A DNA stretch of 64,000 nt, from contig NZ_WVHT01000003.1 in NCBI RefSeq assembly GCF_009834875.1, forward strand, positions 186,001 through 250,000, given 5' to 3'. Below the pieces are notes generated by a model. It made no database searches and was not told where the DNA came from. It worked only from the letters and a program-made list of their open reading frames with translations. This stretch comes from Hufsiella arboris (GTDB taxonomy: Bacteria > Bacteroidota > Bacteroidia > Sphingobacteriales > Sphingobacteriaceae). Positions 1 through 64,000 of this stretch are shown piece by piece. The translations under genes were made by a program, and so were the position numbers. Within the stretch, counting starts at the first letter, position 1. Every line of letters starts with the position of its first letter.

Positions 1-1
1 C

Positions 2-574
2 GAATATAACCGCGCGCAAAAGCGATTTGAGCAACAATGGGGCATATTCCTTTTTGAGGACCAAAACGGGTATACCAGGTTAGCGGTCGACAAAAAATCG
101 CGCCTTACGAATCCTGTGTTATCGTTTAACCAGGCGCTGGAAGCTTACAACTTTTTAAGCCGCTTTGTTGAGGATAACGAGCTTTGTCCGAAATTGTGCT
201 TCATACAACGTAACCGCCTGGAATGCGCCGGTTTAATTTCAGGAAAATGCCACGGTCCATGTTGCGGAAAAGAACAAGCAGAAACTTATAACAAGCGGGT
301 CGAAGATGCATTTCGTAGCCTAAAGCTCGCCCAGCCGACTTATGCAATTATCGAAAGCGGGCGAATGAGAGATGAAAAGAGCTGTATCCTGGTTGAACAG
401 GGAAAGTTCTACGGCCTGGGTTATATTCAAAGCGAATCTGTTATGGATGATCTAGAGCTTGTCAAAAGATCAGTAACGCCATATCCGCAAACGGAATTTA
501 TTAAAAATCTTGTGCGAAGCTATGCAAACCGCTTTCCCGAACGGGTTGTTATCTATAATACATCAAATTCATAA
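2..574 (+). CDS. 3' end of an exonuclease-domain protein (DNA polymerase III epsilon-like, UvrC-like C-terminus), partial
   Basis: The reading frame is open from base 2, so the gene begins upstream of the window; about 190 C-terminal residues are visible. The segment has the cysteine pattern CHGPCCGK and a LIFGxx-like UvrC-type region (RLECAGLISGKCHGPC). This resembles the C-terminus of Bacteroidota exonuclease proteins that join a DnaQ-like 3'-5' exonuclease to a UvrC/GIY-YIG-related region. The exonuclease domain itself is outside the window, so the function is inferred from this tail only. The GTG at 116 is an internal valine codon and not a start. The 3' end overlaps the convergent deacetylase gene by 22 bases. 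Confidence 0.6.
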   Translation, partial: EYNRAQKRFEQQWGIFLFEDQNGYTRLAVDKKSRLTNPVLSFNQALEAYNFLSRFVEDNELCPKLCFIQRNRLECAGLISGKCHGPCCGKEQAETYNKRVEDAFRSLKLAQPTYAIIESGRMRDEKSCILVEQGKFYGLGYIQSESVMDDLELVKRSVTPYPQTEFIKNLVRSYANRFPERVVIYNTSNS

Positions 575-1161
575 CCTTGATCGACCCATTGTTCCAGCGC
601 TTTTGGCAACGCATATTCTAATCGCGGAAAAGCTTTCAGGCTATCGTGAAAAACTACGATAGAACCATTTTCGGTGTTTGACAGAACGTTTTTCAAACAC
701 TTCTCAGGATTTAATTGACTGTCAAAATCCCCGCTAAGTACATCCCACATTATTACACTGTAATCTTCTTTCAGTATTGATAGCTGGCTTTTTTTCGCAC
801 GACCATGCGGCGGCCTGAACAAATCGGAACCGGTTAATTCATTACATTGCTCAACATTTGCCAGATAGACACTATCCTCAGTATCCCATCCGCGTAGGTG
901 GTTAAAAGTGTGATTTCCAACACGATGGCCGTCGTTGATAACTGCCTGAAAAATTTCCGGATGTTTACGTATATTATCCCCAATACAAAAAAAGGTAGCT
1001 TTTATATTAAATTTTTTTAATGTTTTTAAAACAAACGGTGTAACAACCGGAATAGGGCCATCGTCAAAGGTGAGATATATGGTTTTATACTCCCTGCTTT
1101 TATGCCAAACCAGGCCGGGATACAGCCATCGTAAAAATGCAGGTGTTTTGATGAGATACAT
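553..1161 (-). CDS. Polysaccharide deacetylase (NodB-homology, carbohydrate esterase 4)
   Basis: The 202-residue protein consists almost entirely of a NodB homology domain. The CE4 motifs are visible in order: TFDDGP at residues 31-36 (catalytic base and metal Asp), HTFNH at 84-88 (metal histidines), RPPHG at 116-120, WDVLSGDF near 139-146, and FHDS at 171-174 (catalytic His). The family removes N- or O-acetyl groups from peptidoglycan or polysaccharides. No clear signal peptide is present; the N-terminus (FLRWLYPGLVW) is hydrophobic and may associate with the membrane. It is convergent with the upstream exonuclease gene and divergent from the TolC gene. The substrate cannot be told from sequence. 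Confidence 0.88.
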   Translation of the reverse strand: MYLIKTPAFLRWLYPGLVWHKSREYKTIYLTFDDGPIPVVTPFVLKTLKKFNIKATFFCIGDNIRKHPEIFQAVINDGHRVGNHTFNHLRGWDTEDSVYLANVEQCNELTGSDLFRPPHGRAKKSQLSILKEDYSVIMWDVLSGDFDSQLNPEKCLKNVLSNTENGSIVVFHDSLKAFPRLEYALPKALEQWVDQGYEFDVL

Positions 1162-1255
1162 GCAGTTAAAATAATTTACGAAGATAAAGGATAGGAAATT
1201 AACTTAGTGACCGGATAAAATGATGCCGGTTACAACAATGATCTTTAATTAATAG

Positions 1256-2602
1256 ATGAAATTCAGAAAACTTTTACTACTCACTGCTTTAGGAGTTTCG
1301 GCAACCGGCGGTTTGTATGCGCAGGAAAAACTCACCTTGCAACAGGCTGTACAAGCGGCACTTCAAAACAATCTTCAGATTAAGCAGGCAAGGCTAAGCG
1401 AAGCCATAAGCGACGAAAATGTCAAGCTTGCCAAAACTTCGATCTATCCCAATCTTAACGCCAGCACAAATTTGTTTTTCAATTATGGCCGCAGCGTCGA
1501 TCCGACATCTTATCAATATGTCGAGCAGGCGATCACGACCAATAATCTGAATTTGAGCAGCAATGTTATTTTGTCGCAGGGCCGATTGAAATTTAACCAG
1601 ATATCGCAAAACAAGTATCAGCTTGAAGCGGATAAGAGCAATACCCGTAAGGTGGAAAATGATTTATCCTTACTGGTTGGAACAACCTACCTGCAGGTTT
1701 TAAATAACCGGGATCTTCTCACTGCCGCTCAGCAACAGTTAGCGATTACCCGGCAGCAGCTCGACAGAGCTCAAAAGCTATTTGATGTTGGTAACAGCAC
1801 GCTTGCCGATTTATCGCAGGCAAAGTCGCAGGTTGCAACCGCCGAACTGAACGAAACAAACGCTCAAAACCAGTTGGACATTTCTTATCTCGATCTGGCT
1901 CAATTAATGGAGCGCGACCCTCAAAGTAAATTCGAAGTTGTTTCGCCAGATGTTGATCAGATGCTTAATCTCAAAACCGACTACACGGCAACTTCAGTTT
2001 ACAGCCAGGCAGTTGAAAATTATCCTGACATTGTATTGGCGAGATACAACACCGCTGTTGCGAAAAAATATGTCGACATAGCGAAAAGCTACTATTACCC
2101 AACGTTAAGTCTTGGCGGCGCGCTTAGTTCAAACTATTCAAGTACCGGAAGGGATATTTTAACCGGGCAACCCAACCCTCATTACTTTGACCAGATCAAC
2201 CAAAACTTCTATAAATACTGGGGTTTTACGCTTAATATACCGCTCTTCAATAATTTGCAAACAAGAATTGGGGTGAATAAAGCGAAACTGACATACCAGC
2301 GTACAGAGGCCGCCGAACAACTTGCACGAAACAATTTCAACAAGGTAATAAACCAGGCGATAGTCGATCTTAAAGCTGCTCAAAAACAATATTATTCAAC
2401 GCAAAGCGCATACAATTCAAAAAAAGACGCATTTACTGTAATACAGCAGCGCTTTAATGTTGGTTTAGTAAACTCGCTGGATTTCAATCAATCACAAACT
2501 GATTTAAATACCGCTGAATTCAATTTCATCCAGGCGAAGTATATGTTCATATTCAGAAGTAAGGTAATTGACTTTTATTTAGGTAACACGATATCATTTT
2601 AA
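1256..2602 (+). CDS. TolC-family outer membrane efflux protein
   Basis: The 448-residue protein has a signal peptide ending near GLYAQ (residue 23) and two repeats of the outer membrane efflux protein fold. It is rich in Gln/Asn and Ala in long predicted helices, as in TolC barrels. It would form the outer membrane and periplasmic tunnel of a tripartite exporter. The adaptor gene follows after 19 bases, so the two are probably co-transcribed. No inner-membrane pump (MacB/FtsX-type ABC permease or RND) follows; the next gene is gpsA beyond a terminator. The substrate is unknown. Confidence 0.9.
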   Translation: MKFRKLLLLTALGVSATGGLYAQEKLTLQQAVQAALQNNLQIKQARLSEAISDENVKLAKTSIYPNLNASTNLFFNYGRSVDPTSYQYVEQAITTNNLNLSSNVILSQGRLKFNQISQNKYQLEADKSNTRKVENDLSLLVGTTYLQVLNNRDLLTAAQQQLAITRQQLDRAQKLFDVGNSTLADLSQAKSQVATAELNETNAQNQLDISYLDLAQLMERDPQSKFEVVSPDVDQMLNLKTDYTATSVYSQAVENYPDIVLARYNTAVAKKYVDIAKSYYYPTLSLGGALSSNYSSTGRDILTGQPNPHYFDQINQNFYKYWGFTLNIPLFNNLQTRIGVNKAKLTYQRTEAAEQLARNNFNKVINQAIVDLKAAQKQYYSTQSAYNSKKDAFTVIQQRFNVGLVNSLDFNQSQTDLNTAEFNFIQAKYMFIFRSKVIDFYLGNTISF

Positions 2603-2621
2603 TCAAAATTTCTTTTAAGAC

Positions 2622-3977
2622 ATGGCTAAGAAAAAAAATACGCTCAAATATATTCTGATTGCTGCCGGAGCAATTTTAATTATCGCAATTGCCGGAAACA
2701 AATTAGGGTGGTTTGGCAAAGGCGATATTACCCAGGTATCAACCGATAAAGTAGAAAAAAGGTCAATTACTGAAACGGTATCAGCCAGTGGAAAAATCCA
2801 GCCCGAAATAGAAGTAAAATTAAGTTCTGAGGTTTCGGGAGAAGTAGTGGAACTTGCAGTTAAGGAAGGCGACGTGGTAAAACGCGGCCAGCTTCTTTGC
2901 AAAATACGCCCTGATGTTTTGCAATCGGGATTTAACCGGGCGGTTGCTTCGTTAAACTCTCAAAAAGCTTCCTTGGCAAATAGTGAACAGCAATTAAAGC
3001 AAGCCCAGGCAAACTATGAAAATACCGCGGCAAAATACAAACGCAGCGTCGAGTTGTATAAACAAAAAGTTCTTTCAGCGTCCGAATACGATGCGGCAGT
3101 AGCGGAATACAACGCTTCAAAAGCCAATATTGAAGCAATGAAACAAAACGTTATCGGGGCGCGATATGGCATTGATCAATCAGCCGCAGCTGTAAAAGAG
3201 GCTGGAGACAACCTGGCCAAAACAACAATCTACGCGCCCGTCGACGGCGTTGTTTCGAAGTTGGAAGTTGAACTTGGCGAACGTGTTGTTGGTACCGCTC
3301 AAATGGCGGGTACTGAAATTATGCGGATTGCCAATCTTAACAGCATGGAAGCAAACGTAGACGTTAATGAAAGTGACATTAACCGCGTTTCGCCAAATGA
3401 TCCTGCAGAAATAGAAGTTGACGCCTTTCAGGGAAAAAAATTCAAGGGTGTAGTAACTGAAATCGGAAGCTCAGCAAATGTAAGCGGTACAAGCGCAGAC
3501 CAGGTAACAAACTTTACTATCAAGGTAAAGATCCTTCCGGAATCCTATCAGGCATTACTTGTTAAAGACGCTAAGAACCCATCTCCTTTCCGTCCCGGTT
3601 TATCAGCAACAGTGGATATCCATACAAGCAATGTTAACAGTCTGTCGGTTCCTATCCAGGCTGTGACAACACGTGACGAGGAAAAACCAAAAACCGATCC
3701 GGGAAAGCCAGAAAATAATAATTCGGCAGATAAGGATAAGGAAGAAGAAAAAGCTCCCTCAAAGTTCTATGTATTTATTTTGCAGAACGGGAAAGCAAAG
3801 CAAGTGCAGGTAACTACCGGCATTCAGGACGATGCATATATACAGATTCTGAGCGGACTTAAGGGTGGCGAAGAGGTTATCTCAAGACCATTCAGTGCTA
3901 TATCAAAAACGCTGAAAGATGGAATGATCGTCGAAAAAGTAAGTAAAGACAAACTTTTCTCGGCTGATAAAAAATAA
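2622..3977 (+). CDS. Efflux periplasmic adaptor subunit (HlyD/MacA-like)
   Basis: The 451-residue protein has one N-terminal transmembrane helix (about residues 8-28). A lipoyl-like half follows (EVSGEVVELAVKEGDVVKRGQLL), then a long helical hairpin rich in Ala/Gln (about 105-195), the second lipoyl half (IYAPVDGVVSKLEVELGE), and beta-barrel and membrane-proximal domains. A highly charged linker (about 350-375, KPKTDPGKPENN then DKEEEK) interrupts the C-terminal domain. The family links an inner-membrane ABC or RND pump to TolC. Its neighbour is the TolC gene 19 bases upstream. The domain order resembles MacA more than AcrA. Confidence 0.88.
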   Translation: MAKKKNTLKYILIAAGAILIIAIAGNKLGWFGKGDITQVSTDKVEKRSITETVSASGKIQPEIEVKLSSEVSGEVVELAVKEGDVVKRGQLLCKIRPDVLQSGFNRAVASLNSQKASLANSEQQLKQAQANYENTAAKYKRSVELYKQKVLSASEYDAAVAEYNASKANIEAMKQNVIGARYGIDQSAAAVKEAGDNLAKTTIYAPVDGVVSKLEVELGERVVGTAQMAGTEIMRIANLNSMEANVDVNESDINRVSPNDPAEIEVDAFQGKKFKGVVTEIGSSANVSGTSADQVTNFTIKVKILPESYQALLVKDAKNPSPFRPGLSATVDIHTSNVNSLSVPIQAVTTRDEEKPKTDPGKPENNNSADKDKEEEKAPSKFYVFILQNGKAKQVQVTTGIQDDAYIQILSGLKGGEEVISRPFSAISKTLKDGMIVEKVSKDKLFSADKK

Positions 3978-4000
3978 TTAACCGCGAAAATCGGTAACTT

Positions 4001-4037
4001 GTCCCGCCAATTATTCATATTGAGCGGGACTTTTTTT
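4001..4037 (+). terminator. Rho-independent terminator of the TolC-adaptor operon
   Basis: A perfect 7-bp stem GTCCCGC/GCGGGAC (4001-4007 and 4024-4030) is followed at once by seven T (4031-4037). It lies 24 bases after the adaptor stop codon. The next ATG (gpsA, 4038) begins directly after the T-run. Confidence 0.85.
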
Positions 4038-5045
4038 ATGGAATTGTTAATAGGAAAGATTGCTGTTATTGGAGGCGGTAGCTGGGCAACAGCTATTATA
4101 AAAATGCTTGGTGATAATCTTCAACCTAAGGAAGTTTACTGGTGGATGCGAAGTCAGGAAGCAGTAGACCACATAAAAACTTACCGTCACAATCCGAATT
4201 ATTTGAGTTCGGTTGAAATCAAACTTCCGGCTGAAAATATTTGCACCGACATAAAGTCAATTATTTCAAAAGCAGACACTATACTGTTAAATGTCCCTGC
4301 AGCCTTTCTAAAAAAAGCGCTAGCCGATATTTCACCCGAAGATCTGAAAGGGAAAAAAATTGTATCCGCTATTAAAGGCATCGTTCCTGATGAAAATATG
4401 ATCATTGGAGAATTTCTGAATCAGCGTTATCAAATCCCTTTAACAGATATTATTGTCATCAGCGGACCTTGCCACGCTGAAGAAGTTGCCCTGGAAAAAT
4501 TGTCATATCTCACAATTGCCTCAGCTGATACCACTCTGGCCACTGCTTTTGCGACAGTTATACAAACCCGTTATATTAAAACAAATGTTTCTGATGACAT
4601 CTATGGAACTGAGTATGCAGCGGTATTAAAAAACATTTATGCTGTAGCCAGCGGTATTTGCCACGGGGTCGGGTATGGAGATAATTTCCAAGCTGTGTTG
4701 ATATCTAATGCAATCAGGGAAATTGAACGATTCGTTGACTCCGTACACCCCATTGACCGTGATATAAAAGAGTCAGCCTATTTAGGCGATTTACTTGTAA
4801 CCGCTTACTCACAATTTAGTCGTAACAGAACGTTCGGTAATATGATCGGGAAAGGATATACGGTAAAATCAGCGCAACTTGAAATGAATATGGTGGCTGA
4901 GGGCTTTTATGCTGTTAATTCACTTCACCAGATAAATAAGAATCACAAAGTATACATGCCAATCTGCAGGGCGGTATATGCTATCCTTTATGAGAAGCAT
5001 TCGCCTCACATTGAAATGAAGCTTCTTTCAGAGCAATTATCCTGA
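4038..5045 (+). CDS. gpsA: NAD(P)H-dependent glycerol-3-phosphate dehydrogenase
   Basis: GpsA reduces dihydroxyacetone phosphate to sn-glycerol-3-phosphate for phospholipid synthesis. The 335-residue product begins with the Rossmann motif IAVIGGGSWATA, then shows VSAIKG, ISGPCHAEE and the conserved lysine segment YAAVLKNIYAVASG. Length matches the family. I chose the ATG at 4038. A longer frame from a TTG at 3999 would read through the terminator stem and add residues that the family lacks. The start codon abuts the terminator T-run, so the gene needs a promoter in or before the adaptor 3' end, or read-through. Confidence 0.9.
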   Translation: MELLIGKIAVIGGGSWATAIIKMLGDNLQPKEVYWWMRSQEAVDHIKTYRHNPNYLSSVEIKLPAENICTDIKSIISKADTILLNVPAAFLKKALADISPEDLKGKKIVSAIKGIVPDENMIIGEFLNQRYQIPLTDIIVISGPCHAEEVALEKLSYLTIASADTTLATAFATVIQTRYIKTNVSDDIYGTEYAAVLKNIYAVASGICHGVGYGDNFQAVLISNAIREIERFVDSVHPIDRDIKESAYLGDLLVTAYSQFSRNRTFGNMIGKGYTVKSAQLEMNMVAEGFYAVNSLHQINKNHKVYMPICRAVYAILYEKHSPHIEMKLLSEQLS

Positions 5046-5463
5046 CGCTCAACTACATAAGAATTTCATTACATAGTGTACTTTGTACAATACCGCATTT
5101 CACGTGCTGAAAAATCGCAAGATCGATACTTTTTTAGCATAAGTTAATACTTTTTTACTAACCGATTAATTGCCACATAGTTGCTAAAATCAGGTTAATT
5201 TAAAAAGTCTGCAAACAATACACCTATTCGTTGAATAAATCTTATTTGATTCTCAAATTTCTAGCAAAAAGTTCATTTATTGTATTCCGAACACTTAATA
5301 AATGGATTCTAGGCCCAAAAAACTATCATTAATTGTTCTGTAACATTTCGTTTATATTCGAATGTTCTAACCAAACAAAAGGACTTAAATAAAGGATGAG
5401 TCTTTACAATTAATATAGAAAAAACACAATTAAACACTCCAATTAACCTAAAAATCAACAATT
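5046..5463 (+). other. AT-rich 418-base intergenic region upstream of susC
   Basis: No gene is seen. It holds a 13-base perfect palindrome TGTAC-TTT-GTACA (5077-5089). It also holds a direct repeat ATACTTTTTTA at 5126-5136 and 5147-5157 (21-base period, about two helical turns), and a weak promoter candidate at 5332-5360. No terminator for gpsA was recognised. The length and the repeats suggest a regulated promoter region for the SusC/SusD cluster. Confidence 0.5.
5332..5360 (+). promoter_or_regulatory. Candidate susC promoter (weak)
   Basis: The sequence ATTG (5332-5335), a 17-base spacer and TATATTCG (5353-5360) resemble the Bacteroidota TTTG / TAnnTTTG elements with one mismatch in each. 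It would give a leader of about 100 bases before susC. Confidence 0.3.
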
Positions 5464-8400
5464 ATGATTCACATTTTACTTCCTCAAAAAAGGAAAGTGT
5501 TTCTTGTGATTCTGTTTCTTTTCGCCTGCATTATTGTGAAGGCGCAAAACAGGGTCACTGGTCTTGTTACAGGGAATGATAACAAGCAACCAATCATTGG
5601 TGCAAGTGTTAAGATCAAAGGATCTACCACCGGCACATCAACCAATGTAAACGGAGCATTTTCTATCAATGCAAAATCAACCGACGTTCTCGAAATTTCA
5701 TCGATTGGTTACGAAACCCAAAGCGTTACAGTAGGTAACCAAACAAGCCTGAACGTGGTACTTCTTGCAGGTACCAAAGCACTCAATGAAGTAGTTGTAA
5801 CCGGTTACACCGCACAACGTAAGAAAGATATCACAGGCGCTGTCGCGGTGGTTGACGTTGCAAGTTTAAAGTCTGTTCCATCCGGAACGACTGAATCTTT
5901 GTTGCAAGGACAAGCTTCCGGGGTAACAGTTATAAACTCCGGCGTACCTGGTGGAAACAGTAATGTACGTGTGCGGGGGATCACGTCTTTTGGAAACTCA
6001 GATCCATTGGTAATTATTGACGGAACGCCTGGAAGCTTGCATGACTTAAACGTAAATGACATCGAATCAATGCAGGTTCTTAAGGATGCCGGCTCTGCAG
6101 CAATTTATGGAGTTCGCGGTTCAAACGGCGTTGTTGTAGTCACTACTAAAAAAGGAAAACAAGGAAAGGCAAAAATTAATTTTGAATCGTATGTTGGGAC
6201 CCAAAGGCCACTTCAGGGAAATGTATTCAATATTGCTAATCCTACCGAAACAGGTAACGCTATCTGGCAGGAATTTAAAAACAGCGGTATTGCTATTACC
6301 CCCGATACTTATAAAAACAGTCAATACGGTTATGGCTCTACGCCTGTTGTCCCTTATTATATTACTCCAATTGCTGGACAGCAAGGTAATCCAAATGCAG
6401 ATCCATCCAAATATGCGTTATATAGTAACCAGATCACTAGAGCTAATCAACAGGGTACAGACTGGTTTCATGAAATATTTAAACCAGCAACCATGCAAAA
6501 CTATAGCCTGGCTGCCAGCGGCGGAAGCGACAAGTCAAACTTTTATTTTTCGGTAGGTTATCTTGACCAAGAAGGAACAATGATTCAAACGCATTTAAAA
6601 AGATATACAGCAAGAATTAACACAAATTTTAATATTAAAGATCATATACGTGTTGGTGAAAATGCGTATCTATTTTATCGCCAAAACCCAGGGTTGCCAG
6701 GAACTAATCAAAATGAAGGAAACCCTATTTCATATACTTACCGTCAAAGCCCTTTAATTCCAGTGTTCGACATCGTCGGCAATTACGCGGGTACTAACTC
6801 AAAAGGTTTGGGAAATCCGCAAAACCCTTATGCTATTCTTGACAGAACAAAAAATAACACCTCAAACGACTGGCAAATGAATGGTAATGTTTTTGCAGAA
6901 GCTGATTTTCTTAAACATCTTACAGCTAGAACAAGTTTCGGTGGAACCATTGACAATTATACTTATAACAATATAGGTTATACAGCCTATGAAAATGCTG
7001 AAAACAACACAAATCCTAATGGATTTACAGAAAACTATGGCTATAATAGTAGCTGGACTTGGACAAACACATTGAGATATAATCAAGTGTTCAACAAGCA
7101 TAATGTAACTGCACTAATCGGAACTGAAGCTATTGAAAATTATAGCCGGGCAGCATTCGGAACAAGGAACGGTTATTACATTACAAATCCGGGAAGTCTG
7201 ACTACTGATCCTAACCTCTTTACACTTAACTTCGGCCCGCCGTCCGGCCAAACGAACGGCAATTTAAATAATGGAATGGGCGGAGCTTCAACCCCATATA
7301 CCACATCTCTTTTTTCAATATTTGGACGGGTTGATTATAGTTTCAATGACAGATATCTTATAAGTGGGACCCTACGTAGAGATGGATCGTCTGTATTTTT
7401 GGAAGATCAGCGATTTGGCTGGTTCCCGTCTGTTACTGCAGGATGGAGAATATCTCAAGAAAATTTCATGAAAAATGTTTCCTGGATTAGCGATTTAAAG
7501 CTTCGCGGTGGATGGGGTAAACTTGGATCACTAAGCAATGTAAGGCCTACAAATTCTTTTGATTTATTTGGTCAGGTTGCCGGTAATTCATCGTATGACT
7601 TAGGTGGTACAAGTACTTCGTCTGTTTTAGGTTCATATGCAAGTCAATTTGGAAATCCGATTACTACATGGGAGGAAGACAAAATATCTAATATTGGTAT
7701 TGATGCAAGTATTTTCAAAAATCGATTTGATTTATCAGTTGAATGGTATAAAAAATCTGTTACAGGTTTATTATTTAACGCGCCTATCGCGGCTACAGCG
7801 GGAGGTGCAGTTGTGCCATTTAACAACACCGGTGACGTAGAAAACCATGGTTGGGATATTTCCGCTACTTATCACGGAGCAATAAACGATAATTTTAAAT
7901 TCGATATAACCGGAACCTTTACCACTTATAACAACAAAGTGATCAGTCTCAAAGACGGTGTTCTATACCAAGATCGTGTAAGCGGCGGATCTAATCGTTT
8001 TGGTGCGTTCTCGAGATTACAGCCGGGTCAGGCAGTTGGCGCTTTTTACGGCTATAAAGTATTAGGATTATTTCAAAATGCTGCCGATGTCACGAACTCA
8101 CCCACGCAACCAGATGCAGCCCCAGGAAGATTTAAATACCAGGATATTAATAACGATGGTCAAATTAATAACTCTGACCGGACATTCTTCGGCAATCCGA
8201 ATCCGAAATATTCAACAGGCTTAAATCTCGGAGCAAGTTACAAAGCGTTTGATTTTTCAATGTTTTTATATGCTTCGGTTGGAAATGATGTAATTAACTA
8301 TGTTAAATATTGGACAGATTTTCCGCAAGTATTTGATGCAGCTATGAGTAAAGACGCGGCTGTGCACTCGTTTGGTATGCCGGAAGCTAATGGAAAGACC

Positions 8401-8718
8401 CCGATTTTGGAACGATCTGCTAACTTTAGTAACACAACCGTCTTCAACTCATATTATATGGAAGATGGTTCTTATTTAAGATGTAAACAAATTCAGGTAG
8501 GATATACAATACCTTCAACAGTTATGAAAAAGGTTGGTATTGACAGGTTCCGTGTTTATTTGCAAGCTGCAAACTTATTTACCATAACAAAATATTCGGG
8601 TCTTGATCCGGAACTGCAAACTTCAAATGTAAACGATAATACAAATTTTGGAATTGACTTTGGAAATTACCCAGGCAATCAAAAAACATTTAATATCGGA
8701 GTTAACGTTGGGTTTTAA
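5464..8718 (+). CDS. SusC/RagA-family TonB-linked outer membrane transporter
   Basis: The 1084-residue protein has a signal peptide (to about VKAQ, residue 28), then a carboxypeptidase-regulatory-like beta-sandwich (about 30-105, GxVTGxxxxQPIIGASVKIKG), a plug domain (about 110-230, starting ALNEVVVTGY), and a large C-terminal 22-strand barrel. It lacks the extra N-terminal STN signalling domain. With SusD it forms a lidded nutrient importer powered by TonB. The SusD gene follows after 17 bases. Substrates of such pairs range from glycans to peptides; nothing here proves a glycan. No glycoside hydrolase lies nearby, and the partners are FG-GAP and haloperoxidase lipoproteins. Confidence 0.95.
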   Translation: MIHILLPQKRKVFLVILFLFACIIVKAQNRVTGLVTGNDNKQPIIGASVKIKGSTTGTSTNVNGAFSINAKSTDVLEISSIGYETQSVTVGNQTSLNVVLLAGTKALNEVVVTGYTAQRKKDITGAVAVVDVASLKSVPSGTTESLLQGQASGVTVINSGVPGGNSNVRVRGITSFGNSDPLVIIDGTPGSLHDLNVNDIESMQVLKDAGSAAIYGVRGSNGVVVVTTKKGKQGKAKINFESYVGTQRPLQGNVFNIANPTETGNAIWQEFKNSGIAITPDTYKNSQYGYGSTPVVPYYITPIAGQQGNPNADPSKYALYSNQITRANQQGTDWFHEIFKPATMQNYSLAASGGSDKSNFYFSVGYLDQEGTMIQTHLKRYTARINTNFNIKDHIRVGENAYLFYRQNPGLPGTNQNEGNPISYTYRQSPLIPVFDIVGNYAGTNSKGLGNPQNPYAILDRTKNNTSNDWQMNGNVFAEADFLKHLTARTSFGGTIDNYTYNNIGYTAYENAENNTNPNGFTENYGYNSSWTWTNTLRYNQVFNKHNVTALIGTEAIENYSRAAFGTRNGYYITNPGSLTTDPNLFTLNFGPPSGQTNGNLNNGMGGASTPYTTSLFSIFGRVDYSFNDRYLISGTLRRDGSSVFLEDQRFGWFPSVTAGWRISQENFMKNVSWISDLKLRGGWGKLGSLSNVRPTNSFDLFGQVAGNSSYDLGGTSTSSVLGSYASQFGNPITTWEEDKISNIGIDASIFKNRFDLSVEWYKKSVTGLLFNAPIAATAGGAVVPFNNTGDVENHGWDISATYHGAINDNFKFDITGTFTTYNNKVISLKDGVLYQDRVSGGSNRFGAFSRLQPGQAVGAFYGYKVLGLFQNAADVTNSPTQPDAAPGRFKYQDINNDGQINNSDRTFFGNPNPKYSTGLNLGASYKAFDFSMFLYASVGNDVINYVKYWTDFPQVFDAAMSKDAAVHSFGMPEANGKTPILERSANFSNTTVFNSYYMEDGSYLRCKQIQVGYTIPSTVMKKVGIDRFRVYLQAANLFTITKYSGLDPELQTSNVNDNTNFGIDFGNYPGNQKTFNIGVNVGF

Positions 8719-8735
8719 ATAGATAACAAATTACA

Positions 8736-10553
8736 ATGAAAAAATATTCAATAAGATATATTATTCCAATGGGGTTATTCTCGTTGGCAATGATTTACGC
8801 TTGCAAAAAGAGCTTCTTAGAAAAAGATCCACTTGGCTCGCTTCAACAAACTACCCTTTCCAATGCTCAGGGGGTAAAATCGTTATTAATTGGTGCTTAT
8901 GCTATGTTGGATGGAGAAGGTGGAGCAACCACAGGAAATCAATTTGGTTCTGGGACCGATAACTGGGTGTTTGGCAGCGTTGCAGCCGACGACTCTTACA
9001 AAGGATCGACACCTTCTGATCAAGGGGATATTACCTTTATTCAAACCTGGTCTACTTCGTTTTCCAACAATTCTTACCTCCAGGTTAAATGGCAGGCATG
9101 TTATGATGGCGTTCAAAGAGCGAATGACGTTTTAAGAACACTGGCATTAGCTACAGATGTCACCGATGCTGATAAAAAAGAGATAACTGCTGAAGCGCGT
9201 TTTTTAAGGGGCTTTTTCCATCTGGAAGCAAAAAAGCTTTGGAAAAATGTTCCGTATGTTGATGAAACAATTATTCCGAAAAGCAACAATGTGAACGTTC
9301 CAAATGATAAAGATATATGGCCTAACATCGAAGCCGATTTTCAATTTGCAATAGACAATTTGAATGAAACCCAAAATCCGGGAGAAAAAGGCCGGGCTAA
9401 TAAATGGGCGGCAATGGCATTTCTTGCAAAGTGCTATATGTTTGAACATAAATTTCCTGAAGCCAAGCTTCTGATAGATAATTTGCTTTCACATGGCGTT
9501 ACATCACAAGGCCAACCATATGGCTTTAACCCAAAAGGCTACGAAGCAAATTTCAATCCTGATCCTGGAGCTAAAAATAGTGCTGAATCAATATTTTCGG
9601 TACAGATGTCAGTTAATGATGGCTCGGGTACAAATGGCAACTATGGACAGGTATTAAACTTTCCAAATGACGGCAGCGGACCAGGAGGATGCTGTGGTTT
9701 TAATAATCCATCGTTAAGTTTGGCTAACGCATATAAGACGGATGCCAATGGGCTGCCACTTCTCGACACCTACAATACCGGCGCCGTAGTGAGCGCACCA
9801 TCTAATCCGTATACAGGTAGTCTTGACCCTCGAATTGATTTAGTTATGGGCCGGCCTGGCATTCCCTATTTGGATTTTGGAAATCATCCTGGATCACTAT
9901 GGGTGCGCGATGGTACAGATGGATATTTTAGCCCTAAAAAGAACCAATACGCTAAAAGCCAGAAAGACATTTTATCTTCCAAAGAAACAAGCTTCTGGGG
10001 GCCGACGCAGATTGTTGCGAGTAATATAAATCTAATTAGGTATTCAGACCTTTTGTTATGGGCAGCAGAATGTGAAATTGAAGCTGGTAACCCTGACAAA
10101 GCTTTAGAGTATGTCAACAGAGTGCGTTCGAGGATCGCGGATCACCCTGAAACATGGGTGTATAAAAATGCCGAATTTGATCCGTTGACATTCCAATATA
10201 AAACACACATTACTCCAGCAGATAATTATAAAATTGGGCTTTATCCGGCTGGTTCTTTCGCAAACAGAGACTATGCAATTAAAGCAATTCGTTTTGAAAG
10301 AAGACTAGAGTTAGCAATGGAAGGTCAGCGTTTCTTTGATTTACAGCGCTGGGACAATGGGACAGGGTATATGGCGGATGTTTTAAATGAATATGCTACT
10401 ATAGAAAAAACAAGGCCATCTATTTTCCAAGTAAACCCGGGTGCAAAATTCACTAAGGGAACCACTGAAATTTTTGCAATTCCTCGTAATGAGATTGACC
10501 TTGAAAATGCTACAGGAACCATTAACCTGAAACAAAATCCAGGTTATCAATAA
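8736..10553 (+). CDS. RagB/SusD-family surface lipoprotein
   Basis: The 605-residue protein has a lipoprotein signal with the lipobox AMIYAC (Cys about residue 23) followed by KKS. The SusD-like N-terminal TPR region follows (NDVLRTLA..AEARFLRGFFHLEAKKLWKNVPYVDE). The C-terminal SusD signature is present (AIRFERRLELAMEGQRFFDLQRW, in part). It is the surface lid and ligand-binding subunit of the SusC transporter encoded 17 bases upstream. A strong terminator follows, so SusC and SusD form a bicistronic unit. Ligand is unknown. Confidence 0.95.
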   Translation: MKKYSIRYIIPMGLFSLAMIYACKKSFLEKDPLGSLQQTTLSNAQGVKSLLIGAYAMLDGEGGATTGNQFGSGTDNWVFGSVAADDSYKGSTPSDQGDITFIQTWSTSFSNNSYLQVKWQACYDGVQRANDVLRTLALATDVTDADKKEITAEARFLRGFFHLEAKKLWKNVPYVDETIIPKSNNVNVPNDKDIWPNIEADFQFAIDNLNETQNPGEKGRANKWAAMAFLAKCYMFEHKFPEAKLLIDNLLSHGVTSQGQPYGFNPKGYEANFNPDPGAKNSAESIFSVQMSVNDGSGTNGNYGQVLNFPNDGSGPGGCCGFNNPSLSLANAYKTDANGLPLLDTYNTGAVVSAPSNPYTGSLDPRIDLVMGRPGIPYLDFGNHPGSLWVRDGTDGYFSPKKNQYAKSQKDILSSKETSFWGPTQIVASNINLIRYSDLLLWAAECEIEAGNPDKALEYVNRVRSRIADHPETWVYKNAEFDPLTFQYKTHITPADNYKIGLYPAGSFANRDYAIKAIRFERRLELAMEGQRFFDLQRWDNGTGYMADVLNEYATIEKTRPSIFQVNPGAKFTKGTTEIFAIPRNEIDLENATGTINLKQNPGYQ

Positions 10554-10574
10554 CATTTGATTTGTTGTTTTTTT

Positions 10575-10606
10575 AAGAGGTAGAATGCAAATTCTACCTC
10601 TTTTTA
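10575..10606 (+). terminator. Rho-independent terminator after susD
   Basis: A perfect 12-bp stem AAGAGGTAGAAT/ATTCTACCTCTT with a GCAA loop (10575-10602) is followed by a T-run. It separates SusC/SusD from the FG-GAP/haloperoxidase genes, although partial read-through could still link them. Confidence 0.9.
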
Positions 10607-10632
10607 TTTATGTTTAGTTTTTCCTTTTGATA

Positions 10633-13600
10633 ATGAAAGCCAAACTTTCCAGGCCAATTATTTACGTCACTCTTTTAACTTCTATAGCTTTTTCCTGTAC
10701 AAAAAAAAAGCCTCTCTTTGAACTGATACCATCGGCAAAATCTGGTATTACGTTTAACAATAAGATTACCGAAACCGATTCAATCAATGCCGCTGATATG
10801 ATCAATGTGTATAACGGAGGCGGTGTTGGCGTTGGCGATTTTAATAATGACGGATTGCAGGACATATATTTTACCGGCAATCTCGTATCAAACAAATTAT
10901 ACCTGAACAAAGGCGATTTCAAATTTCAGGATATAACCAAAGAGGCTAATGCTTCAGGAAATGGCAGGTGGTGCCGCGGAGTTTCCGTTGTAGATATCAA
11001 CAATGACGGGCTTCTTGACATTTACGTTTGTGCTTCTATTGACCCCGATCCACAAAAACGCCAGAATTTGCTTTACATAAATCTGGGTGCTGACAAAGAT
11101 AAAATCCCTCATTTTAAAGAAATGGCCGCTGATTATGGACTAAACGATACCACGCATTCTACCATGGCTGCGTTTTTTGACTATGACAATGATGGCGACC
11201 TTGATACTTATATAGCCGTTAACGAAAACATCAGAACAGATAATCCAAACGTTTTCCGGCCAATTCATAAAGACGGCTCTTATCCAAGTACCGGACGATT
11301 ATACCGAAACGATTATAATTCAAAACTCGGACATGCTGTTTATACCAATGTTTCAAAGCAGGCGGGCATAACAACAGAAGGTTTTGCCCATGGAGTTACT
11401 ATCAGTGATCTTAACAGAGACGGCTGGCCGGATATCTACGTAACGAACGATTTTTTATCAAATGATCTTTTGTATATAAATAACCACGACGGGACTTTTA
11501 CCGATCAAAGCAAAGATTATTTCAAACACACCGCAGCCACCGCGATGGGCCAGGATATCGAGGACATTAACAACGATGGTCTGCAGGATGTAATTACGCT
11601 CGACATGAATCCGGAAGACAACTACCGGAAAAAAATGATGCTGAATAGCAATAGCTACCAGATATATCAAAATTTTGACTTTTACGGCTATCAGTATCAG
11701 TACGTCCGTAATACGTTGCAGTTAAACCAGGGGCCGACCTTGGGTGAAAATGACTCTATCAAACATCCCGTATTCAGCGACATTGGCTTCATGGCTGGAA
11801 TTGCTGAAACTGACTGGAGCTGGACGCCGTTGGTTATAGACTTCGATAATGATGGCAATCGTGATATCATTGTCACCAACGGCTACCCGAAGGATGTTAC
11901 CGACCACGATTTCATGGTTTTCAGACAACAGGCATTTAGCATTGCATCGAAAAAGGAACTGCTTGAGCAGATTCCACAAGTGAAAATCCATAATTACGCG
12001 TATAAGAACAATGGGAATTTAACATTTTCGGACGTTTCGTCCGACTGGGGCATGACAACGCCTAGTTATTCGAACGGCGCAACGTATGCCGATCTGGACA
12101 ATGACGGCGACCTGGATATCATCATAAACAATATCAATGATGAATCGATGCTCTATAAGAACACTGCGAGAGACAGTGAAGAGGCTGGCAATTATCTGAA
12201 CATTCAACTTACCGGAGATAAAAATAACATTAATGGACTAGGGAGTTGGATCGACATCTATTATGATAAAACCAAGCATCAAACTTATGAGAGTACACCG
12301 TTTCGGGGGTATTTGTCATCCGTTCAAAATCAAGTTCATTTTGGCTTAGGGAATGTTTCGATCATCGATTCTGTTGTAATTTCATGGCCAAATCAAAAAA
12401 AACAAGTCTTAAAAAATATTAAGCCAAACCAGGTTTTGAAAGCTAATATCAGCGAGGCAAGTGTTATTAGTGAACACATTCCAACTATGTTTGCTGATGC
12501 AAGCATATTCAAAGAAGTAACACACGCTTTGAATATTAATTATGTGCATAAGGAGCATGACTTCGCCGATTTCAATGTCCAGAAGTTGCTACCCCATAAA
12601 CTTTCCGAATTTTCTCCCGCGTTAGCCAGCGGCGATATCAATGGCGACGGACTTGACGACATAGTTTGCGGAGGTTCATCAGACTACCCCGCACAAATTT
12701 TCCTGCAGCAGAGTGATGGCAAATTTATGCAAAAGAACCTCAATGAGGCAGCCAATGCCACCCCACAGCAATACAAAGATGGTGGCTTGCTATTATTTGA
12801 TGCCGACGGCGATCATGATCTTGATCTTTACATTGCGGGAAGCGGTTATGAACAGTCACCGGGGAGTCCATCCTACCAGGACCGGCTTTATTTAAATGAT
12901 GGTCAGGGAAACTTCCAGCCAGCTATTGGCGCGCTTCCGCAAAATCTTACCAGCAAATTGTGCGTTCGTGCAATTGACTATGACCGGGACGGCGATCTTG
13001 ACTTGTTTGTTTCCGGTCGTGTTGACCCCTGGAATTATCCTAAACCTGTATCGAGCTTTATTTTCAGGAATGACAGCAAAAACGGCAACGTTAAATTCAC
13101 CGATGTTACGTCAAAAATCGCTGGTGATCTCAACAAGATCGGTATGATATGCGATGCGCTATTTACCGATTTTGACAACGACGGGTGGCAAGATCTGGTT
13201 GTTATTGGAGAGTGGATGCCCGTTACTTTTTTAAAAAACGAACATGGAACTTTTAAAAATGTAACTGCACATACCGGAACAGAAACGAACCTTGGCTGGT
13301 GGAATACGATTGCGTCGGGAGACTTTGACAATGATGGAGACATCGATTATATCGTTGGTAACCAGGGATTAAATTCATTCTTCAAAGCCAGCAATAAATA
13401 CCCGGTATATATTACGGCCAAGGACTTTGATAATAATGGAAGCTATGACGCTTTTCCATCCTTGTTTTTACCGGTTTCTCAGGACGATCAGACCAGGAAA
13501 GAATTTCCCGCCCAGGGACGCGACGATATTGTTAAGCAGATGATCAGTATGCGAATCCGGTTCCAGAATTATAAATCGCTGGCCGCTGCAACTTTCGATG

Positions 13601-14226
13601 AGCTTTTTACTCCAGAGCAAAGGAAAGACGCTTTACGATTGGAAGCAACGCAAATGCAATCGGGCTACTTCCAGAACGATGGAGACGGTCATTTTACATT
13701 TAAACCATTACCGATGGAGGCTCAGATATCTATGCTATGCGGAATGGTAGTTGACGATTTCGACGGTGATGGTAATCTAGACGTGGTAATTAATGGAAAC
13801 GATTTTGGCACCTCGGTGAATGACGGTCGTTACGATGCTTTTAACGGCTTATTCTTAAAGGGCAATGGTCACGGCGAATTTAAACCTCTTTCCATTTTGA
13901 AAAGCGGTATCTATTTACCCGGAAACGGTAAGGCTACAATAAAAGTAGCCGGAAGAAATGGAAGCTATTTACTGGCGGCGACGCAAAACAAGGGCGCCAT
14001 GAAAGTATTTGAATTAAAACGGAAAACTAAAACTTTAAGGCTTAATCCTGATGATGTCCGTTATACTGTCAGTTATTCAAATGGAAAAAAGAATACTCAG
14101 GAAGCGTATTATGGTACGTCTTTTTTATCCCAATCGTCCAGGTTTATTAAATTCGATGCAGGAATGCGTTCAATAAATATTACGAACAATAAAGGCGTTA
14201 AAAGAACAATAAGTTTAACTAACTGA
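10633..14226 (+). CDS. Large FG-GAP/VCBS-repeat lipoprotein with ASPIC/UnbV domain
   Basis: The 1197-residue protein has a lipoprotein signal (lipobox IAFSC, then TKKK). It carries at least a dozen calcium-binding FG-GAP motifs such as DFNNDGLQD, DYDNDGDLD, DFDNDGNRD and DFDGDGNLD, enough for two beta-propellers. Between them, at about residues 545-620, is an ASPIC/UnbV-like segment (VHFGLGNVSIIDSVVISWP). I use ATG 10633 rather than the in-frame TTG two codons earlier. It overlaps the haloperoxidase start by one base (TGATG), so translation is probably coupled. Such propellers usually bind ligands or proteins at the cell surface; no catalytic site is visible. Confidence 0.9.
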   Translation: MKAKLSRPIIYVTLLTSIAFSCTKKKPLFELIPSAKSGITFNNKITETDSINAADMINVYNGGGVGVGDFNNDGLQDIYFTGNLVSNKLYLNKGDFKFQDITKEANASGNGRWCRGVSVVDINNDGLLDIYVCASIDPDPQKRQNLLYINLGADKDKIPHFKEMAADYGLNDTTHSTMAAFFDYDNDGDLDTYIAVNENIRTDNPNVFRPIHKDGSYPSTGRLYRNDYNSKLGHAVYTNVSKQAGITTEGFAHGVTISDLNRDGWPDIYVTNDFLSNDLLYINNHDGTFTDQSKDYFKHTAATAMGQDIEDINNDGLQDVITLDMNPEDNYRKKMMLNSNSYQIYQNFDFYGYQYQYVRNTLQLNQGPTLGENDSIKHPVFSDIGFMAGIAETDWSWTPLVIDFDNDGNRDIIVTNGYPKDVTDHDFMVFRQQAFSIASKKELLEQIPQVKIHNYAYKNNGNLTFSDVSSDWGMTTPSYSNGATYADLDNDGDLDIIINNINDESMLYKNTARDSEEAGNYLNIQLTGDKNNINGLGSWIDIYYDKTKHQTYESTPFRGYLSSVQNQVHFGLGNVSIIDSVVISWPNQKKQVLKNIKPNQVLKANISEASVISEHIPTMFADASIFKEVTHALNINYVHKEHDFADFNVQKLLPHKLSEFSPALASGDINGDGLDDIVCGGSSDYPAQIFLQQSDGKFMQKNLNEAANATPQQYKDGGLLLFDADGDHDLDLYIAGSGYEQSPGSPSYQDRLYLNDGQGNFQPAIGALPQNLTSKLCVRAIDYDRDGDLDLFVSGRVDPWNYPKPVSSFIFRNDSKNGNVKFTDVTSKIAGDLNKIGMICDALFTDFDNDGWQDLVVIGEWMPVTFLKNEHGTFKNVTAHTGTETNLGWWNTIASGDFDNDGDIDYIVGNQGLNSFFKASNKYPVYITAKDFDNNGSYDAFPSLFLPVSQDDQTRKEFPAQGRDDIVKQMISMRIRFQNYKSLAAATFDELFTPEQRKDALRLEATQMQSGYFQNDGDGHFTFKPLPMEAQISMLCGMVVDDFDGDGNLDVVINGNDFGTSVNDGRYDAFNGLFLKGNGHGEFKPLSILKSGIYLPGNGKATIKVAGRNGSYLLAATQNKGAMKVFELKRKTKTLRLNPDDVRYTVSYSNGKKNTQEAYYGTSFLSQSSRFIKFDAGMRSINITNNKGVKRTISLTN

Positions 14227-15542
14227 TGAAATACGGTTTTAAAACAATTATAGCATTATCCATCGCGGTTTGTGTAGCTGGCTGCAATAAAAAAAAAGGC
14301 TACCAATTGCCGGGGGATGCTGAAATTATCCATAACAACGAAGATCAGCTAACGCAACTGATCATTTACGACGTGTTTACTCCGCCGGTGGCTAGCCGTA
14401 TTTATGGATATTCTTCACTGGCGTCTTACGAAGCAATCAGGTTTGCCAAGCCAGGTTACTCCTCCATTGTTGCCAAACTGAAGGGCTTCAAAACACCACC
14501 CGAGCCTGAAAAAGGGAAGACTTATAATTATACACTGGCTGCCACAAAGGCTTTTTTTACTGTCGTACGAAAAGTGACCTTTTCGGTTGATTCACTGGAC
14601 AAGTATGAAAATCCGTTGTATGCAGGCTTCAAAGAAAAATTAGGTGATTCTGTTTTCAACAGATCAGTTAAATTTGGCGAAGAAATTGGTAAGCTGATTT
14701 TAGCCAGGGCCGCAACAGATAATTACATTCAAACCCGTGGAAAGCCTAAATTCCTGGGAAGCAATGCATCAGGCAAATGGCACCCCACCCCTCCTGACTA
14801 TCTTGACGGTGTTGAGTATTGTTGGGGCACACAAAAAACTTTTGCGCTTGATTCTTCCGCACAGTTTTCGCCTCCGCCTCCACCGCCCTACAGCGACGAC
14901 AAAAACAGTGAGTATTTTAAACAGAACCTTGAGGTTTATAACACCAATAAAAACTTGTCAAAAGATCAACGGGAAATCGCTAAATACTGGGACGATAACC
15001 CCTTTGTACTCGAGCATTCAGGCCACATGACCTTCGCCAATAAAAAGATAACCCCGGGCGGGCATTGGATAGGAATAACAGCTATTGCCTGCAAACAGAC
15101 AAAAGCAGATGCTGTAAAAACTGCTAAGGCATATGCCCTTACGTCGGTCGCTATGTACGACGCGTTTATTTGCTGCTGGCAGGAAAAATATAAAAGTGAA
15201 TACATTCGGCCGGTGACGGTTATCAACGATAAAATAGACCACAATTGGTTGCCTTTACTTCAAACGCCTCCATTTCCTGAGTATCCAAGCGGCCACAGCA
15301 CAATCACCCGGTCTGCCGCAGTAATGCTGACAAAATTATTCGGCGAGAATTTTGCATTTCAGGATACAAGCGATCTGCGGTACATAGGTATGCAGCGGCA
15401 TTTTAAATCATTTGTCCAGGCCGCGGACGAGGCCTCAATCAGCCGGTTTTACGGTGGCATTCATTACAGAAATAGCGTAGACCAGGGAGCTGTTCAGGGA
15501 CGACAAGTAGCAGAATTTATTCTGAAAAAGTTAAATATGTAA
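14226..15542 (+). CDS. Vanadium-dependent haloperoxidase (PAP2 superfamily) lipoprotein
   Basis: The 438-residue protein has a lipobox VAGC (Cys20) then KKKG. All vanadate-site residues of the chloroperoxidase/PAP2 fold can be placed: Lys321 and Arg328 in K-x6-RP, Ser355-Gly356-His357 in YPSGH (His357 acid-base), and Arg407 and His413 in SRFYGGIH (His413 axial ligand). The Lys-Arg and Arg-His spacings match the fungal enzymes. Known members oxidise halide with hydrogen peroxide, but related acid phosphatases share the site, so a phosphatase role is possible. A PPPPPP stretch (216-221) precedes the catalytic half. It is translationally coupled to the upstream FG-GAP gene. Confidence 0.9.
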   Translation: MKYGFKTIIALSIAVCVAGCNKKKGYQLPGDAEIIHNNEDQLTQLIIYDVFTPPVASRIYGYSSLASYEAIRFAKPGYSSIVAKLKGFKTPPEPEKGKTYNYTLAATKAFFTVVRKVTFSVDSLDKYENPLYAGFKEKLGDSVFNRSVKFGEEIGKLILARAATDNYIQTRGKPKFLGSNASGKWHPTPPDYLDGVEYCWGTQKTFALDSSAQFSPPPPPPYSDDKNSEYFKQNLEVYNTNKNLSKDQREIAKYWDDNPFVLEHSGHMTFANKKITPGGHWIGITAIACKQTKADAVKTAKAYALTSVAMYDAFICCWQEKYKSEYIRPVTVINDKIDHNWLPLLQTPPFPEYPSGHSTITRSAAVMLTKLFGENFAFQDTSDLRYIGMQRHFKSFVQAADEASISRFYGGIHYRNSVDQGAVQGRQVAEFILKKLNM

Positions 15543-15558
15543 TCATCATAACATAACA

Positions 15559-17082
15559 GTGTTTAATAATTTACCGAAATTACTTAGCGGAGGATTCATT
15601 GCCTCCGTTTTTTTATCTGTATATATAATCAACGGGTGCACCAGCAGCCAGTTTTCCCAGGCAGTATCTGACTCGATAGCAACCGGACGTACTCTCGCCG
15701 AGAAACACTGTTCTTCCTGCCATCGTTTTCCGGAGGCCGGTTTATTGGACAAGGTAACCTGGCAAAAAAATATTTTGCCACTAATGGCTCCTAAACTTGG
15801 CGTTCAATCCTGGACTGGCCAATATTTTACCCGTGACCCTAAAAACCCGGTATCAATTGCCGACTGGCAGTATATTTTGTCATATTATAAATATTCGGCA
15901 CCCGAGACCTTACCGCAGCCTACGGTGCCAGAAAAACCGAAAGATGACTGGGCAATTTTTCAAATGGAAAAGCCCTTTAGGTATGACACTATCCAGCCTG
16001 CATCTACAACACTGGTTTCCTATAACCAATTCGACAAAAAAATTTATACAGGAGATGTTATCACAAACAGTTTGTGTTCATGGGATCAATCACTCCATCA
16101 AACAAGCGTTGTTAAACTAAATTCCCCCGCTGTAAATTCAATATTTGAAGACAATGGAGAATGCGTTGTCACAAGTATTGGAAGCCTGCAGCCTTCTGAC
16201 GCTTTCAATGCCGAGGTTAACCGGATTGACCTTAATAATAAGAATAAAAAACCTGAAACGCTGGTAAATCAGCTTCCACGGTCTGTACAGACTGTAAAAG
16301 GCGATTTTAATAAAGATGGGCTGAAAGACTATGTAGTTTGTGGTTTTGGCAACAATTCGGGTAGTCTTATCTGGCTGGAACAAACACGAGACAATAAGTT
16401 CATAAAACACACTATTCGCGGCGTTCCGGGAGCGATTCAAGCTATTGCCGATGATTTCAATGGTGATGGGTGGGAAGATATTATGTGTCTTTTCGCTCAG
16501 GCCGATGAAGGTATATGGTTATTTACGAACGATCACCATGGAAATTTTAACAGTAAAAATATTCTACGCTTCCCTCCTGTCTATGGATCGGTAAGTATTC
16601 AATTAACCGATTTTGATGGCGATGGCAAACAGGACATTCTGTATGCCTGTGGTGATAATGGAGATTTCTCACGGATATTAAAACCTTACCACGGCATCTA
16701 TATATTTCGTAACCAGGGAAACGATGTCTACCAAAAAGCTTACTATTATCCGCTTTATGGGTCTACAAAGGCTGTGGCGGAGGATTTTGACAAGGATGGC
16801 GACATGGATATTGCCTGCATTGCCTTTTACGCCGATTACAAAAGCAAAAACTCCGAGTCATTCCTTTACTTTGAACAAGACAGAAAGATGCATTTCGCTC
16901 CGCACAGGTTACCTGTAAATAATTGCGGTCGCTGGCTTTGCATGGACATAAACGATCTAAACGGAGATAGCTATCCTGATATTATTCTGGGTAATTTTGC
17001 ATTGCTAAGTCCTGATGGCGAAAAAACGGGTGCTGATCAGCATACACCCTTCATCATTTTAAAAAATACTAAAGGCAAATAA
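15559..17082 (+). CDS. FG-GAP lipoprotein with c-type heme motif
   Basis: The 507-residue protein starts at GTG 15559, the only start giving the lipoprotein signal (lipobox IINGC, Cys27). Residues 51-55 read CSSCH, a c-type heme attachment site; Met76 in LPLMAPK could be the second iron ligand. The rest is a propeller with DFNKDGLKD, DFNGDGWED, DFDGDGKQD and DFDKDGDMD calcium motifs. The gene follows the haloperoxidase stop by 16 bases, so the same operon is likely. A surface electron-transfer role near the haloperoxidase is inference. No clear terminator follows. Confidence 0.85.
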   Translation: MFNNLPKLLSGGFIASVFLSVYIINGCTSSQFSQAVSDSIATGRTLAEKHCSSCHRFPEAGLLDKVTWQKNILPLMAPKLGVQSWTGQYFTRDPKNPVSIADWQYILSYYKYSAPETLPQPTVPEKPKDDWAIFQMEKPFRYDTIQPASTTLVSYNQFDKKIYTGDVITNSLCSWDQSLHQTSVVKLNSPAVNSIFEDNGECVVTSIGSLQPSDAFNAEVNRIDLNNKNKKPETLVNQLPRSVQTVKGDFNKDGLKDYVVCGFGNNSGSLIWLEQTRDNKFIKHTIRGVPGAIQAIADDFNGDGWEDIMCLFAQADEGIWLFTNDHHGNFNSKNILRFPPVYGSVSIQLTDFDGDGKQDILYACGDNGDFSRILKPYHGIYIFRNQGNDVYQKAYYYPLYGSTKAVAEDFDKDGDMDIACIAFYADYKSKNSESFLYFEQDRKMHFAPHRLPVNNCGRWLCMDINDLNGDSYPDIILGNFALLSPDGEKTGADQHTPFIILKNTKGK

Positions 17083-17143
17083 TTAGCATTTTCATATTTA
17101 TAAAACTTAGTTTTTGAAAGGGTGTTCTATAAAAAAATCATTT

Positions 17144-17446
17144 ATGAAAACCCAAAATATGAAAAACATTGCAGGCATTGCCGGTATCGCAGCTGGAGCA
17201 GCTGCACTGGCTATATTATTGTTACGTAAAAGAGAAGACGGGACAACCGTAGGCAGCAATCTTTTAAAGAATGCCAAAACCGCGGGCGAAGATCTGCGTC
17301 GCTTTGGAGTAAAAATGAAAAATCGTTTGATGAATGATATCAGCGGCCCGAACGGTGAACCTGTATATTCAGACATGTACGACCGTAATTTTTATGAAGA
17401 TGAAAACGGTAGAAGAGTTTATCTGGAATCTGCAGCACAATCATAA
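17144..17446 (+). CDS. Small membrane-anchored protein with GPxGxxVY...YL motif
   Basis: The 100-residue protein (ATG 17144) has one N-terminal transmembrane helix (IAGIAGIAAGAAALAILLL) ending in RKRE, then a soluble tail. The C-terminal 27 residues (GPNGEPVY ... FYEDENGRRVYL) match, without gaps, 11 of 27 residues of the C-terminus of the next gene. I do not recognise a named family; the motif is reminiscent of the short PBCV-type basic adaptor motif. It lies 3 bases before the next gene and is probably co-transcribed with it. Confidence 0.7.
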   Translation: MKTQNMKNIAGIAGIAAGAAALAILLLRKREDGTTVGSNLLKNAKTAGEDLRRFGVKMKNRLMNDISGPNGEPVYSDMYDRNFYEDENGRRVYLESAAQS

Positions 17447-17449
17447 GCC

Positions 17450-17740
17450 ATGAAAAAAATATTTTTAATAGGTGCATTGGCACTCTTAGCGAGTGGCGTA
17501 ACGTTTGCACAGGAGAAAAAAACAAAGGCTGGAAAAGCTGTAGAGTCAGTAGGTAACGAAACTGCAGAGGTTGCTGTTAAAGGCGCGTCGAAAGTTTCAG
17601 ACAAAACTTATAAAGACAAAGTTGGACCGCAGGGACAGACAGTTTATATCAATAAACACTCCCAATACTATTATGTAAACGAAAAGGGGGGCAAAGTTTA
17701 CCTGAAAAAGTCTCAACTTAAAGACAAGCCTAAAAACTAA
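17450..17740 (+). CDS. Small exported protein with GPxGxxVY...YL motif
   Basis: The 96-residue protein has a clear signal peptide (cleaved after VTFA/Q, about residue 21). The mature part is lysine-rich and ends in the motif GPQGQTVY ... YYYVNEKGGKVYL, shared with the preceding membrane-anchored protein. The motif resembles a PBCV-specific basic adaptor repeat, but this is a weak similarity. Function is unknown; a soluble periplasmic partner of the anchored protein is an inference. A strong terminator follows the stop codon directly. Confidence 0.7.
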   Translation: MKKIFLIGALALLASGVTFAQEKKTKAGKAVESVGNETAEVAVKGASKVSDKTYKDKVGPQGQTVYINKHSQYYYVNEKGGKVYLKKSQLKDKPKN

Positions 17741-17770
17741 GTAAAAGCTCCTTTGGGAGCTTTTACTTTT
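17741..17770. terminator. Bidirectional terminator between the small-protein pair and DUF1345 gene
   Basis: A stem GTAAAAGCTCC/GGAGCTTTTAC (17741-17751, 17756-17766) is followed by TTTTTT on the plus strand. The minus-strand DUF1345 stop codon (17763-17765) lies inside the right arm. Confidence 0.85.
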
Positions 17771-18413
17771 TTAAACCGGCAATGATATTTATGGTAAGAG
17801 CTACGACAAACGTGTTCAACCCAAACGAAAGCAGGCTGTGAACAAGAGCCAAACGTCTGATCCTTTTGCTTGAAATTTCGACATCCGAGACCTGGAAAGT
17901 CATTCCAATGACAAAAGAAAAATAGGCAAAATCAAGGTAGTCTGGCTTTACATTTTTATCCGGAAAATCTAATCCTCCACGATATTCCGCTGAACCTTCC
18001 AAGCTCTCGTCATAAAAGATGTGAGCGTAATGAAAAGTAAATGTTGTATGGACCATCGCCCAGGAAAGAAGCATTCCTATTACCGCGGATGCAACCCTGA
18101 CAAATTGATATTTCTCGCCGGTAGAATCTGAACCAAGGACAAGAAATAAAACTGCCAGCATGCTTGCGAAACATGCTAAGATGATAATGATCGATACGTA
18201 AATTAAACTCCCATCATCTCTCCTTGCCGTTTTCATAATATCAGCTATGCCGCGATTGAAAATTACGTACCAGCTTAGTGCCACATAGGTTAATGCAAAA
18301 ATGTCCCACAAAACGATCAGGCAGTTTAGCAAATTATTCTCGAAAAAACGGAAGGTAAAAAAAGCTGCTAACGAAACGGTAAGGCTTATAAGAATACGAT
18401 GTAGCGGATGCAT
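17763..18413 (-). CDS. DUF1345 membrane protein
   Basis: The 216-residue protein (ATG 18413; a GTG 36 bases upstream is also possible) has about five transmembrane helices. The DUF1345 hallmark is present near the C-terminus: PDYLDFAYFSFVIGMTFQVSD. The family is widespread in bacteria and has no assigned role; it is an inner-membrane protein. It is convergent with the small-protein pair and shares its terminator. Confidence 0.8.
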   Translation of the reverse strand: MHPLHRILISLTVSLAAFFTFRFFENNLLNCLIVLWDIFALTYVALSWYVIFNRGIADIMKTARRDDGSLIYVSIIIILACFASMLAVLFLVLGSDSTGEKYQFVRVASAVIGMLLSWAMVHTTFTFHYAHIFYDESLEGSAEYRGGLDFPDKNVKPDYLDFAYFSFVIGMTFQVSDVEISSKRIRRLALVHSLLSFGLNTFVVALTINIIAGLKK

Positions 18414-18494
18414 TCTAAGTACAATACTGCCTTGTTTTGTTTTTAACACTTGAATAATAATTTATTGAAGTTACAAAAACAAAATGCCTGTAAA

Positions 18495-18523
18495 CAAAAA
18501 AAGCTCTGCTAATGCAGAGCTTT
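18495..18523 (-). terminator. Terminator of the DEAD-box helicase gene
   Basis: A 10-bp stem AAAGCTCTGC/GCAGAGCTTT with a 4-base loop (18500-18523), read on the minus strand, is followed by a T-run (18500 down to 18495). Confidence 0.85.
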
Positions 18524-18533
18524 GATTTAAATT

Positions 18534-20372
18534 TTAGTAACGCTTTTTGCGATCGCCCCCGCCTTCACGACGGCCGCTTCCACCACGATCATCGCGGCGT
18601 TTGCCTGAGAAATCACGGAAGCCGCCACCGGAAGAGGAACCGCCTTCGCGGTTGCCTGAACGGCGATCGCGGAAACTTCCGCCAGTGCTTCGCTCACGAC
18701 TACCACCGCTGCCACTGCCACCACGTGACCTTCCATTGTCAGATCCATAGCCAGCAAGTTCAATCCTCACACTTCTTCCCTGGAATTCAACTCCGTTAAA
18801 ATTATTTTGAACGGCCTCAGCTACGTTATTCTCAACTTCAAAGAATGTATAAACGCCTTTTAGGTCAATTTTACCGATCGATTTGCCGCTGATCTTCGCC
18901 TGGTTACAGATAAATCCAAGCATGTCGCCACGCGTAAAATCATCTACGGAACCAAGGTTGATAAACAAACGGGTATAATCGCCGCGGCTTGATGTACGGT
19001 CGTACTTTTCTCCGCGTACACGATCACCACCGCGTTCCTCAAATGCAGGAGCGTTTAAATCCGGTGCGTTTTTATAATAATCAAGGAATCGGTTAAACTC
19101 TAGAGATGCGAAACGTTTGATAATTTCTTCTTTCTCCAGATCTTTAAATTCATCCATAATACGAGGAATATATTGTTCGATCTGATCCTCGTTTACTTCT
19201 ACATTATGAACTTTATGCACTAAAGCAAAAAGCTGTTTTTCACAAACGTCGAAACCGTTAGGAATTTCTGCTTTTGTGAATTGTTTACCAATTACGCGCT
19301 CTATCTGGCGAATCTTACCAAGCTCTTTTGAGTTAATAATCGCAATTGAAACTCCCGTTTTACCGGCACGAGCTGTACGTCCGCTTCGGTGAGTGTAGTT
19401 CTCGATTTCGTCAGGAAGTGAATAATTAATTACGTGAGTAACATCATTCACATCGATACCACGTGCTGCAACGTCTGTAGCAATCAATAATTGAAGGCTG
19501 CGTTCGCGGTAACGTTTCATTACCTTATCACGTTGCTGCTGTGATAAATCGCCGTGTAAAGAATCAGCGTTGTAACCATCTTTGATCAACGCTTCCGCGA
19601 TTTCCTGCGTTTCAATTTTGGTACGGCAAAATACAATACCAAAAATTTCAGGGTTGAAATCGACGATACGTTTGAAGGCAGCATATTTATCGCGTGCACG
19701 AACTACATAATATTCGTGATCGATGTTAACGTTACCTGTATTTTGTTTGCCCATGGTTAGCTCATAAGGATCGGTCATGTATTTTTTTGCAATACGACGA
19801 ACCTCGGCCGGCATAGTTGCCGAAAATAACCATGTCTTTTTATCTTCCGGAGTGGTTGAAAGAATCTGATCGATATCTTCCTGGAAGCCCATATTAAGCA
19901 TCTCGTCAGCTTCATCCAATACAACATATTGAACTTGCGTGAAATCAATCGCTTTACGGTTGATGATGTCGAGCATACGGCCAGGCGTAGCTACGACAAT
20001 TTGCACGCCGCGTTTAATCTGGCGTAACTGATCAGAAATGCTGGCGCCGCCATAAACAGCAACGACTTTTACATTCTTAAGATTTTTTGCGTATTTCTCT
20101 AAATCGCTGGTGATTTGAAGACATAATTCGCGGGTTGGGCACAATACCAGTGCCTGTGGATAGTTCTCCTCAAAATCAATTTGTTCTAAAAGAGGGAGAC
20201 CAAAAGCGGCAGTCTTGCCGGTTCCTGTTTGAGCTAATCCGACAAAATCGTTGCTGCCTGAAAGTAATACCGGGATGGCTTGTTCCTGGATCGGTGTAGG
20301 ATTTTCAAATCCTAGTTCAGTAATGGCATTAACAATATCATGACGGATACCCAATGTACTAAATGGGTTCAT
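18534..20372 (-). CDS. DEAD-box RNA helicase with DbpA-type RNA-binding domain and RGG tail
   Basis: The 612-residue protein unwinds RNA in ribosome assembly and cold adaptation (CsdA/DbpA type). Motifs from ATG 20372: Q motif (GFENPTPIQEQ, about 21-31), Walker A AQTGTGKT (47-54), DEAD (153-156), FSATMP, and HRSGRTARAG. A DbpA-like RNA-binding domain follows at about 465-535 (RLFINLGSVDDFTRGDMLGF). The last 70 residues are an Arg/Gly/Ser-rich tail (RGG, GGSGRREGGG) typical of nonspecific RNA binding and phase separation. The longer frame to 20432 adds 20 residues unlike the family and would cross the predicted promoter, so it is rejected. Confidence 0.92.
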   Translation of the reverse strand: MNPFSTLGIRHDIVNAITELGFENPTPIQEQAIPVLLSGSNDFVGLAQTGTGKTAAFGLPLLEQIDFEENYPQALVLCPTRELCLQITSDLEKYAKNLKNVKVVAVYGGASISDQLRQIKRGVQIVVATPGRMLDIINRKAIDFTQVQYVVLDEADEMLNMGFQEDIDQILSTTPEDKKTWLFSATMPAEVRRIAKKYMTDPYELTMGKQNTGNVNIDHEYYVVRARDKYAAFKRIVDFNPEIFGIVFCRTKIETQEIAEALIKDGYNADSLHGDLSQQQRDKVMKRYRERSLQLLIATDVAARGIDVNDVTHVINYSLPDEIENYTHRSGRTARAGKTGVSIAIINSKELGKIRQIERVIGKQFTKAEIPNGFDVCEKQLFALVHKVHNVEVNEDQIEQYIPRIMDEFKDLEKEEIIKRFASLEFNRFLDYYKNAPDLNAPAFEERGGDRVRGEKYDRTSSRGDYTRLFINLGSVDDFTRGDMLGFICNQAKISGKSIGKIDLKGVYTFFEVENNVAEAVQNNFNGVEFQGRSVRIELAGYGSDNGRSRGGSGSGGSRERSTGGSFRDRRSGNREGGSSSGGGFRDFSGKRRDDRGGSGRREGGGDRKKRY

Positions 20373-20386
20373 GAAATTACATAACT

Positions 20387-20417
20387 CTTCGCTGCATTGC
20401 GAAGCGGCGCAAAGATA
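20387..20417 (-). promoter_or_regulatory. Promoter -7 element and 5' hairpin of the DEAD-box helicase gene
   Basis: On the minus strand TATCTTTG (20417-20410) is a perfect TAnnTTTG element; no good -33 element is seen. Four bases later, at the expected transcript start, a hairpin CTTCGC-AATGCA-GCGAAG begins (20404-20387). The leader before ATG 20372 is about 33 bases. Confidence 0.6.
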
Positions 20418-20476
20418 AGGTTTTAAACCCATACTTTATCATATCCGCGAGGAATCCGTGTACTGCGATTGTAAAC

Positions 20477-20944
20477 TTATCTTAACCTGTCTGCGGAACG
20501 AACGAGCTTTTCGTCCTTACGGATCCCTTTGATTGCCAGGATTATAAACAGAATTCCTACTGAAGGTAGAATCATTCCGATACCATAATTTTGCAGCTGG
20601 AGTTCAGCGTTTCCGACCACACCTTTAGCGGTTTGAGCAAGCCAAAAACTATAAACTAATACAAGCAAAATAGCAATATAAGCGATGCTCAACTGCGTTT
20701 TCCGGTTTTTGTAAAAAGAAATAACAATTAAGGGAAGTAACGCTACAGCAATCGTGATTACACTTAGCAAAACAAACGATTCAGTTCGTAAAGCTTGTCC
20801 GTTTGCCACGCTATGATAAACACCTGTAACCTTTATCGCCATTGCCATGCCGTTAATATTGATGTAGATCAGCGGAAAGATAAAAAGTAAAAAAATAGCC
20901 AGGGAAGCGAGGAAAAGCCAAACGGTTTGTATGCGCTGTAACAT
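20477..20944 (-). CDS. DUF4293 membrane protein
   Basis: The 155-residue protein has four transmembrane helices and the family hallmarks: N-terminal MLQRIQTVWLFLA and C-terminal RKDEKLVRSADRLR. DUF4293 is a Bacteroidota family of unknown function, often between a helicase/rho gene and truA as here. It is divergent from truA (75 bases), with its own -7 element. Confidence 0.85.
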   Translation of the reverse strand: MLQRIQTVWLFLASLAIFLLFIFPLIYININGMAMAIKVTGVYHSVANGQALRTESFVLLSVITIAVALLPLIVISFYKNRKTQLSIAYIAILLVLVYSFWLAQTAKGVVGNAELQLQNYGIGMILPSVGILFIILAIKGIRKDEKLVRSADRLR

Positions 20945-20961
20945 AGTTTCAAATTGATGTC

Positions 20962-20969
20962 CAAAAGTA
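20962..20969 (-). promoter_or_regulatory. Promoter -7 element for the DUF4293 gene
   Basis: TACTTTTG on the minus strand is a perfect TAnnTTTG, placed 17 bases before the ATG. A CTG 19 bases upstream may act as a weak -33 element. Confidence 0.5.
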
Positions 20970-21007
20970 AAAATTCAGAATGAAATATCAGCACACTGTC
21001 TTTTCGC

Positions 21008-21015
21008 TATTTTTG
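21008..21015 (+). promoter_or_regulatory. Promoter -7 element for truA, implying a leaderless mRNA
   Basis: TATTTTTG is a perfect TAnnTTTG element. Only four bases (CCGG) separate it from the GTG start at 21020, so the predicted transcript would start at or next to the start codon. Confidence 0.5.
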
Positions 21016-21019
21016 CCGG

Positions 21020-21799
21020 GTGAACCAAAAGCGCTATTTCATCGAACTATCCTATAATGGAACCGAATACCATGGATGGCAGGTCCAGCCTAATGCCGTA
21101 ACCGTTCAGGAGCGTTTGGACAAAGCGCTGTCTACACTTTTGAGACAACCCATTGAAACTACCGGCTGCGGAAGAACAGATACCGGCGTACATGCCACAC
21201 AATTTTATGCACATTTCGATTTGAATGAAGTGGCGGCCGGCCAACTTGATATCCAGTTAGCACGATTCGTGACGAGTTTAAACGCGTTGCTGCCTTTTGA
21301 TATCGCAGTTAAGAGGGTTTTCAACGTTCTGGTTGATACACATGCGAGGTTTAGCGCAATGAAACGTTCATATGAATATCATATTCATTTTAAAAAGAAC
21401 CCATTCAAAGTAAATCGATCATGGTTAATGCATGATTTTCCCGATATTGAATTAATGAACCAGGCTGCCGGCATACTTTTCGATTATACCGATTTCAGTT
21501 GCTTCAGTAAGTCGAATACCCAGGTTTTCACGAACAATTGCAAAATTATTCGAGCGGAGTGGCAGCAAAATTTAGATGGTTTGGTTTTTCATATTTCTGC
21601 CGACAGGTTTCTGCGTAATATGGTTAGGGCCATTGTTGGCACGTTGGTAGAAGTCGGAAAAGGGAAAATAACGCCGGAACAAATCCGGACCGTCATAGAA
21701 AGCAAAAACCGATCGAATGCCGGCTCATCAGTTCCTGCATGTGGTCTATATTTAACAGAAGTTCTATATCCAAAAACAAGTAACATTTCGGAAATTTAA
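21020..21799 (+). CDS. truA: tRNA pseudouridine synthase A
   Basis: TruA makes pseudouridine at positions 38-40 of the tRNA anticodon arm. The 259-residue product has the nucleophile motif GRTDTGVHA with Asp54, the N-terminal YNGTEYHGWQ, and the C-terminal RFLRNMVRAIVG. The start is GTG 21020, which gives the family's usual beginning; no in-frame ATG lies upstream. The ABC exporter follows after 4 bases, so co-transcription is likely. Confidence 0.95.
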   Translation: MNQKRYFIELSYNGTEYHGWQVQPNAVTVQERLDKALSTLLRQPIETTGCGRTDTGVHATQFYAHFDLNEVAAGQLDIQLARFVTSLNALLPFDIAVKRVFNVLVDTHARFSAMKRSYEYHIHFKKNPFKVNRSWLMHDFPDIELMNQAAGILFDYTDFSCFSKSNTQVFTNNCKIIRAEWQQNLDGLVFHISADRFLRNMVRAIVGTLVEVGKGKITPEQIRTVIESKNRSNAGSSVPACGLYLTEVLYPKTSNISEI

Positions 21800-21803
21800 A
21801 AAC

Positions 21804-23603
21804 ATGGCTGAAGTAACAGGAAAAGCGTTTGATTTTAATTTGCTGTCGCGTGTGTTAAAATACACCAAACCCTATCGCGCTACCTTTTTATGGGCTGCCA
21901 TGCTAACAGTTCTTCTATCGGTTGTATCACTGGCTCAGCCTTTATTAATGCAATTATCCGTTGACAAATACATTTTGACCAACGATTACCAGGGACTGAT
22001 CAATATCTGCATTTTGATGGTTGTTCTTTTGGTTCTTCAAACCCTCATTCAATATTATCAGACGTTTTCTACCAACAGCCTTGGCCAATCAGTAATTCGT
22101 GATCTCCGCGTCGACGTGTTCAATCACATAACTGCTTTACGTTTAAAATATTTTGACCGCACTCCTATCGGGATGCTTATCACCCGTACGGTTTCAGACC
22201 TTGAAACAATTGCCGATATTTTCGCTGAAGGATTGATTTCCATTATCGGAGATATGCTGCTTGTAGTTGGCATTGTAATCGCCATGCTATTGATGGACTG
22301 GAAATTAACGCTGGTTACACTAATACCAATTCCCCTGATGTTTCTGGCTACCTATATTTTTAAAGAAGCGATCAAGGCCTCTTTCCAGGAAGTACGAACA
22401 CAGGTGGCCCAGCTAAATACCTTTCTACAGGAACATATTTCCGGAATCAGCGTCATTCAATACTTTGCCCGCGAAAAGCAGGAAATGGAAAAATTCAAAG
22501 TTGTAAATCGAAAACATCGGGATGCAAATATTCGTTCGAACTGGTATTACTCCATTTTTTTTCCGGTTGTTGAAATCATTGCAGCGATGTCATTAGGCTT
22601 ATTGGTGTGGTACGGTGCAAAACGCATTATCTCCGACCAGCAGTTAGCGGTAATTTCAGCTGATCCAAAAAATGTTACGCCGGGTTTAATAATGGCCTTC
22701 ATTGCGTTTACCAATATGATGTTCCGCCCGATCAGGCAGCTGGCTGATAAATTCAACACACTGCAAATGGGGATGGTTGGGGCCGACCGGATATTTAAAG
22801 TTTTGGATACGGATGAAACAACCAGGAACGATGGCACTTTGAAACCTGCCAATATCTCTGGAAAAATAGATTTTGAAAATGTCTGGTTCGCTTACAACGA
22901 AGAAAACTGGGTTTTGAAAGATATTTCTTTCGAAGTAAAACCCGGTGAAACTTTGGCACTTGTTGGCGCAACGGGAGCCGGTAAATCATCTACTATCAAT
23001 ATACTTAACCGATTCTATGAAATTAACCAGGGAAGTATAAAACTTGACGGGCATGACATTCGCGAGTTTGATCTTGCGTTTTTGCGTACACAAATTGCCA
23101 CTGTCATCCAGGATGTTTTTTTATTTTCAGACTCCATCGCAAATAACATCAGCCTTAATAATCCGGCAATAAGCCGTCAGCAAATCATTGACGCAGCTAA
23201 GGAAGTCGGAGCCCATGATTTCATTGAAAATTTGCCGGGAGGTTATGACTATCAGGTGATGGAACGCGGATCAACACTTTCGGCCGGACAGGCTCAGCTT
23301 ATTTCCTTTATCAGGGCATTGGTTTATAACCCGAAAATCCTTGTACTTGATGAAGCTACTTCTTCTGTAGACACCGAAACCGAGCTGCTTATTCAAAACG
23401 CCATTTTCAAGCTCATGTCAGGCAGAACGTCTATCGTGATCGCTCATAGATTATCGACTATACAAAGTGCCGACAGGATAATCGTACTTGATCATGGAGA
23501 GATAAAAGAGTCGGGATCTCACCAGGAGCTTTTAAAAATCGAACACGGATATTACCGTCGTTTATATGACCTGCAGTTTAATTCTGAAGGAATAAGCCGC
23601 TAA
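21804..23603 (+). CDS. ABC exporter, fused transmembrane and ATPase domains (MsbA/LmrA-like)
   Basis: The 599-residue half-transporter has six transmembrane helices (about 28-310) and a C-terminal nucleotide-binding domain. Walker A is GATGAGKSS (388-396), the signature is LSAGQ (492-496) instead of LSGGQ, Walker B is ILVLDEATS (512-520), and the H-loop lies in IVIAHRLS. The Ala in the signature is also found in the YheI/LmrC-type subgroup, so it is probably functional. It likely works as a dimer exporting lipids or drugs. It sits 4 bases after truA. Confidence 0.9.
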   Translation: MAEVTGKAFDFNLLSRVLKYTKPYRATFLWAAMLTVLLSVVSLAQPLLMQLSVDKYILTNDYQGLINICILMVVLLVLQTLIQYYQTFSTNSLGQSVIRDLRVDVFNHITALRLKYFDRTPIGMLITRTVSDLETIADIFAEGLISIIGDMLLVVGIVIAMLLMDWKLTLVTLIPIPLMFLATYIFKEAIKASFQEVRTQVAQLNTFLQEHISGISVIQYFAREKQEMEKFKVVNRKHRDANIRSNWYYSIFFPVVEIIAAMSLGLLVWYGAKRIISDQQLAVISADPKNVTPGLIMAFIAFTNMMFRPIRQLADKFNTLQMGMVGADRIFKVLDTDETTRNDGTLKPANISGKIDFENVWFAYNEENWVLKDISFEVKPGETLALVGATGAGKSSTINILNRFYEINQGSIKLDGHDIREFDLAFLRTQIATVIQDVFLFSDSIANNISLNNPAISRQQIIDAAKEVGAHDFIENLPGGYDYQVMERGSTLSAGQAQLISFIRALVYNPKILVLDEATSSVDTETELLIQNAIFKLMSGRTSIVIAHRLSTIQSADRIIVLDHGEIKESGSHQELLKIEHGYYRRLYDLQFNSEGISR

Positions 23604-23642
23604 TGGCACAATGCTTGTTTTCTTTATAAAAACATCTGCGTT

Positions 23643-24215
23643 ATGGCTGCCACATCCTGCAAAAAACTAATAGTCATCCTGTTGGCGTTTACCACTGTTT
23701 CTATTAATAGCATTGCTCAGGAATATGTATCGCCTACAAAGGCTCCGGAAAAAGGGAAAGCACCAGGCCTCAAAAGTAAAATCATCAGTGAAAACAAACA
23801 ATCAGTAACGTATATGCTGGTGTTTGCAAAAGGCGACGAAGTAATATCAGGGCTGACTGACTTTGCCGAAAAAAATCAAATCAAAAGCGCTTCCTTCACT
23901 GCCATCGGTTCGGCGCAATCATCGAAATTCGGATGGTACGATAAAGAAAAGAAAATGTTCAAGGTTATCCCGGTTGATAAGCAATCTGAAATAACTTCTC
24001 TGATTGGCGATATTGCCAGTTACCAAAATAAACCAGTCGTGCATACTCATATTACTCTTGGTATGGATGACGGGAGTATTAAGGGAGGACATTTACTTGA
24101 GGCTCATGTATGGCCCACGCTCGAAGTCACTATGACAGTGCATAAACAGGAATTATATAAGAAACTAGACCAGGAAGTTGGGGTAACAACTATCGATCTC
24201 GACGCTAAACAATAG
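23643..24215 (+). CDS. Exported PPC-domain (DUF296) protein
   Basis: The 190-residue protein has a signal peptide ending near SIAQ (about residue 27), then a PPC/DUF296 domain (about 52-175). The conserved core [20 protein letters not shown] supplies histidines that in known structures cluster at a trimer interface. In plants the PPC domain belongs to AT-hook DNA-binding proteins. Here export to the periplasm rules out a DNA role if the signal is real. It lies upstream of sucD but a strong promoter between them separates transcription. Confidence 0.8.
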
Positions 24216-24225
24216 TCAAATAACT

Positions 24226-24256
24226 TTTGACATTATACGCAATAAGTTTAGTTTTG
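24226..24256 (+). promoter_or_regulatory. Consensus Bacteroidota promoter of sucD
   Basis: TTTG (24226-24229), exactly 19 bases, then TAGTTTTG (24249-24256): both elements match the TTTG-N19-TAnnTTTG consensus. The predicted start is near 24261, about 16 bases before the ATG. Confidence 0.8.
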
Positions 24257-24276
24257 CGGTACAAAAATCCAACACC

Positions 24277-25158
24277 ATGAGTGTATTAGTCAATAAAGAT
24301 TCAAAAGTTATAGTTCAGGGTTTTACAGGAACAGAAGGCACTTATCATGCCACACAAATGATTGAATACGGAACCGACGTTGTAGGAGGTGTGACTCCCG
24401 GCAAAGGTGGCCAGCAACATTTGGATCGCCCTGTGTTTAACACTGTCAAAGATGCCGTTGAAAAGACCGGAGCAAATGTTTCAATAATTTTTGTACCACC
24501 TGCTTTTGCCGCAGATGCTATTATGGAAGCTGCTGAAGCGGGTATAAAGGTAATTGTCTGCATTACTGAAGGTATTCCAACTAAGGACATGATCCTGGTA
24601 AAAGAATACATCAGCGATAAGGATTGCCGTTTAATCGGCCCGAACTGCCCGGGTATCATCACAGCTGATGAAGCTAAAATTGGAATTATGCCAGGTTTTA
24701 TCTTTAAGAGAGGCACTGTTGGTGTTGTTTCAAAATCTGGAACCTTAACTTATGAAGCTGTTGACCAGGTAGTGAAAGCGGGATTGGGAATAACTACGGC
24801 TATCGGAATCGGCGGAGATCCAATCATCGGCACGCCAACTGTCGAGGCTGTGAAGTTACTGATGGAAGATGACGAAACCGAGGGCATTATCATGATTGGT
24901 GAGATCGGCGGAGGTATGGAAGCAGAAGCCGCACGCTGGATCAAGGAAAATGGAACAAAACCAGTAGTTGGATTTATTGCAGGTCAAACTGCTCCTCCGG
25001 GACGCCGTATGGGTCACGCTGGAGCCATCGTTGGCGGCGCTGATGATACGGCAGCCGCAAAAATGAAAATCATGGCAGAATGCGGAATTCGTGTCGTTGA
25101 ATCGCCCGCTGAAATTGGCGCTGCAATGGCAGAAGAGTTAAGTAAAATTAAAGCTTAA
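24277..25158 (+). CDS. sucD: Succinate-CoA ligase subunit alpha
   Basis: SucD is the alpha subunit of the TCA-cycle enzyme that makes succinate and ATP or GTP from succinyl-CoA. The 293-residue protein has the CoA-binding start ([14 protein letters not shown]), GPNCPG, and the phospho-histidine motif [12 protein letters not shown]. Length matches the family. The beta subunit gene sucC is not adjacent, as in many Bacteroidota. A strong promoter lies upstream and a strong terminator downstream, so it is a single-gene unit. Confidence 0.96.
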
Positions 25159-25178
25159 AAAAAATAAATATTTTCAAC

Positions 25179-25220
25179 AAAAAGCGCCTGATCCGCAACG
25201 ATCAGGCGCTTTTTGTTTTT
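25179..25220 (+). terminator. Rho-independent terminator of sucD
   Basis: A perfect 15-bp stem AAAAAGCGCCTGATC/GATCAGGCGCTTTTT with a 6-base loop (25179-25214) is followed by GTTTTTT. Confidence 0.92.
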
Positions 25221-25279
25221 TTAGAGCTTGATTTAGACGGGCTTAAACCGTCCGTTATTAGTTTTTAAATAAAAAAACC

Positions 25280-25287
25280 GATCTTTG
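25280..25287 (+). promoter_or_regulatory. Candidate promoter -7 element for rlpA
   Basis: GATCTTTG differs from TAnnTTTG at one base and lies 24 bases before the ATG at 25312. No clear -33 element is seen. Confidence 0.35.
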
Positions 25288-25311
25288 GGGCGTTCACCAA
25301 AAAATCACGCT

Positions 25312-25722
25312 ATGTTTGCATTCGTCTTTTTTCTGGCAACTTTAGTTGGTTCGCCAGCTAAATCAACAACCAGGATCGATTCAATCGGCGCAGAATCTAA
25401 GATCATAAATAACGAATCTTATTCAAAATTCAGGACAGGAAAAGCAACTTATTATGCTTCTTATTTTGAAGGAAGAAGAACTACCAGCGGCGAACATTAC
25501 CGGCATAAAAAGTTCACGGCAGCTCATCGTACACTCCCCTTAGGAACGATAGTAACCGTTACAAATCCCTATAATGGCAAATCCGTTGATGTTAAAATAA
25601 ACGACCGTGGTCCATATAACAGACGGTTCCTGATTGATCTATCCCAATCGGCTGCAAGAGAGATAGGAATTTATGGACGCGGCGTAGGCGACGTCACCAT
25701 TGCTTACCAACTTCCCAACTAA
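25312..25722 (+). CDS. rlpA: RlpA-family septal ring lytic transglycosylase-like protein
   Basis: The 136-residue protein (ATG 25312; a longer frame from TTG 25285 lacks a signal start) begins with a signal peptide (MFAFVFFLATLVGSPA). The rest is a double-psi beta-barrel: GKATYYASYFEGRRTTSGE and VKINDRGPYNRRFLIDLS, with the conserved His/Asp of RlpA. RlpA cuts or binds glycan strands lacking stem peptides. It lacks the SPOR domain of the E. coli protein, which is common in the short Bacteroidota forms. Confidence 0.85.
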   Translation: MFAFVFFLATLVGSPAKSTTRIDSIGAESKIINNESYSKFRTGKATYYASYFEGRRTTSGEHYRHKKFTAAHRTLPLGTIVTVTNPYNGKSVDVKINDRGPYNRRFLIDLSQSAAREIGIYGRGVGDVTIAYQLPN

Positions 25723-25799
25723 ATTTCACGACAATTAATACTGATATTCGATTGACAATTTGGCAAAACTATGTCTCGAAATTATCCGTATTTTGATAT

Positions 25800-26276
25800 A
25801 TGAAATCTTTTAAATTTTTCGGATTCGCTCTTGTGACAGGATTATTGAGTTTGACTGCGTGTGCGCAAAAGCAACACAATGAAAAAGCTCAGAAGCAGCA
25901 GGTGGATCAATCAAAATGGAACAAACTGACGCCTGAGGAAGAGCAGGTCATAGTCAATAAACAGACGGAATACCCCGGAACCGGCAAATATTTAAATAAT
26001 CACGAGAAAGGCACATATACTTGTAAACGTTGCAATTCGCCCTTGTATCGTTCTGAAACGAAGTTCGATTCGCATTGCGGCTGGCCTAGTTTTGACGATG
26101 AAATAAAAGGTGCCGTTAAACGAATTCCCGATCCGGACGGTATGCGCACAGAAATTGTTTGTGCCCATTGTGGTGCCCATTTAGGTCACGTTTTTACGGG
26201 GGAAGGATTTACTCCGAAAGATACCAGGCATTGTGTTAATTCAATTTCCATGAATTTTGTTCCAGACAAAAAGTAG
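25800..26276 (+). CDS. msrB: Exported peptide-methionine (R)-S-oxide reductase
   Basis: MsrB repairs oxidised methionine (R form) in proteins. The 158-residue protein has a lipobox LTAC (Cys21), so it is probably a lipoprotein acting outside the cytoplasm. The zinc pairs are Cys75/Cys78 (CKRC) and Cys121/Cys124 (CAHC), and the catalytic Cys145 is in RHCVNS. The usual tyrosine before the catalytic Cys is His here. It stands alone, with dnaK convergent beyond a terminator. Confidence 0.92.
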   Translation: MKSFKFFGFALVTGLLSLTACAQKQHNEKAQKQQVDQSKWNKLTPEEEQVIVNKQTEYPGTGKYLNNHEKGTYTCKRCNSPLYRSETKFDSHCGWPSFDDEIKGAVKRIPDPDGMRTEIVCAHCGAHLGHVFTGEGFTPKDTRHCVNSISMNFVPDKK

Positions 26277-26346
26277 ATATCGCAACATCACTGATTAAGT
26301 TGTATTTAATTAACATTAACAGTGTCAACAGATTAGCAATCTTCAT

Positions 26347-26380
26347 AAAAAAAACCCGGCTGGAAACTCCGGCCGGGTTT
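26347..26380 (-). terminator. Terminator of dnaK
   Basis: A 9-bp GC-rich stem AAACCCGGC/GCCGGGTTT (26352-26360, 26372-26380) is followed on the minus strand by eight T. It may also stop msrB transcripts from the other side. Confidence 0.85.
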
Positions 26381-26401
26381 AACTTATAAAATTACCTGAG
26401 A

Positions 26402-28318
26402 TTATTTCTCGTCTTTTACTTCTTCAAAGTCAACGTCAGTTACATTATCTGCATTGCCGTTACCTTGCTCAGCATTCGGTTGTGCGTTTGCTTCCGCTCC
26501 GGCTGCACCTGCGTCCTGAGTAGCTTTATACATTTCCTCCGAAGCTGCGTTCCATGCATTCTGAAGTTCTGCAGATGCCGAATCAATATCAGTGATATTT
26601 TTCGAAGCATGAGCTTCTTTCAGTTTCTTCAAAGCATCTTCAATCGGAGATTTCTTATCTGCAGAGATTTTGTCGCCATATTCTTTCAACTGCTTCTCGG
26701 TCGAGAATACAAGTGCGTCTGCAGCATTAAGCTTGTCGATCTCTTCTTTTGCTCTTTTATCTGCCTCAGCATTTGCCTCAGCTTCATCTCTCATCTTCTT
26801 GATTTCCTCATCAGTTAAACCAGAAGAAGCTTCGATACGGATCTTTTGCTCTTTGCCTGTCGCTTTATCTTTAGCGGAAACATGCAGGATACCATTTGCG
26901 TCTATATCAAACGTAACTTCAACCTGCGGAACGCCGCGAGGTGCTGGTGGTATTCCATCCAGGTGAAAACGACCGATCGTGCGGTTTTGATTCGCCATTG
27001 GGCGCTCTCCCTGCAAAATGTGAATCTCAACTGAAGGCTGGTTATCAGACGCCGTTGAGAATACTTCCGACTTTTTGGTTGGAATAGTTGTGTTTGACTC
27101 GATCAGTTTGGTCATTACGCCACCCATTGTTTCGATACCTAATGAAAGCGGGGTTACGTCAAGCAACAATACGTCTTTAACTTCACCGGTTAATACACCG
27201 CCCTGGATTGCAGCACCGATAGCTACTACCTCATCAGGATTTACACCTTTTGACGGCTCTTTTCCGAAGAATGCTTTAACTGCTTCAACGATCGCTGGAA
27301 TACGTGTTGAACCACCCACAAGGATAATTTCATCAATATCCGACGTCTTCAAGCCAGCGTTTTTCAAAGCTGATTTACAAGGCTCGATCGTACGCTTAAT
27401 CAGACTATCCGCTAATTGCTCAAATTTCGCACGCGATAAGGTCCTTACTAAGTGTTTAGGGCCGCTTTGATCAGCTGTGATATATGGAAGGTTGATTTCA
27501 GTTTGTGTTGAACTGGACAGCTCGATTTTAGCTTTTTCGGCAGCTTCTTTCAAACGTTGTAAAGCCATTGGATCTTTCAATAAGTCCATGCTATTTTCGT
27601 TTTTAAATTCTTCTGCCAGCCAGTCGATAATTACCTGGTCAAAATCATCACCACCTAAGTGTGTATCACCATCAGTAGATTTAACTTCGAATACGCCATC
27701 ACCCAATTCAAGAACTGACACGTCGTGCGTACCACCACCACAGTCGAATACCGCGATTTTCATATCCTTGTGAGCTTTATCCAGGCCGTAAGCTAAAGCT
27801 GCAGCAGTTGGCTCATTGATGATACGTTTAACATTTAATCCGGCGATCTCACCAGCCTCTTTGGTAGCCTGACGTTGCGCATCGTTAAAATATGCCGGAA
27901 CAGTAATAACTGCTTCGGTTACTTCTTGTCCCAAAAAGTCTTCAGCAGTTTTCTTCATTTTTTGAAGAATCATTGCCGAAATTTCTTGAGGAGTATATTT
28001 TCTGTCGTCAATTTCGACACGAGGTGTATTATTATCACCTTTAACAACTTGGTAAGGTACACGAGCAATTTCTCTTGAAACCTCATCAAAGCTATTACCC
28101 ATAAATCGCTTGATAGAATAGATGGTTTTTTTAGGGTTTGTGATAGCCTGACGCTTAGCAGGATCACCAACTTTACGCTCACCGCCCTCAACAAAGGCTA
28201 CAATTGAAGGAGTGGTACGTTTTCCCTCGCTGTTTGCAATAACTACGGGTTCGTTACCTTCCATTACTGCAACACAGGAGTTTGTTGTTCCCAAGTCGAT
28301 TCCAATAATTTTTGACAT
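26402..28318 (-). CDS. dnaK: Molecular chaperone DnaK (Hsp70)
   Basis: DnaK binds exposed hydrophobic segments of unfolded proteins in an ATP-driven cycle with DnaJ and GrpE. The 638-residue product begins [18 protein letters not shown] (phosphate loop 1) and contains [29 protein letters not shown] and the linker [17 protein letters not shown]. The C-terminal lid ends in EEVKDEK. The second phosphate loop reads CGGGTHD where most family members have LGGGTFD, a mild variation. dnaJ and grpE are not adjacent. A sigma-54-like promoter precedes it. Confidence 0.98.
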
Positions 28319-28366
28319 GCTGTTATATAGTTTTTAGATTCGTTAATAATTAATTCAGGTAACATT

Positions 28367-28384
28367 TAACAAGCCTTGTGCCAA
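28367..28384 (-). promoter_or_regulatory. Sigma-54-like promoter upstream of dnaK
   Basis: On the minus strand, TTGGCACAAGGCTTGTTA matches the sigma-54 consensus TTGGCAC-N5-TTGCW, except that the -12 GC is GT. The predicted start is about 40 bases before the dnaK ATG. An inverted repeat GTGAC-N18-GTCAC (28403-28430) lies just upstream and could be an activator site. Confidence 0.55.
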
Positions 28385-28509
28385 TGGCGAAAATTCAATC
28401 GTGTGACAGAAAATTTGTAAACTTCGTCACGACAAAGGAGAAGTGAATGACATGATGACATAAATAAGGCGTAACAATAAGCTAATAGTAAAACTCTAAA
28501 CAATAAAAA

Positions 28510-29304
28510 ATGATCTCAAATCACGAAATAGACTATCGCATTTTTGGCGAAGAAATGCAGTATGTCGAAGTAGAACTCGATCCTAATGAAACGGCTGTAG
28601 CGGAAGCTGGCGCTTTTATGATGATGGATGATGGCATACAGATGCAAACTATTTTTGGCGATGGCAGCCAGCAGCAGAATGGCCTTCTTGGTAAATTATT
28701 CAGTGCCGGTAAACGTTTGCTGGTAGGCGAAAGCTTATTTATGACAGCCTACACAAATATCGGGTCAGGTAAAAGGCGGGTTAGCTTTGCATCACCATAT
28801 CCCGGGAAAATCATCCCGCTTGATTTGGCAAAATTAGGTGGAAAAGTCGTTTGTCAGAAAGATGCATTTCTCTGTGCAGCAAAAGGCGTAGGAATCAGTA
28901 TCGAATTCCAACGGAAACTGGGAACCGGATTATTTGGCGGCGAAGGCTTTATCATGGAGAAACTTGAAGGGGACGGAATGGCTTTCGTTCACGCCGGCGG
29001 CCACGTTTTTGAAAAAGATCTGCAACCGGGTGAGTTAATTAAAATCGACACAGGCTGCCTGGTTGCATTTACCCAAACCGTAAATTATGACATTCAGTTT
29101 GTTGGAGGAATACGGAACACCTTGTTCGGCGGTGAAGGTGTTTTCTTCGCGACATTGCAAGGCCCGGGAAAAGTATGGATTCAAACATTACCGATAAGCA
29201 GATTGGCGGGACGGATCCTGTCATATGCAACAACAAGCCGAAAAGAAGAAGGCAGTATTTTAGGCGGTCTCGGAAACTTGCTTGATGGCGACGGTTTCAG
29301 ATAA
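28510..29304 (+). CDS. AIM24 / TIGR00266-family protein
   Basis: The 264-residue protein fits the TIGR00266/AIM24 family (EVELDPNETAVAEAGAFMMMDDGIQM; GEGFIMEKLEGDGMAFVHAGG; GGIRNTLFGGEGVFFATLQGPG). These are beta-rich proteins related to a yeast mitochondrial biogenesis factor; the bacterial role is not known. No signal peptide or membrane helix is seen, so it is cytoplasmic. It is divergent from dnaK (191 bases) and ends at a bidirectional terminator shared with rplQ. Confidence 0.85.
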   Translation: MISNHEIDYRIFGEEMQYVEVELDPNETAVAEAGAFMMMDDGIQMQTIFGDGSQQQNGLLGKLFSAGKRLLVGESLFMTAYTNIGSGKRRVSFASPYPGKIIPLDLAKLGGKVVCQKDAFLCAAKGVGISIEFQRKLGTGLFGGEGFIMEKLEGDGMAFVHAGGHVFEKDLQPGELIKIDTGCLVAFTQTVNYDIQFVGGIRNTLFGGEGVFFATLQGPGKVWIQTLPISRLAGRILSYATTSRKEEGSILGGLGNLLDGDGFR

Positions 29305-29316
29305 TTCTTAAAAAAG

Positions 29317-29349
29317 AAAAGCCCCTGCCAAAATTGACAGGGGCTTTTT
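29317..29349. terminator. Bidirectional terminator between the AIM24 gene and rplQ
   Basis: The stem GCCCCTG/CAGGGGC (29321-29327, 29338-29344) is flanked by AAAA and TTTTT, so it works in both directions. On the minus strand it ends the alpha operon. Confidence 0.88.
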
Positions 29350-29365
29350 ATTATGAAATTAAATA

Positions 29366-29935
29366 TTATTCGCCTTTTTCAGCGTTCTCTTCATTAGTTG
29401 AAGGTGCTTCTGGTTTTACTTCTTCCTGAACTTCAGGAGCAGCAGTTTCTTCAGCTTGTACTTCTTCAGCTACAGGAGCGGCAGCTACAGGAGCATCAGA
29501 TTTTTTCGCTTTAGAAGCGCCACCACGACGACGAGTTGATTTTTTCTCAACAGCAGGTGCTTCAGTTGAATAAGTTGCATTGTAATCTACTAACTCGATT
29601 AATGCCATTTCAGCGTTATCACCTAACCGATTTTGAAGTTTCAAAATGCGTGTGTAACCACCTGGACGTGTTGCTACTTTTTCTGCAATTTCGCGGAAAA
29701 GGATCGTTACTGACTCTTTGTCTTTCAAATAACTAAATACAGTACGACGTGAGTGCGTTGTGTCATTCTTTGATTTTGTGATCAAAGGTTCAACATATGT
29801 ACGTAATGCTTTTGCTTTAGCTAATGTTGTTGTAATACGTTTGTGCAGAATAAGCGAGCAAGCCATGTTTGACATCATCGCTTTACGATGACTGTCCGTG
29901 CGGCCTAAGTGATTGACTTTTTTACCGTGTCTCAT
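29366..29935 (-). CDS. rplQ: 50S ribosomal protein L17 with long C-terminal tail
   Basis: The L17 core (about residues 1-120, [20 protein letters not shown]) assembles near the exit tunnel. It is followed by about 69 extra residues: a basic patch ([15 protein letters not shown]), then an Ala/Glu/Pro-rich acidic tail. E. coli L17 is about 127 residues; extended L17 is common in Bacteroidota. It is the last gene of the alpha operon, separated from rpoA by an unusually long 153-base gap. Confidence 0.96.
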
Positions 29936-30088
29936 TATTGTTTGTTTGTTGTGGCACGTGCATACCGTCGGGCGGCGTTGCCGTCAAGCCCTCGGAATTA
30001 TGCCGGGTTATTTAATGTAGATTTGAGTAGTGAGATATGAGATGTGAGACTAATCTCAATGCTCATATCCAATGTCTCACATCTGTTT
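29936..30088 (-). repeat. rpoA-rplQ gap with word-like imperfect palindromes
   Basis: A GC-rich part (29955-30009) has small hairpins such as CGGC-GTT-GCCG. Next to the rpoA stop is an AT-rich palindrome built from one word type. AGATGTGAGAC (30040-30050) pairs with GTCTCACATCT (30074-30084), and GATATGAG (30034-30041) pairs with CTCATATC (30062-30069). These two pairings interleave. TGAGA/TCTCA (30045-30058) forms a third. Confidence 0.65.
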
Positions 30089-31081
30089 TTATTCTTCGTC
30101 TAATTTAAATTTAGACAGGTTCATACCAAATGATAAGCCTTTAGATTTTACCAGGTCCTGGATCTCAGTAAGAGATTTTTTACCAAAATTTCTGAACTTC
30201 AGCATATCTGCTACGTCATAAGACACCAACTCAGCTAATGTGCGAATATCAGCTGCTTTTAGGCAGTTTAACGCACGTACTGACAGGTCAAGATCCACCA
30301 ATTCTGTTTTAAGGATCTTACGCATATGTAAAATCTCTTCGTCAACTTCCTTAGTTTCTTCTTTCGCCTGAGCCTCTAACATAATATTCTCATCAGAGAA
30401 TAACATGAAGTGGTGGATTAAAATTTTTGCTGCTTCTTTAAGCGCGTCTTCAGGATGAATCGATCCATCGGTAGCAATATCCAGAACTAATTTTTCATAG
30501 TCTGTTTTTTGTTCAACACGATAGTTTTCAATAGTGTATTTAACATTTTTGATCGGAGTGTAAATCGAATCAATTGCTATAACACCAACAACTGCATCAG
30601 CATTCTTATTTTCTTCAGCCTGAATATAACCACGGCCCTTGTTAACAGTCAACTCAACTTCAAGAGTTATTGAGCTGTCCATGTTGCAAATAACCAGGTC
30701 AGGATTTAATACTGTAAAATTGTTTGAAAACTTGGTAATATCGCCGGCAGAGAATTTATCCTGGCCATTGATAATCACGAAGATTTTTTCTGTATCACCG
30801 GATTCACCGGTCTTTTTAAAACGAACTTGTTTTAGATTCAGAATTATCTCAGTAACATCTTCAACAACACCTTTGATAGTCGAAAACTCATGAGATACAC
30901 CTGAGAATCTAACAGAAGTAATTGCATAACCTTCTAAAGAGGAAAGCAGAATACGGCGTAATGCGTTACCAATGGTAACACCGAAACCTGGTTCCAACGG
31001 ACGAAATTCAAATGTACCGTCGAAATCAGTTGATTTCTGCATGATAACTTTATCAGGTTTCTGAAATGCTAAAATTGCCAT
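30089..31081 (-). CDS. rpoA: DNA-directed RNA polymerase subunit alpha
   Basis: The 330-residue protein has the assembly domain (about 1-235; [26 protein letters not shown]) and the C-terminal helix-hairpin-helix domain (about 262-320; [33 protein letters not shown]). It follows rpsD with a 69-base gap that holds a hairpin. Confidence 0.98.
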
Positions 31082-31114
31082 TTATCTTTTATTAATTATT
31101 TAAAATGCAATATA

Positions 31115-31136
31115 AGCTGCCTTTTAAGGGGCAGCT
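31115..31136 (-). other. Hairpin in the rpsD-rpoA gap
   Basis: AGCTGCC/GGCAGCT with an 8-base loop lies between rpsD and rpoA. On the minus strand it is followed by TTATATT and not a T-run, so it is more likely an mRNA processing or stability element than a full terminator. Confidence 0.5.
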
Positions 31137-31150
31137 CTTATCATTTATTA

Positions 31151-31759
31151 TTATTTAGAGTATAACTCGACGATCAGGTTTTCCTTGATATTCTCAGGAA
31201 TCTCGTCGCGGTTAGGGTAGTTCAGGAATTTGCCCGACAAGGAAGAGGCATCCCATTCTAACCAGCTATGTTTGTTTATCTTACGACCGGCAACAGAAGT
31301 TGTAACTGCTTCAAGCGATTTTGAACGCTCACGTACAGCAATAACATCACCGGCGCGTAATGAGTATGATGGAATATTAACGGTTTCGCCGTTAACTGTA
31401 ATATGTTTGTGGCTAACCAATTGGCGAGCTCCAGAACGTGTAGGAGCAATACCTAAACGGTAAACTGTATTATCTAAACGAGCTTCAAGAAGTTTTAACA
31501 AGTTTTCACCTGTAATACCTTGCTTTGAAGAAGCTTTGTGAAATAAGTTTTCGAACTGACGCTCTAATACACCGTATGTGTATTTAACTTTTTGTTTCTC
31601 CATTAACTGAACTGCGTATTCAGATTGCTTACCGCGACGTTTTGAAACGCCGTGCATGCCCGGAGGATAGTTCTTTTTTTCTAATGCTTTATCAGGACCG
31701 AAGATTGGTTCTCTGAATCTACGTGCAATTTTTGATTTTGGGCCAGTATATCTTGCCAT
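31151..31759 (-). CDS. rpsD: 30S ribosomal protein S4
   Basis: The 202-residue S4 starts [21 protein letters not shown] and has the S4 RNA-binding domain ([34 protein letters not shown]). S4 nucleates 30S body assembly; in E. coli it also represses its own alpha operon. It has no zinc-binding cysteines. It lies between rpsK and rpoA. Confidence 0.98.
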
Positions 31760-31826
31760 TGTTTGTGTGTTTTAAAGTATCGTGCAGCCCGCAGCTGCCG
31801 AATCTTATCTTTAAAAATTTTGTTAA

Positions 31827-32216
31827 TTAAACTCTTCTACGTTTTGGAGGACGACATCCGTTGTGTGGAAGCGGAGTAATATCCTTAATTGTTGTTACTT
31901 CGATACCTGCAGTTTGAAGCGTACGGATAGCTGATTCACGTCCGGCACCAGGGCCTTTAACGAAAACCTCTACCTTACGTAAACCAAGGTCGTAAGCAAC
32001 TTTTCCGCAATCAGACGCAGCCTGTCCGGCAGCATACGGAGTATTTTTCTTTGAACCTTTGAAACCCATTTTACCAGCAGACGACCACGAAATAGCCTGG
32101 CCCTGGCTGTTAGTTAAGGTTACAATGATATTGTTAAATGTCGCATTGATATGAGCCTGACCAACAGGTTCTACAATAACAACACGTTTTTTGGTTACTT
32201 TTTTAGTCTTAGCCAT
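31827..32216 (-). CDS. rpsK: 30S ribosomal protein S11
   Basis: The 129-residue S11 has the conserved [15 protein letters not shown] and the C-terminal [13 protein letters not shown]. It sits on the 30S platform. rpsM lies 14 bases upstream. Confidence 0.98.
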
Positions 32217-32230
32217 TATCCTGTCAATTA

Positions 32231-32608
32231 TTATTTAGTAGCCTTTTTCTTGTTTGCAACTGTTTTACGTTTTCCTTTACGGGTACGTGAGTTGTTCTTA
32301 GTACGCTGACCACGAACTGGTAACCCTTTACGGTGGCGTAAACCACGGTAGCATCCAATATCCATTAAGCGTTTAATATTCAATTGAATTTCAGAACGCA
32401 ATGAACCTTCAACTTTCACCTGATCGTTGATGATTCCACGAATTGCTGCTAATTGCTCATCGGTCCAGTCTTGTACTTTCACATTATAATCAATACCAGC
32501 CTGATCTAAAATATTTTGTGCTGTAGATCTGCCGATACCGAAAATGTAAGTAAGTCCGATTTCTCCTCTTTTGTTTCTTGGTAAATCAATACCTGATATC
32601 CTTGCCAT
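32231..32608 (-). CDS. rpsM: 30S ribosomal protein S13
   Basis: The 125-residue S13 starts [26 protein letters not shown] and has [15 protein letters not shown] with a basic tail. It contacts the P-site tRNA and the intersubunit bridge. rpmJ lies upstream across an 83-base gap with a word-like palindrome. Confidence 0.98.
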
Positions 32609-32619
32609 AGTATTATTTA

Positions 32620-32688
32620 GCGATTTTTGATTTATGATTTACGACTTACGATTAATAAATCTTCAACCGTAATTCTAAATCCAAACTT
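32620..32688 (-). repeat. rpmJ-rpsM gap with repeated GATTT/ACGA words
   Basis: The gap contains successive words TGATTT, ATGATTT, ACGACTT and ACGATT (32627-32652), then inverted versions (TAAATC at 32656-32661, and CCGTAATTCTAAATC). The overall shape is an imperfect palindrome, less perfect than those in the other gaps. Confidence 0.45.
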
Positions 32689-32691
32689 TTA

Positions 32692-32808
32692 TTATCCCTG
32701 ACGTTGCTTGTACTTAGGGTTCTTCTTATTAATTACGTAAAGCTTTCCTTTACGACGAATAATTTTGCAATCAGCGCTACGCTTTTTGATGGATGCTCTA
32801 ACTTTCAT
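32692..32808 (-). CDS. rpmJ: 50S ribosomal protein L36, zinc-free form
   Basis: This 38-residue gene reads [19 protein letters not shown] ... NPKYKQRQG. Of the usual zinc ligands (Cys11, Cys14, Cys27, His33) only Cys14 remains; positions 11, 27 and 33 are Ser, Asn and Tyr. It is therefore a C-minus L36 that does not need zinc. The ATG is one base after the infA stop. Confidence 0.95.
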
Positions 32809-32809
32809 C

Positions 32810-33028
32810 TTATTTATATCTATAAGTTATTCTGCCTTTTGTTAAATCATAAGGTGACATTTCCAGTTTAACTTTATCTCCAGGCAAAATTTTGATGTAG
32901 TGCATCCTCATCTTTCCGGAAATATGTGCAATAATTTCGTGTCCGTTTTCCAACTCTACCCGAAACATTGCATTTGATAATGCTTCTCTTATGACGCCGT
33001 CTTGTTCAATAGAGGCTTGTTTAGCCAT
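32810..33028 (-). CDS. infA: Translation initiation factor IF-1
   Basis: The 72-residue OB-fold protein has [22 protein letters not shown] and [28 protein letters not shown]-1 occupies the A site during initiation. It is the first gene after a promoter placed between map and infA. Confidence 0.98.
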
Positions 33029-33052
33029 ATTTTATTGATTTTTACTTAATTA

Positions 33053-33080
33053 GCCCGACCATTACGGGAGCGCAAAATTA
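33053..33080 (-). promoter_or_regulatory. infA promoter with CCCG...CGGG at the predicted start
   Basis: On the minus strand TAATTTTG (33080-33073) is a perfect -7 element. After CGCT comes CCCG-TAATGGT-CGGG (33068-33054), starting at the predicted transcript start. No clear -33 element is seen in the AT-rich sequence at the end of map. Confidence 0.6.
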
Positions 33081-33098
33081 AATAAAAAATTTCTTATT

Positions 33099-33884
33099 TT
33101 AATTTTTTTGTTTTAAAACTTCTTCAATATAATCAAAAGTCGATAAAATGTCCGGCTGGCCTTTCTTTACTGCTACAGTATGCTCGTAATGAGCAGATGG
33201 TAAACCATCTACAGTGCTAACAGTCCACCCATCATTCCAGAACTTAACACCAGCCCGCTTCATATTGATCATCGGTTCAATTGCCAATACCATTCCTTCT
33301 TCAAGCTTGGTACCGCTGCCGCGTTTGCCATAGTTTGGAACTTCAGGTTTTTCATGAAGCTTAAAACCTACTCCATGTCCTACCAGTTCTTTTACCACGC
33401 CGTAACCGTGCTTTTCGGCATGTTCCTGAACTGCGTAACCTATATCACCAAGGCGCATGCCCACAACTGCTTTGCTAACGCCTAACTTTAAACATTCCCT
33501 GGTTACTTCTAACAGCTTTTTAGTTTCAGAGTCGATTTCTCCAATCTCAAACGTATAAGCCGAATCACCGTAGAATTTGTCAAGAACAACGCCGCAATCA
33601 ACCGAAACAATATCACCTTCTCTCAATTCATACTTTCCCGGAAATCCATGTACCACCTGGTCATTCAATGAAATGCAAAGCGAATACGGAAATCCGTTAT
33701 AGTTTAAGAAAGCGGGTACACCGTTATTATCTCTAATATAAGTCTCAGCAAGTTCGTTTAACTTCGCAGTAGTAATACCTGGTCCGATAACCTTTGCCAC
33801 TTCCGCAAGAGTCTTAGAAACAAGTAAGGAACTTTTTCTTATTAGCTCTATCTCTTCGACAGACTTATAAAGAATTTTTGGCAT
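33099..33884 (-). CDS. map: Methionine aminopeptidase, type I
   Basis: It removes the N-terminal Met from new proteins. The 261-residue protein has the metal ligands in VSVDCGVVLDKFYGDSAYTF (two Asp), GHGVGFKLHEKP (His), AIEPMI (Glu) and the final Glu in HYEHTVAV. Length and motifs fit type I. secY lies 6 bases upstream. Confidence 0.97.
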   Translation of the reverse strand: MPKILYKSVEEIELIRKSSLLVSKTLAEVAKVIGPGITTAKLNELAETYIRDNNGVPAFLNYNGFPYSLCISLNDQVVHGFPGKYELREGDIVSVDCGVVLDKFYGDSAYTFEIGEIDSETKKLLEVTRECLKLGVSKAVVGMRLGDIGYAVQEHAEKHGYGVVKELVGHGVGFKLHEKPEVPNYGKRGSGTKLEEGMVLAIEPMINMKRAGVKFWNDGWTVSTVDGLPSAHYEHTVAVKKGQPDILSTFDYIEEVLKQKN

Positions 33885-33890
33885 AATTGA

Positions 33891-35228
33891 TTATATTCCA
33901 CTTCCAGCAGCATCAGCAGCCACCGGAGTACGTCCCCTCACTCTTCCTGTCTTCATCAAGCCGTCATAATGACGCATTAACAGGTGACTTTCAATTTGCT
34001 GTAACGTATCTAATACGACACCAACAAGAATTAAAAGTGATGTACCTCCATAGAAATGCGCAAATTGGCTGTTAACTCCAAGCTTGCTGGCAAATGATGG
34101 AAGGATTGCAATGATCGCCAGGAAAATAGATCCCGGTAAAGTAATTTTTGATATTACAGAATCAATGTAATCACCTGTTGTTTTCCCAGGTTTTACACCC
34201 GGAATAAATCCGCCGTTCTTCTTCATATCATCAGACATCTGAACAGGATTAACTGTGATAGCTGTATAAAAGAAGGTAAACAGAATAATTAGGATAGCAA
34301 AAGTAAGGCTGTACTGCCACGAAGTATAATTACTTAATGTAGCTAATAAAGTAGAGCCTTGCGCACCAGGAAAAAACTGCCCAACGGTTGCAGGTATAAA
34401 CATGATTGCCTGAGCGAAGATGATCGGCATAACACCTGCTGCATTAACTTTCAACGGAATGTACTGGCGAACTCCACCGTACTGCTTGTTGCCAACAATC
34501 TTCTTTGCATACTGTACAGGTATCTTACGAACACCTTGTACGATAAGTATTGTGAAAATTACAACAAAGAACAGCGCTGCTAACTCCACAATAAAGGGAA
34601 TCAAACCGCCATTGCCTTCCATACGTGAAGCAAACTCCTGGATCATTCCAGCCGGAAGTTGCGCAATAATCCCCACCATGATAATAAGGGAGATTCCGTT
34701 TCCTATTCCTTTGTCTGTGATTTTTTCACCAAGCCACATTACAAACATAGTACCTGCTGTTAAAATCAACATAGAGGAGATAGTGAATATCGGCTCCGCC
34801 ATCATTTTAGCCTCCGGAGTTATTTGAGAGCGCACATAGGCAGCTCCCTGAAGCACGGTGATGATAACTGTCAGATAACGTGTTATCTGATTTAGTTTCT
34901 TACGGCCACTCTCTCCCTCCTTCTGCATTTTTTGGAAAGTTGGTACAGCAATACCAAGTAACTGCACAACGATAGAAGCAGAAATGTACGGCATAACACC
35001 CAAAGCAAAAATAGATGCACGCGAGAAAGATCCCCCTGCAAACATATTCAACAGACCCAACAGGCCTTGCGTTGCTTTTTGGTTATGCAATACATTAGCA
35101 TCAACTCCGGGAAGCACGATAAATGACCCGATGCGATATACTAAAAGACATAAGAGCGTAAATAAAATACGCTCTCTTAAGTCCTGAATTTTCCAAATAT
35201 TGGATAAAGTTGTGAACAGCTTCTTCAT
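33891..35228 (-). CDS. secY: Protein translocase subunit SecY
   Basis: The 445-residue protein has ten transmembrane helices, GVMPYISASIVVQLL and the cytoplasmic loop with RKIPVQYAKK. It is the channel of the Sec translocon. It follows rplO by 3 bases in the spc operon. Confidence 0.98.
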   Translation of the reverse strand: MKKLFTTLSNIWKIQDLRERILFTLLCLLVYRIGSFIVLPGVDANVLHNQKATQGLLGLLNMFAGGSFSRASIFALGVMPYISASIVVQLLGIAVPTFQKMQKEGESGRKKLNQITRYLTVIITVLQGAAYVRSQITPEAKMMAEPIFTISSMLILTAGTMFVMWLGEKITDKGIGNGISLIIMVGIIAQLPAGMIQEFASRMEGNGGLIPFIVELAALFFVVIFTILIVQGVRKIPVQYAKKIVGNKQYGGVRQYIPLKVNAAGVMPIIFAQAIMFIPATVGQFFPGAQGSTLLATLSNYTSWQYSLTFAILIILFTFFYTAITVNPVQMSDDMKKNGGFIPGVKPGKTTGDYIDSVISKITLPGSIFLAIIAILPSFASKLGVNSQFAHFYGGTSLLILVGVVLDTLQQIESHLLMRHYDGLMKTGRVRGRTPVAADAAGSGI

Positions 35229-35231
35229 TAA

Positions 35232-35678
35232 TTACAATTTAACAATTGCGCCGCCAGCGGCTTCGATTGCTTTTTGTGCCGTTGCAGAAAATGCATGGGC
35301 TTTAACCTCTAATTTTGATTTCAATTCGCCTCTGCCCAACACTTTAACAACGTCGTTTTTCGAAACCAATCCGTGTTCTTTCAGTGTATCAAAGTCAATT
35401 GCAGTTAAGCTGAATTTCTCAGCAAGCCCCTGCAATACATCTAAATTTACACCAACATACTCAACACGGTTGATATTTTTGAAACCAACTTTAGGAATAC
35501 GACGCTGAAGCGGCATTTGTCCCCCTTCAAAACCAACCTTAGTTGTAGTACCAGAACGTGACCCGGCACCTTTATGACCACGGGTTGAAGTTCCGCCACG
35601 GCCCGAGCCGGTTCCACGACCGACACGTTTGCTATTTTTTACTGAACCTTCTGCAGGTTTTAAGTTACTTAAGTTCAT
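35232..35678 (-). CDS. rplO: 50S ribosomal protein L15
   Basis: The 148-residue L15 starts MNLSNLKPAEGSVKNSKRVG and has the Gly/Arg-rich GRGTGSGRGGTSTRGHKGAG stretch. It binds 23S rRNA during late assembly. Confidence 0.98.
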   Translation of the reverse strand: MNLSNLKPAEGSVKNSKRVGRGTGSGRGGTSTRGHKGAGSRSGTTTKVGFEGGQMPLQRRIPKVGFKNINRVEYVGVNLDVLQGLAEKFSLTAIDFDTLKEHGLVSKNDVVKVLGRGELKSKLEVKAHAFSATAQKAIEAAGGAIVKL

Positions 35679-35680
35679 GA

Positions 35681-35860
35681 TTAGATACTTTCTACTGCTA
35701 CTAAATGATTAACTTTTCTCACCATCCCAACAATTGACGGGGTAGCTTCAACCTCTACAGACTGGCTGATTTTATTTAAACCTAAAGCCTGCATGGTTCT
35801 TTTTTGGCGTTCGCTTCTGTCGATAACGCTTTTGATTTGTGTTATTTTAATCTTCGCCAT
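35681..35860 (-). CDS. rpmD: 50S ribosomal protein L30
   Basis: This 59-residue gene (MAKIKITQIKSVIDRSERQK ... KVNHLVAVESI) fills the gap between rplO and rpsE. The start ATG is at 35860 and the stop at 35681-35683. Sequence, length and position in the spc operon fit L30. Confidence 0.96.
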   Translation of the reverse strand: MAKIKITQIKSVIDRSERQKRTMQALGLNKISQSVEVEATPSIVGMVRKVNHLVAVESI

Positions 35861-35863
35861 GAC

Positions 35864-36382
35864 TTATCCGTTAAAAACTTTATTTAAGTCCACACCGCGT
35901 GTTTGAGCTACTGTGTAAGCGTCACGCAATTGTGATAACGCCGCAACTGTTGCTTTAACCACGTTATGTGGGTTTGATGAACCTTTTGACTTAGCCAATA
36001 CGTTATGTACTCCGGCACTTTCCAAAACTGCACGCATCGCACCACCGGCAATTACACCGGTACCGTTAGCTGCAGGTTTAATGAAAACAAAACCGCCTGA
36101 AAATTTACCATATTGCTCGTGAGGTACTGTGCCATTGATAACAGGAACCTTAACGAGATTTTTCTTAGCATCATCAACACCTTTGGCAATTGCTTCAGTA
36201 ACCTCTTTAGCTTTACCTAAACCGTAACCAACAACACCGTTTTCATCACCAACAACCACAATGGCCGAAAAGCTGAAAGTACGTCCGCCTTTGGTAACTT
36301 TGGCTACACGCTGGATGCTCACCAAGCGATCTTTCAATTCGATTTCGCTTGATTTTACTCTTTTTATATTAATAGTTGACAT
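35864..36382 (-). CDS. rpsE: 30S ribosomal protein S5
   Basis: The 172-residue S5 has the double-stranded RNA-binding N-terminus ([21 protein letters not shown]) and the region [20 protein letters not shown]5 shapes decoding accuracy at the mRNA entry site. Confidence 0.98.
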
Positions 36383-36392
36383 CTCTCTTCAA

Positions 36393-36746
36393 TTAAAAAA
36401 TTAAACCAGCTTCACGTGCACCTTCTGCAAGTGATTTAATACGACCATGGTATAAGTAACCATTTCTGTCAAACACTACTGAACTGATACCAGCTGCCAA
36501 TGCTTTTTCGGCAACTTGTTTACCAACAGCTTTTGACTGATCAGATTTATTACCTGTTGCAGAAAAATCTTTTGATAAAGATGATGCTGAAACTAAGGTT
36601 TTACCATCGTTGTCATCAATAATCTGGGCGTAGATACCTTTGTTGCTACGAAACACCGATAACCGTGGGCGTTCTGCAGAACCGGTCAATCTCTTTCTGA
36701 TGCCTTTCTTAATTCGCTCTCTGCGAGATAATTTTCTTACTGCCAT
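36393..36746 (-). CDS. rplR: 50S ribosomal protein L18
   Basis: The 117-residue L18 has [18 protein letters not shown] and the C-terminal [17 protein letters not shown]. It binds 5S rRNA. Confidence 0.98.
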
Positions 36747-36751
36747 GATGA

Positions 36752-37309
36752 TTATTTTTTAGATGCTGATTTACCTGCTTTTCTTCTTAACACTTCACCA
36801 ACAAACTTGATACCTTTACCTTTGTAAGGCTCTGGTGCGCGTAGTGAGCGTATTTTAGCTGCAACCTGTCCAAGCAATTGCTTGTCGATGCTTTCTAAAA
36901 TAATTGTTGGGTTTTTACCTTTTTCAGCAGTTGTTGATACTTTAATTTCTTTTGGCAATTCAAACACATAGTGGTGAGAATAACCTAAAACCAAATCAAG
37001 TGTGTTACCCTGGTTTGTAGCGCGGTAACCCACACCTACCAGTTCTTGTTCAGTTTTATAACCTTCTGTAACGCCTTTAACCATGTTATTGATCAGCGCA
37101 CGGTATAAACCATGTAATGCTTTATGACGTTTTTGTTCTGAAGGACGTTGTACTAATACATTACCATCTTCCTGTGCGATGGTCATGTCGCTATCTACTT
37201 GCTGGGTTAACTCACCTTTAGGGCCTTTTACTGTAACCAGATTTTTCTCTGATACTGTAACCGTAACGCCAGCCGGAATTGCAATTGGGGCTTTACCTAC
37301 TCTTGACAT
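36752..37309 (-). CDS. rplF: 50S ribosomal protein L6
   Basis: The 185-residue L6 starts [17 protein letters not shown] and ends with the [22 protein letters not shown] signature. Confidence 0.98.
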
Positions 37310-37329
37310 CGTTTAAACTCTCCTTGTGA

Positions 37330-37728
37330 TTAATATACGTAACACAATACTTCGCCGCCGATGTTCAGGTTCTTAGCTTCTTTGTCAGTCATTACACCTT
37401 TAGAAGTTGATAGGATAGCAATCCCTAAACCGTTTAATACTCGTGGCATTTTTGCAACACCTGCATACTTTCTCAAACCTGGTTTACTCACACGGTCAAT
37501 CGTGCGAATAGCAGGAACTTTAGTAATCGGATGATACTTTAAAGCGATTTTAATAACGCCTTGTACTGTACTGTCGTCAAACTTGTAGTTCGCGATGTAA
37601 CCTTTATCAAAAAGTACTTTTGTAATTTCCTTTTTGAGGTTTGATGCAGGAATTTCTACAACCCGGTGGTTGGCCTTAATGGCATTCCTTACTCGTGTAA
37701 GATAATCTGCTATTGGATCTGTATTCAT
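37330..37728 (-). CDS. rpsH: 30S ribosomal protein S8
   Basis: The 132-residue S8 starts MNTDPIADYLTRVRNA and has the C-terminal LNIGGEVLCYVY. In E. coli S8 represses the spc operon. It is preceded by an unusual 145-base gap with its own promoter element and a hairpin. Confidence 0.98.
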   Translation of the reverse strand: MNTDPIADYLTRVRNAIKANHRVVEIPASNLKKEITKVLFDKGYIANYKFDDSTVQGVIKIALKYHPITKVPAIRTIDRVSKPGLRKYAGVAKMPRVLNGLGIAILSTSKGVMTDKEAKNLNIGGEVLCYVY

Positions 37729-37873
37729 TATATAAAATTATGACGGCGGTTTCCTTCCCGATACCTCATCGGGACGACCTTCCATCGGTTAAAATTCTCT
37801 TTATGTGCTGAAAGCAAAGGGCGCAAAGGTAAATATTATTTTACACTTTTCGCACTTTGCTTTAATTTTCTGA
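37729..37873 (-). promoter_or_regulatory. rpsN-rpsH gap with internal promoter element and hairpin
   Basis: On the minus strand TACCTTTG (37831-37824) is a perfect -7 element; the -33 element is weak. Downstream, in the predicted leader of rpsH, TCCCGAT/ATCGGGA (37756-37762, 37768-37774) forms a 7-bp stem with a 5-base loop. The spc genes from rpsH onward may thus have their own transcript and a leader structure. Confidence 0.55.
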
Positions 37874-38143
37874 TTACCAGCTTGCTTTCTTCACTCCCGG
37901 AATTTTACCGGCAAGTGCCATTTCACGGAAAGTTACACGTGAAATTCCGAACTGACGCATATAACCGCGAGGACGGCCTGTTAATTTACAACGGTTGTGC
38001 AAACGTACAGGTGAAGCATTTTTAGGTAATTTATCTAAAGCTTCGAAGTCGCCCGCAGCTTTTAAAGCAGCTCTTTTTTCAGCGAACTTGGCAACTAATT
38101 TCGCACGTTTTACTTCACGCGCTTTGATACCTTCTTTAGCCAT
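37874..38143 (-). CDS. rpsN: 30S ribosomal protein S14, zinc-free form
   Basis: The 89-residue S14 starts at ATG 38143 ([17 protein letters not shown]); a longer frame adds ten residues that belong to the rplE end. It lacks the CxxC pairs of the zinc form, as does L36 here. It overlaps the rplE stop by 8 bases (ATGGCTAA). Confidence 0.97.
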
Positions 38144-38699
38144 TTGTATTCTGATTTTTAAATGGTAAACCAAATTGTTTCAATAACTCTAATGCTTCAA
38201 CATCAGTCTTGGCAGAAGTTACGAATGTAATATCCATACCCTGTATCTTGTTGATCTTGTCAATGTTGATCTCAGGGAAAATGATTTGCTCAGTGATACC
38301 TAAAGTATAGTTACCACGTCCGTCAAATCCTTTATCATTGATACCTTTGAAATCACGGATACGAGGAAGAGCTACTGCGATCAAACGATCAAGAAACTCA
38401 TACATGTTATTATCACGTAACGTTACACGAACACCGATCGGCATTCCTTTACGCAATTTGAAGTTTGAGATATCCTTTTTAGATTTCGCTGAAATCGCTT
38501 GCTGACCTGTGATAGTTGACAACTCAGTGATTGCATTTTCAATCAGTTTTTTGTCGGTAGAAGCACCACCAACACCCTGGTTGATTGCAATTTTTTGCAA
38601 TTTAGGAACCTGCATCACGCTTTTGTACTGAAATTTCTCTTTCAGTGCGGTACGGATATCTTCTTTATATTTCGATTTTAATCTTGGTACGTAAGTCAT
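38136..38699 (-). CDS. rplE: 50S ribosomal protein L5
   Basis: The 187-residue L5 has the conserved [15 protein letters not shown] and [21 protein letters not shown]. It binds 5S rRNA and contacts P-site tRNA. Its start overlaps the rplX stop by one base (TAATG). Confidence 0.98.
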
Positions 38700-39025
38700 T
38701 ACTTAATTTCCTCCCCAGATTTTTTAGCTACACGAACTGATTTACCATCAGCATTTAATTTTTTACCAACACGGCTTGGCTTGCCAGTTTTCACGTCAAC
38801 AACCATAAGGTTTGAGATGTGAATAGCGGCTTCCTGCTTAACGATACCACCGTTTGGATTTGCGGCGTTAGGTTTTGTATGTTTTGACACCATATTGGCA
38901 CCTTCAACAATCGCACGGTTCTTATCTACCAATACTTCAAGTACTTTACCTTGCTTACCTTTTGAGTCGCCGGCAATAACCTGAACCTGGTCGCCTTTAC
39001 GGATTTTTAATTTAATATTTCCCAT
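38699..39025 (-). CDS. rplX: 50S ribosomal protein L24
   Basis: The 108-residue L24 has the KOW motif ([22 protein letters not shown]). It starts 50S assembly at the 5' end of 23S rRNA. Confidence 0.98.
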
Positions 39026-39026
39026 G

Positions 39027-39395
39027 TTACAATACCTCCGGAGCTAATGATACAATTTTCATGAATTGTTTTTCACGTAACTCTCTGGCTACCGGGCCAA
39101 AAATACGTGTTCCACGCGGCTCATCCTGATTATTCAGTAATACAGCTGCGTTATCGTCGAAACGGATGTACGAACCGTCTTTACGGCGTACTTCTTTTTT
39201 AGTTCTAACAACTACTGCTTTCGATACAGTACCTTTTTTGATGTTTCCTGCAGGAATAGCGCTTTTTACAGACACTACAATTTTATCTCCCAATGAAGCA
39301 TAACGCTTCGCAGTACCACCTAAAACACGGATCACTAAAACTTCTTTAGCACCGCTGTTGTCAGCAACATTCAGTCTTGATTCCTGTTGTACCAT
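39027..39395 (-). CDS. rplN: 50S ribosomal protein L14
   Basis: The 122-residue L14 starts [20 protein letters not shown] and has [15 protein letters not shown], both family signatures. Confidence 0.98.
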
Positions 39396-39396
39396 G

Positions 39397-39651
39397 TTAC
39401 TTAGCCCTCTCTAAAATTTCAACTAATCTCCAGTTCTTAGTTTTACTCAGCGGACGAGTTTCCATTATTAACACTGTATCTCCGATACCGCAAGTGTTAG
39501 TCTCGTCATGAGCCATAAATTTGGTAGTTTTCTTTACGAACTTACCATAGATCGGGTGTTTCACTTTACGTTCTACAGCAACCACAATGGATTTCGCCAT
39601 TTTGTTGCTTACAACTAACCCGATACGTGTTTTCCTTAATTGTCTTTCCAT
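39397..39651 (-). CDS. rpsQ: 30S ribosomal protein S17
   Basis: The 84-residue S17 has the OB-fold core [24 protein letters not shown] and [20 protein letters not shown]. Confidence 0.98.
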
Positions 39652-39662
39652 TTCGACTTTAA

Positions 39663-39896
39663 TTATTCAGTTTCAGAAGCGGACTTTGACTCGGCAGATG
39701 CTTTAGCTTCCGCGTTGCGCTTAGTCAATTCTGTTGTTAAACGTGCGATGTCTTTTCTGACTTTGTTTATACGAGTTGGATTCTCGATGGCAGAAACTGC
39801 ATGCGCAAATTTTAATTTAGTAAGATTGGTTTTTTCCTCGCCGATGCGAGCAACAATCTCCTCTTTTGATAGCTCTAATATTTCTGAGTTTTTCAT
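39663..39896 (-). CDS. rpmC: 50S ribosomal protein L29
   Basis: The 77-residue L29 has [25 protein letters not shown] and a Ser/Ala/Glu-rich tail. It lies by the exit tunnel. Confidence 0.95.
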
Positions 39897-39902
39897 CTTT
39901 TT

Positions 39903-39975
39903 ACAAGTTATAAGTTGTAAGTTTTTAAGTTGTAAGTAATTGACTTATAACCTACAACTTTCAACTTTAAACTTT
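39903..39975 (-). repeat. rplP-rpmC gap with AAGTTGTAAGT direct and inverted repeats
   Basis: AAGTTGTAAGT occurs twice (39912-39922, 39927-39937), and its near inverse ACCTACAACTT at 39950-39960, among variants such as AAGTTATAAGT and ACTTATAA. The whole gap is an imperfect palindrome made of one word. It lies directly after the rplP stop. Confidence 0.65.
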
Positions 39976-39976
39976 C

Positions 39977-40399
39977 TTATGCTTCCGCGTAATCTCTACG
40001 CACTACAAATTTTGTTTGAACCGGTAATTTTTGAGCGGCTAAACGCAATGCTTCTTTGGCAATATCCAAAGGCACACCTTCAGCTTCAAAAATCATTCTT
40101 CCTGGGCGTACAACTGCTACCCAATACTCAGGCGCACCTTTACCTTTACCCATACGTACTTCAGCTGGTTTCTTAGTTACTGGCTTATCCGGGAAAATAC
40201 GGATCCACACCTGGCCTTCACGTTTCATGAAACGGGTTACGGCGATACGGGCAGCTTCTATCTGACGGCTGGTAATCCACGCTGGTTCTAATGATTTAAT
40301 TCCGAAAGAACCGAAAGCAAGTTCGGCACCACGGCCAGCAAGACCTTTCATCCTGCCTTTCTGCATCTTTCTGAACTTCGTTCTTTTTGGCTGTAACAT
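39977..40399 (-). CDS. rplP: 50S ribosomal protein L16
   Basis: The 140-residue L16 starts [19 protein letters not shown] and has [22 protein letters not shown]. It helps place A-site tRNA. Confidence 0.98.
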
Positions 40400-40440
40400 C
40401 TTCTTATTTATTTATCGCAAAAACGATGTCTAATACTTAA

Positions 40441-41307
40441 TTATTTTTTACCTCTGAAACCGCCACCAGCGTTTCCGCCACGGTTCTGACCACCACCACG
40501 GTTCTGACCTCCGCCGCGATTTTGACCTCCGCCGCGGTTATCGCCGCCACGTCTGTCATTTCCACCGCGTCTGTCGTTTCCGCCACCACGTCTGTCGTTT
40601 CTGTCACCGAATGATGCAGCACCTTCAGGGTTACGTGTTTTTACGCCGGTAGTCTGTCCGATATTTGGAGACAAGTCACGTTTACCGTAAACTTCACCTT
40701 TACAGATCCATACTTTGATACCGATTTTACCGTAAGTGGTATGTGCTTCAGCTAAAGCGTAATCGATGTCAGCACGGAAAGTATGCAGAGGAATTCTTCC
40801 TTCTTTATATTGCTCGGTACGTGCCATTTCAGCACCACCTAAACGACCGCTAGTCATTACTTTGATACCTTCAGCACCCATACGCATCGTTGATGCGATC
40901 GCTGTTTTCATTGCACGACGGAATGAAATACGAGCTTCAAGTTGCTTAGCGATACCTTCGCCAACTAATTGTGCATCAAGCTCAGGGCGTTTGATTTCGA
41001 AGATGTTGATCTGAACGTCCTTTTTAGTCAGTTTTTTCAACTCTTCTTTCAAACGGTCAACTTCCTGGCCACCTTTACCGATCACGATTCCCGGACGGGC
41101 AGTATGAACTGTTACGGTAATACGTTTTAGCGTACGCTCGATAACAACTTTTGATATCCCGCCTTTAGAGATACGTGCAGCAATATATTTTCTGATTTTT
41201 TCGTCCTCAACTAATTTATCGGAGTAGTTGTTGCCACCGAACCAGTTAGAATCCCAACCTTTGATGATTCCTAATCTGTTACCTATTGGATGTGCTTTTT
41301 GTCCCAT
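40441..41307 (-). CDS. rpsC: 30S ribosomal protein S3 with RGG-repeat tail
   Basis: The 288-residue S3 starts at ATG 41307 ([14 protein letters not shown]); the longer frame adds 13 residues from rplV. The KH domain ([16 protein letters not shown]) and C-terminal domain end near residue 226. The remaining 60 residues are repeats of NDRRGG and GGGQNR ending GFRGKK. The E. coli protein is 233 residues and lacks such a tail. S3 forms the mRNA entry helicase of the 30S; the tail could add RNA binding. Confidence 0.97.
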
Positions 41308-41311
41308 TTCC

Positions 41312-41674
41312 TTATTTAGTTTGAGATTCGATATTCTTAGCGTCAACTACCAGTGTTACATGGTTAGAACGCTTGCGAATTCTGTAACCACGTCCCTGTG
41401 GAGCTGGTCTTAACCTTTTCAACTGGCGACCGCCATCAACAAATACTGTTTTTACAAACAGTAAATTATCTTCAGGGCGTTGGCCTTCGTTTTTAGCCTC
41501 CCAGTTTTTGATAGCAGACAAGAGGAGTTTTTCAACTCGTTGTGCAGCCTCTTTGTTCGTATACTTTAAAATGTATAACGCTTTTTCAACACGCTCGCCA
41601 CGAATAAGATCTACTACTAATCTCATCTTACGAGGTGAGGTAGGGCAATTATTTAATTTTGCTACTGCTTCCAT
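41312..41674 (-). CDS. rplV: 50S ribosomal protein L22
   Basis: The 120-residue L22 has [18 protein letters not shown] and the C-terminal [16 protein letters not shown]. Its loop lines the exit tunnel. Confidence 0.98.
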
Positions 41675-41677
41675 TGC

Positions 41678-41944
41678 TTATTTTTTCTTTTCAGCGTGAC
41701 CTCTAAATGTCCTGGTTGGAGCAAATTCTCCCAACTTGTGACCAACCATATTTTCAGTTACATAAACCGGAATGAATTTATTTCCGTTGTGAACTGCGAA
41801 AGTGTGACCAACGAAATCCGGTGAAATCATTGATCTGCGTGACCATGTTTTAACAACAGTTTTCTTGCTGCTTTCATTTAATACATCTACCTTTTTCAAA
41901 AGGTTATGATCGATGTATGGTCCTTTTTTAATTGAACGAGCCAT
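41678..41944 (-). CDS. rpsS: 30S ribosomal protein S19
   Basis: The 88-residue S19 starts [19 protein letters not shown] and has [16 protein letters not shown]. Its stop and the preceding gene overlap by one base at 41944. Confidence 0.98.
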
Positions 41945-42768
41945 TATTTTTTCCTTCTCTCAATGATGTAACGATCCGATGTTTTCTTCTTGTCGCGGGT
42001 TTTGTAGCCTTTAGCTAATAAACCTTTGCGTGAGCGTGGGTGACCACCTGATGAACGGCCTTCACCACCACCCATAGGGTGATCTACCGGGTTCATGGCA
42101 ACACCACGAACACGAGGACGACGACCTAACCAGCGTTTTCTACCCGCTTTACCCAACACTTCGTTCGATTTTTCAGAGTTTGAAACCGTTCCGATAGTTG
42201 CCATACATGTAGCAAGGATCATACGTGTTTCGCCTGAAGGCATTTTAATGATGGCATATTTACCATCACGTGCTGAAAGCTGAGCATAAGTACCTGCGCT
42301 ACGTGCAATAGAAGCACCCTGACCAGGATTCAATTCAATCGCGTGAATGATCGAACCTAAAGGGATATTCTTTAACGGTAACGCATTTCCAACTTCAGGA
42401 GCTGATGTTTCGCCAGATGTGATTACCTGGCCTACCTGCAATCCTTCAGGAGCAATGATGTAACGCTTCTCACCATCTGCATAATTCAGAAGAGCGATAC
42501 GCGCTGTACGATTTGGATCGTACTCAATTGTGGCAACTGTTGCGGGGATATCTTTTTTATCGCGTTTAAAATCAATCAATCGGTATGACTTTTTATGTCC
42601 CCCACCGAGATAACGCATAGTCATTTTACCAGAGTTATTTCTACCACCAGATTTCTTGATAGAAACTACCAACGATTTTTCAGGAACGTTCGTAGTAACA
42701 TCAGAATAATCGGCTCCTACACGGAAACGAGTACCTGGGGTAACTGGTTTAAATCTTTTAACTGCCAT
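41944..42768 (-). CDS. rplB: 50S ribosomal protein L2
   Basis: The 274-residue L2 has the conserved C-terminal [20 protein letters not shown] with the histidine linked to peptidyl transfer. It is an early 50S assembly protein. Confidence 0.98.
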
Positions 42769-42774
42769 GTCTAA

Positions 42775-43065
42775 TTATATATTGCTGTAAAAGTCAATAG
42801 TTTCACCATCTTTCAACGTAACGATTGCTTTCTTGTATTTAGGTGAATTACCTGTAACGATACCAGCTTTAGTGTTACGTGATTTTGTTTTTCCAAAAAC
42901 CACCATGGTGTTCACCGCTACGATGTTTACACCAAACATTTGCTCAATTGCAGATTTGATCTGTAATTTATTGGCTCTGTGGTCTACTTTAAAAGCAAAG
43001 CGATTTAACTTTTCAGTTAATAACGAAGCTTTTTCTGTTAAAATCGGTTTCTTTAAAATTTCCAT
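42775..43065 (-). CDS. rplW: 50S ribosomal protein L23
   Basis: The 96-residue L23 starts at ATG 43065 (MEILKKPILTEKAS); a frame four residues longer would overlap the rplD stop. It docks SRP and trigger factor at the exit tunnel. Confidence 0.97.
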   Translation of the reverse strand: MEILKKPILTEKASLLTEKLNRFAFKVDHRANKLQIKSAIEQMFGVNIVAVNTMVVFGKTKSRNTKAGIVTGNSPKYKKAIVTLKDGETIDFYSNI

Positions 43066-43066
43066 C

Positions 43067-43696
43067 TTACTTGGCAAATGCCTCCTCCAATGTTTTAACA
43101 GTCTCTGCAGTAAGTATTAGTTTACCAGCGTTCAATACATCATATGTATTTAACTGAGCAGCGGTAACTACTTTTGATTTCTTCAGATTTCTGCTTGACA
43201 AATAAATATTGTTGTTTATCGCAGGCAACACTAACAATGTTTTCTCGTCAGCAACCTTTAAATCGGAAACCAACTTTACATAGTTTTTAGTTTTAATCGA
43301 ATCAAAGTTGAAGTCTTCTAAAACTACAATGTTGTTATCTTGTGCTTTGTATGATAAAGCTGATTTACGCGCAAGTGATTTAAGCTTCTTATTTAATTTA
43401 AAGCTATAATCACGCGGTTGCGGACCAAATACACGACCACCACCATTAAACAATGGAGATTTAACACTACCTGCACGGGCACCACCAGTACCTTTTTGCT
43501 TATGTAATTTGCGGGTTGAACCTGCAATTTCATTACGTTGTTTTGACTTGTGAGTACCCTGACGTTGGTTCGCCAGATATTGCTTCACATCTAAATAGAT
43601 CGCGTGATCGTTTGGCTCAACACCGAAGATCGCATCAGGAAGTTGCACCTTGGCACCTGTTTCTTTACCTGAAATATTTACTACCTTAACTTCCAT
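43067..43696 (-). CDS. rplD: 50S ribosomal protein L4
   Basis: The 209-residue L4 starts at ATG 43696 ([14 protein letters not shown]) and has [19 protein letters not shown] and [11 protein letters not shown] of the tunnel loop. In E. coli L4 represses the S10 operon; whether that holds here is not visible. Confidence 0.97.
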
Positions 43697-43700
43697 CTTC

Positions 43701-44318
43701 TTATTTATCAACGATTACAAATGAACCTTTTGCTCCCGGTACAGAACCGCTAACAACTAATAAATTTTGCTCAGGGTAAACTTTCAATACTTCCAAGTTT
43801 TGAATCTTCACACGGTCACCACCAGTACGACCAGCCATACGCATACCTTTAAATACACGCGAAGGCCACGACGACGCACCCAATGAACCCGGAGCACGCA
43901 TTCTGTTATGCTGTCCGTGAGTTTGACCACCAACACCACCAAATCCGTGGCGTTTAACCACACCCTGGAAACCTTTACCTTTTGAAGTACCTACCACATC
44001 GACGAAATCGCCTTCGACAAATAAATCAACCGTAATTGTGTCTCCTAAACTTTTCTCACCTTCAAACGTCTTGAACTCCACCAACTTACGTTTTGGAGTT
44101 GTGTTTGCTTTAGAGAAATGTCCTTTTAGAGCGGCAGTTGTGTTTTTTTCTTTCTTTTCGTCGAAAGCTAACTGAACTGCTTCATAACCATCTTTCTCGA
44201 CGGTACGAACCTGCGTAACAACGCAAGGCCCAGCCTCAATCACCGTACAAGGAATGTTCTTTCCTTCGGCGTTGAAAATGCTGGTCATTCCTACTTTTTT
44301 TCCAATAATTCCTGACAT
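43701..44318 (-). CDS. rplC: 50S ribosomal protein L3
   Basis: The 205-residue L3 starts [20 protein letters not shown] and has [22 protein letters not shown]. It is the first gene of the transcript here, because rpsJ is not adjacent. Confidence 0.98.
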
Positions 44319-44341
44319 TTTCTTTTTTGTTTTGCGCCCAT

Positions 44342-44422
44342 CGAAGCAGTAGGGCTTCGTTCAAGGCATAATACTCCCTTTAATGGGACCGCAAAGATAG
44401 GAAAGATCAATTAATTATCAAA
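44342..44422 (-). promoter_or_regulatory. Promoter and leader of the rplC (S10-spc) operon
   Basis: On the minus strand TTTG (44422-44419), 19 bases, then TATCTTTG (44399-44392): a perfect match to the Bacteroidota consensus. After CGGT follows CCCATTAAAGGG (44387-44376), beginning at the predicted start. Further down the leader a hairpin CGAAGC-N6-GCTTCG spans 44359-44342. The leader is about 70 bases. Confidence 0.8.
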
Positions 44423-44767
44423 TACTTAAGTAGTTATTTTTTAACATTTTAGAAAGGGAGGTTTGGTCCGGAGAGAAAGTGTATTTTGATGTTGAAATTT
44501 GTGTTGGAAGTGATGGGTTTAAGCGGGTCTCTATTTTCGATTGATAAATTTAGAGCGAGTCCAGACCCGGGCAAAGCGGATACCGGCCAAGTGGTTAAGG
44601 CCCGAGTAGTATGAGCGGCACATGGAACTATCGGGTCGGATGAAATATCGATTTTGCTTTTCAAATACTTAGTTACCACCAGGTTTTTATTCGGTCAATA
44701 CATCTGCAAGTTTAAATCGTGACTTGTATCACCTTCATATTTTAGATATAAACTTAACGATTTATAA
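44423..44767. other. Intergenic region without a recognised gene
   Basis: The segment between the rplC promoter and the 3' end of the prephenate dehydrogenase gene has no convincing gene. The part at about 44520-44640 looks more GC-rich than its surroundings. It contains an inverted repeat CGGGTCT/AGACCCG (44524-44530, 44573-44579). A 76-codon open frame on the minus strand has atypical composition and is not called. It could be a remnant or a small RNA; nothing proves either. Confidence 0.4.
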
Positions 44768-46021
44768 TCAGCTTAATCTTCCAATCAGCTCCGCGCTTTG
44801 CTTCAAACCATCTTCCAGCCTATCTGAAAAGAAAGCTTTTGTTTCTTCAAAATGCGCTTTATAGCCTTGCAGATCTCCGTAACCAATGATCGAGGCCCAC
44901 TCACGCACAGCCGAGTGAAATTCCAGGTCATCGCCGCGGATGGTTTTATCATACAAAGCAGCCTGGATAGATTCCTCCAGCAATTCATCATTTTTAAAAA
45001 GATATTCAGCGATGCCAAGCCGGAGGCGAAACGGCGGCGTTTGCCCGATCAGGTTCTCGTATGGGTTAACGCCCAAATGATACCAGGCATCAACCATTGC
45101 TAATATACTAAGGTGTGAATTTGGTTTTCTCTTTACTTCAGCTGACAAGCCTTTTGGTTTCAAAACGTCTTCATCTAACATGAGCAGTTCACGACTCTCG
45201 TGAAAAACAAAATCCCTGGCCTTGTAAATACGCTCGCGAAATTCCGCTTCTTTCTCCTGGATCATCATCTTAAATAACTCAGATTCTGAGAGGGCATATT
45301 GCTTTACCTGGTTACGCGCGTAAGGATTTAATATAGCAAGGCCGGCATAAACGTGGGATTTATAAGCGAATATCCTGAGCGTTATCAAAATTTTAACGTT
45401 ATCTATTCCACCGGTATTATAAGAAGCATTTTCCCAGGGGAAAAACCCCGCGTTCTTCCACGCAGTGCCCATGCTTTCGAAACCCATGTGAGTTAGCGCC
45501 TGCGTATCGGCCATGATCTGGTCATGCTTATGGAAATCAGGAATTTCAGAAATAATAGAACCGAGCGCTTCATAAACCTTTAAAGCTGTTTGATATACTT
45601 CGTCACTGGCCCGGTGCCTGATTACAATAAGAGACTGACCTTCCGTTTGAAATCCGGGGCCGTGCAAGGAATGACAGGTAACAATATTTACATCCGCAGG
45701 CAGATGTTTTTCAAATGCTGCGATTTCCGGGTGCTTTACTGAGGTTTGCCCTGCAACGATCGCGCCGTATTTGGTTGCGTGCCCATATGCAGAAACGATC
45801 GCATCAATCTTTTCCGCTTCGGTTGAATAAATAATAAAATCGCATGTCCGGGAGACATCTACCCCTGATTGAAGCACTTTGATATCAAACTGCTGCAGCT
45901 CCTTAGTTAGCAAATCCAGTTTTTCAGGCAGATCACAACCATATACCTGGTAACCGGCTCTCGCAAAAGTTTTAGCGTAGAGCTTTCCCATATCTCCTAA
46001 GCCGATAATCCCGATTTTCAT
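44768..46021 (-). CDS. Prephenate dehydrogenase (TyrA family, long form)
   Basis: The 417-residue protein starts at ATG 46021 (MKIGIIGLGDMGKLYAKTF, Rossmann fold), rejecting a 34-residue upstream extension. CHSLHGPGFQ and HDQIMADTQALTHMGFESMG carry catalytic-site histidines of the TyrA fold. It is longer than usual bacterial TyrA and resembles fungal Tyr1-type enzymes. It would convert prephenate to 4-hydroxyphenylpyruvate for tyrosine synthesis. It lies in the insertion between rplC and rpsJ, with no other aromatic amino acid genes nearby. Confidence 0.8.
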   Translation of the reverse strand: MKIGIIGLGDMGKLYAKTFARAGYQVYGCDLPEKLDLLTKELQQFDIKVLQSGVDVSRTCDFIIYSTEAEKIDAIVSAYGHATKYGAIVAGQTSVKHPEIAAFEKHLPADVNIVTCHSLHGPGFQTEGQSLIVIRHRASDEVYQTALKVYEALGSIISEIPDFHKHDQIMADTQALTHMGFESMGTAWKNAGFFPWENASYNTGGIDNVKILITLRIFAYKSHVYAGLAILNPYARNQVKQYALSESELFKMMIQEKEAEFRERIYKARDFVFHESRELLMLDEDVLKPKGLSAEVKRKPNSHLSILAMVDAWYHLGVNPYENLIGQTPPFRLRLGIAEYLFKNDELLEESIQAALYDKTIRGDDLEFHSAVREWASIIGYGDLQGYKAHFEETKAFFSDRLEDGLKQSAELIGRLS

Positions 46022-46112
46022 CAAATTAAATTTTGTAACGCGACGAATATAGCGCGGATTCATAATAAAACTAAAACCTTTCTGTTTAAATAGTTTTAAC
46101 TGATATTTGAAT

Positions 46113-46727
46113 ATGAAAAGCAAAAACTACCTTCAACCTATCTTTACAGTATTTTTATTATGCTTATCGCTTAGTTTAAAAGCTCAGGATACCACTAAAG
46201 TTTATGACCCGACGCTTAAGGGACAATATAAACAGCTGCTCGACAAATCAAAAGGCTACCCGGGATACAAAATTATATCACAGGCGAAACTGGACCCTTT
46301 TTTGAGAAATTACGCGGATTCTCTCAAAGCTGAAAAAAGAAAGACTGCAAATGCACAAAAAACAATCGCCGACCAAAAAGAGCAAACAAGCAAGCTGCAG
46401 GGAAATCTTAACGATAAAAACCAGGACCTGGAGCAAACAAACGCTCAGGCCAATTCAATCAGCCTGCTTGGATTTCAGGTTAATAAATCAACCTACTCAA
46501 CAATTGTATGGAGCATCATCGCTGTTTTAGCAATCGCGCTTGCTATTATAATTTTTAAATCCATCGGATATAAAAATGAAGCCAGTTACCGTATTAAGCT
46601 ATTTAATGAGCTGAGTGAAGAATTCCAAAGTCACAAAATGAAAGCCAACGAAAAAGAGAAGAAACTTGCCAGAGAGTTACAGGATGAACGCAATAAACTG
46701 GAGGAGCTAAATTCACGTAACCGTTAA
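46113..46727 (+). CDS. Exported coiled-coil protein with one transmembrane helix
   Basis: The 204-residue protein (ATG 46113; a TTG six bases upstream is less likely) has a signal peptide ending near LKAQ, then a helical Lys/Gln-rich region (about 70-110). A transmembrane helix (about 128-148, IVWSIIAVLAIALAIIIF) and a charged cytoplasmic coiled coil (about 160-204, EKEKKLARELQDERNKLEEL) follow. I recognise no domain; similar Bacteroidota proteins are annotated as hypothetical. It is divergent from the TyrA gene. Confidence 0.75.
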   Translation: MKSKNYLQPIFTVFLLCLSLSLKAQDTTKVYDPTLKGQYKQLLDKSKGYPGYKIISQAKLDPFLRNYADSLKAEKRKTANAQKTIADQKEQTSKLQGNLNDKNQDLEQTNAQANSISLLGFQVNKSTYSTIVWSIIAVLAIALAIIIFKSIGYKNEASYRIKLFNELSEEFQSHKMKANEKEKKLARELQDERNKLEELNSRNR

Positions 46728-46854
46728 TACATTGTAATAATCACACTTAAATCACTCTTTTCAATATTTTTTGAAACTTTTTCAGTCTTATTCAGGTAAA
46801 GCTATTAGTGCCCGCGTAAATTAATTAACCACATCTTTCACTTGATTCAATCTT

Positions 46855-47439
46855 ATGAAAAAATTACTGTTTACATTAATTATTGCAGCAGCTGCTATTA
46901 ATGGCGCACAAGCACAATTACAGCAGGGCAATGTAATGGTCGGCGCGGACCTTTCAAATATCAAGTTTGACCTTGATGCCCCCAACACGTTCAATTTTAA
47001 CATTTCCCCCAAGGCGGCATGGTTTATTCAGAATGGCACGGCCTTAGGAGGTGAAGTTGATTTTGGACTGGCTACTTCAAAGGGTGCAGGAACATTTATA
47101 ACTTATGGAGTCAGCGCCCTTGGGAGAAAGTATGTTGGCAATGGCGCAGATGTTTTAATCAAAAATTCCAGAATTTTTGGTGAAGCAACGGTAGGTATAC
47201 AAGGTACAAACAATAGTGAAAGCGGCGAAAACACCAACGGTTTAGGCTTTAGCTTTGGCCCCGGGTATACTTATTTTATTACCCCGACAATTGGCCTCGA
47301 AGCTTTACTTAAATATAATGGCATCGTAGGTTTTGGCAGCAGCGCTTATGCGCATAATTTAAATTTCGGCTTAGGTTTTCAAATCTATCTCCCTGGAGCT
47401 CGTACTGCACAGAAAGTTAAGAGTGATGCTACTCAATAA
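46855..47439 (+). CDS. Small outer membrane beta-barrel protein
   Basis: The 194-residue protein has a signal peptide (AINGAQAQ) and alternating aromatic/hydrophobic strands ending with NLNFGLGFQIYL, fitting an 8-strand OmpX/OmpA-like barrel (porin_OmpL/outer membrane beta-barrel type). Function is unknown. It is monocistronic, with a strong bidirectional terminator shared with rpsJ. Confidence 0.8.
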   Translation: MKKLLFTLIIAAAAINGAQAQLQQGNVMVGADLSNIKFDLDAPNTFNFNISPKAAWFIQNGTALGGEVDFGLATSKGAGTFITYGVSALGRKYVGNGADVLIKNSRIFGEATVGIQGTNNSESGENTNGLGFSFGPGYTYFITPTIGLEALLKYNGIVGFGSSAYAHNLNFGLGFQIYLPGARTAQKVKSDATQ

Positions 47440-47451
47440 CATTTGATGCAT

Positions 47452-47495
47452 AAAAGAAAAGTCCGGTCAGAATGAATCTGCCGGACTTTTCTTTT
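47452..47495. terminator. Bidirectional terminator between the OMP gene and rpsJ
   Basis: A perfect 15-bp inverted repeat AAAAGAAAAGTCCGG/CCGGACTTTTCTTTT (47452-47466, 47481-47495). In both directions it ends in a pyrimidine-rich tail. On the minus strand it ends the rpsL-rpsG-fusA-rpsJ transcript. Confidence 0.92.
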
Positions 47496-47509
47496 GAATT
47501 AGTATCTCG

Positions 47510-47815
47510 TTACACTTTGATTTCTACTTCAACGCCGCTAGGCAACTCAAGCTTCATCAAGGCATCAACAGTTTTAGAGTTTGAACTGTAGATATCCAAC
47601 AAACGTTTGTAAGAACACAACTGGAACTGCTCACGAGCTTTTTTGTTCACGTGCGGTGAACGCAAAACTGTAAAGATTTTCTTTTCAGTTGGAAGTGGAA
47701 TCGGTCCGCTTACTACAGCACCCGTAGGTTTAACTGTTTTTACGATTTTCTCAGCTGATTTATCAACCAGGTTATAATCGTACGATTTTAATTTAATTCT
47801 GATTCTTTGGCTCAT
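47510..47815 (-). CDS. rpsJ: 30S ribosomal protein S10
   Basis: The 101-residue S10 starts [25 protein letters not shown] and has [20 protein letters not shown]. It is also a transcription antitermination factor (NusE). In most genomes it precedes rplC directly; here it is followed by a terminator and 3.2 kb of unrelated genes. Confidence 0.98.
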
Positions 47816-47864
47816 TTTTTATTTATTGTGCCTTCGTTAGAGCTATTTATAACGGAGACGGGTT

Positions 47865-47931
47865 ATTATTTATCAAGTAGCTAGTATCAAGATGTTAATC
47901 TAACTACTTTATACTCTCTACTTGATACTTT
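47865..47931 (-). repeat. fusA-rpsJ gap with AAGTATCAAGTAG palindrome
   Basis: TATCAAGTAG (47871-47880) pairs with CTACTTGATA (47918-47927), and AGTATCAAG (47883-47891) pairs with CTTGATACT (47921-47929). The right arms overlap, so the two pairings exclude each other. The unit lies directly after the fusA stop. Confidence 0.65.
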
Positions 47932-50034
47932 TTATGCACTTACTTTACCTTTTGCTTTTGCAACAACTTCGTCCTGAACGTTACGAGGAGCTTCTTCGTA
48001 GTGATCGAACTCCATTGTTGACGTTGCACGACCTGAAGTGATGGTACGTAACTGAGTTACATAACCGAACATTTCAGAAAGTGGCACAGTTGCTTTGATT
48101 ACCTGTGAACCTGCACGTGAATCCATACCTAAAAGCTGGCCACGACGACGGTTCATGTCACCGATAACATCACCCATGTTTTCTTCAGGGGTAAGGATTT
48201 CGATTTTCATGATCGGCTCAAGCAATACCGGTTTACATTTAACCAAAGCTTCGCGGTAAGCAGATTTCGCTGCAATTTCGAACGACAGTGAATCTGAATC
48301 GACTGCGTGGAATGAACCATCAATCAAACGAACTTTTAAGCTGGTTAGCGGATATCCTGCTAATACACCATTCGCCATAGAAGCGGCAAAGCCCTTTTCT
48401 ACAGATGGGATATATTCACGAGGAATAGCACCACCGCTGATTTCGTTAACAAATTGCAATCCTTCTTTACCGTCATCTGCAGGTGAAATAATAACCTGGA
48501 TATCAGCAAATTTACCACGCCCACCAGTTTGTTTCTTATAAGTTTCACGGTGTTGAACAGTTCCTGTAATTGCTTCTTTGTAAGCAACCTGAGGAGCGCC
48601 CTGATTAACTTCCACTTTGAATTCACGTCTCAAACGATCCATGATAATATCCAAGTGAAGCTCACCCATACCTGAAATTACGGTCTGGCCGGTTTCTTCG
48701 TCAGAATTTACACGGAAAGTTGGATCTTCTTCAGCCAGTTTACCCAAAGCTAAACCTAATTTATCTACATCAGCCTGTGTTTTAGGCTCGATAGCTAAAC
48801 CGATAACCGGATCAGGGAACTGCATTGACTCAAGAATGATCGGGTGTTTCTCATCACAAAGAGTATCACCTGTTTTAATATCCTTAAAGCCTACTACCGC
48901 AGCAATATCACCAGCACCTACGTTAGGGATTGGGTTTTGCTTGTTAGCATGCATTTGGAAGATACGTGAAATACGTTCTTTATTGTCTGAACGCATGTTG
49001 TGAACATACGACCCAGCTTCAAGGTTACCTGAGTATACACGGATAAAGCATAAACGACCGACAAACGGATCAGTTGCGATCTTAAATGCCAATGCCGAAA
49101 ACGGTTCTTTGATATCTGGTCTGCGTAAAATCTCCTCACCAGTATCCGGGTTGTGACCCACGATACCTTCTACGTCCATAGGTGAAGGCAATAATTCCAT
49201 CACATAATCAAGCATAGTTTGTACACCTTTATTTTTAAAAGATGAACCACAAACCATAGGAACGATTTTAGCGTCAAGAACGGCTTTACGCAAAGCGTCT
49301 AATACTTCACGCTCGGTAATTGTTTCCGGAGCGTCGAAGAATTTTTCCATCAACGTTTCATCGTACTCGGCAACAGATTCAAGTAACTTTTCTCTCCATT
49401 CAGTTGCTTCCTCAACCATATCTTCGGGAATAGGAACTTCAGTAAAGGTCATGCCTTTATCATGCTCGTTCCATACTACACCACGGAAGTTAATTAAATC
49501 GATAACGCCTTTGAAGCTATCTTCCGCGCCGATTGGCAACTGCAATGGAACAGCGTTGCTTCCCAGCATGCTTTTTACCTGTTTTACAACATTTAAAAAG
49601 TCAGCACCCGAGCGGTCCATTTTATTTACGAATCCAATACGGGCAACATTGTAGTTGTTAGCAAGTCTCCAGTTTGTTTCTGATTGAGGCTCAACACCAT
49701 CAACAGCAGAAAACAAGAAAACTAAACCATCCAGTACACGCAGTGAACGATTCACCTCAACGGTGAAATCCACGTGTCCGGGAGTATCAATAATGTTGAT
49801 GTGATAGTTGTGGTCTCTGTATTTCCAGTTAACAGTTGTAGCAGCCGAAGTGATGGTAATACCACGCTCCTGCTCCTGTGCCATCCAGTCCATTGTTGCA
49901 GCACCTTCGTGAACTTCGCCAATTTTGTGGCTTACACCTGCATAATACAGAATACGCTCAGTAGTTGTAGTTTTACCAGCATCAATGTGAGCGGCAATCC
50001 CAATGTTTCTTGTATATCTTAAATCTCTTGACAT
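47932..50034 (-). CDS. fusA: Elongation factor G
   Basis: EF-G drives translocation on the ribosome. The 700-residue GTPase has the P-loop [25 protein letters not shown] and NKMDRSGAD, then domains II-V. It lies between rpsG and rpsJ. Confidence 0.98.
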
Positions 50035-50049
50035 CTTATTGTATTCTTA

Positions 50050-50517
50050 TTAGAAACGGAAATGTGAGAATGCTTTGTTAGCTTCTGCCATTTTGTGCGT
50101 ATCCTCTTTCTTTTTCACTGCAGCACCTTCACCTTTTGAAGCAGAGATGATTTCACCGGCTAATTTTTCCATCATGGTTTTTTCACCACGACGACGTGAA
50201 TAGCTGATCAGCCATTTCATACCTAAAGCGATTTTACGCTCTGGACGAACTTCTGTAGGAACCTGGAAGTTTGCACCACCTACACGGCGAGATTTAACCT
50301 CAACAGCAGGCATTACATTGTTTAATGCTTTTTTCCATGTTTCTAAACCGTTTTCGCTGGTTTTCTTTTCAACCAGTTCAACAGCATCATAAAATATAGA
50401 GTAAGCGATAGATTTTTTTCCGTCGTACATCATGTTGTTCACAAAACGTGTAACCATCACGTCATTGAACTTTGGATCAGGAAGAAGAATTCTTTTTTTC
50501 GGTTTTGACTTTCTCAT
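50050..50517 (-). CDS. rpsG: 30S ribosomal protein S7
   Basis: The 155-residue S7 starts [19 protein letters not shown] and has [19 protein letters not shown]. It organises the 30S head. Confidence 0.98.
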
Positions 50518-50530
50518 TTCTTATTCCTCC

Positions 50531-50944
50531 TTATTTCTTTTTACCTTTTGCAGGAGCAGCAGCTGCTTGTCCTGGTTTAGGGCGTTTAGTACCATATTTA
50601 GAACGACGTTGGTTACGACCGGCAACACCTGATGTATCCAATGCACCACGGATGATGTGGTAACGTACACCTGGTAAATCCTTAACACGACCGCCACGGA
50701 TTAACACGATTGAGTGCTCCTGTAAGTTGTGTCCTTCTCCCGGGATGTAGGCATTCACCTCTTTACCGTTTGTTAAACGTACACGGGCAACTTTACGCAT
50801 TGCTGAGTTTGGTTTTTTAGGGGTAGTAGTATACACACGTGTGCATACGCCTCTTCGCTGTGGACAGCTGTCCAACGCTGGCGACTTACTCTTGTCAACC
50901 ATAGCTACTCTACCTTTCCTAACTAATTGCTGAATAGTAGGCAT
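50531..50944 (-). CDS. rpsL: 30S ribosomal protein S12
   Basis: The 137-residue S12 has [19 protein letters not shown] and [17 protein letters not shown]. The lysines linked to streptomycin response (PKKPNS and RVKDLP) are wild type. The C-terminus has an extra Ala/Lys tail ([11 protein letters not shown]). Confidence 0.98.
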
Positions 50945-50974
50945 TTACTGTTTTTTAATTAAATTTTCTTCTAT

Positions 50975-51022
50975 CCCTAAATTGGGACTGCAAAAGTAGA
51001 ATTTTTATTTGTGATTTTCAAG
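50975..51022 (-). promoter_or_regulatory. rpsL promoter with CCC...GGG at the predicted start
   Basis: On the minus strand CTTG (51022-51019), 20 bases, then TACTTTTG (50998-50991). After CAGT follows CCCAATTTAGGG (50986-50975), matching 9 of 12 bases of the same-position element of rplC. The leader before rpsL is about 42 bases. Confidence 0.75.
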
Positions 51023-51272
51023 GGGTTGTATAAAGTTTCTTGGATATTTAATATGCAGGAAACATGGGTGGTTCAAAGAGAATTAAAAATCAGATAACTC
51101 CCGAGCCGCCCCGTCAAAACATCTCAGGAAGAGAAATAATTTATATCAGCTTTTGTTATGACAGATGCCAACGCCTATCCGTGTTACCCGTGTTTACACG
51201 ATTATAAACGATTCTGATCCGGCTAAACCCCGGCGGCAACTTCATTTTTGCGCTACTTGACTTTTAGATGCC
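51023..51272. other. Intergenic region between rpsL promoter and helicase gene
   Basis: About 250 bases without a recognised gene or hairpin. It separates divergent genes and probably only carries promoter sequence for the helicase at its end. Confidence 0.4.
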
Positions 51273-51280
51273 TATTTTTG
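51273..51280 (+). promoter_or_regulatory. Promoter -7 element next to the helicase start codon
   Basis: TATTTTTG is a perfect TAnnTTTG. Only ACC separates it from the ATG at 51284, which predicts a leaderless mRNA. A TTTG lies 22 bases upstream. Confidence 0.5.
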
Positions 51281-51283
51281 ACC

Positions 51284-53770
51284 ATGCAAAATCCACGTTT
51301 ACAGCTTGCTTACAACTTCGTTCAGTATACAAACAAAAACATATTTTTAACCGGAAAAGCCGGCACTGGAAAAACTACTTTTTTGCACAATCTCCGAAAG
51401 AGCTCGCTGAAACGAATGGCGGTTGTAGCACCCACGGGTGTAGCTGCAATGAATGCCGGAGGAGTTACAATTCACTCGCTTTTCCAGATGCCTTTTGGCC
51501 CATACCTCGCTGAACGGGTAACGGGAAAAGGCATTAAAGGCAACGATAGCACGAACAGAAAATTTTCAAGGGATAAAATCAATCTGATTCGCAGTCTCGA
51601 TTTGCTGGTAATCGACGAAATCAGTATGGTGAGAGCAGATATGCTTGACGGAATCGACGAGATTCTGCGTCGTTATAAAAACCCATCTCAACCATTTGGC
51701 GGCATACAACTGTTAATGATTGGCGATCTGCACCAGCTTTCGCCCGTTGTAAAAAATGATGACTGGATGCTATTAAAGGAACATTATCCAAACCTGTATT
51801 TCTTTAGCAGCCAGGCATTGAAGGAAAATCCGCCTGTGACCATCGAGTTAAATCATATTTACAGGCAAAGCGATTTTGTATTTATCGATTTACTTAACAA
51901 TGTGCGTGAAAATCGTATAACACCGGATGTGCTTGATAAGTTAAACCAACGGCATGTTCCTGATTTGAAGCCTGGGAATTACGAAGGTTACATCACATTA
52001 ACCACGCATAATCAAACGGCCGATGTAATTAACGCCGACCGACTTAAAGAATTTGAAAAGCCCGCGAAATTTTTCAAAGCCGACATAAAAGATGACTTCC
52101 CTGAATACATCTACCCTACTGCACCAGTGCTTGAACTCAAGGAAGGTGCGCAAGTAATGTTTGTAAAGAACGATCAATCGAAAGACAAGCTTTATTACAA
52201 CGGCAAAATCGGCGCAATTACCCGGTTTGCAAACGGTGGCATCTTTGTCAGCGACGGTACGACCGGATCCGAAATTTTCATCCAGCCCGTCGAATGGCAA
52301 AACTTTAAGTACGAACTCAATGCAACGTCAAAGGAAATTGAAGAGAAAGTTATTGGAAGCTTCACACAATACCCGCTCAAACTGGCGTGGGCTATTACCA
52401 TACATAAAAGCCAGGGGCTAACGTTTGACAAAGCAATTATTGATGCCGGTTTATCATTCGCTCATGGACAGGTTTATGTAGCACTGAGCAGGTGCAAAAC
52501 CCTGGAAGGAATGGTCTTAAGATCCCCATTAGCGCTGAACAGCGTAAAGACAGATGGGACGGTATCACTCTTCAGCAAAAGTGTCAACGACAACATTCCG
52601 GATGACAAACAACTTGAATCGTCAAAAATCGCCTATCAAAAATCCTTATTGCTTGAATTGTTTGACTTCAGGCATCTAAACTATAGATTACTCGCTTGTA
52701 GAAAAACAGCCGAAGATTACGATAAAAGTTTTCCAGGAAGTTTTTTTGAAAACATAAACAACCTGTTAAACGAGGCAGAGAAACATATTTTTACCATCGC
52801 AGCACAGTTTAAAAAGCAGCTTGAAACGCTTTTATTGCCTGGCACAATACCCGAAGATAGCCCGGAAATTAAAGACCGGGCATTCAAAGCCAGCACTTAT
52901 TTCGTCAATAAATTAAACGGAGAACTAAAGTTGCAAATTGAACAGATTTTTGTTGAAACCGACAATAAAGCCGCCAGGAAAGCAGCCGTTGAAGCAATAG
53001 AGGCTCTTAAAAAAGAGGTGTTCGTTAAGTTAGCAGTATTAAATATTTGCGCCGAAGGTTTTAAAACGGCTTCTTATCTGAAAGTAAGGTCGGACGCGGA
53101 AATTGACTTTACAGCATCTAGGCAACCGATAAAGGCAACAACATCCTACGAAAACAAGGATGTGTCCCATCCGCTTTTATACAATGATCTAAAGAAATGG
53201 CGTAATAATCTAGCCGCCGAAAACAACATGCCTGCGTATTACGTACTGCCCCAAAAAGTTCTTGTTCTGCTGATCGACTTATTACCGTCCAACCTGGCTG
53301 AATTGCAAATGCTCAAAGGTTTTGGAAAAGCCCGTACACAAAAATTTGGGAATGACATTCTGGAACTGATAGATAATTACTGCAGACAACATGCAATAGC
53401 AAGAAAATTTCAACCGGCCTTACAGGAGAAACTCAAACCCGAACGGACGGATTCCAAGCTACTTACTCTAGAAATGTTCAGGCACGGAAAAACTATTATT
53501 CAAATTTCCAGGGAACGCAATTTCGTGCAATCAACCATTGAGGGACACCTTATGCATTATATCGGCACCGGCGAACTAAGACCCGACGAAGTTTTCGATG
53601 TCGAAAAGTTAAATATAGTGGTTACGTTCATCAACGAAAACGACGGACTGGCTTTACCACTTACCGAGTTAAAGTTTAAAATGGGTGACAGCTATTCGTA
53701 CACCGAGATCAGGGCTGCGGTAAAACTGGCACAGCTTCAACAACCTGCTGCAGATGTGCCAGCTAATTAG
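51284..53770 (+). CDS. PIF1-like superfamily 1 helicase with HRDC and HTH_40 domains
   Basis: The 828-residue protein starts at ATG 51284 (MQNPRLQLAYNFVQYTN); a TTG 36 bases upstream is rejected because it precedes the promoter element. Walker A is GKAGTGKTT (24-32). VIDEISMVRADML is motif II, and KLAWAITIHKSQGLTFD plus QVYVALSRC are late SF1B motifs. An HRDC domain (about 628-700, LPSNLAELQMLKGFGKAR) and a RecQ-type winged helix HTH_40 (about 722-810) follow. It likely resolves G-quadruplex or stalled-fork DNA. This architecture is typical of Bacteroidota. Confidence 0.88.
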   Translation: MQNPRLQLAYNFVQYTNKNIFLTGKAGTGKTTFLHNLRKSSLKRMAVVAPTGVAAMNAGGVTIHSLFQMPFGPYLAERVTGKGIKGNDSTNRKFSRDKINLIRSLDLLVIDEISMVRADMLDGIDEILRRYKNPSQPFGGIQLLMIGDLHQLSPVVKNDDWMLLKEHYPNLYFFSSQALKENPPVTIELNHIYRQSDFVFIDLLNNVRENRITPDVLDKLNQRHVPDLKPGNYEGYITLTTHNQTADVINADRLKEFEKPAKFFKADIKDDFPEYIYPTAPVLELKEGAQVMFVKNDQSKDKLYYNGKIGAITRFANGGIFVSDGTTGSEIFIQPVEWQNFKYELNATSKEIEEKVIGSFTQYPLKLAWAITIHKSQGLTFDKAIIDAGLSFAHGQVYVALSRCKTLEGMVLRSPLALNSVKTDGTVSLFSKSVNDNIPDDKQLESSKIAYQKSLLLELFDFRHLNYRLLACRKTAEDYDKSFPGSFFENINNLLNEAEKHIFTIAAQFKKQLETLLLPGTIPEDSPEIKDRAFKASTYFVNKLNGELKLQIEQIFVETDNKAARKAAVEAIEALKKEVFVKLAVLNICAEGFKTASYLKVRSDAEIDFTASRQPIKATTSYENKDVSHPLLYNDLKKWRNNLAAENNMPAYYVLPQKVLVLLIDLLPSNLAELQMLKGFGKARTQKFGNDILELIDNYCRQHAIARKFQPALQEKLKPERTDSKLLTLEMFRHGKTIIQISRERNFVQSTIEGHLMHYIGTGELRPDEVFDVEKLNIVVTFINENDGLALPLTELKFKMGDSYSYTEIRAAVKLAQLQQPAADVPAN

Positions 53771-53772
53771 TA

Positions 53773-54306
53773 TTACTTTACCCCTATAACCGAAACCTGA
53801 GAAATATTACTTATGTTAATCCCGACAAAGCAATCATCAATGCAGTTTTTTGGGACGTAACCACAGTTGGAAATCATGCCGTTGTTTGCTGTCTCAAAAT
53901 AGATATCGTTCTCTTTTGTGTTTGCTTTCAGCCACACATTTCCGGCTTTTTCATAAACCTGGTCGAGTGTCAGCGCTTCAGCCCCACTTTTGTGCGTTCC
54001 TAAAGTTTTAACATCCTCTACCCAAGACTCCTTTAAAACTTTTACACCAGTACCGCCGTCAATCGCAAACAAAGAACATTCGCGCATTCTAACAGTTCCG
54101 TACATCACAGTTATTGTCGTCTCGGTGGCGATTCCAGTCCACGAACCACTAATAACCGTGTAACTATAATTGTCGTCAGTAGATTTTTTGAACTCTTTAA
54201 ATTTGGAGTAACTGTCTATTAACTTGTTTTGAGAAGCATCTTTTTTACACGCGTTAAAAAGCGCAGAGAACACAATAATCGAAAGTAGAATCTTGAAAAA
54301 TCTCAT
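53773..54306 (-). CDS. Hypothetical lipoprotein
   Basis: The 177-residue protein has a lipobox ALFNAC (Cys about 20) followed by KKDASQ, then a beta-rich domain with four cysteines (two near MRECSLF and NCGYVPKNCIDDC). I recognise no family. It is last in a minus-strand cluster after DoxX (5 bases), so it may belong to that operon. Confidence 0.65.
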   Translation of the reverse strand: MRFFKILLSIIVFSALFNACKKDASQNKLIDSYSKFKEFKKSTDDNYSYTVISGSWTGIATETTITVMYGTVRMRECSLFAIDGGTGVKVLKESWVEDVKTLGTHKSGAEALTLDQVYEKAGNVWLKANTKENDIYFETANNGMISNCGYVPKNCIDDCFVGINISNISQVSVIGVK

Positions 54307-54311
54307 AGAAG

Positions 54312-54689
54312 TTATTTTGCTGAAAGAATTGGTTTATATCTGTCCCGGTAATACCAGGCTAAAAACAAGTCGCAAATCAACAACGCAATGGCAATTGGCA
54401 ACTCTGACGGACCAAGATAAGCGTGGTACAAAACGATGTTGATAATAATCGGAAATATAACCACAACAGCCAATGGGACAAAAAAGCCGGTAACGAATGC
54501 AATTCCGCAGAGCAATTCTGTTATTTTAATCAGCGGGAACAGATAACGGGCAGCCATGATTCCCGTCATAAATACTTTAATATCACCCTTCAATTCCGGG
54601 GTTGGCATCAGGTGAAAGAGAACCGGTATCGAGGCAAAGAGGAACATCAGCCCCATTAAAACTCTGACGACAATTGCTGCAATTTTCAT
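54312..54689 (-). CDS. DoxX-family membrane protein
   Basis: The 125-residue protein has four transmembrane helices and the DoxX pattern (RVLMGLMFLFASIPVLFHL; PLIKITELLCGIAFVTGFF). DoxX proteins occur in oxidative-stress or quinone-linked membrane complexes; the role here is not fixed. It follows the SRPBCC gene by 47 bases. Confidence 0.82.
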   Translation of the reverse strand: MKIAAIVVRVLMGLMFLFASIPVLFHLMPTPELKGDIKVFMTGIMAARYLFPLIKITELLCGIAFVTGFFVPLAVVVIFPIIINIVLYHAYLGPSELPIAIALLICDLFLAWYYRDRYKPILSAK

Positions 54690-54736
54690 ATTTGAATATT
54701 GGATTAGGTTACAATTACGTGAAGTTAAAAATTATA

Positions 54737-55186
54737 TTAATTACTTTTAGATTCAGACAACTGTTTTATCTTTTCCAATGCCCTGTCCCAGGCCTTCGAC
54801 ATTTCCTCGAAATATGGTTCGCCCATATCGCAGGAAATTTCAAGTGTAGTTATGCCATCAACCTCTGATGATTTGTAGATTTCCTGACAGCCAGCCATAT
54901 CCTTTGCCATCCCACTTTCGTAATCTTCCTTGTCATCGTTTATAACGCCGGTATATTCAATTGCCAGGTATTCTGGCTTATTGCTGACTACCTTGCCAAC
55001 GATACCGCTATTTGACTCATCTTTAAAAATAACTTTACTGCCTTCTTTCCAGTCTGATTCTGCATAAGTGCCAGTACTAAATTCAGAATACCACTGCCGG
55101 GTAAGCTCGTCGCGGTAAAGTACCGGCCATACTTTCGTTATGGGAGCATTAATATTAATCGTCTTTTCAATTCTCTTTAATTCCAT
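54737..55186 (-). CDS. SRPBCC (AHSA1-like) domain protein
   Basis: The 149-residue protein has the START-like fold pattern with IEKTININAPITKVWPVLY at its start and FEEMSKAWDRALEKIKQL as the final helix. Such proteins bind hydrophobic ligands or act with Hsp90; the ligand is unknown. It lies 12 bases after the frameshifted GyrI-like gene and is probably co-transcribed. Confidence 0.8.
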   Translation of the reverse strand: MELKRIEKTININAPITKVWPVLYRDELTRQWYSEFSTGTYAESDWKEGSKVIFKDESNSGIVGKVVSNKPEYLAIEYTGVINDDKEDYESGMAKDMAGCQEIYKSSEVDGITTLEISCDMGEPYFEEMSKAWDRALEKIKQLSESKSN

Positions 55187-55198
55187 GATAGTATTTGG

Positions 55199-55611
55199 TT
55201 AATCACTTTTTAACTTTATCATACACCACATTTCGTCTTCGTCCTTATAGCATTCTACGCAGGGCTCCGTCAGGTCTGCCTGATCTTCTTCAGACAACCT
55301 CATTAAAACCGTTTTAATTTCATGAGTCCTGCTTCTCCAATTTTTACAACCTCATATGAATAAGAACCGGCGGCAATTGCAATTTTTTCACAGTCAAGTT
55401 CCTCTGCTTCGCCGGTACGTAATTCCTGTGCAGCGGCCAGGTAGACAATCTCACCTGTTTGTGTTATGCTGCTGATTCCATAGAATGATCGCGTAAAACC
55501 GCCATCAACCTTTTTTATAAGCGACTTAAAAGCATCATCAATACCTTCGGGAAAATTTTTAACCTGAAAACCAAACGCCAGAAGATTTTCGGTCAGGATA
55601 AACGTGTTCAT
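55199..55611 (-). pseudogene. GyrI-like effector-binding domain gene, frameshifted
   Basis: The first open part (55303-55611, 102 residues) stops after YEVVKIGEAG. The second part (to 55199) continues in another frame: KNWRSRTHEIKTVLMRL, then PCVECYKDEDEMWCMI. The family's C-terminus carries just this kind of ending, and one added A in the A5 run (plus strand T5, 55341-55345) would join the parts into about 137 residues. GyrI-like/AraC-type effector domains bind small molecules. This is either a sequencing error, a true pseudogene or slippage; the run favours an error or slippage. Confidence 0.75.
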
Positions 55612-55632
55612 TTGCCAGTATGTTACGTTGGT

Positions 55633-56061
55633 TTATGAAGCTTGGTTTTCGTCAAAATTTACCATCCACTGAATATCAAAACGGTCGGTTAGCATACCCC
55701 AATAAGCTCCCCAAAACATTTTCTGAAGCGGGTTAGTTACATTTGCACCTTGGGAAAGCGCATTGAAAACACGTTCGGCTTCTTCCAGCGAATCAGTATT
55801 GAGTGACAAAGAGATATTTGTACCAACTTTCAATGACTGGCCCATTGATTCAAGCGCGTCGGTAGCCATTAAAATGTTATTTCCAATCGGCAAGGAAATA
55901 TGCATTATTTTTCCGCCATCTGCTTCTGCTACATTTTCACAGCCGGGAGTATCTTTAAATCGCTGCAAAGCTGTGAATTCGCCACCAAAAACTGATTTGT
56001 AAAAATCGAATGCATCCTCTGTTGTTCCAGGAAAATTCAAATAAGAATTCATAGTTGTCAT
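55633..56061 (-). CDS. VOC-family (PhnB-like glyoxalase-fold) protein
   Basis: The 142-residue protein shows the PhnB pattern: YLNFPGTTEDAFDFYKSVFGGEF, IMHISLPIGNNILMATD and MFWGAYWGMLTDRFDIQWMVN. Members bind metal and small substrates; most have no assigned reaction. It is the first gene of a minus-strand cluster (VOC, GyrI-like, SRPBCC, DoxX, lipoprotein). Such clusters of small ligand-binding proteins are common in Sphingobacteriaceae. Confidence 0.85.
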   Translation of the reverse strand: MTTMNSYLNFPGTTEDAFDFYKSVFGGEFTALQRFKDTPGCENVAEADGGKIMHISLPIGNNILMATDALESMGQSLKVGTNISLSLNTDSLEEAERVFNALSQGANVTNPLQKMFWGAYWGMLTDRFDIQWMVNFDENQAS

Positions 56062-56086
56062 TTTCGTAGTTTTAAGTTTATACTAT

Positions 56087-56094
56087 CAAAGTTA
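56087..56094 (-). promoter_or_regulatory. Promoter -7 element of the VOC cluster
   Basis: TAACTTTG on the minus strand is a perfect TAnnTTTG, 25 bases before the VOC ATG. Upstream, ATACGAC (56125-56131) and GTCGTAT (56151-56157) form an inverted repeat that may be an operator. Confidence 0.45.
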
Positions 56095-56293
56095 TATGGG
56101 AGTTCCGAGACTGGTACGCCTCAAATACGACATTCTGAAGGGGAAAATGCGTCGTATATGACGCTGTGAAAAAACAACTCTAATATTTCTCAGTTATTCA
56201 CAGATAAGTTTACGTTGTTGAAAAAATTATTCTGATATTGAGGCATTTACAGTTATATTCAATAATCTAAACATCACACTTTAATAAAGATCA

Positions 56294-56608
56294 ATGTCAA
56301 TCAAAGGATTAGCGTCATTATCGGCGGTCGAAATTCACAATGAAATCAAGCGAGGCGCTAAATTCATTGTTTATCAGTATACCATTTCATTGCTTTTCAT
56401 TACCCTGAAAAAAAACACAGACATTTATTTTGTAAGATCCTATGAGAACCGGGCGGCAAGAGGATTGATCTGGACTTTCATATCGTTTGTTTGTGGCTGG
56501 TGGTGCTTTCCGGAAGGCCCATCGCATACATTAACGGCAATTACAAACAATTTAAATGGAGGAATAGATGTAACTGAGAATATTTTAAGCGCCGTTAACA
56601 TCCAGTAG
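56294..56608 (+). CDS. Hypothetical small membrane protein
   Basis: The 104-residue protein (ATG 56294) has an N-terminal basic region, a hydrophobic strand (YQYTISLLFITLK), and a transmembrane helix near WTFISFVCGWWCFPEGP followed by NLNGGIDVTENIL. The same layout (GWW, GPxxT, GGxDVT) recurs in a conserved family of unknown function. It lacks neighbours in the same direction and ends before a bidirectional terminator. Confidence 0.7.
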   Translation: MSIKGLASLSAVEIHNEIKRGAKFIVYQYTISLLFITLKKNTDIYFVRSYENRAARGLIWTFISFVCGWWCFPEGPSHTLTAITNNLNGGIDVTENILSAVNIQ

Positions 56609-56648
56609 TTAATACGAATACCCGTTTTTTTATAAAGTGTTTAAATGC

Positions 56649-56674
56649 AAAGAGCCGGTTTAACCGGCTCTTTT
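56649..56674. terminator. Bidirectional terminator between the small membrane gene and M1 peptidase gene
   Basis: AAAGAGCCGG/CCGGCTCTTT (56649-56658, 56664-56673) with a TTTAA loop, followed by TTTTGTTTT on the plus strand. Confidence 0.85.
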
Positions 56675-56681
56675 GTTTTCA

Positions 56682-58688
56682 TTATTTGGATTTCCAGGTA
56701 TCGTTGTCGGAATTGTGATCCGGGAAAACGTGATCCGGATCAAGAGTTACTGACTCGATCTCTTCCGTGGAATTATATTTATAAATCCAATAGTTGTTAC
56801 GCTCCCAGATTTCAACCGGCAACTTAACGCGATCCACTTTACCGCTTTGCAATTTTACATCCATCACGATAGGAGCAGCAAATTTTTCCAGGTTATCGAT
56901 GCCAATGTAAGCACCCTGCTTTGGATCATCATTAACATATTTAACGCCTCTTACCGACATATCCAAACGCCAGTTATTTTGATACCAGCCTCTCCAGAAC
57001 CATTGTAAGTTCTCGCCGGCTACATTTTCGATAGTCCTGAAAAAGTCGTCGGGTGTCGGGTGTTTGAATGCCCAGCGCTGAATATATGTTTTGAAGGCGC
57101 GGTCAAACCGCTCCGGACCTAAGATCTGTTCTCTCAGCATTACCAGTCCCGCACTTGGTTTCCGGTAAAGCAAAGTGCCAATATTCAATTCCTTCATGTT
57201 ATCCGCACTGTGCATAATAGGCTCAAGAGCCGGGTTTGTATAGATAGTAGCTAAGCGATGCATATCCATAGCTTGCTGCTTATACTCACCATTATTAAAG
57301 TTATTGGTGCTTAACGTATTGATAAAGGTATTAAAACCTTCATCCATCCATCCGTATAAGCGCTCGTTCGAACCAACGATCATCGGGAACCAGGTATGAC
57401 CAAACTCATGATCGGTAACGCCCCATAATCCTGCCGTTTTGGATTTCCATCCACAAAAGACGATTCCGGGATATTCCATTCCACCTTCATTACCGGCAAC
57501 ATTAGTAGCTGCGGGGTAAGGGAATTCAAACCATTTCGCCGAATTGTATTCAATTGACTTTTTGGTGTATTCAGTTGATCGGCTCCAGGCAGTATCTCCT
57601 GCACTTTCAACCGGGTATGCCGATATCGCCAAACATCTTTTTCCGCTTTGAAGATTAATTTTTGCAGCATCAACAATAAAAGCAGCTGAAGATGCCCATG
57701 AAGCATCGCGAGCATTGCTGATCTTATAGTGCCAGGTCAGTGTTTTTGATGTTTTTTCAGCAGCCGCTTTTGCCACGTCGGCAGCTGAGCGGATCATTAC
57801 TGTCTGCTCGCTTTTGGCCGCAGCGTCCCACTTTGCTACTTGCGCTGCGCTGTAAACATCTTTCGCGTTTAACAATTCGCCTGAACATACGACAGCATGG
57901 TTTGCCGGAGCTGTTATATTCAGATCAAAGTCTCCATACTCAAGATAAAACTCACTTGGGCCAGTGTAAGGAATCGTGTTCCATCCAAGTACATCATCAT
58001 AAACGCACATCCGTGGATACCACTGCGCTATTGTGAAAATCTTTCCGTTTTGTGTTGGAAGAACACCCATTCTGTCTGATCCGTAATCCGGAGCGATAAA
58101 TGAATAATCGATCTTTATTTTAATTTGTCCGCCTTTTGATGCCAGATTTGAGGGTAAAAACACCTGCATTTTCGCATCGGTAATTTCGTATTTAAGCTCA
58201 GTTGATGCGCCTTTTTTATCAGTGCTTAATAGCGAAACGGATTTAATTTTATATCCCGCGTCAAAAACTTGTCCCCGGCCGCCGTTACGGCTGCCGTTAA
58301 TAGGAACAATCGCCGTTCCGCGTGAATCTTGTTTAAAAAGATTTTGCTCTAGATTCATCCAGATAAAGGACATCTTATCCGGGCTGTTATTTGTATAATT
58401 AAGTATTTCGGAGCCAGAAATTTCGTTTGTAGCTTCGTTCAAACGTACATTCAGCTTATAGTCGGCTCTGTTTTGCCAATACTGCTGGCCTGGCTGGCCG
58501 CTGGCCGAACGGTATTCTGTGCCATTCTTTGTGTAGAACAACGGCGAAAACAAGTCTGTGTAACTGTAGTTGCTTGCTGGCGCGGCACCGAGATCCGGTA
58601 TCTTTACGCCGTTTGTTCGCTGTGCATTCGCTTGGAAACTGCCGCAGCAAATTGCAGCCAAAGCCATTGCTTTTAATCTAAAATTCAT
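56682..58688 (-). CDS. M1-family metallopeptidase
   Basis: The 668-residue exported protein (signal ending near FQANAQ) has the zinc site His427-Glu428-x-x-His431 (HEFGH) and the third ligand Glu450, exactly 18 residues later (HExxH-x18-E). The exopeptidase GxMEN motif appears as GGMEYPG, an atypical form. M1 enzymes cut N-terminal residues from peptides; the periplasmic place suggests peptide use. The gene is monocistronic. Confidence 0.9.
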
Positions 58689-58769
58689 ATAAAGTTTAAA
58701 GTTTTAAGCCTGTAAAATAACCGATAAGGCCGGCGATTTCCTTACGTGTAAAGCAATTGTTACCAATGG

Positions 58770-59117
58770 CTATTTCGTCAACACACTCTTGTATTGCTCT
58801 TCATCGAACCCAAGAATAATATTACCATCACGCTCAATTACAGGGCGTTTGATAACACTTGTCTTTTCCTGCATTAATTTTATAGCAGCTTGTTCGTTGT
58901 TTACCGTTTGCTGAACAGCCGGATCAAGTTGCTTCCATGTTGTGCCACGTTTGTTAACGAGTGGCTCCCAACCCACTTTATCAATCCATTCCTTCAATTT
59001 TTCTTCGGGGGCGCCAGATTTTTTAAAGTCGTGAAATTCATATTGAATATTATTTGCCGACAACCAATCAAGTGCTTTTTTTACTGTGTTACAATTCTTT
59101 ATTCCGTAAACTATCAT
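58770..59117 (-). CDS. ArsC/Spx/YffB-family thioredoxin-fold protein
   Basis: The 115-residue protein fits the ArsC-like family (MIVYGIKNCNTVKKALDWL; FHDFKKSGAPEEKLKEWIDKVG). It has Cys9 followed by NTV, so it lacks the CxxC pair of Spx redox sensors and resembles YffB. Function, including arsenate reduction, is unproven. It is divergent from the iron-linked gene pair. Confidence 0.8.
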   Translation of the reverse strand: MIVYGIKNCNTVKKALDWLSANNIQYEFHDFKKSGAPEEKLKEWIDKVGWEPLVNKRGTTWKQLDPAVQQTVNNEQAAIKLMQEKTSVIKRPVIERDGNIILGFDEEQYKSVLTK

Positions 59118-59167
59118 TATCGTTTTTTAGAACGACAAATATAAGAACGTAAATAATTTTAAAATCT

Positions 59168-59213
59168 ATTTGGATTAATTCTAAATAAAATTGATCTTTG
59201 AATCGTTCTAAAT
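59168..59213 (+). promoter_or_regulatory. Promoter with two overlapping Fur/PerR-like boxes
   Basis: The promoter is TTTG (59169-59172), 20 bases, GATCTTTG (59193-59200, one mismatch to TAnnTTTG). Box 1, ATTTGGATTAATTCTAAAT (59168-59186), is a 9-1-9 palindrome (7 of 9 pairs) covering the -33 element. Box 2 (59195-59213; TCTTTGAAT, C, GTTCTAAAT) has 6 of 9 pairs and covers the -7 element. This is the layout expected for a Fur-family repressor, and the second gene downstream is ferritin. Confidence 0.6.
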
Positions 59214-59216
59214 AAC

Positions 59217-59579
59217 ATGGAAGTACAGCAAGCGATCAGCGAAAATTTAATTGAGGTTTTTAAAACGCATAAAGGCGCAGTCTATCAGTCGGACGATGAA
59301 CAATGTTTGTATTTGATTTTCGGCGGAAAAACGGCTCGTTATTCATTTTCGTGTTTTTCGAGATTGAAAAAGCAGATCGTTAGCTACAACATCGAACAGC
59401 TGCTTACCAGGAGCGCATTACTTCCTGACATAGAAATTGTCACCCTTGCCGCTTGTGAACATTGCTATGTTTTAAGCATTACCGACCTGATTGCGTTGAA
59501 AGACATCCTTGAAGGAGCGTTCGCAATGTTTCAGCTTAATCATATGATCAAGGATTGCCTGCAGCGTTACATCGCTTAA
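59217..59579 (+). CDS. Hypothetical protein upstream of ferritin (possible DUF6686-like)
   Basis: The 120-residue protein has cysteines in EQCLYLIFGG, SFSCF, and ACEHCYVLS. I do not recognise it firmly; it may belong to the short Bacteroidota DUF6686-like group, but this is weak. It lies between a promoter with Fur-like boxes and ferritin, which hints at an iron link. The 87-base gap to ferritin has a third, half-conserved box. Confidence 0.6.
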   Translation: MEVQQAISENLIEVFKTHKGAVYQSDDEQCLYLIFGGKTARYSFSCFSRLKKQIVSYNIEQLLTRSALLPDIEIVTLAACEHCYVLSITDLIALKDILEGAFAMFQLNHMIKDCLQRYIA

Positions 59580-59585
59580 AAGCAT

Positions 59586-59604
59586 ATTTAGACTCATTTC
59601 ATAT
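59586..59604 (+). promoter_or_regulatory. Partial Fur/PerR-like box before ferritin
   Basis: ATTTAGACT matches 8 of 9 bases of the half-site ATTTAGAAT, but its right arm ATTTCATAT matches poorly. It lies 63 bases before the ferritin ATG. No canonical promoter is seen nearby. Confidence 0.3.
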
Positions 59605-59666
59605 TGCGAACACCCCACACGTTTTTGTGTTTTTGTTGTTACCTTGGAATATAAATTCAAGCGTTT

Positions 59667-60200
59667 ATGAAAGATCTTATGCGTATTAAAGGCCTTCTAT
59701 CAACAGAAATTGAAAGCCTTTTAAATCAACAGGTAAAAAAAGAAGCACATTCCTCCTCTATATATTTATCGATGGCATCCTGGTGTGACAGGAATGGCTT
59801 CGATAATTCGGCTACATATTTTTTTAAGCAATCGGACGAAGAACGTCATCATCAGCTGAAACTTTATAAGTATCTGCTGGACATGGGCGGAACGGCCATT
59901 TCACCGGAAATTGCTAACATTAAAATTGAGTATAATTCATTTCGTGAAATTTTCGAAGATGCTCTGGACCAGGAAATCGCTATTACGCAGTCCTTTAAAA
60001 ATATTGCTGCCCGCTGTCATAAAGAACAGGATTATGTAACCATGGAATTTTTAAACTGGTTCCTGAAAGAACAGCGTGAAGAAGAATACAAGGCTCGTCG
60101 TGCCCTCGAATTGTTTGAAGTAATTGGAGAATCAGGAACCGGGCATTGGGAAATTGATAAGCACGTAGGTAAAATTAATTACGACAGCGAAGCCAGCTAA
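59667..60200 (+). CDS. ftnA: Ferritin (FtnA-like, non-heme)
   Basis: Ferritin stores iron as a mineral after oxidising Fe(II). The 177-residue protein has the ferroxidase residues Glu26, Glu59, His62 (DEERHH), Glu103 (DQEIAITQ), and the EQREEE segment with Gln136 and Glu139. It fits bacterial FtnA in length and lacks a heme Met, so it is not a bacterioferritin. It ends four bases into the convergent 2Fe-2S gene. A partial Fur-like box lies upstream. Confidence 0.93.
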   Translation: MKDLMRIKGLLSTEIESLLNQQVKKEAHSSSIYLSMASWCDRNGFDNSATYFFKQSDEERHHQLKLYKYLLDMGGTAISPEIANIKIEYNSFREIFEDALDQEIAITQSFKNIAARCHKEQDYVTMEFLNWFLKEQREEEYKARRALELFEVIGESGTGHWEIDKHVGKINYDSEAS

Positions 60201-60475
60201 ACTTCTTTTTTCTCTATAAGGAGGCGCTCAACTAAATTAAGCGCCTCTTTTTCTGAGTATTCTTTTAACCAGATGTTATCCGGCTGAATGGCTAAAACCG
60301 GGGCGAACTTACACCGGTCTGTGCAGTCAACCTTAATTACTTCAACTTCATCTTTTAAGCCATATCTTTTTTTATAAGATTTAAAAAGCTTATAAAAATC
60401 TTTACCTCCCCGTTTCGAGCATTTGCTTCCGACACACACATAAACAACTTTTTCAGGGATATGAAACTTGCTCAT
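60197..60475 (-). CDS. Thioredoxin-like 2Fe-2S ferredoxin-domain protein
   Basis: The 92-residue protein has four cysteines, Cys14, Cys19 (CVGSKC) and Cys51, Cys55 (CTDRC), in the spacing of NuoE-like thioredoxin-fold 2Fe-2S proteins. It would carry one electron in the cytoplasm. Its redox partner is unknown. It shares its 3' end with ferritin, convergently. Confidence 0.85.
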   Translation of the reverse strand: MSKFHIPEKVVYVCVGSKCSKRGGKDFYKLFKSYKKRYGLKDEVEVIKVDCTDRCKFAPVLAIQPDNIWLKEYSEKEALNLVERLLIEKKEV

Positions 60476-60521
60476 TTTAAACGTTTAAATTAAAAAGCAA
60501 GTAGAAATCAATTTGTTTCAA

Positions 60522-62969
60522 TTAATTGCTGGTGCTTTTACCTCCGCCAGAGCTGTCGTCGTTATTGATCTTCCGTTGATTTTTTTTAATGTCACCCTGT
60601 AATTTTCCGAACTTGTAATTGATATTGAACCGGTAAGAGCGCCAATACATCTGCGAAAAATTAGTTTGGCTGAAATCCGAACCGGCGGTCGTCACATTGT
60701 AGTTCCGGTATTTAGTAAACGGATTATTCATGCCTGCCGAAAAGCTTAACTTATCTTTTATAATATCCTTCGTAACTGTAACTGAGGTGTAGAAGTATGA
60801 ACTGGATTTTCCCTGTAACATTACATTCGGGCTGCCATAGCTGAAACTTGCATTTAAATTAAAGCCTTGTTTTATTTTGTATCCTGTATTTCCGTATAAG
60901 TAGCCATTTAATCCTTCGTTTTTAAGCAGCTCGCCATTGATTATACCCTGAAGCCAGGCATACTGAAGGTTACCGCCCAAATTGACATTCCAGTTCTTTG
61001 TTAGCGGATAATTAACGCTTAGATTGCCTCCCAGAGATTTATCTTTTCCAATATTTTGATAGGTAGAATTAGTTACACGTGTTTCAGGATCATATAACGA
61101 CACGCGCTGAATGGTGTTGTTCGCGAATGAATAATTCAAATTTAAGTTGATCGAGCCTTTTTTGAAGCTGCTAAATCCGAGTTGGAAATTATTATTTACC
61201 ACAGCATCAAGATTTGGATTTCCCCCGGATTGAAAATTAGGGTTTGAACGGTCAACAAACGGATTTAGGTTGTATATATTCGGACGTTGGATACGCTGAG
61301 TAAATCCGGTATTAACGCTCATAGAGTTTTTAAACTTACGGCTTACCGAGATTGATGGAATGAAATTAAAGTAATTCTGATCAACATTTGATTGGGTTGA
61401 AATAAAGTTGGCGTTTACAATAGTTTCCTCAATACGTAAGCCGGCTTTAAACCCCCAATCCTTTAGATTGTATGTATATGAATTATACGCTCCCAATATA
61501 TTTTGCTTATTAGTGTATTTGTTCGAAAGGCCCGGAACGATTATATATTGGCCCGATGCCGAATCCAGACCGCTATATTCAAAATCACTTTTACTGTTTC
61601 TTAAGATGCCTTTCAAACCAGCCTCAATATTTAATTTTTTAACAGGATGTACATAATCCGCCTGGATTGTTTGCTCGGTAGACGAACCGTCGTTCGCTTG
61701 TGTATAGCTTGGTAATCCACATGAAATGCAATCAGAAACATTCATGTTATCATTCTGCCCCTCACCTTCCCGGCTATATTTATATGAAAACGTCAGCAAA
61801 CGATCTTTCTTGTTTTTGAAGCCGAGCTGATAGTTGAGACTTAAATCAGTACCTCTCCAATTTTGTTTACTATCACTCTCAAGATTATATCCTTGTATAA
61901 TTCGATCAGCATTATCCAGGTAATTTAACCGCGACAGCTGATTTCCGTCAGAATTAAAATTTCCTTTATTCAAATTTATTTCAGCCGTGAGAAGATTGAG
62001 CGTGTCAATTTCATAGCTTAGCTCTGTTCCGATATATCCGAACTGATTTTTAAAGGAACGGCTGCCATTTTGCAGCAAAGCCGAAGGCAGTGTGTCAGTC
62101 GTAAGTCTTGTACTTGAGCTCGGTTGCTGCGGCTGTTTCCAAACACCTATTCCCCCATATCCTGACGCTCCGAATTTACCTTGCTTAACCGTAAAAGACA
62201 TGCCGCCGCCAGGTCCACCCACCGGAAAATTTTCCCTCAGATTCACATTACCATTATAGCCATTATCTATCTTCTTATTAGTTATAATGTTGATAATTCC
62301 GGCTAATCCTTCGCTGTCATATTTAGCTGGAGGAGTAGTGATTACTTCAATTTTTTGGATGCTTGAAGCAGGCATCGCTTTAAGAACATCTTTTGGATTT
62401 TTCGCCACCATACTTGACGGCTTTCCGTTTATCAGAATTTTATAATTTGATTTTCCCTGGAGCTGAATGTTGTCGTCGCCATCAAGCGAAAGCATCGGAA
62501 CTTTTCGCATCATATCAAGCACATTCAATGATTTACTTTCAACGTCTGCCTGAACATCATAAGCTATCCTGTCCACTTCCTGTTTGATTACCGGTCGCTG
62601 TGCATTTACAGCTACTTCTTTCAAGGATTTGCTTTCTGTAGCCAGGTAAATTTTACCCAGATTTATTACACCCTGTTCCGCATTCTTCAAATCAATGGAC
62701 ACTGATTTACTTGTATAGCCTACAGCTACTACGGCAACAGAGTAATTGGCGTTTGAAAGTTGATTAAAATTAAAGGTTCCGTCTGTTTTTGACAGCGTAG
62801 TCTTAAATGGTTGATTCTCTTTTTTTAAAGAGATAGTGACAAAATCAAGGGATTTTTTTGAAGCCGAATCAGCCACTACACCTTTAATTGTATAACCAGA
62901 TTGGACTTGTGAATAGGAAAAAAAAGCAGAGAACAGTAGCAAAAAGCTTGAAAGGTAAAATTTCATCAC
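60522..62969 (-). CDS. TonB-dependent receptor / OMP_b-brl_3 outer membrane protein
   Basis: The 815-residue protein has a signal peptide ending near SYSQ. A carboxypeptidase-regulatory-like domain follows (about 26-110, YTIKGVVADSASKKSL), then a plug domain (about 118-235, LNVLDMMRKVPMLSLDGDDNIQL), then a barrel ending before a Ser/Gly tail. It lacks a nearby SusD, so it is a stand-alone receptor. The substrate is unknown; the close ferritin genes make iron possible but do not show it. Confidence 0.9.
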   Translation of the reverse strand: MMKFYLSSFLLLFSAFFSYSQVQSGYTIKGVVADSASKKSLDFVTISLKKENQPFKTTLSKTDGTFNFNQLSNANYSVAVVAVGYTSKSVSIDLKNAEQGVINLGKIYLATESKSLKEVAVNAQRPVIKQEVDRIAYDVQADVESKSLNVLDMMRKVPMLSLDGDDNIQLQGKSNYKILINGKPSSMVAKNPKDVLKAMPASSIQKIEVITTPPAKYDSEGLAGIINIITNKKIDNGYNGNVNLRENFPVGGPGGGMSFTVKQGKFGASGYGGIGVWKQPQQPSSSTRLTTDTLPSALLQNGSRSFKNQFGYIGTELSYEIDTLNLLTAEINLNKGNFNSDGNQLSRLNYLDNADRIIQGYNLESDSKQNWRGTDLSLNYQLGFKNKKDRLLTFSYKYSREGEGQNDNMNVSDCISCGLPSYTQANDGSSTEQTIQADYVHPVKKLNIEAGLKGILRNSKSDFEYSGLDSASGQYIIVPGLSNKYTNKQNILGAYNSYTYNLKDWGFKAGLRIEETIVNANFISTQSNVDQNYFNFIPSISVSRKFKNSMSVNTGFTQRIQRPNIYNLNPFVDRSNPNFQSGGNPNLDAVVNNNFQLGFSSFKKGSINLNLNYSFANNTIQRVSLYDPETRVTNSTYQNIGKDKSLGGNLSVNYPLTKNWNVNLGGNLQYAWLQGIINGELLKNEGLNGYLYGNTGYKIKQGFNLNASFSYGSPNVMLQGKSSSYFYTSVTVTKDIIKDKLSFSAGMNNPFTKYRNYNVTTAGSDFSQTNFSQMYWRSYRFNINYKFGKLQGDIKKNQRKINNDDSSGGGKSTSN

Positions 62970-63180
62970 AGGATGATAGGTTAAAAGTTTAGTTTTTCAA
63001 TAATAATATTTTTATTATTAGCTAAATGTTAAAAATTGTTATCAACAGAATTTTTACATTACTACACGTTGAAAGACTTTTATTAAATCGAAACTTACTG
63101 AATGCTCATATAACACTTCCATCTGACGTTTCCTAAGATGAGACGTTGCATGGTTTTCCATAAATCATTTTGAGGACCCG

Positions 63181-63741
63181 CTATTTGTTGAAACGTGTCA
63201 TGGTAAGTTCCATACCAGCTGTCACAAAACTTTCAATCATGTCTATCGAACGATCGATGAGAGCAGGCAATTCAGGTATTTCATCGTTATCAAAGCCGCT
63301 AAGCACATAATCGACTTGCCGGCCTTTAGGAAAATTGTCACCGATACCAAAACGCAGCCGGGGATAATTTTGGCCGCCAACCAATCCTTCGATACTTTTT
63401 AAGCCATTATGGCCTGCATTTCCTCCTTTTGGTTTTAAACGTATAGCACCAAATGGGATAGCAAGATCGTCGACAATAACGAGAATATTTTCGACGGGAA
63501 TTTTCAGCTCATGCATCCAGTAATTAACTGCTTTGCCACTTAAATTCATATAAGTTGTTGGCTTAATAAGGAATAGCTTTTTCCCTTTATGGTTCATTTC
63601 GGCGTAATAAGCTAAACGCAGGTTACTATAGGTCACGCCGGCTTTTTTTGCCATCTCGTCCAAAACCATAAAACCAATGTTATGACGGGTGTCAGCGTAT
63701 TCGTGCCCAATATTCCCTAAACCAACGATTAAGTACTTCAT
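63181..63741 (-). CDS. pth: Peptidyl-tRNA hydrolase
   Basis: Pth cuts peptidyl-tRNA released from stalled ribosomes. The 186-residue protein has the catalytic His in DTRHNIGF, the base Asp in VIVDDLAIPFG, and KPKGGNAGHNGLKS. It follows rplY by a terminator, the usual pairing. Confidence 0.97.
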   Translation of the reverse strand: MKYLIVGLGNIGHEYADTRHNIGFMVLDEMAKKAGVTYSNLRLAYYAEMNHKGKKLFLIKPTTYMNLSGKAVNYWMHELKIPVENILVIVDDLAIPFGAIRLKPKGGNAGHNGLKSIEGLVGGQNYPRLRFGIGDNFPKGRQVDYVLSGFDNDEIPELPALIDRSIDMIESFVTAGMELTMTRFNK

Positions 63742-63756
63742 TTAAAATTAAGATTA

Positions 63757-63792
63757 AACAAAAAAAGCAGTACAACTAAATGCACTGCTTTT
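63757..63792 (-). terminator. Terminator between rplY and pth
   Basis: AAAAGCAGT/ACTGCTTTT (63763-63771, 63784-63792) with a T-run on the minus strand. It stops rplY transcripts before pth, at least in part. Confidence 0.8.
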
Positions 63793-63815
63793 AAAATTAC
63801 ACGTTTGTGCAATAA

Positions 63816-64000
63816 TTATTTTCCTTTTGCAGCTTCTTGCTCAGCCTGACGCAATGCACGAGACATTCCTACTGAAACGATTGTATCATCTGCATTGTTA
63901 GTAATCTGAACGTTTGGAAAGTTTAACTCACCAACACGTACCGATTTACCAACTTCTAAACCTTCCATGCTAACTTCTACATATTGAGGCATGTTAGCTG
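63816..64000 (-). CDS. rplY: 50S ribosomal protein L25/Ctc, C-terminal part
   Basis: The frame is open to the window end, so the gene starts outside. The visible 61 residues read QYVEVSMEGLEVGKSVRVGE and PNVQITNNADDTIVSVG, then an Ala/Gln tail. This is the C-terminal TL5-type domain of the long L25/Ctc form, and the pth neighbour supports it. L25 binds 5S rRNA. Confidence 0.85.
   Translation of the reverse strand, partial: ANMPQYVEVSMEGLEVGKSVRVGELNFPNVQITNNADDTIVSVGMSRALRQAEQEAAKGK

Follow-up and report, generated by a model that had tools for sequence, protein, structure and literature searches.

The window analyzed here is a stretch of 64,000 nt (contig positions 186001–250000), and its ribosomal operons occupy the minus strand from ∼29.4 to 50.9 kb. 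Four of the gaps between their genes contain hairpins directly behind a stop codon, which raises the question of what these hairpins are made of and whether it is their sequence, their pairing or neither that is preserved. The original prediction described AT-rich imperfect palindromes in the gaps after rpoA, rpmJ, rplP and fusA, composed of arbitrary words of 8–12 bases private to each gap. All four palindromes are present and fold below shuffled sequences. The reading preferred in this study, to which a probability of slightly less than one half (about 0.47) is assigned, is that they are stem-loops between the cistrons of ribosomal operons, placed right behind stop codons and with stems composed of heptanucleotide repeats that are kept for their pairing and renewed by slippage and replacement.

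The first hairpin (30020..30083, on the minus strand, as are the other three and their genes) lies in the rpoA|rplQ gap behind the stop codon of rpoA (30089..31081), the gene that was used as the query for finding relatives; it is built from the words GATGTGAG and GATATGAG and has six period-7 matches. The second (32630..32686), in the rpmJ|rpsM gap behind rpmJ (32692..32808), also has six matches, with the words GATTTAG, AATTACG and ATCGTAA, and related words are present in the sister genome G001. The third (39905..39974) follows rplP (39977..40399) in the rplP|rpmC gap, with the word AAGTTGT and 12 matches, and the fourth (47871..47927) follows fusA (47932..50034) in the fusA|rpsJ gap, with the word GTATCAA and nine matches. 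The names of these and the other genes of the window are presumed ones, assigned from sequence and gene order. The palindromes begin right at the stop codons, as was predicted: the first stem base is located 5, 5, 2 and 4 nt behind the stop in the rpoA, rpmJ, rplP and fusA hairpins, respectively. In the sense of the mRNA (minus strand), the folding energies of the four gaps in the same order are −16.7, −15.3, −20.7 and −20.8 kcal/mol, with z-scores against dinucleotide shuffles of −2.15, −3.94, −3.49 and −4.85. The alternative folds that had been proposed hold best in two gaps, as the suboptimal-fold listing contains register-shifted structures at 1.1 kcal/mol (rplP|rpmC) and 1.8 kcal/mol (rpmJ|rpsM) above the best fold; they are less evident in rpoA|rplQ (4.1 kcal/mol), and none is listed within 6 kcal/mol of the best in fusA|rpsJ. 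Such register slips follow from the repeats in the stems and are the likely source of the interleaved pairings described earlier.

A comparison with Rfam gave no family at the gathering score in the whole window or in seven further loci; at E ≤ 1 (window positions 29900–40100) only a microRNA family was obtained, on the rplP|rpmC hairpin (E of 0.9, 22.4 of 43 bits). The rpsN|rpsH gap of the window (37729–37873) was considered as a fifth member and rejected: it folds well, but contains no period-7 matches and holds a TACCTTTG box. Boxes of the types TACCTTTG and TAATTTTG are located in this gap and in the map|infA gap (33029–33098), both on the minus strand, and we take them to resemble the Bacteroidota −7 promoter element.

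The stems are a degenerate heptanucleotide repeat, a single architecture with a 7 nt period, and the arbitrary words of 8–12 bases of the original prediction are thereby replaced. Across the eight ribosomal-protein gaps of the window, repeated 4-mers are in 9.1-fold excess at lag 7 and in 7.6-fold excess at lag 14. When this genome and 59 relatives (60 records) were analyzed, at least four period-7 matches were found in 101 of 510 gaps, compared with 1–32 gaps at periods 4–6 and 8–13, the runner-up being period 8 with 32; among shuffled gaps only 6/2550 reached this level. After removal of low-complexity 5-mers and of a single gap with an N, a spectrum of 5-mer matches calculated from 243 gaps in Mucilaginibacter and neighbouring taxa gave 32.0, 43.3 and 22.7 matches per 1000 positions at lags 7, 14 and 21, respectively, against 0.0–10.0 at the remaining lags from 2 to 24. 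This larger filtered set replaced an earlier spectrum from Mucilaginibacter and Daejeonella, in which the baseline was raised ∼4-fold at all lags. Judged by RpoA, the closest relatives that bear a name are a Sphingobacteriaceae MAG (96%), followed by Mucilaginibacter and Daejeonella (94%); genes of relatives were mapped by tblastn with the window proteins, and the genus groups used below are our own assignment from record names. The 60-record counts exclude L218 (the same as L013), L224 (the same as L014), the near-duplicate L039 and the distant L053. All p-values are descriptive, since rows from related species are not independent.

With a stricter threshold of at least six matches, the period was detected in four of the eight ribosomal-protein gaps of at least 45 nt in this genome compared with 6/347 gaps elsewhere (760 kb sampled), and the corresponding Fisher value of 2e-5 is only descriptive because the four gaps had been chosen by the earlier reader. 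By eye, two of these six other gaps look like the same type of hairpin (C12:172507–172588 and C1:21352–21439), the former being flanked by the presumed genes iscU and iscA. At this threshold 58/528 gaps were found at period 7 in the rpoA loci across the family (1–9 at other periods), 24/184 in G001 (0–4 at other periods) and 38/219 in G042, the genome reached via the Daejeonella locus L016 (2–7 at other periods). No clear excess was obtained in the sampled gaps of this genome outside the window, where the 6/347 at period 7 compare with 0–5 at other periods, or in those of G046 (3/207 versus 1–7), and in other Bacteroidota period 7 was found in seven of 302 gaps, the same number as period 8. 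Genes in the samples were called as longest ORFs; in the window a spurious ORF then masked the rplP|rpmC gap, giving 3/34 gaps versus 4/8 with mapped genes. Two other search methods were rejected. An ungapped palindrome finder missed the only clear element in its sample (C12:172507–172588), and most of the hits of a 6-mer word score, in all sequence as well as in gaps (26/205 and 111/570), were repeats of other kinds, so the period test was used instead.

Heptad gaps, i.e. those with at least four matches in the 60 records, are unevenly distributed. They were found in rpsN|rpsH (32/56), rpoA|rplQ (25/60), rpsM|rpsK (17/39), rplP|rpmC (11/53), rpsD|rpoA (9/60), rpmJ|rpsM (5/46), fusA|rpsJ (1/2) and rpmD|rplO (1/22), while the single rpsG|fusA gap has none (0/1) and none was found among the 171 rpsS|rplV, rpsC|rplP, map|infA and rpsK|rpsD gaps. 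Seven kinds of gap hold heptads in 100/316 cases and four other kinds in 0/171, a split made after the counts had been seen; the four heptad-free kinds are also shorter (medians of 47–78 nt versus 71–148 nt), so length may account for part of it. At least one heptad gap is present in 43 of the 60 records, with 64/263 gaps in Mucilaginibacter and relatives, 10/16 in Daejeonella, 5/21 in the own genus together with L012, 17/96 in Pedobacter, 1/80 in Sphingobacterium (ten records) and 4/34 in five others. The period score overlooks weaker cases, such as fusA|rpsJ of G001, in which a GATTACAC hairpin is plain by eye.

The position of the hairpins is constant, with a median distance from the stop codon of 2–6 nt depending on the gap. 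A fold with z < −2 was calculated for 83/101 heptad gaps compared with 231/409 non-heptad gaps. In rpsD|rpoA such a hairpin is present in all 60 records although it is built from heptads in only nine, which indicates that at this site it is the hairpin that is maintained, with the words serving as filler; elsewhere it is less regular (41/60 in rpoA|rplQ and 21/39 in rpsM|rpsK).

Other elements were observed in the same loci. Directly upstream of rpsH (37738–37792, minus strand) there is a candidate leader RNA of the form TTAACCGATGG-AGGTC-variable hairpin-GGAAACC-CCATC. Its motif pattern occurs in 25/42 records, all 200 of 200 cells of its eight pairs are paired, and double changes occur in four pairs outside the fixed letters (17 cells; 0/500 shuffles); Rfam gave no match to it. 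A second candidate leader, GCATAATTCC-variable hairpin-GACGGTATGC, is located directly upstream of rplQ (29955–30007, minus strand). Here the pattern occurs in 25/55 records, 85.7% of the cells of seven pairs are paired and double changes occur in four pairs, a value found in 7/500 shuffles and also given by a slide of +2. In the rpsM|rpsK gaps of Mucilaginibacter and Daejeonella (for example L018:8624–8772), heptad arms surround a core that is conserved (AGGAATA ... GGGTCCGG or CTGGAATA ... GAGTGCCGGG); the heptads look like the outer helix in a conserved RNA.

Exchange of words at one and the same gap is seen in fusA|rpsJ, which contains GTATCAA in this genome, GATTACAC in the sister genome and GTTGATT in L224, and the expectation that words change between relatives therefore held. 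In Pedobacter the rpsN|rpsH gap contains GTATCAA, AAAGCTT or AAGTTGT words between conserved flanks. In one gap, relatives have different words, a plain stem or nothing; rpmJ|rpsM is occupied by a conserved GC-rich element in many records and by a heptad hairpin in others, and in still others it is short. The GC-rich element, CCGTACAACGGTGGCCCGCCGTTCGG, is found in many Mucilaginibacter and Pedobacter records (for example L013:8264–8312), at the place where the window has its heptad hairpin.

The words are drawn from a shared vocabulary rather than being peculiar to single gaps. The most frequent heptads, TTTGAGA, TGAGATA, TTTTAGA and TGTGAGA, each occur in 13–16 records among 329 distinct necklaces, and word families are common to several genera. 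The two-heptad pattern GATNTGAGATNTGAG has five matches in this genome, one of which is the rpoA|rplQ hairpin itself, 47 in G001 (overlapping ones counted), 46 in G014 and 19 in G042; it is absent from three of the twelve genomes searched, and the reversed control gave 0–1 matches. A long near-perfect array of ACCGATT heptads in G042 (C1:151081–151235) has the appearance of a recent expansion. Arrays of the heptad TCTCAAA/GAGATTT were also observed in viral contigs (L260–L333), in at least 34 places among the 80 loci listed, where chance matches are expected; 17 of the 34 listed are in loci with a G+C content of 0.58–0.70, and several lie directly upstream of a start codon. Among the listed viral loci, partnerless arrays near starts are C-rich in sense by 15 to 4, while with doubles removed and another rule the counts were 6 to 3 near starts and 5 to 9 near stops; as the orientation counts differ between rules, nothing is built on them.

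Compensating changes were analyzed in four word-sharing sets chosen by eye, with structures drawn from the same alignments, so that the analysis is biased in favour of these structures. In nine Mucilaginibacter rpoA|rplQ hairpins, 94.7% of the cells of 17 pairs are paired and seven pairs have a double change, whereas the shuffled controls gave a mean of 3.0 (3/500 as high) and slid partners gave 0–1. Compensation is clear in this word family only. Five rpoA|rplQ hairpins with the word CAAGAATCAAGA (28 pairs, 92.1% paired) have a double change in two pairs, with 142/500 shuffles as high; nine rplP|rpmC hairpins with GTTGTAATGTTG (16 pairs, 88.1% paired) also have two, with 80/500 shuffles as high and 1–5 for slid partners; and four Pedobacter rpsN|rpsH hairpins with GTATCAA have one in 29 pairs. 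The prediction that pairing is kept while the words change is thus borne out for one word family and is not clear in the other three, and selection for pairing is likely, but no more than that. Pairwise comparison of pooled heptad gaps, carried out from 60% identity and repeated from 70%, showed that double changes are still paired in 193/332 cells compared with 344/971 for slid partners at 70–80% identity, and in 59/114 compared with 111/309 at 80–97% identity. One-sided changes are still paired in 424/1304 cells at 70–80% identity, no better than slid partners (2535/6489), and in 344/750 versus 1407/3770 at 80–97%. The non-heptad hairpins of the same gaps behave similarly. Furthermore, coupled changes can also arise by the copying of one arm onto the other. 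An inverted partner is present in 101/132 heptad gaps, with 50/57 in the rpoA loci of the family versus 39/60 in the samples of G001 and G042 (Fisher 0.005).

The hairpins also have a pronounced polarity. The left arm contains more G than C in 84 heptad hairpins, less in nine and equal numbers in eight; in 18 further Mucilaginibacter genomes the corresponding counts are 32, one and three, with six lacking a usable partner. Control palindromes from gaps with few or no heptad matches gave 229 more, 206 fewer and 117 equal. A palindrome is identical on both strands, and this polarity is therefore not a matter of the gene strand. The rule is a strong one.

The main rival to the preferred reading is that the hairpins are a neutral by-product, formed by heptad slippage and by template switching at imperfect palindromes, chiefly in highly transcribed DNA, and persisting in gaps behind stop codons, where hairpins are tolerated. 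This is possible, if less probable than the preferred reading. Polymerase slippage has been proposed for repeats with 7 nt units (Mrazek et al. 2007, according to the available part of PMC4679880), and quasi-palindrome mutations in highly transcribed yeast DNA are reported in the available part of PMC3820800. The heptad arrays in many gaps of G001 and G042, some of which are long and near-perfect and some partnerless, indicate that a mutational habit accounts for part of the pattern, and the three word families in which compensation is unclear fit this as well. Plain repeats without pairing, which according to the original prediction would speak against it, do occur in part: an inverted partner is present in only 9/22 heptad gaps of G001, in contrast to the rpoA loci of the family. 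However, the gaps sampled outside the ribosomal operons stay close to background in this genome and in G046, where a genome-wide habit alone is therefore insufficient, and the strong compensation in the nine Mucilaginibacter hairpins, together with the unrelated plain stems that occupy rpsD|rpoA in most records, also argues against a purely neutral origin.

A mobile palindrome dispersed in the manner of REP or MITE elements would explain why word families recur within and between genomes, but what recurs are words and not whole elements. In this genome none of the three hairpins searched has a long second copy, the best being 20–31 nt, which agrees with the predicted repetition of a design (here a shared 7 nt period with differing words) rather than of a sequence, and makes a mobile element very unlikely. 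Ordinary intrinsic terminators or attenuators are likewise disfavoured, to the point of being highly improbable. The hairpins do follow stop codons, and L232 and L235 have a terminator-like stem and T-run in the rpoA|rplQ gap; however, the stems are AT-rich and located inside operons, and a T-run behind the first stem was found for just 5/101 heptad hairpins compared with 37/409 other gaps, so that these are unlikely to be ordinary terminators. A further proposal, compatible with the intercistronic reading as a special case of it, is a translation switch in which the C-rich 3′ arm would serve the next gene as an enhancer-like leader, masked by the G-rich 5′ arm until a ribosome reaches the stop codon. 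Among partnerless arrays lying up to 40 nt upstream of a start, a C-richer sense strand prevails by 15 to 2 with three ties (15 to 1 with another rule), and the median distance from the hairpin end to the next start is only 12 nt in rplP|rpmC and rpmJ|rpsM. However, gap ends beside starts lean towards C in the same way without heptads (507 to 258), in rpoA|rplQ and rpsN|rpsH the median distance from the hairpin end to the start is 84 and 74 nt, and the polarity is present not only in co-directional (61 to 6) and divergent (9 to 2) gaps but also in convergent gaps, which are free of starts (14 to 1). An origin of the polarity in translation starts thus holds only partly, and the switch appears quite unlikely.

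If the hairpins are intercistronic stem-loops kept for their pairing, any sufficiently strong stem would serve, and selection would preserve pairing and position rather than sequence. New stems would arise by heptad slippage and by replacement of whole hairpins, as described for the Nostoc P6b stem in the available part of PMC4476775. In the mRNA the hairpin would form a boundary between cistrons, and its effect on the message would most probably be to shield the 3′ end of the upstream message or to set the output of the next cistron. As the stem begins a few nucleotides past the stop codon, a terminating ribosome would melt its base, so that re-initiation downstream could be linked to upstream translation. 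A broader and unlikely extension would be that Bacteroidota keep slots for post-stop hairpins in their ribosomal operons, which are refilled from a shared and dispersing set of heptads with G-rich left arms, that only period, polarity and pairing are inherited, and that register-shifting folds couple the translation of neighbouring cistrons. If pairing is kept, the hairpins would be a natural case of a structure that outlasts the complete replacement of its sequence, at fixed positions within operons that are themselves highly conserved; if it is not, they would be a striking mutational signature that produces heptad palindromes at chosen gaps.

The literature searched, with most subscription journals outside its scope, contained no description of these hairpins in Sphingobacteriaceae in the texts available, and several known systems resemble them in part. 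The long simple sequence repeats of Mrazek et al. 2007, for which slippage was proposed, share the 7 nt unit; they are tandem, and paired arms are not mentioned in the available part of the account in PMC4679880. According to the same part of that source, direct repeats of the heptamer TAACTGA occur in Beggiatoaceae, Cyanobacteria and five Bacteroidetes, in intergenic positions that include some ribosomal-protein operons, and other heptamer repeats occur in gaps of some Bacteroidetes. These share the 7 nt unit, the intergenic location and the ribosomal-protein operons with the present hairpins; however, they consist of one fixed word, repeated directly (a single indirect repeat is given for the main genome) and mostly located directly upstream of start codons, whereas the hairpins have many words and paired arms and lie behind stop codons. 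With regard to the type of role proposed, a comparable system is the Ruminiclostridium cip-cel operon, in which intercistronic stem-loops control mRNA processing and are linked to the product ratio; word repeats are not mentioned for it in the part of PMC10311766 that was available. The closest known case is the P6b stem of the Nostoc tRNA-Leu(UAA) group I intron, which, as far as the available part of PMC4476775 describes, is composed of degenerate 7 nt repeats of two motif classes (TDNGATT and NNTGAGT) thought to be equivalent in role, with repeat insertions and deletions on both sides of the stem and repeated replacement of the whole stem during evolution. Both systems have a 7 nt unit, arms that pair with each other and a word class that is exchanged at the same site between relatives. 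In contrast to the single intron stem with its two motif classes, the four hairpins of the window are located between protein genes and not in such a P6b stem, and the hairpins as a whole occupy many intercistronic post-stop sites, with many word families, in a different phylum and without an intron. On either reading of their origin, the heptad-built stem, known from cyanobacterial introns, thus extends to another phylum and another context.
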